A stretch of 64,000 nt of DNA from Asterochloris sp. CNOR1 (lineage: Eukaryota; Chlorophyta; Trebouxiophyceae; Trebouxiales; Trebouxiaceae), in contig OZ017757.1 in assembly GCA_963969365.1 (NCBI GenBank), positions 1,550,001 to 1,614,000 on the forward strand, given 5' to 3'. Position numbers and translations under genes: made by a program. Shown one piece after another: positions 1 through 64,000 of the stretch. Under the pieces are notes generated by a model. It was not told the DNA's origin, searched no databases, and worked only from the letters and a program-made list of their open reading frames with translations. The stretch's first letter is position 1; each line of letters starts with the position of its first letter.

Positions 1-202
1 AGTGACCTGGCTGGCATCTGCATGGCAGACAGTCAGATGTCTGGTGGGGACTCAAGCTGGCCACTTCAGCAGCATGGCTAGCTTGTGCAGGCAACCAGCC
101 AGGCTCAAATGGGAACGCCAGCTTTGCAGTGGACTACCACCACTGCAGGCTGGAGGGCATGCAGCAGTACTGTCCTGGTGCGCCAGGTAAGTGCACCCTC
201 AC

Positions 203-3200
203 CTGCTGCAGCAGCACTGTGTTGTCGCCCTCAAAGGTCTGGAAGATGTCATGGTCGCTGCGCCATGCCCCAAACCTGTTCACCGCGGCATACCCATGAC
301 CGCCGCAGCACTCGCGGCAGGTGCTGAGCGCCGCTGCAGTGTAGCTGGTCGTGTATGCTTTGAGGCCTGCAGGTGCCAGGAGGCAGAGGTTCGACAGACT
401 TAGAGGCTTTCTTGTGCAGGGAGGGGGCTAAGCAAGGTGCGCATGCCATAGCTCATGCTGCGCTGCCAAGCAATGCCCTGGCGCGCCCCAGCCCGCACTG
501 GTGGCAATCTATATGCCCCTGCCAGCCTTCCAGCAAGGCTGCCCTGCATGCGGTGGCTCGACCGCAGCTGCCCAGTCCGCCACTTGACATGACCTGCACC
601 CCTGCTGCGCTGCAGCATCGACCTCCTGGCAGTGCGTGTTGTTGACTGAGTGTTGCCAAGCTGTGATGCCACATAACAGGGCCCACCTGCTGACAAGGAA
701 TGCACATCAGCTACCAGGTCCTCATTCTTGCTCCTCTTCATCTCCACATACTGAGCCACGAGGAAGCGGCTAGTGAAGTGCAGCGCATAGCAGGTCGCCA
801 GCATGGGCATCAGCTTCTGCTGCTGACTCAGGTAGTCAAGCACCGCAATCTCTGCACCCTCCGAGGGGCCGAATTGCTGCCGCTGCGCCCCGTAGCGCAC
901 TGCAATGGTGACCGCTCCCTGCAGCAGCAGGTGTGGGGTGGCATATGATGTTCACAACCCTGCCCGAAAGGCGAGCAGGCGCAGCAGCCAGGCAGGCGCA
1001 AGGTACTCCTGTCTGCAACTGCAGCAGTGAGCCGAATTTGGAGGGAAGCACGGCTGGAGTAGTGCATAAAACCCCTCAGCTTTGGGCTAGACACAGCCTG
1101 AGGCAAAGTGCTGTGCTGAACTTGAGCACGCCTTTCAACCCCGTGCTTTGCCCTGCATCCATGCACCCATGCTCACCCCATGGAGCTGCAGGTCAGGCGC
1201 ACACAGTGCTGGCCACCAGATGTCGGCCCCAGTGCATTGCCCCATGCCCCCTCACATCCATCGGCTCCACGGAGCTGCTCAAACCAGCGACCCCACCTGC
1301 ACCGCACTCTGCATGGTCCCAGGCCCAGTGCTCACCTTGAGCACCCCCACAGAGCTGCAGGTGAGGCCCACACGCCCGCCCGTGAGCTCCCCGAGCGTGG
1401 CTGCAAAGCGGCGGCTGGGGGAGTAGGGGCTGCTGTACTTCCCGCTGCGGTCCACTGTGGCAAAACGGTCCAGCAAGTTGGTGCGCGGCAGGCGCACGCT
1501 GGTGAAGCGCAGGGCGCCATTGTCCACGCCTTGCAGGCCCACCTGCAGGAGATGGCAGGGTGAGACGTCTGCAAGGTACGTATTGACATTGTAGGGGACT
1601 CACACGGTGCCATCACTGCATGCTGCTGGTCCTGCAGCTGGTGCCTTCTACCTGCACAACAAGCCCAATAGCAGTGACAGGGACATCACCCATGTTATGA
1701 AACCACAGATCCCACTGATGAGGTTAGGCACACAGCCGTACTCAATGCTGCTGGTGCTGCACCTGATGTATTTCCCCTGCACGCCAGCCTGCAATCAAAG
1801 GGGCATCGTTACGGGTTTTTCAGATTACAGGGCGCCGTTGCCCCCCCATAAGCGCCACCTGCAGGGGCAATGCAGAAACCTGTCGAGAATGGTGTGGAGA
1901 CATTGCACGCCACTGCAGATGATCTGGTCAGACCAGCAGCTAACTGTCGCTCCTGTCGCTGCACACTTCTGTACAGCTGCGGCTGTCCAGATCGTGACAA
2001 TTCAGTTTTTCTTCAGCAGATGGGCCCGATACCAGCCACTTCCCAGATTTGCAGCAACTGAGAGACACCGTTGCCCCACCTTGTAGCCGCAGTCCCGGAT
2101 CTCCACCCCAGGCATGTTGTTGCCGCTGTCGTCGCGGAGGGGCACAATGAAGGCATGCACGCCATGGTCATCTAGGGCGCCGCTGCCGTCAGGGGAGGGC
2201 ACCTTGAGCCGCGCAAAGACTGTGCCCATCTTCCCATCCTCTGCAGCATTTCCAATCCACCTGCAGGCAGGCCAGGTGTTCAAGCATTGCGTTCCCTTGT
2301 CCCATGACATGCACACCGCTGATCCACCTGCAAAGTGGTGCAGGGCGGCTGAGTCAGGCATCAGATGCAGGTCGGCCCACTGCAGCGCACCTGGAAGCCC
2401 AAAAATGCTGGCATGAGCGATGGCATAGCCAGGAATGCTGAACCAGATGGGCGCAGAGCTTTCACACCAGCACGGGCATGCTCTGTGTCACACTGGAGCT
2501 GTCAAGGGCCACACCAGAACAGGCCTCTGCTCACCACTTGATGGCGCCTTCGTCAGGAGTGTTGAGAATCCACTCGTCAGTTGTGGTGTCGAGGATGCAC
2601 TCAGTCTGCAGCGCAGCCACGTTGCTGCCATGGCCCAGCTCAGTCATGCAGAAACAACCTGCAGGCAGTAAGCATCTGTGTCACAGTAAACGCTGTAGCC
2701 AGGCGCCCACATGGAGGACTGGCGAAGCACATTGCAGACGCACCAGGCGGCCGCACGATTGCTTCTGCTTGCTTCATGTCATGCAAGAGGGTGCCACTCG
2801 TGGAAGCAGTGCACCCCCTCCCTCTGGCAAAGTCCAGAGAACCCAATGCCAGCGGCCTGAATAAAGGACTGCATGGCATCGCGAGCCCTCACCTGGGATC
2901 TTGAACTTGTCAATGTCGTCAAAGTACTGCTTCCTGTGGCGCTCAGTCCCCAGGTTGACCACACTGCCTCCCCAGAGGGAGTACTGCACCCCCATCTTCA
3001 CAGTCTGCAGCCACCAGGCCACAGTAGGACCCCCAGCTGGTGCCTATGATGTGCATATTGGTCTTGCAGATTGGCGCAGGCTGTCTGCCCGCAGCACACT
3101 GCAGTGACTGCTCGGCAGACGCCTGGCATGGGAAGAGGCAGGCCCAGGCTGGCAGCGTGTGTTCAGCAGGCAGCCACATTGCCTCTGCCTGCAGTGCCTG

Positions 3201-4247
3201 TGAGTAGGTGCCCACGCACACAGTCAGACATGCCCTGTGGACTGGCCTTGTCTGTTGCCTACTCCCGCTGACTTTGCCAGCCACAGTGAGTTGCTTACAA
3301 CTGCAGTGTGGCCATGCAGGGCCATGCAGGGCTGCTGGCAGCCGCAGCCTCACCAATGAGAGGTCCACCAGCGCCAGCACCTCTCCCAGGATGTAGTACT
3401 TCTTGAGGTCCTGCAGCCGGCCATTGCAGCCATTGTCTTGTGATGCCATGAAGGCTGTGCAAAGGTGGCATCTGTGTCACTTGCAAACAGGATGCCGCGC
3501 CTGCTTCACATTGAGGCAGTGCCATGTGTGCTTCCGACTCTGGCAGGCTGCAAGGCTGTCACAAGTCTGCCCTTGAAGGTGCAAACAGCAGTGGGCCCAA
3601 CCTTCGTGAAGTACGTCATCGGGCTATGGCCTGACGCGAGGATGACCTGTAGCTGCTTGCGGACAAAGGCTCTGTGCTGCTCTGCAGGGGGAGCGGCAAC
3701 TTCTCAGCAGGGACAGGCAGTGACCAGGGCGCTTATGAGCACGTGTGCAGTGCTGTGCTGCTCTGCAGGTGCAGAAGCAGCTGCTCTGCGCAGGCAGCAT
3801 TTGGCGGCTGCCGCCGCCTGCAATACAGCAGCTGCCCACCCTTGGTCAGGCCCTCCTCCACTGGGTACAGCAGCTCAGGGTGCTGCTTGAACAGGGCATA
3901 GACCTCCTCCTTGAGCTCCTGCTCGGCAGTCAAGTATTGAGCCAAGGCCCCCTGCAGGCCAGTGCTCCAAGCATCAGAACACTGGCGCCAGCTCGAAACT
4001 TGATCTGGGCTTAGACAGCTGCAACCCATTGACCTGTTGCACTGCCAGCATTCCTGTGTCTGGCGGGTGTACACAGCAGACCAGGTGCACTTGCCTCATC
4101 AAAGTGGGGCAATGTACGATGGGATGCACAGTTCTCTCTGCTGAGGGCTGTACTGGTCTCCTCATGTGCATCATGCACTCTGAGGTGCTGCTGAAGTCTT
4201 TGCAATCTCCTGGTGGAGGAGATGGAGGCCATGCTCTGCTCGTCCAT
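203..4247 (-). CDS. ACX2: Peroxisomal long-chain acyl-CoA oxidase (ACX2 type), 3' end outside window
   Basis: First step of peroxisomal fatty-acid beta-oxidation: acyl-CoA to trans-2-enoyl-CoA, with H2O2 made through FAD. Ten exons join in phase: 4247-4179, 3951-3840, 3681-3602, 3410-3354, 3004-2893, 2658-2535, 2260-2080, 1542-1336, 918-687 and 366-203, giving 446 residues. Family blocks in order are [99 protein letters not shown] and FQTFEGDNT; the Glu of the last block is the expected catalytic base. The first exon carries RLQRLQQHL, matching the PTS2 pattern R-L-x5-H-L. Plant ACX2 is about 690 residues, so some 230 C-terminal residues lie left of base 203 and probably outside the window; I could not identify the next exon in 1-202. 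Start ATG 4247 is the only upstream Met with the PTS2 in frame; ATG 4232 is an alternative. Confidence 0.93.
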
Positions 4248-4623
4248 GCTACACTGCTGTATAAGCCTGAATTATTTTGTCAACATGTCGCGATGAGAGC
4301 TGCTGGAAAGCTGGCTGTCGTGCCGTGGTGTCACCAAGCCCTAGGTCAAATGCCACCTCAGTCAATTAGTAATTGACACGCTGGCAAGGCACATGGCTTC
4401 ATGCTGCCATGGCTTTAAACTGTTTCAACGTGCAGATTTGAAGATGCTGCAAGCTCAGATGATAAGAGAGGCTAGTGGGCAAAAAAAGTGTGCATGGCAA
4501 AGCCAGGCATCTATAACGACAGGCCAAGACAAGGTCTCTCCTCTAGTGGTCCCGAGCCAAGGAATATATCTAACGCGCGGTGAAAGAGAAGACAGAAGGG
4601 CACCAATCTGAAGGTGCTGGTCA
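4248..4623. other. Intergenic spacer, CSP41B 3' side / ACX2 promoter
   Basis: This 376-bp spacer separates two genes read in the same (minus) direction. It should hold the 3' untranslated region of CSP41B and the promoter and leader of ACX2. I see no convincing coding exon, repeat or RNA gene in it. Confidence 0.6.
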
Positions 4624-7600
4624 TCATGCCATCGCGGGCTGCTTGACCTTCTCCAGGACCATGTCATCTGCAGCGGCAAGGGCACATCACCACTAGTCCC
4701 AGGAAGCGCCCCAGCAGGCCAGCATGCAGCCAACCTCACATGTAGCAGTTGACATGCAGTGACAGCTGCCTTGCCAGGGCTGGCACCCCAAAGAAGGCTC
4801 ACATGCGTTGTGGTGCAGCGACCTATATATCTGGCAGGCAACGGATCCTGTAGAGGATTTTGACCCCAGGGGTGACTACAGCGCTCACCTGTGGAGAAGT
4901 CTGCCTCCTTGCGGTATGTGCCCCGGTTGAAGTCCTTGTCCCAGGAGTCCTTCAGGCCCTCCACCAGGCCATACTCTGGCCGCCAGTCCAGCTCTTCCAC
5001 TGCCTGCATATGTTAGTGGGCTCCATTGGGCTTGGGCCAAGTCAGGCAAGGCACGCCAAGCCATGCCAGGGCCACGCACACAGAGTTGTGCCTTTCCATC
5101 CCATCAGGGCGGGGCAGCCAGCACATTGAGACCATGCACGGGTATGGAGTCATGCATCTGCAGCTCTGCTGGCCACTGCTCAGCTCAAGGCTTGTCAGCC
5201 CTCCATGGCCAATTGGCAGCAGCCCATGCAGGGCGCCATACCCTGTGCAGGAAATGCAAGGCGTGGCGCCCTGCATGGGCTGACTTCTGGATCTAGCAGG
5301 GGGCTCACCTTGTCAATGGACGCAAAGAAGTGCTGTGGCCGCATGGGGAAGGCCTTCTTCTTGCCAAAGTCAAAGTCCTTGGGGTTATAGTGCACCAGCT
5401 CAGGCTCTGGTGCGCCTGTACAAGGCCAGAGGCAGCGTTGAACAGCCCTGCTATCTGCACAGAGGAGGACACAGCAGCAACAGGCAACATTGCTGCGCAG
5501 GCAGGTGTGGACCCTCACTCAACAGGAGGCAATGCTTGCAGCAGCCTGGACCCAGGCACTGGCGCTCACAGAGCACCCCACCTGCAGCTTTGGCACAGGC
5601 CTTGGCGATGCCATCAAAGGTGACAAAGCGCTGCCCAGAGATGTTGAAGATCTGGCCCTTTGCCTTCGGGTTACCCAGGCATTTGTGGAAGGCTGTTGCC
5701 AGGTCCTTGACATGGCCCAGCTGGGTCACCTGCAGGGCACAGCTCAGCTTGACTTCCACAGCTGAGACAGCCTGGTGGCTGCATCAGACCCCCAGCTAAT
5801 CTGTCTCTGACAGACAATGGCTGATTCCAGGGAAATGAAGAACCGCAGCTGCTCAGCCTGATACTCTACCATCGAACCCAGTAATTTTCCATGCACCAAG
5901 TATTGAGCACTAGTAATTGCGATATTTCCATGCCGCTAGCAGGGACCATGATGGGGGCCGCCCACTTGTAGTTGCTTGCAGTGAGCAACATTCCTGGCTG
6001 CTGCCCAGGACACAGCTGCTCTGGCCAGACCTGATGCAAGCTAGTGCTGCAATAGACTGCAAGCACACAAGTCTGAGAATAACAGCCACTATCAACTGGC
6101 TCTGCAGGTCACCGGAAATAAGATAGCTGTGGGCCCACCTCCATGCCGCTGCCAGGAACAGGAATTGGCCGTCCAGCCTTGATGCGGTGGAAGAACCACT
6201 CCTCCACAGGGTTGTAGTTCAGAGGGCCATAAATGTACACGGGGCGGACGCTGGTCCAGTTGACACCACGCTCCTGCAGCAGCTTCTCCGTGTCCAGTTT
6301 GCCCTGCAGGGAAGGAGTGAAAGGACCAATAGCATGATGACCGTGCTGTGCAATGGCCTCATCGCTGCCGGCCAGGTGTTCTGACTCCTGCGGCGGCTGC
6401 TCTAACCAGTCCTGCAGCAGGGATTGTTCAGCTCCGTTGCAGCAGCAGGCGGAGTTTGCTTAACTCACTGTGGGATGGCGGAAAGGGTAGAAGAATCTGC
6501 CAGGGCAGCTGCCAACCCTCTGCCTGGTGCTGGGTGTCACAGCCTGTTGTGGGGCAAGCTTAACACAGCTGAGCTGCAGCACCAGCCAGGGCATGCTCGC
6601 CGCCACCTCAACACCCCTGCTTACTACTGCCACAATGCCTTCACCTGCTCAAGCCCTCAGTTCGCAGGGCAAGCTTTTCACACAGGAAGCAGTGCCGCAG
6701 CAGCCAGGTGTACTCCATGCACTCGTGTTGGACCCAGAAGGAAGCAGACAAGCACACTAGAGGCCTTTCCGTGCCAGGTTGTCGACCTGCCGTGCTGGCA
6801 ACAAGCGCTCCACTCAGGCAGCAGGCACACACCTTGTGCCTGCTCTTAGGATCTGTGGCGTCCTCCTCTCTGTGGGGCAGCTGGTCAGACTTGAGGTATA
6901 CTCCAGCAGAGGAGCAAAAGATGTACTGCTTGATGTCGCCTACAGCGTCCAGGACTGGTTCTACATCGCTGGCCTCCCTGCCGTTCATGTCGTACACCAC
7001 TGCAGCACATGGCAAAAAGAGTCTGACTTGGAACCTGGTACTTCTGCCCTGGCTGCGCATTGCTGGCTGCACTGGTCATGTCTAGCACCACTGCTACATT
7101 CACAGCAAATTCCCCCATTACTGGCAGTCGCTTGGCACTAAGCAAGACACTGCTAGGTCTGCTTGCCCCAGCCGCTAGCCTGATATAGCCTGCTACATTG
7201 GATGTAGTCCTGTTGCCCAGCCTGGGCCAAGGCTAGCTGTATCATCTGGAGCATGCGCATCCAACAAGACTGAGGACTTGACGCGCTGCTGCAACACACT
7301 TGGACCTGCCAGCTAATAGACGGCTGGCCATGGGCACCTTGCTGAACACCTGCCTGGCAGTTTCGCGACTTGCGAGCCGGCGTCACAAGGACACAGCCTT
7401 CGATGGCAAAGTGCTTGGCCCCCATGAGCTCACCTTCAAAGCCCTGGCCTCCCAGCTTTTCCTTGAGGGCCGCTGCATCCGTCCTGTCGCAGGCAATGTG
7501 CTTGACGGCCTGCTTGTACGCCTCATAGCTCTGGTCTGTGTCGTCTGGGATCTGGGATGTCACAGGCTTCTTGCCGCGGGTCAGCAGGGTGACTTCGTGG

Positions 7601-8054
7601 CCAGCTTCAATGAGCTGACGAGCCAGGTAGACGCCAATGAACCGTGTGCCACCTGCATGCAGCATCAATCGTCAGTCAGGGTGCACAGGCGGCACACAGT
7701 GGCTCACTCAGGTGATCGCGCAGAAGCACTGACCCAGCATTAGCACTTTCTTGCCCCCTCCAGCAGCCATGACGGTCGCCTTTTTGGCTGATGCACGGTA
7801 TGGCTGCCTGGCGCTGACCCTGTGCACCTGCATGGAGCTTAAATTGTCATAATGAAGCAGCTCTTCAACCAGCATGAGAAGCATGAAAGGCAGAGGGTCA
7901 CCTTTTGCTGCAGGCTTTGGATGTGCCCTGTGCTCGGCCTGTCAACGGCATTGAGCTTCCTGAAACCACAGAAACCGTGACTCACATGCTGCGGCGCCCT
8001 GCTGGGCCTTACCACCCTGCTCTGGTGCAGGTTCTGAGCAGACAACACAGCCAT
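4624..8054 (-). CDS. CSP41B: Chloroplast stem-loop binding protein CSP41b (RAP38-like), plastid RNA-binding
   Basis: Atypical short-chain dehydrogenase-fold protein that binds plastid stem-loop RNA and ribosomes and stabilises chloroplast transcripts. Nine exons: 8054-7902, 7827-7734, 7652-7434, 6999-6833, 6303-6139, 5729-5582, 5415-5309, 5003-4889 and 4667-4624. They give 403 residues (Arabidopsis CSP41b is about 378) and all phases agree. The first about 70 residues are Ser/Arg/Gln-rich with few acidic residues, as in a transit peptide. Then come the Rossmann motif GGTRFIG, VVYDMNGREA, YIFCSSAGVYLKSD, VNWTSVRPVYIYGP, LGHVKDLATAF, IFNISGQRFVTFDG, HYNPKDFDFGKKKAFP, QHFFAS, LDWRPEYGLVEGL and a C-terminus of DDMVLEKVKQPAMA. 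The start is ATG 8054, the only Met giving a plausible transit peptide across the first intron. It is divergent from MBB1, another chloroplast RNA factor, across 1.7 kb. Confidence 0.95.
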
Positions 8055-9740
8055 GGTGATCTAACTGGGCAGGTCAAGAGGATAATCCGATTTTTATTTA
8101 GGACTGTCTTTCTTTCTGGAGCACAACTTCCCCAAGGCAGCATACCAGGCCAGCTCGATGTGGTGTATTACATCAGCATGAATGAAATGGCTGCGGGACT
8201 ATACTGCCAACATTTGCCTTGTCAACAGTCTGGTCTTTAGCAATAGCTCCCTTCTGGTGCTGCTGTCCCCTGTTTGGGTGTCTTCAGCTGGGTGAGGCCC
8301 ACATGCAGCAGACGTTGGCTGAGCAGCAGGCCGAAGAGCCTTGAGGGCCCCCTTCCATGTAAACAGCGTGCTGTTGTAAAGCTGGAGGTGCAGCAATGAA
8401 GGCAAGCTGGTGGACTGAGAACATGCCTGTGTTAGCTGCAGCAGGGGCGTGGGTGCACTGTGCCTGCTGGACCTTTCTGCCAGGCACCTGCATGCGGACT
8501 CGAGCCTTGCCACACCAAAGCTTCTTGCAATGCGTGTGAAGTTGCTGGCCACAATGAACCCCTCTGCAGCAGGTTGCACGCAGCTGCCCAGCAGGTTTCT
8601 CTCTGGTGGCTGGTGCATCGGCCAGCTGCCTTGGCCACCAGCTTGTGCGGAGCTTTCAGGGCTTGTGGTCAGGACGCATGGCCTCATCAGCAAATGTGCT
8701 TCCTGCTGCTGCGCCGGTGCAGCTTGTCACACCTCTTTCTGGCTAAGGTGAACTGCAATATCGGGCTGTGTGATGGCTTATTGCATGCGCTGCCTGTGTG
8801 GCAGGCAGCGGGCCTGATGTAAGAACTGTGGGGGCGACCCATGCTCTGCAGCTGAGGCAGCACAGAAGCCTTCAGCTCCACATCAGTGTGGTAGTTCAAG
8901 TGCTGCTCCACAGAACCCAATCAACAGCCTCAATGAGAGTGCGAGGCCTGCCCTTAAGCATGCATGCACAGCATCACAAACTGCATGAGACAACAACAGG
9001 TCCCTCGCACTGCAGCCTGGGTCCATGAATGCTTGTCAGAGAGTTGCACTTGCTCTTCTGGCGCAGCAGGGCAGCAGGATGTGGGGGACTCAGGCAGCTC
9101 TGCAACCCCATGCGCTACACAGTCCCCCTAAACACATGGCACTGACAGGAAAATGCTGCTGCAGTGGCTTCTATAAAGGCACCCAAACATCTTTGGGCAG
9201 GCACCACAGCAACAGCACTCGGGGCATAGCACAGGGGAGCATGCACATGTTTGAGGAGCCTCTCTGCATCCTGCAACACTGAACTGCATAACTGCCTGGC
9301 CAGTAGTGAAGCCTTCAGCCCATTGACCAGACAGAGGACCATCAGCAAGCACTGCCCAGCAACATTGAGAAGCAGGTTTGGGCTCCTCCTTCAAGTAGGC
9401 GCACTGCCATGCTTTGCACCCTGAAGCCCTGTCTAGCCCACGACAACTCATCCTTCACTGTCTGCAGGTAAGCCTCTTGTTGCGCAGGACTTGCGATGCC
9501 AGTCGCCCCAATTTACTTTGGCCACCGTACAACTTGCACATGTCTGCATTGACAAAGCCATCAGCGAAAGGGGAGATCTGTTACGTCTGGCAACTGAACC
9601 CTACTTTATATTCCGTCTGAAAATCTTTTTCACAACAAGGCCAGTTCGTTCTGTCCTTCCTGCGGCCTTACTTGTGAGTAGATAATGCTGTGAATGCACC
9701 CATTAGGTGCTTTAGATCCGTGACGTGGAGTTCATCTACT
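8055..9740. other. Divergent spacer between CSP41B and MBB1
   Basis: About 1.7 kb between the ATGs of two divergently transcribed plastid-RNA genes, so it holds both promoters and leaders. There is an open minus-strand frame at 8199-8693 and a short Met-initiated frame near 8920. I could not join them into a phase-consistent model or recognise a family, so no gene is called. A small extra gene here is possible. Confidence 0.5.
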
Positions 9741-12700
9741 ATGGCTGACCGATTGGCAGCTCCTGGCACCCTCCAGAGCACTCCAGCGGGCTTCAGTGGG
9801 CGCACAGCGAGTCTGGAGCTGTCTGCTGCCCCTGCCAGCAGGCAAACATGCACTAGGCACGGCTCCAGAAGCCTGCAGGTCCAGTGCCAGATACCTAACA
9901 GCCAGCAGAATGCAAGGAGCAGACCTGCTGGTCCGCGGCAAGATTTGGTGCAGGCACGTGCCATGGCAGTCACCTGGGACACCTACTGGCCAGAGCCAGA
10001 GGAAGCACTCAGGGAGCAGGTTGATGCTGGCAGAGGCGCAGACAGCAGGCCAGGCTTTTTTGCGCCAAACACATCGACAGTACCTGCCCGCCCTTTGAAG
10101 ATCAATCGTGATCTGCTACTGGTGAGCTTCCCCTGATGATGCTCTGCCATTCTGTGCGTGTTGCTTGCAGCGTGTGCCGCACCGTGCAGCATGCACTCAT
10201 GCATGGCACACTTGGCAGCACGAACACAGCCAAGGGGATTTTCAAGAACAGCAGCCTGGCTGTGGCAATGTCCTGTCTGCCCCTGCTGGTGACCCTGCCA
10301 TCTCACATCTGCAGTACTACACCTGTGTCGCACTGTGCGTCATGCATGGTCCTAACATGCTTCTGCTCCTGCTGATGGCTCCTCCAACTCTGTCCTGCAG
10401 TATCGTTCGCGCATGGCTCGGCAGCAGGCCTGGCGGTCGCCTTCAGCAGCGCAGAGGAGGCAACTGTCAGCCCAGGCTGAGGTCCTCTGTCGGCGGGTGC
10501 TTGAAATGGATGCCACTGATGGCCGCGCCTATGTAGGGCTGGGCAAGATTTTAGTTGCCCAGCGGAGGCACGAGGAAGCACGCAAAGTGTATGAGGAAGG
10601 AGCTGCAGCCACAGGTGGGCCAAGTTGCCTGGTGTAAAGTCCAGGGCTGTTCATACATGTGCCTGGGAGGCATGCAGCCACAGATACACTTCCCAAGGTG
10701 CTTTGAGCCTTCGTGTTTGCGCCTCTTCTGAGCGTGCAGCATGCAACGTTCTGCTGGAGCCGTCTGGCAACTTTCGTTGCAAAGGCGCACAGCCTTGACT
10801 TCTTGAGGGTGCAGCAGCCTGGCATTGGTACTTGCAAACTCTAGCTTGTAGCCAGTTGAGCTTGGCGTGTGACAGATGTGTGTCAAGGGCAGGCCATCTC
10901 ACAGCCAACATTGCACGTGCTTCTGTCACCTGCAGCCACATTTGGTCAAGCTGTGCGTCAATAGCCCAGGTCCTACATGTGCCTGGACGCTGAACATGTC
11001 AGGTGGCTGGCATTCTTACACTCTGCCTTTGCCAGCCCTGTGCGTGCAGCTGCACTCCCTGCAGAGCACCACGACTTTGCACTCTGCTTCAGGGAGCTTT
11101 GTGGCATGTGCAGGAGGCGAGAACGAATTTATCTGGCAGGCCTGGGCTGTACTGGAGGGCAAGTTGGGCAACGCGGGCTATGCACGCAAGGTGTGCCGCC
11201 CCTGGTGGCAGCATGCCAGATTCTTCTGTTTCCAGTGTGTATGTTGCAGCATGTGAGGCCATCAGCAAGCCTGTGCGGTGCTTCCAGCATGTCTCCACTT
11301 TCCCCAATGGTGTCCTGACTGCACGTACTCCCCTGCAGTTGTTCGATGCTGCCACTGTGGCAAACAGCAGGCATGCAGCAGCCTGGCATGGCTGGGGCTT
11401 GCTAGAGAAGCGGGAAGGAAACCTGGTGAAGGCGCGGGACCTTTGGATGAAGGTGAGGGGCACTGTTGCTTGCTGCACAGCGTCCCTCCTGCATGTGTTC
11501 TGCACACGCTAGATGGCTGGTGCAACTGCACGCGCTTTCCTCCTGCTCTGGCCTTCACAGTCTGTCTTCTGTCCTGCTCTGCAATGCAGTACTGTGCCCC
11601 ATCATGGGCCTCATGCTGAGGTGTGAGCACCAGCGCACGCTTGTGAGCGCATCGCTGACGCGCTCTTGCCTGTGTAGCCCATGCTGCGCCCTGCCTGCCA
11701 CACCCCATCGCCTGCCCACCTCGCACTGAGCCCGGCATGCGGTGTGCAGGGCATCAGGATGTGTGCCTCAGAGCAGGAGCGGCTGCACACGCCCTACCTG
11801 CATCACAGCCTGGCTTTGCTGGCAGCAGAGGTTGGGCAGGTCAAGGAGGCGCGGGAGTGGTTCCAGAGCGGCACTCTGACCCTTCAGGTGTGGCTCGTGC
11901 TGCTTGCGGTACACAGGCCTGACCTAAGTTACTGTTGATATTGTGAGGCAGTGCAGGGACTGTGTCTTGCACTTTAACCCTGCAGGTGCGGCACGTGCTG
12001 TCTGCTGTTACACAGGCCTGATCTAAATCATAACATAAACTTTGAGGCAGCGCTGCGATCTTGGTTGCCCACATGCAATGCTTGATGTGCTGCTACATTG
12101 CGGGCTGACGCTGACAACATCATATGGAGGAGGTGCCCTTGCCAGGCTCTGTCTGCCTCCTCCAACTGGGCACTGTGCCGAACTCACAGCTGCGCCTCCC
12201 CACTTTTAATGGTGCAGTGCATGCACAGCAGACAGGATGTCAGGAGCCCCCTCCTGCATTGCACAGCAAAAATGACTGAGGCCAACACAATCCTGTTTGC
12301 ATGCTGAGTGCAGCCCCTTGTGGTGTATGTTGTGTACGGACGGAGCTGTCTTGCGACGAGAGCCTGCCCTGCCCTGCACTGCAGAGTACAACTCATAGGC
12401 CTGTTTGTGCGCTGCGGCCCTTCATGTCTCTGTGCAGCTGTGGACTGTTGCATCCCGCATGGCATCACACAATCAACTTCATTGCTATCATTGATCTCTC
12501 CAGGGTGCACAGGGTGGGCCTCTGTGGTGCGACTGGGCCATCATGGAGCAGCGCAGGGCATCACACAATCAACTTCATTGCTATCATTGATCTCTCCAGG
12601 GTGCACAGGGCGGGCCTCTGTGGTGCGACTGGGCCATCATGGAGCAGCGCATGGCATCACACAACCAATATCATTGTCATCATTGGTTTCTGCAGGGTGC

Positions 12701-15582
12701 ACAGAGCGGGCCTCTGTGGTGCGACTGGGCCATCATGGAGCAGCGCAAGGGGGACCGGCAGCTGTGCCGCTACCTGTTCAGCAAGAGCCTGGAGGCCCTG
12801 CCCCGTGGGCGCTTCACCTACCTGTCCTGGGCCACCTTTGAGCAGCAGGAGGGGCAGCTGGACAATGCACAGAGGCTGCTAGAGCGGGGGCATCGGCTCA
12901 ATCAGCGGGAGCCTGCCATTCTCCAGGTGGGGGGAAGGTTGGGATGCCTTCCCGGCTGGGGGCCTGTGATGATGTTGGCTGGTGGCATGGGGCAGGCCTT
13001 GCAGCTCTCCTTTTATGGAGCCTGCCACTCTACAAAGGTCTGGAAGCACGACTCCCTGCTTGCCAGCCCTGTGGCACAATCTTTTGGGGTCAAGCAGGCG
13101 GCTGGGGGGAGCCCCCGATTGCGTGGTCATCCGCAGGCCTCATGCTGCAGCTGGCCACTGTGCAGGTCTTCCAGCAGCCGCAACCTTGTCCTCCAGCAGT
13201 GCCAGGCTCCCGACAGAGACAGCGCTGGCTGCTGGCTGCTGGCCAGCACAGGTACCTGCATGTGCAGCCAGGTGCACAGCCTGCACACCTGCAGCTGCAC
13301 CCGGCCTCTCCAGCAGATCCCAGCGTGAGCTTCCCATGCCGTGCTGACCTGACACCCAGGTAAATCGCCTGCAGGCATGGGCGCGGCTGGAGGCCAAGAG
13401 GGGCGACCTCGACAAGGCGCGGCAGCTGTTCCGCCTCGGGGCCGACTGTGACCCCACTCACACCTATATCTGGCAGGCCTGGGGAGTCATGGAGTTCAAC
13501 GCAGGGGACCTGGACCGTGCACGGGAGCTCTTCCAGGAGGTCAGCTCTGGGTTCTCGTTGAACTCGAGGGGCTCTGGTTAGTTGCGTGCAAGCAGGTGGT
13601 GTTTCACAAAGGTGGGGGCATGAGGGGTGCTGGTGAGCACATGGAGTCGTAGACTTCTGCGCAGGGCACATGGACTGGGCACGGGAGCTTTCGGAGGCAG
13701 ACTCAGAAACACAGTACTAATTACTGGTAAAGTAGTATGGTCAAGCGAACACAGTACCACAGACGTATGCGGGAAGGAAAACCTTCAGTGTTGGTTGGAG
13801 TCGCTCAGGGTTCAGGGGACCCTCGCGGCAAGGTGGAGCATGTCGGGCAGGATTGCCATCAGGTAGTGGTGATGCAGCTTTCAAGTGTTTCTCATCACAG
13901 CGGTGTGCAGAGCCTCCACTGGTGTGCATTTGGGGCTCGCTGCAGGAGACTTCCATTGCGCATGGACGGTCCTTCAGGTGGTGATTGCTGTGTTCGGAGT
14001 CTTTCAAGGTCTGTCCCTTATTGGCATGGCTGACCTGGCATCACATGGCTGCTGGGGACACATGATCGGTGAGCAGACAGACAGGTGCAAGGCCAAGTCA
14101 AGGGCTGGAGACCACCTGAAAGTACACCTGAGTTGCTGTTAACCCAGTACTCTGCTGTCAAGCAGCTGGTGTGATGCAGGCTGGGCCCTCTACCGCGTAG
14201 CGTGCCTGGCCGATGGGGGGGCCGCATGCAACGCTTGGCCATGCAGGACACGCTGCTGAGTGGCTGCAGTCTGTGTGCAGGGCGTATGGGCAGACCCCAC
14301 CAGCACGGCAGCTGCGCACATGTTTCAGCCGTGGGCCGTCCTTGAGCAGAAAGCTGGCAACATCAAGCTTGCGCGCGAACTGTTCAAGTGTGCGGTCAAG
14401 GCGGACCCCAGCAGCAAAGTCTCCTGGCGGGTGAGGACAGCATCGATGGTCAGCCTTGCGCATCAGGAGCCCTTGCTTCTAATTTGGTGCCGTCCTGGAG
14501 GCTTCAGGATGTTTGTAAGCCCACTCTGCACAGCTGTTGTGCATCAACAAGGCACCTTGGCAGCCTGTCGAGGCCTCATGAATGACTTTTAACGTGGGGC
14601 GCCCTGCGCATCAGCGTGGCATTTTGTGGCTGCCATTCCTAGGCATCACTGAGCAATTTGTCATTGTCAGTGCTTGGGAGACCTTGACATCTTGACAATG
14701 ATGTCACCTCGCAGTCCTGGGCCGCCCTTGAGGAGAGTCAGGGCGCCTATGTGCGCGCCAGCGAGCTCAGAAATTACAGCCTTCAGGAACAGACAGCAGT
14801 CGTAGTGCCCAGCAATTTTGTCGTTGGCGAGAGCAAGTCAGTCCTGGCACCTGTCCTCAAACAGGTCGGCTCTGGAGCTTGCCATGTGCATCAGTTGCCC
14901 CCTGAGAGCCTTTACAAGCTTGCTGCTTAAAAAGCACTTGCATCTCCAAAGCCTTCACATACTTATTTTCTGGCATCTGCTTGCCTGCCTCTGTCAGGCT
15001 GCTGACGAGTACAAAGTTGCTTTGTGGTTCCTGGGATCACCTGAAGGGCTCACTGCTTACCCCCCTCCCTGGCTCTTGACAGCTCTGGTGATGGCTGTCA
15101 CCAGCTTGCCTGGGGAGGCTAGCTGAGCTCCCCAGTGGTGCTTGCCACCTGCTCTCACTCTTTCACATGGCATGAAACAAGCTGCACAGCAGCTACCTGC
15201 CCCCCGCTGTGACAGCCATACAGGCTGCAGGGTCCATATGGCAAAGCCTGGAACGCACTGCTTGGCAGGATGAGCTGTTGCTGCTCATTCCCAATCCTGC
15301 AGGCCTCTTGACACCTGACATCTGACGTTCGCCTGCCAGGTCATGGACTGGTTCAAAAAGGTGGATGACGCCAGGAGTCTGGCCATGCAGCGGGGCAGGC
15401 CGCACTTGCCCCCTGCACTTCAGCGCTCACAGGAGGAGGAGCAAGTGGTTGTCAAAGGCAGCAGAGTCAGGCCAGAGGCCTTTGACGTTGAAGCAGCCCG
15501 TAAATTTCACAGGCGCCCCCTCACTCTGCCTGCCCTGGCAACACAGCCTGGGGCAGTCCACAGTACCAGTAACAGCTCCTGA
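9741..15582 (+). CDS. MBB1: Chloroplast psbB mRNA maturation factor Mbb1 (HCF107-like), HAT/TPR repeats
   Basis: Nucleus-encoded HAT (half-a-TPR) protein; in Chlamydomonas (Mbb1) and Arabidopsis (HCF107) it protects and processes the psbB-psbH transcripts in the chloroplast. Ten exons: 9741-10121, 10401-10614, 11114-11190, 11339-11452, 11750-11887, 12696-12926, 13375-13539, 14281-14430, 14715-14864 and 15340-15582, giving 620 residues (Mbb1 is about 660). The first about 75 residues look like a transit peptide. Repeats follow, with hallmarks such as FIWQAWAVLEGKLGN, HAAAWHGWGLLEKREGN, WCDWAIMEQRKGD, YLSWATFEQQEGQ, LQAWARLEAKRGDLDKAR, YIWQAWGVMEFNAGD and MFQPWAVLEQKAGN. An in-frame GTG lies upstream, but ATG 9741 is preferred. 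Exon 6 has two extra copies of its own acceptor just upstream (see the repeat at 12461), so the 5' edge of that exon is the least certain point. Confidence 0.92.
11876..12060 (+). repeat. About 98-bp tandem duplication across the MBB1 exon 5 donor
   Basis: The exon 5 end and donor (about 11876-11935) recur at about 11974-12030 with base changes. Both carry the sequence leading into ACACAGGCCTGA and a following GAGGCAG block. The second copy is intronic and degenerate; the offset is about 98 bp. Confidence 0.7.
12461..12748 (+). repeat. 96-bp unit, three tandem copies spanning the MBB1 exon 6 acceptor
   Basis: Copies begin at 12461, 12557 and 12653 with the same GGCATCACACAA start. Each contains an intron-like first half, a CAG acceptor and the first ~53 bases of exon 6 (reading GLWCDWAIMEQR-like in the right frame). 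Copies 1 and 2 are nearly identical; copy 3 is the most diverged in the intron half and is the one that runs into the full exon. The unit length is a multiple of three. Confidence 0.92.
13504..13706 (+). repeat. Degenerate copy of the MBB1 exon 7 end inside the next intron
   Basis: The exon 7 end around 13504-13545 (GGACC...GCACGGGAGCTCTTCC) reappears in decayed form at 13662-13706, with GCACGGGAGCTTTC shared. The second copy is intronic and not phase-compatible. Confidence 0.6.
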
Positions 15583-16245
15583 CATGATGCCCCTGCTTGC
15601 TCTATGCTGGTGAATTACACTCATTTTCTGGCTTGCGATCGACCCTCAACTGGTGTGCTAAATTTCTTGAGCCATCTAGCAACTTCTGAAACCCTTACTG
15701 CAATTGCAATAGACAAAGCACAAAGCAAATTCATTCACAGATGCTATCCCCAAGTAACCCAAATAAAAGAAGCACATCAGAAAGCAATACAGCAGGCGGA
15801 ATGTTATGAGCAAGACGTGCGTTGCACTGAGAAATACCAGCAAAAAGTGTGCACAGCACACCATTCTTGTGAAGACACGGAAAAGAGAAATACAGGCGGC
15901 TTCTTGCGTTCCTTTCCAGAGCGGAGGACAAGGGAGGCAGACAGAGCTGTACGCAGCTGCACTCGGTGAAACAAATGAAGGAAGGTTTTGCTGGCGTAGG
16001 AGATTCTGGGTACGGTGCACAGCATACAATGCTGCCGCCGTCCAGTGCGCAGTGTACCGCTGAGAGTCCTGACTACTGATGCTAGTGAGACACTGCAGCA
16101 GCACGTGTCATTGCCACATGTTGAGCCAGGAGGCAGCTGCTGAGAGGCTTTTCTCGTCGTTTGGCAGTGGCAGGCACCAGCTGCAGCTGCTGCTGGTCAG
16201 CGGCAGCAGCCGCAGCTGGGAGCCAGGGTACTGGGTGGGCTGAGC
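15583..16245. other. Convergent spacer, MBB1 / unidentified minus-strand gene
   Basis: Tail-to-tail spacer of about 660 bp. Bases 15640-15960 are noticeably richer in A+T than the surroundings, as expected for 3' untranslated DNA, and 16160-16220 is rich in GCTGCT-type repeats. I see no gene in it. Confidence 0.55.
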
Positions 16246-19200
16246 CTAGCGGGGTTCCAGCAGGTTTTGCAGCATGGCCAGCAGCTCAGCCGGCTCTGCG
16301 GAGGGGGCCGCCCCCAGCAACTTCTGGAGCATGGTGGCCACCGCTGCAGCCCGCTCAGGCGCGCTGACCTGCAGCAGCGGTGCACCCGCAGCCGGGAGCC
16401 CGGGCGCTCCCAGGCTGGAGGGCTCGATGAGCAGCGTGGCTGTGCCAGAGTGGGGCAGGTGCCCCGGGCAGGCTGCCTCTGTCTGGTCGGAGTCCCGACT
16501 CTCCTTGTTCTGCAGGGCTTCTGTCCTCAGCAGGAGCTGCTGGGAGCCTCTGCTGTTGCTCGTGCACAGCACGGTGGACGGGTGAGGCTCCGAGAGGGCT
16601 GGCTGCCCGGCATCTGGTGCATCAGGCTGCTGTGTGCCTGCATCACATGGAGAAGTCAGCCGCCCATGCTGTGTGCTGGCCAGTCCACCAGATCTCTACC
16701 AAAGCTCTAGCATATCACTCATACAACGAAGTAGCAACAGACATAGGGGCAGCACACTAGCCTCCAGCACCATTGGCTGCCAGAGGGTCTACACAGTCTG
16801 CTGCAGCAGATGGCCTGCTGTGCAGCAGAGGGTCCACCAGATGTGGTCTGGGCAGCACACCTCACAGGCACAGTGCAGTGCGGAGAGGTGGCGGCAGCCC
16901 ACCTGACTCCGACGTTACCCGCAGGCGCTTCCTGCTCTGCTGCAGAAGCTCTTCCTGGCCCGGCGTGGCAATGTCAGGTGATGGTGCCACAGGCCCTGGC
17001 AGCTCTTCACGAGTACGCTTGGCAGCAGGGCTGCCGCTGTCTGGTGCACCTGAAGAGCAGGGCTGGGGCTTAGACAACCTTGCAGCAGCTCTGGAAAGTC
17101 AAGCCAGTCGTAGGCTGAGCCCCTGGCTGCCGGCGCTGCATGCGCCTGGCAGACAGCTGACAACTGGATAGCATTTATCAAGAGAAGCTCATGCCCACGT
17201 GATGGCTGCAGCCAACACTCTGCCCAGAATACATGCAGGTCCGTGACGGCACGCACCTGGCCATGGGATCGGCAGCGATGGACAACATGCACGTGGAGGC
17301 TGCATGCATTCGGCTGCTGGAAGCAGGACACCTCACAGGTGCTGTGCGGGTATTGTTTTGCCATGCATGCATGTACAGCTGTTTGTGGCGGCTGGGCACT
17401 GCCCTTTACCCGGCAGCCAACCTGTAGCCTGCCGCACTCCACCACTGCACTTGTGCCTGGGGTTCCTTCTTTGGAGCATGCAGACAGGTCCACGCCCACC
17501 AACTCTGTCATGCAGACAGCAAGGCCCTTCTCAAACCTCGTGCAGATAATCAGCAGCCGGACAGCAGTCTGACATGGGGTCTCACCTGCCACCCTCCGCA
17601 TCCTGCCCGTGCGCTTGCGCCTGGGGATGTGCACCATCGCATGGGAGCCTTCCCCATGGGAGGCGCCAGGCGCTGCTTCAGTGCTGCCCTGCACCCCGAC
17701 AGGGACCCGGTCTTTCAGCCCTGTGCCCAGGACGGCTGGCTGCTACTGTGCTGGCAGTGACATAAAAAGAAGAAACAACCTGCTGCTGGGGCGTAGTGAA
17801 TCAATGTGCTGTGCAAACTAACGGCAGCTTGCAAGCCCAGCACGCAGGTGCAGTGAACTCCACAGCCGCATCTCCAACTCCCGCAGATAGACCTGCACTG
17901 GAGGAGGCACAAAGGGGTCTGCTGGCCTTCTCAGCAGTCACTCACAGCGACTTCTGCAACCACATGACTCTGGCCCACTGCTGGGTGGCAAACATCAACT
18001 GGTAGCTGGCTCTGGCATTGTGCAGAAGAGCAGGTACAGGTGGAGCAAGCAGAGGGGTGTGACTGCTGAAGAGCTGATGGTTGGGGTGCCATGGCCGCTC
18101 TAGAGCAGGAGCAAACAGCCTGCCACCAGCGCCTGCTCACTGCAGACTGGTCCTCAGCAGATGGGGTTCTGCTTGCTGCTGACACATCGCTGGGCCCACG
18201 CCTGCTGCAAGCCTGCTCAGGCCCATCACGGCGGGCCTCTCGAGCTGGGGATATGCGGCTCACTGGCACCTCTGGCTGCTGCAGACCTGCATGGGCAGGG
18301 TAGCGGGTCGAGAGCATGTCACTTCAGCATGATGCAGCTGGCTGCAGGATGTACCAGCCTGGGACACTCACACATTTTGCAGGCCAGGGCCACCATCCAG
18401 CAGGTCTGTGCATTGCTAAGCCCCAGATCCTTGCGGCTGCAGGCAGGACTGGCTGCCAGCATGCTGCACAGCAGACCAGCACAGACCCCACATGCAGTGA
18501 CCGCCTGAGCTTGAATCCAGCACACCTGTGCAGCGTCGCCCCCTAGACCAACACAGCCGCAGGGCAGGCAGTCTGGCAGCACACCTCTGCCCTCCCGATT
18601 CCTCGGGCCCCACACTTTGCATTTCAGGCAGCCTCAAGCACTGCCTGGCAGCGCACCTGTGCGCTGAGTCTCCTGTTCAGCCACGGCCAGGAGGTGCTCC
18701 ATAGCCAGATTCCCCGACTTCACCCGCAAAGGCCTTGCAGCCACTGGGGAGCGTGCCTCTATGTCGGCTGCACAGCAAGCCAGCAGTGAGCTTGCTATGC
18801 ATGGAGGGAGCCTGCCAGGCCGCCATTTGCTGCTGCATGGAAACGGCATCCCATTGCATGGGCAACCCCACTGGGTATTCCCCGAGAGCTCTATCGCAGG
18901 CAAGCTGTCAAGCCAATGTCAGCAGCATCGCAGGGCAGCAGCGTGGTCAGGCAGCACAGTGCAGCCATGCGCCACCATTGCAGGGATATTTGAGAGCTCG
19001 GTTGTGGTGAGCTTGAGACATTGCTTAGGAATGACAAGCTGAGCCAGTACTCTGAGTGGCTCAGCTGGCAGCACTTAACACAGCGCACCCAGTGGAGTGG
19101 CTGCCCTGGGGACAGACACCCCAGAACGCTGCAGTCCTGCCGGGGACTGCTCCTGGTGCTGCAGGCGCTGCTGCTGGCGGCCGTGCAGGGCAAGGGCTGC

Positions 19201-22200
19201 TGTCAGCGGGGAGCATCCTGCCTGGGTGGCCGCTGCACCCTGGCGCAGGAGAGTGTCCAGTGGCAACCCTGTGGGGTGGGGTTCAGCCCTGCGGAGCAAT
19301 ATGGGGCTGAGTCAGTGCCACAGCACCTGTCGCTCAGAGGAGGCAGGTGGCTAGGGGTCCAGCTCTACAGGAGTGGGGAACTTCGGCATGGCAGCTGCTC
19401 ATGCTTGGCTGTGAGCCAAGGGCATACAGACACGCAGGGGCAGGCCGGGGCATATTGGACCCCCCCTGCGGGGCCAGGGCTGTAAGGTGTGATGCCTGCG
19501 GTTGAGGGCAGGGTATTCAGGACAAAGGCTTCTTGGTACACTGAGCCGCCGTTTTCTGAGGCGCAGGCATTACTGTTGTAAGCATCACTATTGGCTGGCA
19601 GTCTGGCTTACCTCTGCGAGCCCAGCCCTTCCACAGGCACCTTGATGATCAGCGTGCCCAGATCCCCTGCCCGAGGAAACACCTCGGCATTCAGCGGCAG
19701 CTTCACCAGCTGGCCCAGCCTCTGCAGGCATCCCAAGACACACATGAGGCCGAGCATAATGCAAGATCACGCTTTGCAGGGAAGCTTCTGCACTCAGCCA
19801 GCCTTCCCAGCACCTGCAGGCATTTACCACACAAAGCTATGACCATGGGTCAAGCAGTGCACCATGTCGTACCCCCTGAGAGGGAACGCCACAGGTGCAG
19901 CAGCCTGTTGACATCCATAGCCAGCCTGCATCACAGTCAAAGAGTATCAAGAGCATGCATTGATGGAGGCACTCTGCTGCTTTGGGGCAACTTGGCAAGC
20001 TGGCACAGCCATGCAGATACCCCAGAGTGTGACACAAGGCTGCAAGATGATGCAGGTGTGACCCTGAGACAAGGCACATGTCAGTGCAACACTGGCCTGC
20101 AGGTCAAGGCCCTATGAAAGCCATCTAGCTGCTGTGCAGATGATGCACTTTCAGTGACATGAAGCAGCTTGAAGCCATGCAAGCAGGCGGTGTGCCTCAG
20201 GCTGCACTGGAAGGTGCCAGATAGCTGACAAGGCCACCAGATGGCTGTCAAGGCCACCAGATGGCTGCCAAGGCCACCAGAGGGCAACAAACTCCACAGC
20301 AACTTTGACAGCAGGCTTCTGCTGCCATTCACCTCTCTGCCAGGCTGGTTCAGGGCCTGCTCTGCCAGCGTGTGAGAGTTGAAGGGCCCCGCCTGTGCGA
20401 GCGCGCAGCGCTCTGAGTCGGCCACTGTAGGCAGTAGCCTTGGAAGGACAGTGACTACGTAGAACTGCAGGGGCAGGCAGGTGGATGCCTGAGCACAGCC
20501 CTGACAACTTGGCTTCAAGGAAGCCCAGACGTGCCAGAACAGATGATTGAGTGCTCAGGGCGGAAATCACTGTGTGAGACGCCTGATGAGCTGGCAAGGC
20601 ACAAGCTGCCAAGACTTCATGGCTGTGAGTCATCATTGACACATAGAAGCAGCGGCAAAGCTTTGTTGTCCTCAGGCAACAGACGGCTGGAATGCTGCCA
20701 CCTTTCCCCAGTCACAGGTTCCTCAGGCGACGTTGCAGATCAGATGCCGTGTTTGGGGCGCGGAGCTGCTCATGCACGCAGCAGCAGGAGGCATCAGCGC
20801 ACAGCAGGCTGCCTGACCCACCTTGAAGCTGGGCTGCAGCAGCTGCTCCATGGCAGCACCCTGCCAGGGCGATCTGCTCCCCGCCGCCGAGTGCTCTGTG
20901 CTCAGCGCAGGTCGTTGCGGCTGGGGCACAGCAGCCACGCCAGCAGCAGGGCTGGCTGCCCGCTCCCCCCGGCCACTGGCATCAGCCCTGGCCTGCCTGC
21001 TGCCGGCACCCCTCCGAGGCTTTGTGACACCTCGGCTGCCCAGCCCCAGTGCGGAGTGCCTCTGCCTGCCGTTCGAGGGAGGGCTCTGGGCGCCATGCCG
21101 CCTGCACAGGAGGCTGCCAGGCTGGCTGCATGTAGGGGGAGGGGAGCTCAAGGCCGTCCAAGTCATCTGCATCCTGGACCCAAGCTGGCTGCTTCTGCCT
21201 GATGTGAGAGCCGGGTCCCTGCCCACAGACTTGAGACTGGCCACTGTCACAGTGGGGAAGCATGACATGGCCTTGATTGTGATTGATTGCCCAGACGTTG
21301 AAATAAACATGCCCTTGGGCTTAGCATGTCCTACCAGGCTGCTCCTCCAGCACATACTCAGATGCCCGATGCAGGTGTGCCACCGCACAAAGTGCAGGAT
21401 GCCCGGGGTATGGCAGACAGACCAAGCGCAGCATTTCAATCAGCCTGATGCTTTGTGGCATGACTGTTTGAACATCAAAGCGCATACAGTGGCACCGGCA
21501 GGGTGTACTTGCCGGGCCTCTGTCAATGCCTCAGCAGAAACAATGATTCGTGGTTTTGCTCCAACCACCTCTTGCAAAGCCCACACTGGCGTATCCAGAG
21601 GCAGGAAGGTGATGTCTGGGGCCCCTTGTTTCTGCATTCACAACATGAGTTGGTGTGGGTCACACGAAACATTTGGATCGTGTGCAATAACTTTGGAACC
21701 CTCAAACTCGGAAACAGGTTGATATGCAGCTTGCAGTCCATGCATCGGCCCAGATAACAAAGCCATGTCCATGACTACATGCCCCCGGCTCAGTGGTGGG
21801 GCCAAGCTGATTGTGCCAAGGGCAGGGGGCGCAAGGTGACTACTGTTGCTGCGTCGTGCGGCAGCTTCCCAAACCTACTCCAAGATGGGGCTGGGTGTAG
21901 GGTGCAGTGGACAGACAGTGTCATTGCAAGTTGCTTCACACAGGTGGAAGCTAGGCTTGATAGCAGACCTTGACAAATGGAGCCCTGCACAGCTGCCGGT
22001 AGCCCTCTAGCAAGCCATGGTGCGGCCCTGACTCCACAGTCACAAAGGTGCCACCAGGCACCTCTGTCCCAAGCTGGGCATCACAGCGACATATCCACAC
22101 CTGCAGCAAGAACACATGATGTGAGAGGAGGCGCGGTCGGCCACTCAGGCAACTGCCTGATCTTCACCTCCAGCCTGCACAGGGCTCCGGTAAGCTGCAT

Positions 22201-22248
22201 TTCCGACAGGTCCTGCGGTTTGCCCTCAGGGGGCCGCCCGGATGCCAT
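16246..22248 (-). CDS. Unidentified protein, probably nuclear (partial exon chain)
   Basis: I do not recognise the family. Both ends are supported. The 5' end is ATG 22248 with exons 22248-22168 and 22100-21969 (71 residues, containing VWICRCDAQLGTEVPGG and a VESGPHHGLLEGYRQL stretch). The 3' end is the chain 17688-17586, 17049-16919 and 16509-16246, which joins in phase to a TAG at 16248-16246. This C-terminus has three basic clusters (IPRRKRTGRMRRV, AAKRTREE, QQSRKRLR) resembling nuclear localisation signals, then an Ala/Leu-rich tail with repeated MLQKLL / MLQNLL. Internal exon candidates are about 20830-21090 (basic and Ala-rich, ending EQLLQPSFK), 20335-20440, 19605-19725 (reading LVKLPLNAEVFPRAGDLG), 18660-18770, 18420-18490 and 18160-18290. 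Their joins were not resolved, so this could still be two genes. Confidence 0.5.
20210..20288. repeat. 20-bp minisatellite, about 4 copies, in an intron
   Basis: The unit AAGGCCACCAGATGGCTGTC begins at 20230, 20250 and 20270 with few changes; a more diverged copy precedes it at 20210. It lies between candidate exons of the unidentified minus-strand gene. Confidence 0.85.
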
Positions 22249-22875
22249 GGTGCTGATCAGATCAGGCACCTGCCTACGAAACGCAGCAGGCCGCGCCCAC
22301 GCTGACAAGGTCAAGCTTGGTCTGGTCAAACTCCCATTGAATAGCCATGTAACCAAACAAGGCAGGTGATCAGGCAGGCGCCTAATCGGCCGTCACCACC
22401 GCCACCAGGCAGCCCCTTCCCTGGATTCTTGACCAGTCACCGCCGAATAGCCTCTGTCTTCGTTTATCATTGCGTCCAGCCTTGCACAGCATCCTCAGAC
22501 GCCCCAACGAGCCCGTTATTCGTATAAGGCAAAGCTCATACCTCATCTGGTGACACGCTCATGGGCTTCGTTTCAGGGAGCAGCTCTAGGGATCGACGAT
22601 CAGAGTCCCTCAGAAGGCGGTCAGCACCCGGTCCCGCTCTCCTGCTCTTTCCAGACGTGTTTCAAAAAATTGGGGTACAGTAATCTAAAGCTAGTTGTGG
22701 GGCCATGGGAGGGTTTCAGTTGGCTGACAGCTCTACGAACCTGTGCTTCCAGAGCTGTACGAGATGCCACTGCCTCAAACAAGGCACCCAATGATGGATC
22801 AATTCATGTTCAGCTGCCAAATATTGGCCATCATGTGTTCTCTGTCAGGCAGGTGATGGGCTGATCAGGGACGCG
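22249..22875. other. Spacer between two minus-strand genes
   Basis: About 630 bp lying 5' of the unidentified nuclear protein gene and 3' of the membrane-protein gene. It should contain the promoter of the former and the 3' untranslated region of the latter. No coding exon or repeat was recognised. Confidence 0.5.
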
Positions 22876-24066
22876 TCATGCAACACTACTACTTGTTTTG
22901 GACAACAACCACATTGTTAACTCTCCACGTCTTCTGGTCAGCTGCCACCACAGAAGTGGACCTTGGTATAAGCATAACCCCATGAGCGCCGCTGATAAGT
23001 TGTGGATGGGGGGGTGGAAGAACCGGCAGGTGATGTAAGTGTTCATGCAGGTCAGGACTACCACACAGCTGTCTCCAACTGCCAGGCCAACATGCAGTTT
23101 AGCTGCCTGACTCTGCCTGAGGCGTCGCGCCTCCCTGCAAGGCAGCCGCTCTTGTCTGGCAGGGCGCACACAGTGCGCTGCCACTGGTGCAGCCCATGAC
23201 TGCTTGGCACAGACCAAGCATGGCAGTCTGACTATACTGACAGACGCACCATAGACTGGTGCTGAGCTGCAGCAGCTCGCAGGCCAACAGTGCCTGCACA
23301 CTGGCACCCAGGAAGACGTGATCTGACATCAGGTGGGCAGGCGCAGCTGAGATGGCCCCTGCACTAGTCAATGCCTGGAAGATGCCTGCGAGAGCACATC
23401 ATCAGCTGAGCATGCTCGACTGGGCTTTCCTGTATGGGATTTCAGCAGGTTCATGTTCAGGCAGTCATCGATGGACAAAGGCAAATGCATCTGCATGCCC
23501 AAGCTAGGCGACCATGCCTGTCTGCATGAAAGCTGGGTCACGATAGAGCACCCACCAGCTCTGTGGGTAAGATAAATGGCCCCTCTTGACACCGTGACTG
23601 CAGCATAGACGAGGCCAGCCTCTGTCCAGCCCCTCCAGTGGTCCTGCTGTGCCCCTATCCAGACTTGCACAGCCATGCGTGCTGCCAGCGCCAGGAATGG
23701 CAGCAGTGGCCCCACCACGCGCAGCAGTGCGTCAAATGACGCCAGTGGCAGGCGCACCTTGTGCCCCTCTGGCCGGGTTCCTGGGCAGTGGCAGTAACTC
23801 TGTCAGCCAGCCTGGCAGGGTGCTGAGCAGGCAAAGCACCTGCTGGGCAGCTGCTTGCCTGTATTCTGGCTGGTGCCAACCAAGATGCAGATCAGCCATA
23901 AGATCAGGGTGGCACAGGCCACCAGCAGCAGATGTATCCTCAGCCATCTCAGGCTTGAGATTGGTGTGACTGCCCGAGCTGCACGCTTCCTGGCACCCAG
24001 AGCATCAGGCGTGGGCACTCGCACCTGCTCAGCCGAGCTGTAAGGGGACCTGACCTTGTAAGGCAT
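22876..24066 (-). CDS. Small unidentified multi-pass membrane protein
   Basis: Not recognised. ATG 24066 opens exon 24066-23881 (62 residues): a basic N-terminus, then the hydrophobic segment LLLVACATLILWLICIL. A likely second exon starts at 23799 (PEGHKVRLPLASFDALLRVV) and contains a second hydrophobic stretch (VVGPLLPFLALAARMAV) followed by VYAAVTVSRGAIYL. A third coding stretch at about 23395-23270 reads SAGAISAAPAHLMSDHVFLG with a helix after it. The last, about 23120-22876, reads MNTYITCRFFHPP and a further hydrophobic segment, ending in TGA 22876. About four membrane segments are expected. Exact borders of exons 2-4 are unresolved. The start lies only 268 bp from the divergent potassium transporter start. 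Confidence 0.55.
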
Positions 24067-24334
24067 GCTGGTTGCACCTCAAGCATTTGCTTTCATTTCA
24101 ACAAGGGGAATCTAGCACAACACCGCTTGTTGGGCTGCAAGGGCCAGTGCATGACGGAGGTGCCTGACCAGCAGAGGACTGCAGGGTCTGCTCAACCTGC
24201 AGCAGCTGCCTGGCGAGGAGACATCGAGCTTGAAAGCCAGGCAGCTGATGCCAAGGCCAAGGTGATTCAAGGAGCTGCATCACATCACCAGCAGGAGGCC
24301 TGTTAGAAAGGCAGACCGCAGCAGGTCCTGCCAT
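24067..24334. promoter_or_regulatory. Short divergent promoter region
   Basis: The 268 bp between the minus-strand ATG at 24066 and the proposed transporter ATG at 24335 must carry both promoters and leaders, making it a candidate bidirectional promoter. No TATA-like element stands out. The call rests only on gene orientation and on a tentative transporter start. Confidence 0.4.
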
Positions 24335-27300
24335 ATGAATAAGTCTTGGAGCTTCCAGCGGGAAAATGTGGCACACACAGCAGAGTCGCAGTCAGCTCAC
24401 CTCCTGGCAGAGCCGAGAAATAGTCCCCATGCCTGCAGGGCCAGGGGGAATGGCAAACACTGAAGCTGGCCTACCTCAGTATTGGTGCTGTTTATGGCGA
24501 CCTGGGAACCTCGCCTCTTTATGTGTATCCAAATGTCTTCACCAGCCAGCCAACAGCAGAGCAAGTGCTGGGCGCCATGAGCCTCATCTTCTGGACTCTC
24601 ACGCTGATCATGCTGGTAACAGTCGCTTGGTTGGAAACCAAAATATACCTGCTGGCACTGACTGGTTTTCTGCTCTGCAAGTGAGTGTGCTCAATCTGCC
24701 AGGCAGATACACTAGATGTTGTCGTGACCACATCTGGTGTATGTTCTGCAGGCCAAGTACATTGGAATCGTCCTGTTTGCAAATGACAACGGTGAAGGTG
24801 AGCCTCTGCTCGCCGCCTTTACGTGATAGGCTTTCAGCATGGGCCATCTGGCCTTTCATTGCAACCATTCCCTGCTGACTGCCTTCTGTTGCCAGACAGG
24901 CACGGGCACATCCTATCTGCAGGTGGCACCTTTGCGCTGTACAGCCTGCTGTGCAGAGCTGCCAACATCACACCCACAGGCAGCGCTCACGCATCAGACG
25001 CCGTGCTGGCCTCTGCTCAGGACAAGACAGAGTGAGCTTGGCACTCATGCAGGCACCCACAAGCACCTGGCACTGGCTTGTGTATGGGCTTGACAATCAC
25101 ACGACCATCTGGGGCTGCATCACTCCAGGATGTGGCAGAGCACCTCGCAGGCGCAGCATCAGCTGTGCTGCCTCGGCCTTGGTCCTTTCCAACAATGACC
25201 CTGCTCAGAAATTTGCCCGGCTCATGGTGCCGCCTCTCGCGCCATGTGCAGCAGATGTGGCAGGCCTGTCCCGGAGCAAGTCACACATCTCAGCTAGTCA
25301 CTCACACTTCTGTGTGTCAATCAGGGAGAAGACGCAGGGGCGGCTGGGGTCTCACCTGACAAGGGCCCTGCAGAATCGGCCCAGCATGCAGAAAGCCCTG
25401 CTGGTGCTGGCCCTTCTGGGGGTGTCCATGGTCATCGGCGACGGCGTGCTGACTGCTGCAGCCTCAGTCATGTCAGCCATGTCGGGGCTGCAAGTGGCCG
25501 ACTCTTCCATCAGCAACAGTGAGCACTTGCTGCTCACCCAAGGACCAGGCAGCCAGCAGCTGTTGCTGCATTGTGGCAATGCAGAGATATGGGCTCTCAT
25601 GATACGCAGCTGCACCACCTTGACCGAGGTCTGCCCACCTGCTTGCCAGTTCCCACTTTGCTGCACCTTGTTGATTTGTCCGCAGCAAGCTGCACAAGGC
25701 ACAGTGGTGCCAGAGGTGCTGTAATGGAGCTGCGTGCTGGGCAGGCAGCCACTTTGGCTGTGGCTCGAGCAGTGCCTGGTGGCTCTCATGCTGGAGTGAG
25801 CTGCACCTGGATAGAAGGGCTTCTGCTCATGACCTGCACGGGTGACCAGCCTCAGCACGCCCTGACTATATGCAGGTGTGGTGGTGGGTGTCAGTGCTGC
25901 CATCCTCTTGCTTCTCTTCTTTGGGCAGCGCCTGGGCGCCAGCAAAATCGGCTTTCTGTTTTCACCCATCCTGATTCTCTGGTTCATCGTCAACTCTGCT
26001 ATTGGCGTGTACAACATTGCCAAGTACATGCCAGACGTGTTCAAGGTGAGCAGCAGCGCAGGTTGAGCACCAAGGCGCTGCACTGCATCGCATGTCCTGT
26101 CAGTCTGGTTGTGGTGCTTGGCATGTCCTCTCAACCTGGGTCTGGTGCTTGGCACGTCCTCTCAGCCCGGTCCTGGTGCTTGGCAAGTCTTGTCAGCCTG
26201 GCTCTGGACTACACCAGCTGTGATTCCTGACCTGCCTGCACTCTGCTGTCTGTTTCTGGCTGACCTCTGGGCGACTGGACCAGGGGAGCGCTCCAGTCTG
26301 AAGCCTTGATATATTCCCCAGCACCAATCGGCACTAAAATCCCACCCACCACAGCAGCCTCTTTGCTGTTGTTCTCCTGCTGTCGCCTTGTTGCTGTCCC
26401 TTCCCAAGGTGACAACCTCAAGTGTCTGACCACTGCAGAGCATCAGTCCACGCTACATTGTCACCTTCTTCAGCGGCGACGCCAAGACAGCCTGGATCTC
26501 GTTAGGAGGCGCCGTCCTGTGCATCACAGGCTCAGAGGCCATGTTTGCAGACATGGTGAGCTATGCACGGCTGGCTGCCTGTGGGCCCGCAGCTGCTACT
26601 GCAGCAAACAGGGGCTGCCACTGATGCATGCACCCTGCCTGGCTCTGTTGCCTTCAGCCTGCACCCCAGCAGGCCTGGCCTATTGGTGGTGCATGCACTT
26701 TCTGCGTGCTCCTCCAGTGGCGGCAAGCACATACTGCCACTGCAGCCTTCTCGTCACATGCTTATCGCTGAAGAGCTGCACTTTGTTGGTGTTCAGCAGG
26801 CTGCATCAGGCCTGCCCTGCAGCTGGGGCTTGCTTTTTGCACATGCTCCCATTCCAAGCTCACCCTCTCGCTGCCTGCTTCTGCAGGGTCACTTCAGCCA
26901 CAAAGCCATGACGGTGAGACGCCAGTGCATGCCTCTTTCCAAATGTCCTTCTCTGCGTAGCGCACCCTCCCAATGAACTACCTCGTCTGTGCTGCCACCC
27001 TTTGCGTGCTTGTAGGGCACATTAGGCTGACTGTGTGCACTGTCCTGCCTGCAGCTAAGCTCCCTGGGCCTCGTCTACCCCTCTCTTCTGCTCGTCTACT
27101 TTGGCGAGACCGCCTACCTAGCCACCCACCCGGAGGACTTCACCAGCGGCTACTTCAGTGCAATACCCCGCCCAGTTTTCTGGCCTTGCTTTGTCATTGC
27201 CACCCTGGGTGCCCTCATTGGAAGCCAGAGCCTCATTTTGTCAGCCTTCTCCATCGTGCGGCAGGCCATGGCTCTGGACTGCTGCCCCAAGATGCGCGTC

Positions 27301-30300
27301 GTGCACACAGGTGAGCGTGCCAGGCCCTGCAGGACTGCTGCTTTGTGAGTGTGGCTTGGCATGAGTTGCCGAGGCACTTTGTGCCACCTCTGCCCAGATC
27401 AGGGGCAAATGCTGAGCTTGCAACCGAGTGTTCAACACCTGGCCCTTGTTTGCGGGGCAACACTGCCTTTCGCTGTCCCAGCTGCTGCAGGTGCTGTGTG
27501 TGTAGCAGCTGGGGTATAGGCCAGCCACAGCTGCTGGCTTGAGGCGTTTGCACCTCCCAGTATTCTGCCCTGCAGCACAGCACGGATTTCAGCCGCTTAT
27601 GTGACTGGCTTGTTAGATTTGTAGCCCCGTCCAGTCAACAGCAGGCTGGGCAGCAGCATAGGTCTCTGGCTGCCATCCTGGCTGAGCCTCCCAGTCTCAT
27701 CCACAGCCAACTGACCCCAGTGCCATGACTCTTTGCAGGCAAGCAAGTGGAGGGGCAGGTGTACCTCCCTGAGGTCAACTGGCTGCTGGCAGTCCTGTCC
27801 ATTGCCTGCGTGGTTGGCTTCCGCAGCACCACGGCAATTGGGCATGCCTTTGGGGTGGCTGTGGTGGCAGTCATGGTGATTACCACCTCCCTGACGGCCC
27901 TGGTGATGCTGATGGTGTGGCGCACCAACCCCTGGCTGGTGGCCCTCTTCTGGGCAGGCCTGACCTTTGCAGAGGGCATCTACCTCACCTCTGTCCTTTA
28001 CAAGGTGAGAGTTGGACGTTTGCCACTGCTCCACATGTTTGGCGCAGTCACATGCACCAACTCCTGGCTGGTGGCACTCTTCTGGGCGTGATAGACCTTT
28101 GCTGTCAGCACCCGCCTCATGTCTGTGCTGCACAATGTGAAAATCAAGACTTGCTCGCACGTGATTCACACTATTGGCACAGTCAGGCAGTCGTGCTTGC
28201 TCACAGGCAGACAAGCTGCGAAAGGTGTGCAGGCAGCTGTTGCGGCCAGCACTCCAGTTCCTCAGTGCACCTAGCAGAGATGCATGCAGCTGCTGTGTGC
28301 CCTGTGCTCCAGATCTGATGTAGCTATGTGGGCAGGGAGTCAGCAAAGCAGGGGCCTATCTGCTGGCTTTGCCCACCCAGGCACATCTAGCAGACTTGCT
28401 TCGCACAGTATGACATGGCTTGTCTGACATGGTGAGGACCCCCTCAGGGATTGCAGACGCCGCCGTGGCACTGGTGATCTTATCCACTTAGCAAACCTGA
28501 TGCTCAATAAACAGGAGTCGCCATTGCCCCCTACAGGTTCCAGATGGTGGATGGTTCCCCTTGCTATTTGCCGCTGTGCTGCTGGCGATCGGCCTGATCT
28601 GGCAGTGGGGCACCAGCCTCAAGCTGTGCAGTTTTGGCACCAGCAAGCAGCAGGAGCTCAATGGCCTGCTAGCCTGTGTTGAGGGTACAGCGCAAAGCGC
28701 TGTGTCGGGGCCTGCTGGTGCCGCCGGCAAGTCAGCTGCTGCTGAGCTTGAAGGCAAGGGCCACTGCTGATCCTGAATCACAAGTGACATGTGGCTAACG
28801 CCCTCTGAGGCTGTATGCGAAGTGCAAGCATCTGCTGATCACATGCACGGGGATGGTGGCCAGCTTCTACACACCTCTTGTCAGTCAACTATGGCCTGGG
28901 CAGTCAACAATGGCGATGGTGGCCACTTGCCTCTGTAATGAAGCTGGCAGCACTTCCGCTGCTCACCAAATTTGCTCTGGTTGCAGCCCACAGTGTGCTC
29001 CTGACTGTGCCCCAACCCTGCAGGGCCTGGTGAGGCCAGCACCAGCAGCGCTGCCACCAATCTCAGGCTGCTGTCTGAGGGGCGTCATGCCCACAGAGTG
29101 GCTGGCGTGGCAGTCTACTTGACCGACCGCATGGGCGGGGTGCCCAGCACCTTTGCTGCTTTAGCGAGGACCATGACTGCAGTGCATCAGGTGGTCATCT
29201 TTCTAACCATTCGCCAGGTGAGGGGCTGTGCTGGCTGTGGGCATCTGTCCCTGCCTGGTCCACCGCTGCCAGCTCAGAGCTGTCATGAGTGCTGGACGCT
29301 GCCGTGCGTGCTGCCAGCAGACAGCTCCAGCTGTCCTGGGCAGATGTGCTGTGATCAGGGCACAATCAGAGAAGCTGGTACTGCATCAGCCTGCGCCGCA
29401 GAGACGCTGCATGCTACATCACAGACAGACACTGAAGCTGCAGCTCAGCCAGCCTTACTCTCTCAACTATGTATCTAGGGCTGCCCTGTTGTGGCAGCTG
29501 CTCCTGGGTGGTTGCCAAGGGAGGGCTCAGCTAGTGGCCTGCCTGCCACAAGCTGCTGTGAGCTCTACTTTCCTGTGAGATGCAGTGAATGCATGATGGC
29601 CGCTTCAGTCTGCAGGCCGTGCACTGCGCGGATCCCCGTTGATCGGTGACCTTAGGCCCTGATGCTCAAAGTAACTGGTAATTCCTCTTGCAGGTGGCAC
29701 TCCCCAAGGTGCGCCCTGAGCAGCGGCACCTGATCAAGCACCTGCAGCTGCCAGGCTTCTACCACGTGGTATGCCGCTTTGGCTACACCGAGGAAGTTTG
29801 CATGGAGCCTGACTTTCTGGCCGAGCTGCAGCAGCAGATTGCTGAGAGCGTGCGCTTCCACGCCATGACTGCAAAGTAAGCCAATGCTGGGCTCATGCTG
29901 CTTCCTGCGTTGAGAGGCAGCCTGGCTGACTGGGTGCACCGCAAGTAACTGGTACAAGGCAGCGGCTTTTTACGAAGTTGCGCGCATTTACAAGATCTAC
30001 TGCCAATCTGAGGGCTGGGTATGACTAGGGTGCCAGAGCACCGACCTTGTGTCAGAGCCTGCAGGATTGTGACGCAGCCAGGCAGGCAGCGCACCTGCAT
30101 CCTGTTGGTGGACAGCTGCCCATGTCAACCTGCGGCCTGGCCACAACATGCTGTGCCTGCCTGCAGGTGGTCAGCAGCTGATGTGTACAGTGGGCCAGGG
30201 TGCCTTGCGGCCTCCAGCACCAGGCTTGGCAAGGGCCCTAACCTGCAGACATCCATGTCTGCAATTCCTCCAGTGGAGACGGAGCCCAGGACCAACCACA

Positions 30301-30611
30301 CTGAGGCTGCAGAGCCTGAGCAGAGTGCTTCTGCTTCAGAGGTCGCACTGAGGCACAGGGGTGGCCACCCCTCCCGCAGCACAGCCTTCAGGGAGTTCGA
30401 GGCCATGGAGCTGCAGCAGGCCTTTGCCACGGGGGTTGTGGCTGTTGTCGGGCGGTCCAGGCTGCAGGCCAAGCCAGGCTCGCGGTGGCTGCGCCGTGTC
30501 CTTCTAGAGGGGGTTTTCAACCTGCTCAGTTTTCTGAGTCGCTCCCCTGTGGCGTCCTGGAAGGCTCTGCCCCAGCAGCTGCTCGAGATCAGCATCACCT
30601 ACAGCGTCTGA
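24335..30611 (+). CDS. KUP/HAK/KT family potassium transporter
   Basis: High-affinity K+ (proton-coupled) uptake transporter of the plasma membrane or endomembranes. Exons: 24439-24615, 24752-24797, 24923-25031, 25325-25518, 25876-26045, 26439-26555, 26887-26913, 27055-27310, 27739-28004, 28537-28684, 29024-29217, 29694-29875 and 30167-30611, plus a tentative first exon 24335-24367 ([11 protein letters not shown]). Total about 787 residues, the usual size. Family blocks are [12 protein letters not shown] (TM1, K+ filter region), [10 protein letters not shown]-like [113 protein letters not shown] and [12 protein letters not shown]. The KUP C-terminal cytosolic tail follows, ending in TYSV. A 27-base exon (26887-26913) is required by phase and conservation. 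The first exon is the weakest part. Confidence 0.93.
26091..26214. repeat. 31-bp tandem repeat, 4 copies, in a KUP intron
   Basis: Units begin at 26091, 26122, 26153 and 26184 (consensus CAtGTCCTCTCAGCCTGG then TGGTGCTTGG), directly downstream of the exon ending at 26045. It does not resemble the adjacent exon, so it looks like a simple minisatellite. Confidence 0.85.
27923..28145 (+). repeat. Decayed tandem copy of a KUP exon end
   Basis: Exon bases 27923-28004 and its donor recur from about 28055 to 28145 in the following intron. CACCAAC, CCTGGCTGGTGGC and CTCTTCTGGGC are shared, and the copy ends with an AATGTGAAAA block where the exon has its donor. The copy contains in-frame stops (TGATAG), so it is not coding. 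Offset is about 132 bp. Confidence 0.85.
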
Positions 30612-31137
30612 AAGGCCACAGCAGGAGATTACGCCGGAGGCTCACTAGTGGCGTCCTGAAAGGTGCTGGTGAGGCAGCTCCTTTATACTGGAAGTGACTG
30701 TGGCCGTTAGCAACACACCACCCAAGGGATGACCTGGCAGGCTCACCTGTCTTGAAGAAGTCAAGCTGTACTGGGCCAATCGCATGGCACATACCCCTGC
30801 CACTATTGGCAACAAATGACCCACCACATTCAATTGCTCGGCCCCGCAAGCATTGTGCACTGTCTCTAGAGCACCTACCTTCCCTCAAGCACTTCTCGCA
30901 TGCATCTCAATCTGACGCTCTTTGAATTGTAAAGTGTTGCGAGTGGTATTTCATAACACATCCAGGCTTACTTCTAACAGCTATCCTGACAGGCGGTTTC
31001 AAACCGTTGTTGAAAGATCCAGGCAATTGAAATGCATACCTATAACTGCCACCAAAAGCAGGCAGGTAATGGGCTCGCGCAGGGTGGAAGCCCATGTGAA
31101 CGGTGCTGGGCCTCAAATTTCCTTTGGCAGTGGCTGT
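30612..31137. other. Convergent spacer with a candidate plus-strand polyadenylation signal
   Basis: Tail-to-tail spacer of 526 bp. TGTAA, the usual green-algal polyadenylation signal, occurs on the plus strand at 30928-30932, about 317 bp after the transporter stop. No coding potential was recognised. Confidence 0.5.
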
Positions 31138-34100
31138 TCAGGCACTGCTGTCCACCCTAATGCGTAGCTCGCGGCCTCCATACCTGCAGCACAGGGCAGC
31201 CCTGTCAATCCACATCCACCAAGTCTGACCAACAAAAGTTGTTGTGCTTGGCCAGTAGACACCGTGCAGGGCTGAGTTGAGACCCAGCAATCGCTTGCAC
31301 CAAAGGGTGGTGCACAGTAAGTCACAGCAGCCTGTGCCTGTGCAGCAAGGGCTCTTTGAGTGTGATTTCACACTTCAAAGTCAGGTGGCAGCAGCCTCTC
31401 CAAGCCAGGGCGGCTCCACAGGCTGTTGCATTGGAGTGTACAACCAGTGTGGAAGTGGCTCGCAACAGCTATAGCCCTCGCAGGCACACTCTCAGGGGGC
31501 ACTGACGCGCATCGCACACAGCCTGTGCTGACAACCGCCTGCCTGAGCCAGGGTCAATCCTGCCATCCAAATTATCAGTACAGTCACTGGTCTCTGCGGC
31601 AGGTGTCTCTGTGCTGCAAAGAATGGCTTAAGGTCCAGCAAGCCTTCCAGAAGGCAACCCTGCAGGGTGGTCACGAGCAGGCCCTCACTCTGTGTTGTTG
31701 TATGTGTCGATGGCAGCTTGGGCCGCCTGCTCAGTACTGAAGAGGATTGTGCCAATGCCCTGCACACAGGCAGATGACGCTCTGAGGTATGAGAAAGTGG
31801 GGCGCAGCTGTAGTCAGCAGCTCCATAACACTTTGCAGTAAACGGCAAAATCAATGCCGGAGATGCATGTTGTGTAGTTGTGCCCCCATTCAATTGCACT
31901 GAGTGGCACAGACTGCCAGCATGTTCACTGGAACCACTGTGGTCCTTACTGCAGCAATAGGCAAGCAATGCTGCCCTGCGCCGCACGGCAGCCTGCCAAG
32001 TCTGGCCAGCTAGAGCTAGTGCATTGTGCTCAGCTCCAGCCTTTGTGGGTCCCCAGCAAGCAGCCGGCAGGAAGCAGCAGCAGCCGGCATTAGGAACCCT
32101 AGCTGCAGATCGGCTCTCACCCTATGAAGCAGCAGCCGGCTCGCTCCCAGCGTCCAGCAGACTACTCAGCTGCAGGGTCCCCCAGCCACGGCTCACCTGC
32201 CTGCCTACATCCTGGTGTTGCTGGATCCCTGTCCTCTCACAAGCAAGCAACAAGCAAGGGCGGCCAAATCGGAGGCCCCTGGGACTGGGCAGCTTGTGCT
32301 GAGACAGCCCCCACATGCATCAGCAAGCAGCAAGCTGCCCAAAAGCAGCCCAACTGCAGGACCCCGAGCAGTGGCGCACCAGCTGCGCCTATCCTGGTGT
32401 TCTGAGTGTGACCAACCTTGGGTCTTGACGCACCAGAATTCACACTCAGACCACCAGGATAGGCGCAGCTGTGCGCCAAATCTGGGACCTTGCTAATTGC
32501 ATGCTAACAGCAGTAACCAGCGCAAGCCCAGGCTCACTCTGCTGCGCCCGTCCTGGTCATGCTGAATCTCTGCCTTTATGACTTGGCCGCAGTCCGCAAA
32601 GTCGCGCGTCAGCGCCTCTGCGTCAGCCCTCCAGGGCAGATTGAACAAGACAATCTGCAGGAGACAGCAAATGTCAGCCCAGATCGACAAGGATGCCTCC
32701 CTGGCAGGGTAGCACACATCAATCAGCTCTTCTGTCGACACCCACAGCAGCTGCAAACACTGAGGGGGGGAGCAGGCAGGAGTGAGTTGTAGAGATGAAT
32801 CAGCAGCACTGAGTCCTGTGGTGGCAGGGCAACTCCGCAACACCATTACGATAGGGTGCTCACACATGCAGGTTGCTGAGGCACCATGACTATGTCCTTG
32901 TGAACACCGCTGTGCACCTCAGGGATGCCATATCGGCCTCCTGGACATCGTGTGCTGCAGAGCAGAGGTGCCAGCATCCACTAGGGCAGCTGCGGCATGG
33001 ACTGCTACAGCAGTGCAGCCTGGAGTCCCCCTGCAGTTGTGCAGCAGCGCCAGCATACTCTGGCGCCGGCTGTGAATACTTAACTGGTACCAGAATACGT
33101 GAGTGCACCCTTGTGGGACCTGCTTCTGCTGCGGTGCAGTATGAACTGCACGGCTGCAGGAGCAGGTCTCTGGGTCATGAGCCCCAGCCTTACAGACTGC
33201 TGGCAGGGCCATCAGCCCTCACTCCAGGCCACTTCCACAGCATCTAGCCCTGGCCTGTCTGCAGAGGCCTGATAGCACTGACTGCTTTACCATGGTGCCC
33301 ACCCCCCAGCATGTCCATACTACTGCACTGTAGCCTGTTGCAGCCCAAAGCCGAGCCCTATAAGCCAGAGAGTATTGCAAAGCACTCACCCCCTTGCCAG
33401 TACTGCTGCGTTCATGGCCTCCGCCACCGCCAGAGTAGCTGCCAGATTGTGTGTAGCCACCCTCCTCATCTCCACCTAGCCCCTCAGGCTTGACGGCATT
33501 GCATGAGCGGCACTGCAGCCTGCAGCAAAGGCAAGCAACAGGTGGCAAGACTGTTCTTTGCAGGTTGCACACCTCTACCTGCCCTCTTCAGGACGTTGCA
33601 GGGGCAGTGCTGGAGCCCGCAGCAGAAGGGAGCATGCAGGCTGCTCCTTCTGGCTTGGCCAATCCTGCAGCACAGCATGGACACACATGCTTGGCCCCTG
33701 CGGACAAGGAGGAGGGTTCACAAGCACCGCTGGAGCCTACAGCACAGGCACGGCACTATGCCTGGCCCCTGCGGGCACTCTGCCTGGCCCCTGCAGGCAA
33801 GGAAGGGAATGTGAGAGAGCTGTTGTATCCTGTATTGCAAGTGGGGCTGCTTTGGCAGCTAGATGCGAACCCAGACGCTGCCGTTTCTCGCTGGCGGCTT
33901 TTGAAAAGAGCCTGCAGCAGGTGGGGCTACCTGCGGGCAGGCACGCTGAAGGCAGCCCTGATGAGAGCATCAGATGCTGCAGCGCCGCAGGCCCGAGAGG
34001 AGCACACATTGGGTGCAGCAGTGAGTGTGAAGGCTGCTGGCACAGCCCCTCCTGAAGATAGCCCCGCTGTTGAGTCTGTCTCAAACTGGCTTGCCATGCC

Positions 34101-35718
34101 ACAGCAGGCCTGAGCTGCTCCCAAGTGACGCACCGCTGCACCAGCACCTGATTTGTCCAGTGTCTGCCTTGATGCAGAGGCACACTTGCACCTACAGGCA
34201 AGCATTGCCACCCACAGCCAGCAAGCTGGGAGGGCTTGCACGCTGCAGGGGGGAGATGCATGCACCACAGACTGCACAGTGCCCTCCGATTTGCCTACTC
34301 CCTGCCTCCCCTTCCTGTTGATTGGTCTTGGTCTCACCTGTTGGCAAAGTTGGAGGACTGGCACTCGGGGCAGTTCCAGTCGCCCGGCCTGCTTCCACCA
34401 CCTGCATTGCAGGGCACCTTCTGTAAGCGAGTCAAAGCAAGCCCGGCATCAGTGTGCTGACATCTGTGTGCTCAAGGTGGTGTTTTGCAGAGCTTGCAAA
34501 CAGGCGCCTGTGTGCTTCAGGAGTGTGTCTGGCAGACAGGTCAGGCAGGCATACGGTAAGGGAACATGAGGCTGAATGGCGGCACAATCTGAGGTCCGGC
34601 AATGTGCTTTGCAGAAAGCAGGCACACGAAGGGCACATTGGTGCCTCACCGTAGCCGCTGCCGCCCCCACCAAAGCCATCATCCAGGCCGACAGGCTTGG
34701 GGGCGCCGCAGGAGAAGCACTCGCTCTTGTTCTTGAAGACCAGCTTGCCGCAGTCAGGGCACTCCCAGTCCCCTGGGCGGGCCTCAAACTTCTGACTGCC
34801 TCTGAAGGTGCCCCCACCAAAGCCACCATCCAGGCCCTCAGGCTTGGGGGCGCCGCAGGAGAAGCACTCGCTCTTGTTCTTGAAGACCAGCTTGCCGCAG
34901 TCGGGGCACTCCCAGTCCCCTGGGCGGGCCTCAAACTTCTGGCTGCCTCCAACGGGGCCAAAGCCTGGTGGGCCATCATGCAGGTCCTCAGGCTTGGGCG
35001 CGCCGCAGGAAAAGCACTCGCTCTTGTTCTTGAAGACCACCTTGCCGCAGTCGGGGCACTCCCAGTCCCCTGGGCGGGTCTCAATCTGCTGGCCGCCGCG
35101 GCCGCCTGCATACAGCACCAGGTAGTTGGTGGGAACTGCCACCAGTGTTGATGACAACAGGTGCCCTGCTGTAGCAGTCTTTGTGGGCCTTGCCCGCCGA
35201 CTGCACAAGTGAGAGCAAGTGCCTTGTGAGGACTGTCACTGTGTGTGGTGGCCGGCATCTGCATTGGTGGCTCTGGTCCAGGCCCACAGGCTTCTCAGTC
35301 TTATATCCAAAGGACATGGACTAATTCTGGAAGCACAGGGCGCTGCAAGCAGGGTGTTTCCAGTTGCCTAGCTCAATGAGGCCTCTTGCAGCTGGTTCAT
35401 ACATCAGGAACCCAGCTGCCACTAGACTCACCAGCAGGCAGACAGCAGCGTGCAGCAAGCAGCTACGGCAGCAGACGACGGCCCAGCATGCAGGCCGCCA
35501 TAGGAAGCGCAATTCCCCATGTCTGAGCCTGGCCACTGCAGCCTGCAGCTGCAAGAATGCCTGGCAGAACCCAACAAAGTTTGCCCTCAGCATCAGCAGC
35601 GGGCAGCATTAGCAGCAGGCGAGGCTCACCAAGCCTAGCATCTCCAAATTTGCCACTGGGGAAACCGCCGCCACCGGCACTCCCTGGCCTGGGCACATTG
35701 CACTTGAAGCACGCCATC
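31138..35718 (-). CDS. RNA-binding protein with RanBP2-type zinc fingers and a C-terminal RRM (5' end unresolved)
   Basis: Likely a nuclear or organellar RNA-binding protein related to plant zinc-finger/RRM (TAF15-like) proteins. Exons: 35718-35630, 35105-34650, 34401-34338, 33519-33390, 32654-32538, 31759-31689 and 31183-31138, giving 323 residues from the first complete codon. Order: a half-finger (MACFKCNVPRP), Gly-rich linker, three near-identical fingers of the form DWECPDCGKLVFKNKSECFSC in one exon (DNA repeat period 147-150 bp), a fifth finger split over two exons (RPGDWNCPECQSSNFANR, then LQCRSC), a Gly/Ser-rich linker, and an RRM (RNP2 IVLFNLPW; RNP1 region SRGIGTILF; end GGRELRIRVDSSA). 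The first exon begins in phase 1 with the second half of a finger, so at least one upstream exon must exist; I could not find it. ATG 35717 could act as a start but would leave half a finger. Confidence 0.85.
32190..32478. repeat. Direct and inverted decayed copies of the RRM exon end in its intron
   Basis: The border of exon 32654-32538 (plus-strand CTGCTGCGCCCGTCCTGGTC) has a diverged copy at about 32190-32230, another at about 32376-32411 (CAGCTGCGCCTATCCTGGTG), and a third in opposite orientation at about 32441-32478. The last two form a near-perfect inverted repeat of about 35 bp with a loop of about 30 bp, so this intron RNA can fold into a strong hairpin. Confidence 0.75.
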
Positions 35719-36768
35719 CTGCAGACAGGCAGCATCAGTGTGGTCTAGTGAGGCTGCTGGGCTCTGCACTCCAAGCACGGCTTTCTGCAGGACAGGCCGC
35801 TTACTTAGTACAGAACACAGGAGATGCATGCTCTGGCGGCTGGGCTGTGCACTCCAAGCACGTCACCCTGCAAAGGGGCAGCAACAGCGCAGCAATAGCA
35901 GTGCCTGGTCTGGCTGCTGGGTGCTGCACCTGTTGCCTGCTGACTGGTGACCAGGCAGCACCACTGCTCAGTGCACACCATCAGTCCTGCCTGCTTAAGC
36001 AAAGCTTTGGCCGCTGAGCACTGCATGTGAAGCCGCTGTCCGGCAGAGCTGGCCGCATTACGCAATCAATCACACCAGCAGAACCAAGGCAGAGCAGACT
36101 AGCCCACAGTCAGCAGGCTTGCAGCCCTGGGCTGGCTGGGAACATGCATGCATCATATGATGCACTCACAGCAAGCACTTCAAGTGAAGTCAAACAGGAT
36201 CAGGAACCCAGCTCACAACGTTCAAATGCACCTGGCAGGGAAGTTCATGAAGTGGCATGCGTCGCACTCCCAGGTAGCAGAGCCGACTGCAAGCACACAG
36301 GCCATACTACATTGATTGTGGTGGGGCGCAGCATGCCATCTGGTGAACCATGTGGGCTCGCAACATTGCTATCCCAAAGCTCTAGACGCAGCACATTGTG
36401 CAAGCCCCTGACAGTCTCCAGCACCATCACAACTCAGTGACTACCACATGCACGGCGCTGGCGCCATCAGCACCAGCCAACAGACCCTGATGCACAGGTC
36501 TTCTGACACCAGTCCACAAAGCCTCCAGCACAGCATGAATCGTTGCAGCACCAGCCCCGCACCCTCCTGAGCTCTCCATGATGCCTCATCACTCGCCTAA
36601 TGCCCCTTGCAGACCCCCGTCCTCCCAGAGCAGGCTGCCAGCAGCTGACCTTGCACAGTCATGACCTGGCAGCTGGAAGCCCTGCGTGGTGCAGGGACCC
36701 AGCCAAGACGCTCCTCCTGCCCAGGACACCCTCTTGCACCACACACCCCCTTGTACAGCCCAGGCTCC
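35719..36768. other. Region upstream of the first found zinc-finger exon; contains two decayed half-finger exons
   Basis: This must contain the missing 5' exon(s) of the zinc-finger gene and the 3' untranslated DNA of the next minus-strand gene. On the minus strand, about 35879-35815 reads VTCLECTAQPP after a CAG acceptor and about 35791-35755 reads KPCLECRAQQP after another. Both resemble the MACFKCNVPRP half-finger exon and are entered in the same phase. The second has no donor before a stop. No first-half finger was found. Confidence 0.5.
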
Positions 36769-37587
36769 TCACACCAGCAACTCGTTGAGCTGGAACTCCA
36801 GCAGGCAACTTGGCTCAGGGGCGCCCACACCTGAGCCGCTTGTGCAGCACAAGTTTTTCCTTCCACCCTGGCAGCGCCAGGCCACAGAGCCTCCTGCATT
36901 TCTGCACATGGCCTGCAGCCTCCCCACCAGCTGTGCAAGCGGCTCACCCCTGAAGATGACGACTGGTTTGGGAGAGGGGGGTATTGCACGATGTAGACCT
37001 ACAATGCAGACCCTCTTGAGGCCGGCCCACTTCCCAGTGGACTTCCACAGTGACCTTCACAATCTTTGTGAACAGGATTTTGACAGCCCCCATCTCCTCA
37101 AATCCCTTGCCACCCAACTTAGCTGCTGCTGCAGTCAGCTCACCTCTCATGGTTTGGAAGCCGTCCTTGTCAGGGTTGGTGCGGGCGCCCCTGCGCTCCT
37201 TCTTCCTGAGGTTTTGGATCTCAGGGGTGTAGCTCTGCAACATGAGGGTGGAGACCTGTGATAAGTGTGTGAGGGTTCAGTGTGAAGGCATCTCCTGCAG
37301 GCTCAGCAGCTGTCTCCCCCTCGTTTCCCCTCACAATGTTGGGCAAGGCCATCTTGCCTTGCCCACAACAAATGCTGTGGTTGTGCACAGGTGCAGAACC
37401 CGTCTGACACCTGCATGCCCACAACCTGTGATGCCAGTCTGCACCAGGCAGGTGCAAAGATGGCCTCAAAAGGTCTGCACTGGAGGCCTGCAGTCTCAAC
37501 AAATGCCCACCTGAATGCCGCAGCCACCTGAAGGGCCCCATCCCTCAACAGCTGCTGCGTTCTGTGTAGCCACGTTGCCCCAGCCAT
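36769..37587 (-). CDS. Orphan 133-residue protein, function unknown
   Basis: Not recognised. Three exons join in phase: 37587-37528 (MAGATWLHRTQQLLRDGALQ), 37255-37144 (contains QSYTPEIQNLRKKERRG and NPDKDGFQTMR) and 36998-36769 (contains PKPVVIFRGEPLAQLVGRLQ), ending at TGA 36771-36769. All donors and acceptors are canonical and the total length is an exact codon multiple. The basic, acid-poor N-terminus could be a mitochondrial presequence. It lies divergent from the mitochondrial-type KAS gene (1.3 kb apart), but nothing in the sequence links their functions. The C-terminal third is Cys/Gly-rich and the least convincing part, so a further intron there is possible. Confidence 0.55.
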
Positions 37588-38878
37588 TGTCCGCAGCTGA
37601 TGCTACTTCGCCACTGCAGCACACAAAGATGGAGGACACTCCTTAGCTTGAGTTTGAAGCAATTGCCCTGCCCACATTGGGAATTAGGCCTGGTCATGGC
37701 CCATATTGCATCCAGGTGTGGTGGTGGGCTGGCCATACCCCACTTGGGGAACTCAGGGGTCAACCTGGTTTTGGTGGGTGGATGGTACCAGCACCCTGAA
37801 TTGACAAGCCTGATTTGACAAGCCTGGATTGACAAGCCATCTCAGCAAACAGCACTCTCTTTCTGGGTTCTTAGCAAACAGCACTCTCCTTCTGGGGGCA
37901 ACTTGCAACTGATGCCACACTCAGACTTGGCAGCCCAGCTTCAACTAAGGGGGCTGCCATGACATTAGGGTCATGTGGCAGCCGACCTCAGTCCATCCTA
38001 GCCCTGTGCCGTCTCACATCACTGCCTCAGTTGCCAACAGCCCAAAATAGCTGCTTCCAAATTGGCAGGTCATTGTGCATCTGGGACATGCCGCAATTGC
38101 AATGCAAAGCAGTGCGTTGCTGAGCAACTCACCCCTGTGGCACATGCTCACCCCACCCCGCCATGCTGCTGCACAACCTGCAGGCATCATGAGGGCAGCA
38201 TGTCAATCAGAACGTGGGCTTCTCAGCATCAAAAAGGGGCTCACCAATGTGTAGGTGTTGCCCAGACTGCGATGCATACAGGGCCCAGGACCCTGCTTGC
38301 CTTGCAGGCATGTGAGCCTGTTGCTGCCTTGGATGGGTCAATTGTGTCCGCGTGCTGCCCAATTTGGCACGTTGTGCACCACACAGCATGCAGGTCCTAC
38401 ACTGTGGGTGTAGTGCGCACGGTGAGCAGCTCCACAGACACAGCCATGGTCATGTCACACACCGGCAAAAACTGACACATCTGCAGATGTCTGAGTCTGG
38501 CGGCTGGTCCCGTGTCGATCTGCTGCGGTACAGGGCCGAGGTGGGTGTACTCAGCTCCCGAAACGCTTGTGGGTCAACCTCGATGCAGACATCGTGGCCC
38601 CGAGGCAGGCCACCTCACCTGTGCAGGAGACGCTGGCCCCTGATGCGAGTAGTGATAGCCCCCTTCCCAGAGACCTCTGCCCCTCAGGACCTCCTCGCAC
38701 CCACCACAGACTCGCTTACGCACCCCGAGACCTCGCTGAGTGTCTGGCCGTATCCCTGTCTGATTTCAGCGGGCTGGTCAACTTGTTTGACCCTGACCTC
38801 TGCAGCAGCTGACAGGCGTATTCCGATGCCAGCAGGTGGCTGATTGAACATGCTGTCCAAGACTCTGTCAGCAGCTTA
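37588..38878. other. Divergent spacer with short tandem repeats
   Basis: About 1.3 kb upstream of both the orphan gene and the KAS gene. It holds a ~14-bp repeat (TTGACAAGCCTGGA type, three copies, about 37799-37840) and a ~28-bp repeat (AGCAAACAGCACTCTC.TTCTGGG, two copies, about 37846-37898). Plus-strand open frames around 38060-38475 show no recognisable family or splice-consistent continuation. No gene is called. Confidence 0.55.
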
Positions 38879-41800
38879 ATGCTGGGAGTCAGGCCTGGCA
38901 GATCGACATTGTTGAGGCAGCTCTTCCTGCCTCGCTGTCCTGGCAGTGGGCAACAACAGGCCAGCTTCGTGGTGACTGCAGACCCCTTTGGGGCCCCACC
39001 TGCCTCTGAGCCCAGACGGGTTGTGGTGACAGGCCTTGGGCTTGTCAGCCCTCTTGGTGTTGGAGTGCAGCGCAGCTGGGAGGCCCTCCTTGGTGGCCAT
39101 GTGGGCACCCAGGCCCTCACACCAGAATACCTGCCTAAGGTGATCACCTGCCATGTGGTGCTGCTGTGGTGTGTCTCAAGGGAGCACAGCCCATCATCTT
39201 ACTGCATCTGCTGACCCAGATGCCTAACAACACAGATTTGCCAATCCAAGGTAGGACTGACATGTGCCGCCTCTGCAGTGCAGGCGCACAGAGCTGCCTT
39301 CCAGGACCTTCCCTCCAGGGTCGTGGCAGCTGTGCCCCGAGAACAGCTGCTGGAGGTTCCCTGGGCAGCAGGCACCAACACGGATGCCAGGCGCCATGCC
39401 AAATTCGTGTCCTATGCCCTGCTGGCAGCAGCAGAGGCGCTGCAGGTGGGCTCGTGGGTGCTTGTGCTGGGGTGCGTTTTGGGCCTCCCTGCATGCGCCT
39501 GCAGGCTAGAGACCAGGTCTGCCACCTGACCGCCCTCTGATGTATCAGGCAACCCAACGCCTGCAAGTACATGTTACCAGAGTTCACTTGAGCTTTGTGA
39601 TGCTGGTGCCATGACAGGTTGCTCTCCTGCTGCCTGTACAGGTGAAGCCCATGTATGGGCCATTATTTTTGTGTTCATCACACCTGCCAGTGAACAGCTT
39701 CTGGGCTGAACACCCACCTGATTGCCGCAGTTGGGTTGCTGTGCCCAGCAGCTGCAAACACTCTCGAGCGCTCCGTCGGACTTTCGCTTTGACAAGCTTG
39801 TGGGGCCGTGCTCCGAGCAGAGCTCAGCGTGCATGAAAGACACCATCTCTGGGCGGCCCTAGCCCGCCCTCCTCCTGCCAGGCCCCAGCCCTGCCCTGTG
39901 TTCTGCAGGACGCAGACTGGGAGATCCGGCTGCCAGCAGCCCGCAAGGCGACAGGGGTGGTCATCGGCGCCGGCATGAGCTGCACTGAGGACATGGCAGA
40001 GGCAGGCATGCTGCTGGCCCAGGGGCGCCTGCGGCGGTTGAGTCCCTTCTTTGTCCCTCGCATCCTCCCCAACATGGCTGCCGGGGCAGTGAGCATCCAG
40101 CATGGGCTGCAGGTGAGGGTTCGCTGGGGGATCCACCTGTGTGAGGACAACAGCAAGTGTCTTTTGCGGGCATTGAGGGTGTGACCAGCACCGTGAGGCT
40201 GATGCGCTTGCTGCCGACAGAAGTCGAGAGGTGGCGATCTAATCACAATGCAGCATGCACAGACAGGGAACTTTGTTACCTGCTGCCACGTTGCACCAAA
40301 TCCTGACACCTGCTCTGCTTCTGCAGGGCCTCAAGTGCCTGCATTGTTGATGATGTTCACAGCCAAACCCAGTACAGGCAGCATACCCACAATTGACCCC
40401 TGCAACCTGCTGCCTCTGCAGCACCCCAGCTGCCTGCATCATTGAGGCTGTACTCAAGCCCTCTGTCCAACGCCTTGACACCTGCACCTGCTGCCAGTAC
40501 AGGGCCCAAACTGCGCCCCCAGCACTGCCTGCACCACTGGCGCCCACGCAATAGGCGACGCCGCAGCCATCATCCGCCGTGGCGACTCAGATGTGATGCT
40601 CGCGGGCGGCACAGAGTCCTGCATCGATGCGGTCTCTTTTGGTGCCTTTGCACGCCTGCGGGCTCTGTCCACCAGCTTCAACAACAGGCCCCAGCAGGCT
40701 TCGAGGCCCTTCGATGCGCAGCGGGACGGGTTTGTCATCGGGGAGGGCGCTGGAGTGGTGGTTCTGGAAGCGCTGGAGCATGCTGTTGCGCGTGGGGCTC
40801 GCATGTATGCAGAGGTAGGCCAGCTGAGATTCAGGGGAAGTACTTTCCTGCTCTGAATGTGGCTGACATAGGGCGCTGAAGGAACCAGGGGCTTCCCCGG
40901 AAGCGGCTGCACCTGCTGCCCCGTTGCAAAGGCGGGCATTTGAGCAGAGGCATGCAACCTGAGGCGCTGGCAGCACTGCTGTTTCTAAGGTTAGCAATGG
41001 CTTTCCATGCTGGAGTGGCCCTTGAAGCCATCCTGGGCCTTGCTGTCATTGGTGGAGGCCTGTCAAGCCCTCCACGTGCTGCCTGCACATGCTTAGCTCA
41101 AGGGGGCTGCCATCACTCCCCAAAATTGGCTGGCCCTCTGCCTGCAGCGGGTGTATGCACCAAGCTGCAAAGGGTCCTTGCCCGGCTGAGCCTCTGCCTC
41201 CTCGGCTTGAATCAACCCGCCAGCAGGCGTCCCTGTCTTGTAGCATGGCTGTAATCAGGCCCTCTGCAGGGGCTCCCTGCCCACCTGGCAGGTCTGCCTA
41301 CCGCATATTACAGATACCAGCAGGCAGGCCTGCCTGCAACCGCCAGTGCGGCTGCAAGGGCTGCTGGCCCAGCTGAAGACCCCAGTTCCAGTCTGCAACA
41401 AAAGTCGCTCCCTGCAGGTGCGTGGATATGGCCTGTCAGGTGATGGACACCACATCACGCAGCCCAGCCCTGAAGGCTGCGGCGCCCGCCTGGCCATGCA
41501 GCGAGCCCTGGCTCACTCTGGCCAGCCCGCTGAGGCTGTGGCGTATCTGAACGCTCATGCGACCTCCACCCCCCAGGGTGATGCAGTCGAGCAGGCAGCC
41601 ATCGCGCACGTCTTCCCCCATGCGGGCGCACCTTCAGACCATCCCCTGAAAGGGCTGGCAGCCTTGCAGACAAGTGCCACAGGCAACCCGTCCTCTGAGC
41701 TGCTGGCAGTTTCCAGCACAAAAGGCGCCACAGGTCACCTCCTGGGGGCAGCTGGGGCTGTGGAGGCAATTTTCACAGTGCTGGCCCTGGCCGACAGCAT

Positions 41801-41996
41801 AGCGCCCCACACTGCCAACCTGGAGCAGTCAGACCCTAGTCTGCTGGGCAATCTGGTACAGAGCAGGCCTCAGAAGCTCAGCCTTGGTCCTAAGATGGCC
41901 ATGACAAACTCATTTGGCTTTGGCGGCACCAATGCCAGCCTGCTTTTCGCGACGCCGCCCATTGTGTATGATGAGCTGGTTGATGGAACGCCATGA
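38879..41996 (+). CDS. Beta-ketoacyl-ACP synthase, mitochondrial type (mtKAS / OXSM / FabF family)
   Basis: Condensing enzyme that elongates acyl-ACP with malonyl-ACP; the mitochondrial form supplies octanoyl-ACP for lipoate. Exons: 38879-39139, 39284-39445, 39909-40112, 40503-40814 and 41418-41996, giving 505 residues. Catalytic residues are present: Cys in [14 protein letters not shown], His in [11 protein letters not shown] and Lys/His in [19 protein letters not shown]. Other blocks are [51 protein letters not shown] and [15 protein letters not shown]. The last and the LRRLSPFF block match plant mtKAS better than plastid KAS I/II, as far as I can recall them. The basic N-terminus ([19 protein letters not shown]) suits a mitochondrial presequence. 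The start is the ATG at 38879. The acceptor at 39284 was chosen over a TGCAG five bases upstream because it keeps phase. Confidence 0.92.
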
Positions 41997-42543
41997 TTGA
42001 GCTTCCTGACAGATGAGTTGGCTGATGCAACAGATCTGAAATCGCTGAAGCTGGCCTGTTGTTGTGCCCACGACCACATCAAGGACAATGAAAGTCTCCA
42101 AACCTGACAAGACTTCTGAGATGGGCCTCCACAGTGCTGGCTGTCCTGCGATGCCCATGCCAGTTGACCACAGCAGGTGCTCCTGGCCCACACACTCACT
42201 TTGCCACTAGCCCATCGCTCAAGGGGCCTCCACCTCAGGTGATGCATTTGCTGTCAGCCAGATCTTACGCTCGTGGTCTTATGGGAGGGCACAAGGCAGC
42301 TCAAAAATCCTTTCTAGGGATTTGCTCCTCACAAAATGATCAGAGGACATCTGTGAACATTTTTCAAGCCACCTTTCAAGGGCAGGAGTGGTCAAAGCTG
42401 TACCTTGTCCTTCTTCCCGTTGCCTGCAGCAGGCGGCCTCAGCTTGGCTGTCACACCAAACTCATCAGGGCTATGCTGATCGAAAGCAGCTGATGCTCCA
42501 ACAGGATTGAGGCCAGCCACTGACCTGGCCATCTCGAAAACAC
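41997..42543. other. Spacer between the KAS and acyl-activating-enzyme genes
   Basis: 547 bp between two plus-strand genes, holding the KAS 3' region and the promoter of the next gene. No exon, repeat or RNA gene was recognised. Confidence 0.55.
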
Positions 42544-45500
42544 ATGCAGATCACTGTATCAGAGCTGCAACAATGTGGTCTGGAACAGCAGGAAGCCTCG
42601 GGGCTCCTACCTGCAATCCAGGCCATACTTGCCAGCATGAAAGACAGCCCCCCTCAGCAGGTGCTGGTCTGATTGGTTTTTGGCATCAGTCAACAACGCC
42701 ATCCAGCATCTGCGCTTCAATGGACCAGTCTCGGCTGTGCAGGTGTGGCAAGTAATATCTAAAGACCTCCTGCGATCTGAGCACCCTTTTGCATTGCACA
42801 GATGGCTGCTCCAGCAGGTGTACTCCGCCTGGGATGTGAAGAGACAGGTGTGTGCTGTGCAGTGTCTGACTGCCGTCATGTGGTTCGTCGTGATTGCAAC
42901 GCACCATCTGCAGGGACCCATTCCAGTCTGGATACCCAACCCCCTGGGCTGTGCAGACACCAACCTGGCAAGGTTCATGCATACCTTTCAGGTGGGGTTC
43001 TGACCTTCATTCATTGGCAGCAGCACAGCCCCTCACTTAAGCAGGTCTTGCCTGCTGCATGGTTGGGTTTGGACAAGCTGGCATTTGTGCTGCTCTGCAG
43101 GGCTCTGAGCAATGGCAACAGCACAGGACAGGCAACCCCACGCAGGACTGGCTCTTACTTCAGCAGGTGGCACGCAATGAACCAGAGGCGTTCTGGCATG
43201 CAGCCCTGCAGCAGCTGAGGATCAAATTTTGCCGGAGGCCAGACAAGTAACTACTTCAGTATTGATGCTGCAATTAGGCTGCTGCCTGCTGACCCCAGCA
43301 ATTCTGTTGACGGCATTCGTGAGCATCCCGCTTCAGCCGGCACACGCCCATGAAGCCGCCAAGAGTGCCTGCCGGCTGATACAGCGCCTGCAGTGGGCAA
43401 GTGCTCATCCAAGCCCTGTCCTGAGTGCGGTCCAAGTGCACGCTGCATTCGCACAGAATCTGAGACGGCAGCTGCAGTGCAGGATCCTGCAGTCAGCCCA
43501 GAATCCAGATGAGTGCCACTGGCTGCCTGGGGCCCGCCTCAACATCGCAGAGTCTGCCCTGAGTGCACGGGACCCAGACGCCCCAGCTGTGGTGTGGGCA
43601 GAGGAGGGGCACCCACAATGCGTGCACAGCCTGACCCTGGGGCAGCTGCGGCGGCGCTCTGTGCGGGTGGCAGTTGCTTTGAAGGCAGCTGGGATCCAGC
43701 CTGGTGAGTGTGGATGACGGCTGCTGTAGGGCAGCTGGGCTCAAGCGTGGTGGGTGTGCATGTGGCGGCCGTCCGCAAGGCAGCTGGCGTCTAGCCTGGT
43801 GCGTGTCTGCACTTAGCAGCTGCTCCGAAGGCGGCTGGCATCCAATCTTGTGGGCCAGGGCCGAGCATCATAGGTGGTCGCAGAAGCCTGCTTGGTTGTG
43901 GTCTTGTCCAAGCGTCAGTGGCCTGAGAGGCAAGCCAAGCAGGACCAGTGCAACCACTAACGACGCTGATCTGCCTGTGCAGGCCAGGCAGTCGCCATCA
44001 ACATGCCCATGTCTGTGTGGGCAGTTGCCCTGTACTTGGGCATTGTGTATGCTGGCTGCGCAGTCGTGGGCATTGCAGACTCCTTCGCACCCAAGGTGGG
44101 TGCCCATGCTCCAGCCATTTCCTGTTCTCTCGCCGGCTGCACATGTGAAGAAAGTGGCAGAGCCTGACTGGTGTCACAACTTTCAAAAGCCGCCTAGTTA
44201 CTGCTGTTTGTCAGGGCGCATGTCTTAAGGACTGCTTCCTGTGCAGCACCAGTCATGCCATGTTCCGTAGCAGAACCCCATATGTCATGTGCTATCACAT
44301 GTGCTATCACAGCTGCCAGCCAGCTGCCTGCACTACACATGCCATGGCATGGCACCTGTGTTCCGCCAGCAGTTCATATTGACCAACAATGCATATGGTC
44401 CCTCACCTGAGAACCTCATGTGCTGTCACAGCTGCCACTGACCGCCTGCCCTGCCCATGCTCTGGTACGGCCCCTGTGCTTTTGTTAGATTACTCAATGA
44501 GTTGACCCTGCCTGCAGGAGATTCAGACCCGCCTGCGGATCGCGGCAGCTGCAGCCATCTTCACCCAGGACGTGATTGCCAGGGGTGGCAAGACTCTTCC
44601 CCTGTACCAGCGCGTGGCAGAGGCTGACGCCGCACGAGCCATCGTCCTGCCTGCCACTGAGGGGCAGCCACTGCAGGTGCTGCTGCTTGTCTGCATCATT
44701 GTGTCCTTTTGAGGCAGCCATGAAGGTGGACAGGCAGCGTGAGCCATCATCCTGCCTGCCACTGAGGGGCAGCCACAGCAGGGCCCTGCTGCGTCAGCAT
44801 GTATTGTGCCCTGGGGAAGCAACTGCACATGCTGCTCCTCAGAGGCTGCTCTGCTGCCCGCTTAGGGGCAGCCATTGCTGCTAGATTGATCATGCCATGC
44901 GTCAGCTTCCAGGTGACGCCTACCATGAGGCACGCTTGGTACTGACACCTAGCTCGCGGGAGCCAAGGCCCTGATCTGTGCTAGATCTTGCACTCACTGT
45001 GGGGAAAGCAAAGCTCCTGACAGGCTTTCAGTGCTGCAGGTGCCTTTGAGGGAGGGAGACATCAGCTTTGATAAGTTCCTGGCTGCAAGCCCCCCACATG
45101 CTGAGGCGGAGCCAGTCATCGGGGATGTTGATGTCACCAGCAACATTCTGTTTTCCTCAGGCACCACGGGTGAGACCTGTAGGCCATAGGCCCTGCAGTA
45201 GTCCACAAGGCGTCGCCCCTGACACAGGCACTCAGCGATCTGCATCTGCCTTGACCTTGGCTGGCTTATGCGGTGCAGTGGGGCCGCCTCACAACCAAGT
45301 TGCCTGTTCTAGGACTGAAGCTGAGGGCTGATGGGTGCAACTCACTCCAGGGTGGTCGCCTTGTGGACTGTTTGCCACCCCTACCCATCAGCAGAGGCAG
45401 TTGCCAAGTACTGAAAGCAGCTCAGCTTGTCATCAGGAGGCAGCAACTAGCACATCCAGCTGCACGTCAGAACTAATGCTATTGTTGTCTCAGCGCCTGT

Positions 45501-48500
45501 GCCACTAGCTTCTTCAGCATAAATGGCTGCCTGGCTCTGCAGGGGAGCCCAAGGCTATTCCCTGGTCCCACGTGACGCCCATCAGGTGTGCCATTGATGC
45601 CTGGGCGCACCAGGACGTCCGCAGAGGGGATGTTGTGGCCTGGCCTACCAACCTAGGTGGGATGGCTGCACAAAACAGCACAGCCGCTGCGCTTGGACCT
45701 GTGTTCCTTGCCTTGAGGGTTCTTGAGGATGAATTTGGTCTCAATTTTCCCGATTGAAAGTCTTGTAGCAGCGCTGCCATATGTGCATGCTTGCCCCTTG
45801 TCTTGGGACAGCAGAGGGGCTGTGGTGGACCACTCGCCTGAGTGGGCTGCGCCACCACCCAAGTGGGCTGCGTCAAGAAGGCAAGCTGACACACATGTGC
45901 AAAGCCAAGCGCTGGAGGGCCAGCAGCACCGCTGCTGTGTCTGCTGACAGCCAAGCCTGAGCTGCCATGCTGCCTGGGCCAGTCACGTCACGGGCCGCGG
46001 GCTGCTGCAGGCGCTGAGCTGCCGCCTCCACCCACATGTGCCTCTTAAAAGGCTGCTGACGCAGTCTTGCCCTTTTCGCTTGGGCAGGCCGTTGTTGGCT
46101 GGCATGCAAGAGACGAGTGCAGGATGCAGCCCCTGCATTCAGGACTGCACATGCCAAACACAGGTGTGAAGTGAAGAGGTGCAGTCTGCACAAGCAACCG
46201 TATCAATGGGTGCCAGGTGAAACGCCTGCCATGCAGGGTGGATGATGGGACCCTGGCTGGTGTATGCAGCCCTGCTGAATGGGGCCGCCATTGCGCTGTA
46301 CCAGGGGGCCCCGCTGGGGCGCAGCTTTGGAGTGTTTGTGCAGCGGGCGCGGGTGACCATGCTGGGCCTGGTCCCGTCCATCGTGCGTGCCTGGAGGGCC
46401 AGCAGCTGCATGCAGGCAAGCTCTGGGCCTGGTGCGGCTGCTTGTCATGGAGCAGGCAGGCATGTGGTGGGTATGGAAGGTCCCTGCACGCCCTGCTGAG
46501 GCGCTTCCTCCCTCTTGAGTATGCTACTGCCTGTGGGCAAGCCCACACAACAACTCAATAAAATGAGCAATCAGGAGAGCGCCCAGCGTGTGGCAAGGAG
46601 TGATAACATGCAGTCCTGCTGGTGTTGCCAGTGCTGGAGCACTGCCTGACGCTTGCCTCTGCAGGCGCAATGCATGAAGCGCTGGGGTTCAGGGCCGCCT
46701 CCCAGGTAAGGCGTCTCCAACTGGGGCCCCTGTGCTGTGCTTGTTGCTGCACCCGCATGCCACAACCCCATGCTCAGTACACAGCAGCCCTTGGGTCCCC
46801 TTCTGCTTGGGGGGATCTTAACAAGCGTGCGCGGCGAGCTGCAGCTGCTTGCTGCAGCTCTACTGGTGGCCAAAGCTCTGTGTGGGCCCTGCAGGACTGG
46901 ACTGGAGTGCTCTTCAGCCTCTGGCTGCTGCCTCTCCCGTATCTAAGCTGCTGCACACCCTGCCTGTCCCTGCAGGAGCAGGACTGCAGCGCCTGCCAGA
47001 CTCCAGCAATCACCTCTTGCACATGCCTGACAAGCAGCCTGACTTGTGCCTGCACGGCCTGGACGGGTGTGGTATGCGGTGCTTCGGCTCAGACTTTGCA
47101 TTGCCTGATCAATGCCCTGCCTGTGCCTGCAGGGCCTGGACTGGAGTGCTCTGCGCTGCTACAGCTCCAGTGGGGAGGCCTCCTCGCCTGAGGACTATCA
47201 CTGGCTCATGGCCCTTGCTGGGTACAAGCCAGGTACACGTCTTGATGATCCTGAGTCCCAAAACTGCCAGATTGCATGATTGATCATGTCAATTGAAGCA
47301 TTTCTGCCAGGCTCTTGTCCATGTTGCTGCAGTCATCGAGTACTGTGGTGGCACTGAGATCGGAGGGGGCTTCCTGACAGGGACACTGCTGCAGGCTCAG
47401 GTAAAGCTCTCTCACTGCTGTGCAAGCTGTATCTCCTCACTTGAACGCTACTCCTGCAGGCGCAGATGAGAGCCAGCTATGTAGATGTTTCGACGAAGCA
47501 CATACTGGCCTCTGCCCAAAGCATCCTGTGCATGTCCTCTGCTGCGACATCGCTTGCAATGCTGTGTCGTGGCAATGTGCAGGCGCCCTCTCATTTCTCC
47601 ACACCCACCATCGGCGCCAGGCTAGCCCTCTTGGATGGGGACATGAAGATCATTTTTGACTCAGGGGCTGGTGAGTGGTCTGCCCTGCCCTGCATCAGGT
47701 GCTGTCCAGAGGGGCAGGCACTTTTCCAGCGCACCTGGGCCAGCACACTGCTGCAGACCGTCCAGACTCATGCTTGCCGCAGGCCTCAGTGTTCTTTGCT
47801 TTGAGCAACGACAAGGACTTGCTTGTGTTGTGATTTACTTTGGAATTTAGCAGCCCCAGTCAGCCTTTCCCCCTCATGCAGGGACAGCGGCTGGCTTACA
47901 ACTGCCCAAGGCGCAGCCATTGGGCCTGCTGCAGACGGTGGCTGACTCTGCAGCCAGCCTGGTGGGCCTGACCCCGCCAGGGGAGGCTGGGCAGCAGAGC
48001 CAGGCAGAGGCAGCCGCCAGCAGCAGAAGCACAACTGCCGAGGCGCGCACTGGGGAGCTGGCAGTCGTGCCTCCCATGCTGGGCATCTCTCAGCGCCTGC
48101 TGCACAGGGACCACCACAAGGTGTACTACAAGGTGAGCCAGCTGTGCTGCTGCCTGGCCAGCAGACGCAACAGCCGTCGGGCCACAAGTCTCACCCAGAG
48201 GCTCAACTTGCCAGTGCCTGGGTGGGAGCAGAGGCGCAGACTCTGCCGGACATGCCTGCCTGCAGAGCAGACAGCTGTCCTGCCTCAAAGCATGGCCTCC
48301 AGATGGCTACAGGAGTGAGACAGTGTCAGACTGTCAGAGCACCATGAAGACAGCTGCACTTGGCTGCAGGGCATGCCTGTTGTGCAGCTGGAGGGGAGTC
48401 CCACCAGTCTGCGGCGACATGGCGATGAAGTTGAGTGGCTTCCAGGCAACTACTGGGTGGCTCATGGGCGCACAGATGACACCATGAACCTTGGAGGCAT

Positions 48501-49046
48501 CAAGGTGTGCATCACTCCCCTTTTCTCTCACCTGCTCTGCTGCTGCACCTGCAGCTGTGTTGGCGTGATGCTTCCCTGGCTGTCTTGTGAGACCTGCTGC
48601 AGTCTACTACAGCCTCTCTCGCATCGGCCTGTGTGAAATGGGCCGCCTCAGTGAAAGTGCCATCAGTTTAATGCTCCTGTGATCGAGCATGCCTGCTTTC
48701 AGCCTCTACTGGGTGCCTACAGGTTTCCTCTGTGGAGCTGGAGCGCACAGTTGTCAGCAATGTTGCACTTGTGAGCGAGGCTGCAGCTGTGGGGCTGCCT
48801 ACACCTGGTGGTGGTCCTGAGCGATTACTGATGTTCCTCGTACTGCACAGCGCCACTGCTGTGCAGGACGGTGCTGCAATTGAAGCCCTCAAGAAAGAAT
48901 GTCAGGTGGCCATTCGGAGCCACCTCAACCCCTTATTCAAGCTAGACAAGATTGTTCTGAGGGATTCACTGCCAAGAACTGCTTCCAACAAAGTCATGAG
49001 GCGTGTGTTGAGGACAGAGCTACAGAAGCCAACAAGCAAATTGTGA
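42544..49046 (+). CDS. Acyl-activating enzyme (AMP-dependent acyl-CoA synthetase, AAE17/18 type), peroxisomal
   Basis: ATP-dependent activation of a carboxylic acid to its CoA ester; the substrate is not deducible. Exons: 42544-42660, 42743-42847, 42914-42991, 43101-43246, 43483-43703, 43983-44095, 44518-44676, 45040-45169, 45543-45656, 46237-46415, 47133-47232, 47333-47400, 47583-47670, 47882-48132, 48370-48504 and 48723-49046, giving 775 residues. Motifs: FFSSGTTG-type [15 protein letters not shown] (phosphate loop), [53 protein letters not shown] (hinge and A8) and [12 protein letters not shown] with the A10 lysine. The C-terminus is PTSKL, a canonical PTS1. The intron after exon 10 uses a GC donor (AG|GCAAGC). 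Exon 14 carries an Ala/Ser/Gln/Glu-rich insertion of roughly 35 residues not expected in the plant enzymes. The start ATG 42544 gives the family's N-terminal helix region and phase 0. Confidence 0.95.
43681..43860 (+). repeat. Four degenerate ~46-51 bp copies of an AAE exon end plus donor
   Basis: The end of exon 43483-43703 (AAGGCAGCTGGGATCCAGCCTGGTGAGTG) is followed by three decayed copies. The shared GGC(A/G)GCTGG core lies at about 43684, 43730, 43779 and 43830. The first two intronic copies retain a GTG-type donor-like end; the last retains only TTGTGGG. None is coding. Confidence 0.8.
44636..44882 (+). repeat. Decayed copies of the AAE exon 7 end
   Basis: Exon bases from about 44636 (GAGCCATCGTCCTGCCTGCC) recur almost unchanged at 44741 (one change in the first 20 bases) and, more diverged, at about 44852-44882 (GGGGCAGCCATTGCTGC). 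In the second copy the exon-end CACTGCAGGTGC has become CACAGCAGGGCC, destroying the donor. Confidence 0.85.
46880..47160 (+). repeat. Decoy copies of the AAE exon 11 start in the preceding intron
   Basis: The exon start at 47133 (TGCAG|GGCCTGGACTGGAGTGC) has a similar sequence at about 46886-46912 (TGCAGGACTGGACTGGAGTGC), a weaker one at about 46969-46995, and one at about 47055-47085 (CGGCCTGGACGGGTGTGG). Each lies 75-120 bp from the next and two keep a TGCAG acceptor. Confidence 0.7.
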
Positions 49047-49147
49047 GTGTGTTCTGCTGTGTTTGAGTTCAGCAACATCATGCATTTATGATGAATGGAA
49101 TGAGTGGCATTAATGATTTAAACCCCAGTCCATCTGATACTATGGCA

Positions 49148-52100
49148 TCACGTATCCACTGGAAAGCCAGTGCCAGCCCACAACTTGAACTTGGACTCGT
49201 CAACAGGGATCAAGACCTCATTGCGCTTGAAGAATGGCAGGGTCCAGGGCACCTGCAGGGGACGCTTTGGTGCGGTCGTCACAACACATTTGGCTGGCAG
49301 CTGCAGCGAATGCTATGGAGCTGATACATTGAAGTGCTAGACTTAAAACTGCAGTGACCGGCCATTCCAGGCTACTACAGAGCAGTCAGCTCGTGCTGCA
49401 GAGCATCCACATGACAACCAGGGAGTGTATGGGTGATGTGATCACACATTCTGGCTGCGGCTGCGGTGCACATCACACTATATCCCACCGTGAAGTGATC
49501 ACTATCACATACAAGCCGTCAACACCAAGCCACTGCAGAGCAGCATGACGAAGTTCATGCTGTCAAGCACTCACATTGTACTGCGCCAGAACCCATTCAT
49601 CTGATGCTGCTGGTGGGCTGACTCCATCACTGCCCAGCCGCCGCCTGAGATCCTGCTCTTTCTCTGCCACCTTGTCTGCGCTTGCATTGCCCTGGAAAAG
49701 GCAGGCTGCCCACATGCCCCCATCCAACTGGCGCAGCGTCACATTCTTGTCCTCAGGCTGAGGGAGCTCCTGCAAGCTTGCAGCAGCTGTGAGAGAGCCT
49801 TCCAGGCCATTGAGGAAGCGCAGCCCCACACATCCTTGGCCTCAGGATGCAGGATGCTGACAGCATTGTCTGGGCGACCCCCTCAACCAAGCTGGAAAAG
49901 TGGGCCCACTCAAGACCTTGCCACTATACTTGGGCTGCCAGCCTACACCACAACCAACAAGTAGGCAGCTGGGGCCTGCTCACCAGTCAGCTACTAAAGA
50001 CAGCCAGCTATAAGACAGCCAGCACAATGACAGGCTGCCAGGCTTGCGCCCAGGGCGATGGGCAGGCACGGCAGGCGCACCTTGCTGTCTCCAGCCACAT
50101 AAAAGGACATTGTGCCTCTTTTCCGGCTGCTGAAGACTGGAGTGGTCATGCTGAGCTCTTTCTTGCTGCTGTTGCCCCTGCCCAGGTACTTTGCCAAAGT
50201 CTTGAAGGTGTCGCCCTTGCCAGGTGCCTTCACAGGATCAGCTCCGTTGCTGCTGGAGCCAGTGCTCTCCATCTGAGCCTCCACCACGGTGAAGGGCTTG
50301 TACCTGCACAGGGGCGTGCCAGCATCAACAACCAGGCTGCCGGCTCGTGTAGAGGACGTGGCAGTATTTCTCAAACCCCCCCGCAGGCTTGTGCTGGTTG
50401 GCAGACATGCAGGGTGGCATGCCTGAGACTGCGCATGCAGGCAGCTAGCGCCATCCCTGGGTGCTTCTGATGAGCCCTCTGCAGCAGCAAGAGAGCTGCA
50501 AGGGACCAGCACTCTCACCTGCGGAGCTCATAGTTCTTGAACTTCTTGAGAATGGCAAACTCTGGGGTGGCCAGGTCAGGCGGCTTGCTCAGGCTGAGCA
50601 GCTGGCGCTGCACAAACATGAATGCCTCAAAAGAGAAGAAGTCATTGTTGTGGTTGCTGTCCCAGTAGTCCCTGTGAAGGTTGAATTTGCCTGCAGCAGA
50701 GGCAGATGACCATGTCAAGGTGCTGCGGAAATGCACACCTGGCAGATGCCCCCATCACCACTGCCCCAGTGTGCATGCACAGCAGCAGGCCTGAATGAAT
50801 GCGCGGGGGGTGGTGCAGCCGGCAACACCTCCCTGCAAGCCTGACAAAGCTGCATTGGCCCACCTGATTCAGGGTCAACCCCAAGAATGGTGGTCCCTGT
50901 GAAGACCAGGCGTGGGTCCCAGATGAACCTGAAAGGGTTGTATCGATTGAACCAGAACTGCATGCTGAAGGTCCACCTGAACACCAAGAGGGCACCCAGT
51001 GAGGCACAGTATGTGGGCCATGCAGGAGACTGGCCAGGTGGCGCCTCATCAGAGTCGAAACCAGAGACATCTGGCATTGCAAGAAACATCTCATGTCGCA
51101 ACCCAGGAGCCAGCCTTGCAGCAGTCGCCAGGGCCCCAGCAGGGGAACCTCTGATGCAGAATGGGCTGCGACGCCACACACTGCCCTCACTTGCACCAGA
51201 TCTCGTGCTCCTTTTGTGGACTCTGCCTCAGGTCATGGATCTCTGCAGGAGGCATAAGCAGATACAAGGTGGCTGCTGGGGAGGGCATCACGTCACTTGG
51301 GATTTCTTAGACACCACGGAAGCCAGCGGGGGAGCCTCTACAAAGTGCTGTGCACATGAGAGTACATAGCAGCATACCATAGATGGGCGCAAATAGATTC
51401 CTCAAGAAGGTGATGTTTGCACGATATCCTGCAGGCGATGGCGTGAGGGGTTCAGCTGCTGCCACCGCGCATCTGGTGCTTGCGCCACCACCATGAGCAT
51501 CTGTGCACTCCTGACCTGTGAAATTAGTGTACTTGCTGATGGGGTCCTCAAAATAGATGTCGCCTGCACAGCAGCTGCGCTGATGGAGCCACGCGTGCTT
51601 TCAAGTGATGGGCGCTTCCAGATGTGATGTTGTAGCGCTGGCAAGCACAGCATGCAGGGGCATTCACTGCCGCCAGGTGGATGACACTACCCTCAGCATT
51701 GGCATGCATGAGCAGGAGCAACTTTGCAGCAACCATCAGCTCACTTGTAAAGTTGTCCTGCATGCATGACACTGGTCTGGATGTCAGGCCAGCAACGGCT
51801 TGAGCCAAGCCATGAAACCTAGAGAAACAAGACAAATAGCGACTGTGACTACCTTGGTGAGACTATTCCTCCAGCAGTACTGGAAATCCCGCTTGGCCAT
51901 GTCAAACTTCTCCTGCAATGTGTATGAAGGGGAGGGTAACATCATGAAGCATTGCAGACAACAGTCTCTAGATGCAGCCACATCTGCAGAGGCTCGCTCA
52001 AGAAATGCAGAGCCACATCTGATGTGCCGCTGCCCACCTGCATGAATGGAGATGCAGCAGGTGTGCTCTGCGGCATGTCCTCTGGGCGCTCTGGCAGGCC

Positions 52101-52337
52101 TGCCAAGCCCCTGGAGCTGGCTGCCGCGGTTTTTTGTGAATCCTTATCATCCACCACAATGTCGCCCTTCCACTCCTGCACCTGCTTGCCTTGAGCAGCC
52201 ATGCTGCCTTTGCGCCTTCCAGTCGTTTGCGATCTTTGCAGATGCCTCAGGGGCGTTGACAAAATCATTCTTCCATTGCAAAACGTCTGATTGATTGTCA
52301 TGTCTGGACTGCTGGCCTGAGTGAAGATACTCGGCAT
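49148..52337 (-). CDS. DUF2358 plus SOUL heme-binding domain protein, chloroplast (HBP5-like)
   Basis: Plastid tetrapyrrole-binding family protein; the molecular role in plants is poorly defined. Eleven exons: 52337-52038, 51912-51853, 51757-51745, 51563-51516, 51428-51378, 51242-51191, 50976-50864, 50690-50519, 50303-50081, 49769-49575 and 49252-49148, giving 443 residues with all phases consistent. The first about 50 residues are Ser/Thr/Arg-rich (transit peptide). The DUF2358 part shows DIYFEDPISKYTNFTG, FLRNLFAP and RLVFTGTTILGVDPESG. The SOUL part shows FAILKKFKNYELRRYKPF, KELSMTTPVF, SFYVAGDSK, LPQPEDKNV and the C-terminal LPFFKRNEVLIPVD. Exon 3 is only 13 bases. The gene converges on the acyl-activating enzyme gene with 101 bp between stop codons. 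An internal ATG at 52202 is an alternative start that would remove the transit peptide. Confidence 0.9.
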
Positions 52338-52521
52338 GCAACGTGGTGATTGAGACCAAGACTTTGGCTTCTGGGTGAACTATTACAACTTCTTCAACAG
52401 AACCCCATCAGAACCAACAGAACCCCATCAGACCCATCAGGCAGACCAGACACGACATTGTGCGTTCAGAGGCAACCGAGCATAAATGTTACTAAGGGCA
52501 AACTAAGCTCAGAAGGGGCGC

Positions 52522-55500
52522 TCACTTGCCAAATGTCACTAAATGCTTCAAAGAGGTGAGGGATGGGGGCATGTGCAGTTCATTCGTTCGGCGCAGCTTC
52601 TTCATCGTGCGCGGAGGGAGCAGGCCTCGCCCCCTGGCAGACTCTGCAGGGGTCCAGTGGGCAGTGGAGGCAGCCTGCATGCCGGCGGGGCCTCGGGGGC
52701 CGCCTGCCGTCTGCTGGAACCCGGCCGCAGCAGCAGGAGCAGCGCGCGTTTCCCCTTGCAACACCCCATACTGCAGCGCATTCAGGACTTTGGCTGCCTC
52801 ACGGTCCTCCTGGTCTGTGCCTGGCACTGGAGTGCCATCAAGGGACCTGGCCAGGGCAAGGGCGGCACCACAGTCGCCATGCAGCAGGCTCTGCAAGCGC
52901 TTGGCTCTGGCAGCAGACTTGGTCTTGTCAGCATCACCGCCCGGCCAGTCCGAGTCTTGGTCAGATGAGGGCTCCTCATCCTCATCATGTACAGTGACGA
53001 AGCCTGCGGGGGTGGACTTGCGGGCTGCTCGCTGAGGCCGGCGTGTGGCAATTGTGGACATTGGCTGCCTGTTGGCCATGCCTGCAGGTATCAAATAGGG
53101 TCTTCTGAAAAGGCCGGTGTGCTGAACAGTGTAGCCACCGCATCGCCCTGCAGGCGCCTGCCTGCCTGCCGCTTGTGCCTTGCCTTCAGGTTGAAGAACG
53201 GCATCAACATGCATTGAACCCACAAAGCTGCAGCCATGCAGCCAACACAGGCTCACACGTATGCAGCCACAGCACGAAGAGCTGCAGTTGTGCGAGGTCA
53301 CTGCACAACATGTGGAACCAAGTGCTTCTCTGCCAACAGATGCAAATGCCCTAGGGCTCATATGCTGCCAGGAGCTTGCCTGCGCTCTCCCACAACAATG
53401 CCTCCTGCTGCCGCCAACATGCCTGTCACACGGGGAAGCCCCTGAGCAGACCCCCACTCAGTCCCTTTCAAGCAGACCGACAGGCAGTGCCTGAACTCAC
53501 CTTCACTGGTCCCACTTGATGCCTCTGCTGCCAAGGCGCGACCTACGCCACTTGGCCCCCCGCCGCGGCTGCTGCCTGCAGGTGCTGCCAAGCCCGTGGC
53601 GGCATCCCCCCTGCTGTCCGCCACCACAGCAGCTGCTGCATGGGCCTCCCACAGGAGGGTCTGGGTGCGCAGGCGCTGGGCTGCCGGCTGCCAAGAGTCC
53701 AAGTCCCTGCTCCTGCAGCCATATTCACGAAGACCTGTGATCTACAGGCACTGCAAGGGCCTCATGCATGGGCAGGGCCCGGGCCCTGCCATTTGAAAGC
53801 AGCTGTCTGGCGCCAGCCCCACTGCAGGAATACTGCAGATGGTCCATGGACTCTGGTGAGCGGCAGTGGCCCAAACTCGCTGTGCATGCCCATGCTAAGT
53901 GCTGTCAAGAGACGACCTGATGGCCTCTGGCACTCAATTAGCCAAGACTGTCCATGAAACCAACCGCGCCTCAGCACTCAAGACGTCGACCCAAGCCTGC
54001 CAGGCAGGCAGTGCATTCCTGCCACCAGCACTGCTGAAACAAAATCATACCAAACTGTCTAATATTGCAAGCCTGCCACCTGAGCCCAGCTGACCTGGCG
54101 CGCTTGTGGGATTCTGTTTTGACGCCGCGCTTGTTTGCAAGGGCAGCCTCAGCTGGCTGGTGGGCGCCCAATGCCTGGAAGCCAGCAGGTCGATGCGGGC
54201 TGCCGAGGGCTGCTTGGTCAGCCATCTCAGCATCTGCCTCCTTGGGAGCACAGCGCTCATCATCTGGTCTGAGCAGGCCCTTCAGGCGCCGCCACTCCCT
54301 GCACCCATGAGCATAAGCCTAGGGACAGGCTGCCCAACGTGTACTTGTTGTCCCAGCCGCTGAATGGGGTGTCAGACAGAATGAGGAGCTGCACCTTGTG
54401 TGGCACAGGACGTCTAACAACAGGCTGCCCTATAGCCAGGCGGTGGAGCTGCCAGGCAACAGCCCTTTTGGGAGGCCAGTGCAAGTCAGGCCACCAGGCG
54501 CACTGTAAGGTCTAGCTGTCGCGACAGGCAGATGCGCACCTGTATCACTTCCGCAGGCTGCAGCTGGGTAGTGCAGCTACGACCAAACAGCCTGGTTGGA
54601 ACGCCACCTGGCAGCACTGCAGGTTGCTCAAGTTCTGGGTGCCGTGCCTTGCATGTGCACACCTGTACCATTCTTCCTGGCGCCTGACTGCAATCAGATC
54701 TTCCACTTTGATGGGCCTCTCCTGCTGCACAGCCGCTGCTTGAGGAGAGGCACCGTCCGTGGCTGCTTCCTGACCAGGTCGGAAGAACACCACCGGTGCG
54801 CTGCAGCACACTGACGGTATCTTTGCACTGCCCAGGTTTCACATGCCTCTGTCGGCCAGCAGAGCTCCCCTCACCCTCACGCATGAACGTCCTTCCTGCT
54901 CATGCCACTTGACCCTTGACCATGTGGAGTTCGAATTGACCTCCTGCAGTAAAAGGCTGGCTTGCTAGCAGCTCACCTATGGCTCCAGCTGGGTTTGCTG
55001 GGCTGTGTCAGGGCAGCATCCAGCATGCTGCCAATGTGCAGCGAGCTCCACCAGTCCTGCCAGGAGCGCTTCTTTGAGCCCTGCTGTGCCAGAAGCCCTG
55101 CCGCCCCCTTGCTCCTGGCACCCCCTGCCTCCGCATCATTGCTGACCCCCAGCAGGGGCCCCAGCATCTCCAGGGGTTGGGAGAGGGGGGCAGCTGAGGG
55201 GTTGGCTGGGAGCATCTTGAAAAAGGCTTCTCGCGCCGGCTGGGAGGGCCTGAGTGGGGCTGGCAGCAGCCCTGGTGGCAGCTGCAGCACAGCCAGGCGC
55301 TGCATGGCCAGCAGCAAGGCGGCCCCCTCTAAGTCCTGCTGCTGGGATGTGCTGCATGCCATGCCCGGCCCCACATGTGGCGCCTGCAGCCCAGAGAAGC
55401 ACTTGCTGCTTGTGTCACACAGAGTACCCTGTGCATGATGTCAGACGGGCTTTGACATGATGGCCGCGCAGCAAAGCAGGTTTTGAACAGGGACAAGCCT

Positions 55501-58500
55501 GAACTGGGAGATGCGCGGGCGCCCTGGTGCGGGGAGTGCAGCCATTTGCGGGGACACAGACTTGCCTGGGCAATCTGCAGCAGCTCCACCTCTAGGCAGT
55601 CACCTGCCTCGGCACCCTCCAATGCAGCCCCGGACACCTGGGCAACTCGCAAAGCAGGTCCATCATTGCCGGCACATATGCCAGGCACCCCCAACATCAC
55701 TGTGTGTGCAGCATCAGCAGAGATTGAGAGTCCCCACAAGCTTCACCTGAACACCAAATGCTGCAGCAAATGCAGCCCTGCCTGCAGCTGCACTTCATCA
55801 TCATGCTGCACATAAGACCCTGCCATCAACTCAGCAAGCACAGACTATTCCTACCTTAGCAATATGCCGCAGCAAGTCCAGCATTGCCTGCAGCTGTGCA
55901 TCAGGGATGAGGATGTGCAGCTGGAGGCACTCCATGCCGACCTTGCAGCCGACAGAGGAGTGTTCCAAGCAGCGCACAACTCGCACTGGCGACCTGCGGC
56001 GCAGTGCGAGCATCGTGAGGTTGTGACAGAGCGTGGCCAAGGCAGCAAGCAAGGTCATGCCGACAATGGGAGCAAAGCTCTGAAGGGAAAGCACAGTGCA
56101 AAATCTGCTGTGGTGAGGTGCACCCAGGCATTGGCAGCAATACATGCTGCTATCACGGCGAGCCAGTGCTGATGTTGCAATCCAATATACAATTGCCATA
56201 CCTCCAGGCACTTTGTGGACAACAACAGCCCAGGAAGCTCACAACCTGAGACGCCAGCATGGGGGCACTGCCCCAAAGCAGTGCCCCAAAGCAGGCACTC
56301 ATGCAGACATGCTTTGAAGGAGCAGCTGGGGCCCGCCTCTGAACATGGAGAGCTGAATGCTGCTCTGATGGGGTGGGATCCCACAGGAGCTTGCACACAA
56401 GCCTCCAGTGCAGCCAAGCAGACCGCTGGCACCAACCTGCAGCGGCAGCGCACGTACGACAGAAATGGCTGGCACCCGCAGATGGGGCACACCAGCGGTG
56501 CCTTGCCCGTGCTGGCAGCTGTCTCCTGGAGGTCATGCGCCTCCTCCACGTCGCTCCTGCGCAGCCTCTCCCGCAGAGCTATCTCGTAAGCGACCCGTAC
56601 ACTCAGCTGGCACGCCACAGTCTGCAGCTGGTATCTGTCCAGCATGATAGCAGCCTGCCTCAGCTCCGGAACCTGTGCTGTGGCAGCTGAGCCGAGCTTC
56701 CCAACACCACTTTGTGAGTGAAGCCCACCCCTTGGCGCCAGGGCAGCCAGCCCATTGGCATCGCCAGCTTGCTGTTGCCTGGCGGCCTGCCTGGCCTCCT
56801 CACACTGTGCTGCCCTCAGCAGGGGAGCACTGATGGGGTCGGGCGCGGGTCTGGGCACAGAGGGCAGGCCTGCCTGCAGCTCGGCCGCCTGTGCAGCAGG
56901 AGCATCAGGCTGCTGTGGTGCTTGCCCCCCTTCTGCCCCCCGCCCGTTGCGGCCAGACGCCCTGTGGGGCAGCCGCTGCTGTCCACTGGTGCCGGCAGGC
57001 TGCGCATGGGGGGGGGGCACCTGCCTCTCTGCAAGTGAGTTGGCAGGAGGTTGCTGTTCAGGCTGCTGGCTGCCCTCACCAGCTGCACCAGCTATGTCTG
57101 GAGTTGGGCTCTGCCCCGCAGGATGCTGAGTGGAGCTGAAGTTGTGGCTCTGCTCCTGCGCACCATCGGGTGGTGCACCAGCCTGCGTCTCAGGCGAGCC
57201 AGCCTCGGACCCCAGCTCCTGACCTGCGCTGGGAGATGCTGAGCCTGGCACAAATCAGGGGCTTTGCCAGTAAGGCAGTCTGTTTGTAGCCTGGCCATGG
57301 TACATGCAGACACACCCTGTCAATGCATTTGCCCAAGTTGAAGGATCTCATTTACGCCAGTTATTGTCACAGTCAGTAGCCGCATCCGCCATCTTGGATG
57401 CCATTTATACATATCCCAATATGTGCTCACCACTCTCAGAGGACTTGTCATCTGAGTTGGCCTGCGCAGCCTTTCTCCTGTGGGCAATTGGCATGCCCAG
57501 CATGAACATGGCTAAGTGCCTCTTCCTCAGCGTCTCTGGGCTGGGAGGAGGGCTGGGAGACATGTCCTCCTGCTGTTGCACCCCAGCAGCTGCGCTCTCC
57601 AGCTCAGCTGCCTGCTTGGACAGTCTGAGCAGGGTCAGGGGCGCTCCCAGGCCTCCCAGCGTGCGGAGCACAGTCTGCTCGTCCAAGGCGCCAGTATGTG
57701 GCTGCTGGAGGGGCACTGAAGCCCCAGTGAGCAGCTGTGGAGGACCAGACTGCTCTCCAGCGGCGCTGCCACGTTCTGGCCTGCTGTCCTGCTGCTCAGC
57801 AGGGCCCCAGTCAGGGCGCTGAGTGCTGCAGGCAGCATGGCCGCCAACTGACAGACATGCCAGTGGCACTTGCAGCAGGCTGAGCTGGCATACACGCCAC
57901 AGCAGCTTGTCAAATGAAAAGGACTGCCGAGCGCTGGTGCCCTGCAGAATGGGGGCCACAATGAGAGCAGCACCACACACTACCAACCCCATTCAGATAG
58001 CTGCAGGTAGGTCATACTGAATGTTTGATGCAGCAATAATAGAGTGAGCCTTTTGCAGTGCTTGAGACTCACCACAGGGGGCGCATACATCGCCTGAATG
58101 CCGAAGGGCAGCCAGTCTGCTGTCGCAAACATCACGCTCTCTGACAGTGTCCACCCATGGTGGAAGCTGCACTGCAGTGCTGCAGGCCAGGTGACTACGA
58201 CCTCGCCCGGGTGCTGCACCACATGCGTGACAGGGCTCCCTGCAGGGCAACTAGACAGGATCTGGCAAGGCTGCCATGCAGATGGGATTGGAAATGTCTG
58301 TGACAGGACAAGCTGTAGAGGGGAGCTGGATGAGATCTCTCAGGACCCATGGCCGCTGCCGACAACATGCATGAGCACCGGTCGGTTTCAGCTGGGGGCT
58401 GCCTCATCCTACAAGGAAGGGAGGGACACCTGGTGTCCATCTCCCACCAGTACTGAGTGCTGCTGCAGGCCGAGCACACAGGCAGAGGGGAAAGATGACA

Positions 58501-61480
58501 GGATGCAGGGCTTCACCCTCTGAGAGTAGTGTGCTGGGTGCCAGCATGGGTGTCTCCAGTCGCTCGCTGGTTTCTTTCTTGCACTGTGTTGTATGCTGCT
58601 CCAGGATTTTCTGCGCCTGCCTGCCATGGCTGCTGGGTACTGCATACCTGCAGAGCAAGAGCTGAGGGGCTGGGAGTGCTGATTCAGCAGCACCACAGCC
58701 AGACCAACACGCACAACCAGATTGTGTCTGCACAACCAGGTTCACAGCTGCCTCCGTTCGTGCTGCACGCTGCTGTCAATCAAGGTGGTGCACAAAGCAG
58801 AGAATACCAAGCTGCATGACTGCTTATCTGCATGCTGTAGCATATGCTTAGGTGGCACAACCAGCAGCCATCAAGACCAGCCAGCCTTGTGCCAATGAGG
58901 CTCAGTCAACAAAGACAGCCTAGCACCAGCAAAGCTCAGCCAGCACGAACAGCTGGTCTGGCGCCAGCAATGCTCGCCTAGAGATGGCAGCGCCCCTGTG
59001 CAGATATGAGATGCTGGGCAGCATCTGCTCTTGGTGGTGCCACGTAGAGCTGGCAAAGACCATGCCGATGTGCAGCTGAGGGGAGGTGACCTTTGGGATC
59101 TCTGCCCCAAACATGCTGAAGATGGATTGTGGGTCCTTGTTGACGTTGTGCAGGCCCCCTGAGGGAACCTGCTGCCTTTCAGAGCAGCCCTTGGGATCAT
59201 GCCTGCAGAGTAGGTTGCTGTGAACCGCCCGCCAGTGGAGAGCAGCACTTCACTGGCAGATCTATTGGCACCTGCCTGTTGGCAGCAAGCTGCCCCACTA
59301 GGCACAGTCAAAGCTAGATACACAGCCATGGCCACTGCTGCAGTGCTCTTGGTTCATAGCAGGCTGCTTTCTGCTGCGATTGCTCGCCTTAGCGGTACAA
59401 ATTGTGCTTTGTGCAGCCTGACCTGAGAGCATCCAGGCCCACTGCATAGTCTACAGTCAGCTCCTGCTGACACATTCGATCCACAACTTGCCTGCAGGAC
59501 AGCCATAGGGCAGCCTGCGCCGTTGCACAACTGACAGTGATGATGGGCACTGCTCCCTCCAGCAGCCTGATGCCTCCTTTCTTTGGAAGGGGAGGCCAAG
59601 ACAGGACGATGACCATGCATTCAGAGGCCAGCAGAACCCAGCTCTTGCTATCAAAGCACTACACGTTGTTGCCCATGCCCAGACACTGGCACATACCAAC
59701 ACCTGTCCATGATGTCTACACGCAAGCCACATTTGGCTGCCTGACATACCAGAAGGCCTGCTCCATCAAGCTCTCTGCCTGCTGCTGTGCCACAGCTTTC
59801 TGACCAGCCTGACCATCCTGCAACAGCGGGGCTTCCTGCAATCAGGCCCCAGCATCCAAAGCCGGTGGTCCAATGTGTTTGGACAAAGGTGGTCACTTGT
59901 CTGACATGGCCTGATCAGGAGCAGAGAACGCTGTGGCCGACCAGCAACTTCTGGCTTCACAAGGCCAGCAAGTTGCGAACAGACCTGGTCGCTGCACAGC
60001 ATCAATACCTCACCTGCTGAGCAATGTGCACTGCTGCCTTGATCTCAGGGTGGGCTGACAGCCATTGCTGATGGAAGGCATTCGCAGCAAAGCGGTAGCT
60101 GTCCTGCGTGTACTTGGCACCCTGCAAAGCCAATTAGTCAGCGCTTTTGCACAGCGGCCTGAGCCCTCTGCACAGGGCAGCATGCCGCTGCCAAGGTTGT
60201 TGTAGCGGCATAGACAAGTACAAACCAATGCGAAATGAGTTAGCAGGCAGCACTGACGCTGGTGGTCGGCCCCCCCTGGGCAAGCCTGTGCAGCATCTGA
60301 CGCTGGCTGGGGAATGTCGACGGGGCGGCCAGGCAGTGCTCAGGGGTCCAGCCTGCAGTGACACGTCACTGAATCAGGTCTGCCTGGGCTCTTTAATATA
60401 ATGGATGACAATGGCTGCCTAGTCGTGACTTGCAAGGCAGAGGCAGCATGCGTCATCCAGCGACTGTTGTTCAGGACTTGCCTGCTGGGGGGATGATCCT
60501 GGCCATGCCTGCAGCAGCCCCTGTTGCGCTGATGCGCCTGATGTAAGCCACCACCTCTGTGAACTCCTCTGCTGATGGGCGAAATACAGGGGCCTCCACC
60601 TGCACGGTGGGTATGTATACACTGAACGCAACACAGCCTGAGGCCAGTGCTGTATGCTGTGTCATGCTGAAGGCCAGGTTGTGCTGTCTTCGTCAGGCAG
60701 GAAGTCCCATTGGCATGAGTCCTAGCACTGCCTGCATCAAGACAGGCATGTCTGCAGCAGACCAAGCTGTCAGCAGTCGAGAGGAGGCACCTGCTGGAAG
60801 CGAGCCACTCCTTGCGCCCCAGTGCGTGGCTGTGAGAAGTGCCCCCTCTGGCCTGCAACTGCGCCAGACTGAGAGGCAGCCGGTGCAGTCCCGTGCCGCC
60901 CTCCTGTGCTAAGAGCCTGCTGATGGTGGGGATGAAGTGCATGCTGCCCACCAGTTACCTCAAACGGATAGCTGGGCTCTGCACCCTCCTGCCACCCCTC
61001 AGCCTGGTGCGGGGGATGGAGTACCGGCTGCCCTCCAGTAGTCCCAGCAGTATGGGACCCTGGCTGTGCAGCCGGCTGGCCCTCAGCATGCTGCTGGGGA
61101 CCGTGTGCTGGCTGCCCCCCGGTCCTGGCAGCAAGGGAGCCCTGCTGTGCAGCCTGCTGCTGCTCTCTTGCTCCTTCAGCCGGGGAAGCTGGCTGTGCAG
61201 AGCCCTGCCAGCCTGACATCCCATCAGTCTGGGAGTCAGGCCGTGCCTCTCCTCCAACCCTTTCGCCCTGAGCGCTGGGTCTGAGCAATGCGTGTCCAAA
61301 TTGGGCCGGCGCCTGGGGAGCTGTTGCAGGCTTGCTGGACAGGTGCTCCGGCGCAGCAATCGCACCCTGGGCTGCTGCGGCTGGCAGTGGTGGTGCAGCA
61401 GCGGCCTTGCTGGTGCCTGCCTGGGACGAGCCCTTGACAGCAGCCTTCCTCTTTGGCCTGAAGCCCGTCATGGCTGCCAT
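52522..61480 (-). CDS. JmjN-JmjC-C5HC2 chromatin protein (KDM5/JMJ14-like), apparently lacking demethylase residues
   Basis: Architecture of H3K4 demethylases. Phase-consistent exons: 61480-60959, 60599-60482, 60352-60258, 60121-60014, 59799-59750, 59491-59423, 59175-58927, 58647-58517, 58239-58073, 57941-57431, 57244-56437 and 55993-55855 (989 residues). A low-complexity Ala/Gln/Pro head is followed by JmjN (EAPVFRPSAEEFTEVVAYI, ARIIPPAG, W-STFPSQRQMLHRL), JmjC (IFSMFGAEIPKVTSPQLHIG, SISYLHRG, YAVPSSHGRQAQKI, VVQHPGEVVVTWPA, FATADWLPFG), a long Gln/Pro/Ala linker, and C5HC2 (CPICGCQPFL, CLEH, CKVGMEC). The iron ligands look altered: WHHQE and ALQCSFHHG. Downstream exons 55383-54977, 54800-54663, 54298-54095, 53712-53501 and 53081-52522 (TGA 52524-52522) are largely phase-compatible and may be its C-terminal region, but the joins around 55854-55384 and 54662-54299 are unresolved. 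A separate gene there, or a stop at 55831, is possible. The second intron uses a GC donor. Confidence 0.82.
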
Positions 61481-62359
61481 CAGCTGCACCCATGCCGCTG
61501 ACAGGCGACCGTATCAGGATAGCCTGAGCATGTCTGCACTGTGCTCCTCATTCCCTGCGCATGTCTGTCTGCGCAATAAACAGACTGCATCAGTGCACAG
61601 TCACGAGGCGAACATGCAGCTCTCATGGTTCCAGTAACTTCATGCAGACAGCTCACCAGGCCAGCCTGCTGAACGTGTGTGCACCTCCCCGATCTCAGCT
61701 GCAGCAGCGGAGCTGTGTGTGACAGGCTAATCCGATTTTAATTGTTGCCCGGCTGTCCCTTGTAGATCACTGCCGCTGCCAGAGCAAAGTAGTAGATTCA
61801 GAGAAGCTCAAGCGGCGGAATTCGAACACGGCGATAAATGGAAATGTGTGCTGCTCCAGGAAGAAGTCTATTGGATGGGCCCTGTTGATGATGAATTGGC
61901 CCGCAGCAGCTGTGCAAACGCCGACTCAGGACGGGCATTGCAGTTGCTGTGTTATCCGTTGCTTGACAGGACGGACTTCTGATTAGCTCGAAAGAGTCGC
62001 CTGAACTCAATCAATAAGCTTCAATGCTCCTGCTCTCTGCTGATGGAGGTAGCTTGCCACTGGCAAGTTGCCAGCTCCATCAGGTGCTTCTGTGGCAGGC
62101 TCCCTGTCACAGTGGCACCAATCCGCCTGACAAACTTGATGAGCCCTCTCTGGCATTGCCAGCCTCGTCAGAGCCCTTCTTCAGCATGTCCAGCGATGGG
62201 ACAGCTCCCCGTGCTGCGAAGTCCTCATTTAGGTCAAACTCATTTGTGTCCCGGCCAGCTGCCCCGACAGGCGGGCTGGCAATCCCCAGGCTTGTCTGAT
62301 GCTCTTTTGACTCGTATGACAGCCGTTCTCGTCCAACTTTGCCCACATTGTGGAGTCTG
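61481..62359. other. Divergent spacer, JmjC gene / EF-hand-like gene
   Basis: About 880 bp between two divergent start codons. Bases 61720-61780 are more A+T-rich. A minus-strand open frame at 62346-62107 has no splice partner or recognised family, so no gene is called. It should contain both promoters. Confidence 0.5.
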
Positions 62360-63583
62360 ATGGCACATGGGCCTGACAGGCGCAGCGCCAGCCCTGCATC
62401 CCATCACATCAAGTCAGGCACCAACTCCCCAGAGCAGCAGCAGCATCCAGCACTCTTGCCCTCCTCCTCACCACGCACCTGCACAGGAAGCCACAGCCTG
62501 GAGCAGCGCGCCAGGGGTGTGTTTGAGCACCTGGCAGATCGCAGGGGCTGCATCACACCTGTACAGCTGAGCGTGCTTCTCCAGCGCGTGCGCCTGCGCA
62601 TCTCGGCAGACACCCTGCAGGGTTATGTGCAGGCCACAGCCGCAGACGATGGAAAGCTGACTCTGCAAGAAACGTGAGTGACTGGGCAGGCTTTAGGCTG
62701 GCAAGGCAGCTTCACTTTGTGCTTGTGTAATGCTCTGCACTCCTGTTCTGCATCACACCAGCTCAGATGGTGGCCCCTGCATTCGTTTGAGTCACAGCAT
62801 GTGGGGCCTAACATGTCCCACGTGCACATAGATGACAAACTGTCCCCAGACCTGGCTTATGCTGCTGTGCAGGCTGTCAGTGGTGGCGGCTGTGGCCTCC
62901 CAGCAGGGCATCCCCTCCACGCCTGGCTCGCCCATGCAGAGCCTGCAGCTGCCCATGCAGGCCTCCATGTCCCAGGCCAGCAGCATTGGCGGCTCCCTGC
63001 GCGCACTGTCCCAGCGCAGGAGCTACATGGACAGCGGGTGGCTGTGCCAAGATCAGGTGTGCAGACGCAACATGCAGGTAGTGCACCCGGGCGTTGAGGA
63101 AGGTGTGCTCAGGAGCTGAATGCTGCTCCGTGATTTTCATGGACTGCAGCCTGGCGCTGCAAAGCCGTGCAGAGCTGCATCAAAGGCCCAGTGGCAGCTG
63201 TGCAGGTCTGCCTAACCCTATGTCCTCACTCCTCTCGAGACTTTTTTCCATACGCCAGCCTCACACTACTACTGCTCAAGACCACGGTGTGCTGTCGTAA
63301 AAGTCCCTGTAGGTGTTCTGATCGATCCACTTCTGTCAGCACTCAGCTGATTGCTTGAGGTGGCTAAAACAGCCCTGGAGCTTAAACGCGGCACCACCTC
63401 GTTCAATACGTTTGTGCTGTATTGCTGTAGCCAGTGCTGTCCTACATGAAGAAGCTGGAGCTGCACCGCAAGAAGTGTGAGCGGGAGGGCAAGTATCTGG
63501 AGGCCCGTGCCGCCAGCCTGCGCCTGGCTGAGCTGAAGGCCAAGGAGGCGCAGCGCATGCGGGCTGCCATCCTGCAGCGCCAG
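62360..63583 (+). CDS. EF-hand-like and coiled-coil protein, 3' end outside window
   Basis: Not assigned to a named family. Exons 62360-62673, 62873-63056 and 63431-63583 join in phase (217 residues). The first 60 residues are Ser/Pro-rich and disordered. Then VFEHLADRRGCITPVQLSVL and ADDGKLTL resemble a divergent pair of EF-hand helices with poor calcium loops. Exon 2 is Ser/Gln/Met-rich. Exon 3 (MKKLELHRKKCEREGKYLEA onward) is a strongly charged, probably coiled-coil segment that ends QRQ and must continue. No further true exon was seen before base 64000, so the rest lies right of the window. ATG 62360 is the first Met within the frame; an in-frame non-ATG extension exists 21 bases upstream. 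Confidence 0.65.
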
Positions 63584-63825
63584 GTGGGCAGCAGTGTGCA
63601 TGGACGCCCCTGAGGGGTGCACCCCACGGCATTCAGTTGGTGAGCTCCAGCCTGGTACAGCTGAAAGCTGGAGGTGCACTGGACCCAGGCAGCCATGCTG
63701 CGGTGCCAGGTGGGCAGCAGAGCGCCTGGTCAAGGGTGTACAAGGTGGGTATTGGTGGGGGAGCCTGGCTGAGCTGAGAGTGAGGAGGCGTGGTGCATGC
63801 ATGCAGCCATCCTGCAGCTGCAGTC
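63530..63825 (+). repeat. Two decayed copies of the preceding exon end
   Basis: The end of exon 63431-63583 (CTGGCTGAGCTGAAGGCC through CGCCAGGTGGGCAGCAG) is echoed at about 63657-63722 (ends TGCCAGGTGGGCAGCAG) and at about 63763-63826 (starts CTGGCTGAGCTGAGAG, contains GCAGCCATCCTGCAGC). The copies contain stops or frame changes and are intronic. Confidence 0.8.
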
Positions 63826-64000
63826 AGGATCCTCTGGTTGTCTGATGTCGATGACTCTATAGCTTGGCTTACCTTGGGGCTGCCATCCGCAGCGCTACAT
63901 AGGCAGCGCAGGAGGTTGTGGCGATGCGGCGTGCCTGGCAGCCATCTGAGACGTGGGGCGCAGCAGGGCAGCGGGGAAGATGTATGCAGTGCTTGCATGG

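Follow-up and report, generated by a model that had tools for sequence, protein, structure and literature searches.

The jumonji gene at positions 61480-52522 on the minus strand of the window (the whole 64,000-nt stretch analyzed, G000:C12:1550001-1614000), here called the WHHQE gene, has an intact gene model but encodes a JmjC protein that has lost two of its iron ligands and also cofactor residues, while related genes of the same alga keep theirs. Judging from its sequence, it is likely a maintained nuclear JmjN-JmjC-C5HC2 gene, related to KDM4 and KDM5, whose product no longer binds iron and 2-oxoglutarate and acts as a chromatin scaffold or adaptor. The protein would then be without enzymatic activity, and the gene would have been kept by selection for its scaffold role in the nucleus.

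Exon-by-exon reading of the minus strand gave 18 exons from an ATG at 61480 to a TGA at 52524-52522, encoding 1579 aa if exon 7 ends at a GC donor and 1596 aa if it ends at a GT donor. There is no internal stop and the phases of all 17 introns fit. Fourteen introns are GT-AG and three GC-AG, and all 17 acceptors end in CAG. The GC donors lie after 60482, 58978 and 55566, two of them with the consensus AG/GCAAGT. For exon 7, the GC donor (end at 58978) gives an ungapped alignment in which a Trp is changed to Arg; the GT donor 51 bases further (end at 58927) retains the Trp and adds 17 residues. Both ends are in frame. The sequence-only reading had placed this exon at 59175-58927. Its end is indeed a usable GT donor, with 58978 as the alternative, whereas for the start we prefer 59202 (after tgcag) over 59175 (after AAG). 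The two starts differ by 27 bases with no change of phase, and 59202 is favored because all 17 acceptors then end in CAG.

All exons are on the minus strand. Exon 1 (60791..61480) carries the ATG and a low-complexity N-terminal region of 230 aa; its phase fits and it ends at a GT donor, and the open frame holding it has no Pfam match. It is the least certain exon of the gene and, being of low complexity, might belong elsewhere. Exon 2 (60482..60599, GC donor) encodes the JmjN domain (43.8 bits when the exon frame is scored alone, 39.9 bits after splicing), and exon 3 (60258..60352) continues the JmjN-related segment (G-W-T-P-E...), as placed by alignment to solved proteins and by phase. Exon 4 (60014..60121; phase, Pfam scan) is a linker between JmjN and JmjC without an ARID match. 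Exons 5 to 8 were placed by alignment and phase: exon 5 (59750..59835) ends in AF/W, aligned with EFW of KDM5; exon 6 (59423..59491) reads WQVVDRM...VDYAVGLDAL and retains the Tyr of VEYGAD; exon 7 (58978..59202, or to 58927) holds the first half of JmjC including WHHQE; and exon 8 (58517..58647) holds its middle (YAVPSSHG...LLSEG). The domain ends in exon 9 (58073..58239; its frame alone scores 26.8 bits for JmjC) with ALQCSF and FATADWLPFG. Exon 10 (57431..57941) contains FSFDKLLW, which aligns with the post-JmjC segment of JARID2, followed by low complexity. Exon 11 (56437..57244) is of low complexity up to the first half of the zf-C5HC2 finger (from 56489), whose second half is in exon 12 (55855..55993). 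Exons 13-15 (55637-55566, 55383-54977 and 54800-54663) and 16-18 (54298-54095, 53712-53501 and 53081-52522) make up a C-terminal tail of 530 aa (52522..55637).

In the spliced protein, JmjC (PF02373) scored 68.5 bits over positions 1-114 of 114, compared with 63.2 bits in two stretches for the GT-donor version. The JmjN-related and JmjC-related stretches are about 55 residues apart. JmjN and C5HC2 had both been read as kept. This holds well for JmjN, whereas zf-C5HC2 (PF02928) is barely recognized: it reached 23.1 bits in the spliced protein, just above the cut-off of 22, and 13.7 bits in a single exon frame, and it is missing from the genome-wide profile search listing. Compared by eye with the KDM5 paralogue of the alga, the finger has seven of its eight zinc ligands at the expected positions, the exception being the last Cys. 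The Pfam scan of pieces of the protein found no match to PHD, FYR or ARID, and the tail matched no Pfam family. Searching the genome (here and below 56.4 Mb in 21 contigs of the same alga) with the tail matched the WHHQE gene only, so that no second copy was found.

HMMER alignment with solved JmjC proteins, KDM4 and KDM5 enzymes included, ran without gaps through exons 7 and 9 across both iron-site motifs. The first motif (TGG-CAC-CAC-CAA-GAG, 59042-59028, minus strand) reads W-H-H-Q-E and the second (CTG-CAG-TGC-AGC-TTC, 58177-58163, minus strand) reads L-Q-C-S-F, within A-L-Q-C-S-F. The iron triad H, E, H is thus H, Q, Q: the first His is retained (CAC, 59037..59039), Glu is replaced by Gln (CAA, 59031..59033) and the second His by Gln (CAG, 58172..58174). 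These are the two substitutions that the sequence-only reading had proposed, and in the ungapped alignment with canonical KDM4 and KDM5 relatives both stand. This supports its claim that two of three iron ligands are gone, and the loss extends to the 2-oxoglutarate site. The Asn and Lys positions, which we take from KDM4A to hold 2-oxoglutarate, are changed to Ser (TCA, 59007..59009) and, for the Lys of PKxW, to Ile (ATC, 58983..58985; Leu with the GT donor). All of these codons are on the minus strand. Two pocket aromatics are also changed, F>S at 59048-59046 and Y>H at 59072-59070 (minus strand). The WHHQE protein lacks the HxE...H iron site of active KDM4/KDM5-type JmjC demethylases, and it lacks the 2-oxoglutarate Lys (K>I or L) and Asn (N>S). 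Against full loss, the first His and the YGAD Tyr are still there.

The E>Q and H>Q changes each need one base change. From TCA and ATC, any Asn or Lys codon is reached only through two or three, and single sequencing errors therefore do not explain the Ser and Ile. Twelve canonical rows have 41 invariant columns in common, of which the WHHQE protein keeps 23 and has lost 18. On a list of ten presumed pocket residues, eight of the ten were lost against 10 of the 31 other invariant columns (Fisher p 0.012, a value for the GC-donor version only; with the GT donor the Trp is retained and the count is 7/10). The 10 losses outside the pocket count against the reading of a purely catalytic loss.

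We compared the motifs with those of other JmjC genes in the genome, taken from six-frame translated pieces of their loci. The genome scan with PF02373 gave 12 exon-level matches and that with JmjN gave four. A KDM5-like gene on contig C6 (WHIEDH, YHGGFN), a JMJ14-like gene on C2 (WHIED, AYHAGFN), a KDM4-like gene on C8 (HTED, AYHSGFN) and a KDM4-like gene at C6:588k, in which no JmjN was found (WHVED, AYHCGFN), are all intact. Since these four paralogues retain the WHxED, SxNxxHxGxPK and YHxGFN residues, the ligand loss is specific to the WHHQE gene. The other three JmjC loci (C15, C2:3159k and C11) look by eye like members of other subfamilies and lie outside this comparison. The best solved relatives of the C2 paralogue are the rice protein Os05g0196500, presumably JMJ703, and Arabidopsis JMJ14. 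These relatives, together with three matches to exons of the nuclear RuBisCO small subunit and 31 to chlorophyll a/b-binding exons, indicate a green alga. This paralogue (G000:C2:3044500-3054400) has, at about locus 3443-3312 on the minus strand, a finger with irregular Cys spacing (CEVCKCDLWLNAIISPACPGKATCSEH) of which positions 1-46 of 54 were matched.

The tail contains a short stretch resembling histone H3. Exon 18 encodes STIATRRPQRAARKSTPAGFVTVHDEDEEP, in which AARKSTPA (53006..53028, minus strand) shares 7/8 residues with H3 24-31 (AARKSAPA, which holds K27). Among 6000 shuffled versions of the WHHQE protein, 30 reached a 7-of-8 match to any octamer of H3 1-50 (0/300 in a first run). 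Genome-wide, a degenerate pattern for AARKSxPA was found at 14 places, compared with one for the reversed control. Nine of these fall in H3 or H3-like loci, the one on C16 being identified from coordinates and printed letters alone. The other five are the WHHQE gene, a 76-aa frame with AARKSKPA at C18:1445284 whose meaning is doubtful, and three places with Ser instead of Arg. A divergent H3-like frame (G000:C2:2476500-2481000, locus 2617-2294, minus strand) keeps KAARKSAPASGG while its K4 and K9 stretches are unrecognizable; it may be a pseudogene or an odd variant. The tail peptide is a candidate H3K27 mimic, noticed after the fact, and a plain alternative is that it serves as a basic nuclear signal. 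A SUZ12 VEFS box (G000:C1:271234-271506) and E(z)-like exon pieces with CXC and SET (G000:C18:1341481-1343747) were detected. The alga thus apparently has core genes of PRC2, and a PRC2-linked scaffold role for the WHHQE protein is possible. A genome search with preSET_CXC matched nowhere, controls included, and is hence uninformative on E(z).

The sequence-only reading took KDM5-type enzymes as its reference, but other subfamilies fit the protein just as well. Among solved proteins JMJ13 (117 bits), KDM5C (116) and JARID2 (115) match equally well, and identity to 13 relatives is 25.7–35.4%. We calculated maximum likelihood trees with either sequence omitted, with conserved columns dropped, with a profile-mixture model, and with JmjN and JmjC separate. 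The WHHQE protein and JARID2 paired in all eight trees holding both, with bootstraps of 80; 68, 37, 62, 52, 63; 70; and 39 (SH-aLRT/bootstrap 96/80 in the first tree, 89/70 after correction of the rows and 87/39 when conserved columns were dropped). When JARID2 was omitted the WHHQE protein adjoined JMJ13 (75/76), and when the WHHQE protein was omitted JARID2 stayed apart from the animal KDM5 rows. The WHHQE protein was placed, with weak support, among neither the KDM4 nor the KDM5 rows. It shares nine unique states with JARID2 and eight with JMJ13. The pairing is probably due to long-branch attraction, and given the two long branches, the variable bootstrap and the JMJ13 neighbor in the absence of JARID2 we leave kinship with JARID2 open. 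Among the few exon junctions compared, one, a phase 2 intron inside the codon aligned with the Trp of PKxWY, is common to the WHHQE gene and the alga's own KDM5 gene.

Could the losses reflect a damaged or misread gene? A recently abandoned duplicate turning into a pseudogene would account for the missing catalytic residues and the marginal finger, yet the gene is deeply divergent while all its 1579 codons stay open and its 17 introns are usable, two of the lost residues are more than a single substitution away, and the losses cluster in the pocket. In a drift simulation only one of 200 neutral copies was still open at 0.05 substitutions per site and none of 200 at 0.1. As neutral copies lose frame this early, the reading frame of the WHHQE gene must have been preserved through most of the time in which it diverged, and we regard a pseudogene as improbable. 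Misread exons hiding an intact site are conceivable in so far as the model was drawn from genomic sequence and exon 7 offers a choice of donor as well as of acceptor, two of each. Against this, the exons that contain the two sites align without gaps on either side of them, the phases fit gene-wide, and neither donor brings back Glu, His, Asn or Lys, leaving this explanation the slimmest chance of all. With 25.7–35.4% identity, no stop and all splice phases fitting, a decayed pseudogene or a misread exon is disfavored, in agreement with the earlier view that this is not an obvious case of either. On the basis of the alignment, codon distances, phases, pocket-loss counts and the drift simulation, we dismissed a misread exon, sequencing errors, a chance pattern and a recent pseudogene.

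Two further explanations accept the gene as it is read. The protein could be an oxygenase whose metal site is altered, or could use metal non-oxidatively: one His and the Tyr remain, and H-Q-E can be written by shifting the first motif by one residue, as had been allowed for. Such a shift has little in its favor. It requires a gap between the Trp and SISYLH that none of the 13 other rows has, it would point the side chains to the opposite face of the strand, and it would bring back neither the second His as third ligand nor the Lys and Asn for 2-oxoglutarate; we consider this very unlikely. The other is an algal analogue of JARID2, in which the dead JmjC protein recruits or tunes PRC2 and AARKSTPA is methylated or bound as a mimic of H3K27, in the way that EED binds JARID2-K116me3. 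Passages of PMC3034028 and PMC4352895 describe JARID2 as inactive but essential, with K116 methylated by PRC2 and the resulting peptide binding the EED cage. The bit scores point in the same direction, as JARID2 equals the demethylases for the WHHQE protein whereas the intact C2 paralogue scores 169 with JARID2 and 268 with KDM5A. The pairing in all eight trees, the near restriction of AARKSxPA to H3 loci and the WHHQE gene (with one doubtful frame), and the SUZ12 and E(z)-like pieces would also fit. However, the pair joins two long branches with bootstraps of 37–80, shared states are nearly as many with JMJ13, no ARID was matched, and the H3-like octamer arises in shuffles and was noticed post hoc. 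We rate this analogue as unlikely. It is likewise unlikely, and slightly more so, that green algae have a JARID2 counterpart, a demethylase-derived dead PRC2 cofactor with its own H3K27-like methyl-lysine peptide. If they do, AARKSTPA would be an allosteric or targeting signal, and the cofactor would have evolved in parallel to animal JARID2 or be shared with it.

Taken together, we favor a non-catalytic chromatin scaffold. Iron and 2-oxoglutarate binding would have been lost from a KDM4/KDM5-related ancestor, leaving the protein unable to demethylate. The retained JmjN-JmjC fold, zinc finger and long tail make a scaffold role most likely: the protein would be a chromatin-bound scaffold or adaptor that keeps a partner complex at its targets. 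It would thus probably regulate chromatin without itself erasing marks. Proteins with unusual or questioned sites are a warning here: UTY was first called inactive and later shown to be active according to one abstract, and Epe1 (see below) depends on its JmjC domain. Dead or doubtful JmjC proteins are already known from animals and yeasts, and the WHHQE gene with its H3K27-like tail, together with the SUZ12- and E(z)-like genes, offers a test of whether demethylase-derived cofactors have originated repeatedly.

Among the titles listed by a literature search, none pointed to a green-algal JmjC protein already described as inactive, and a single scan of viral contigs and another of prokaryote genomes gave no relatives. 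Passages of a survey of 21 species, two green algae included, state that plant KDM4 and KDM5 groups retain the original His, Glu and His (PMC9029850). Of the known systems, Arabidopsis JMJ13 of the plant KDM4/JHDM3 group is the best solved match (E 9e-33; top identity of 35.4% over 237 columns) and has PGExVVTxP and DWxPFG in common with the WHHQE protein, but it has HVED and YHAGF where the WHHQE protein has HHQE and LQCSF. KDM5/JARID1 and the plant JMJ14/JMJ703 proteins share the order JmjN, JmjC, C5HC2, and the alga's own KDM5 the Trp-codon intron. They differ in their intact pocket and in the PHD, FYR and ARID domains that were unmatched in the scanned pieces of the WHHQE protein. The ARID and PHD that stand next to JmjN in animal-type KDM5/JARID1 thus had no Pfam match in these pieces; plant JMJ14-type members are likewise not known to carry ARID. 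JARID2, the inactive animal PRC2 cofactor (E 4e-32), shares IGMVFxxSxW, LPxIxYLHxGA and SExVxFAT, the loss of catalytic residues, JmjN and C5HC2. A lysine peptide acts like methylated H3K27 in JARID2, for which the WHHQE tail peptide is a candidate only; it is N-terminal in JARID2 and C-terminal in the WHHQE protein. The JARID2 order JmjN-ARID-JmjC-C5HC2 is not seen here, as no ARID was matched, and the substitutions differ, JARID2 also being without the first His that the WHHQE protein keeps. For budding yeast Gis1, one abstract describes the protein as not known to be active (PMC4085034), although another paper reports demethylase activity (PMC5758875). Fission yeast Epe1 (HxE...Y) resembles the WHHQE protein in its non-canonical iron site and non-enzymatic role, with a function that depends on the JmjC domain and no demethylase activity shown according to passages of PMC7192584, but its HxE is intact and only the last His is changed, to Tyr.
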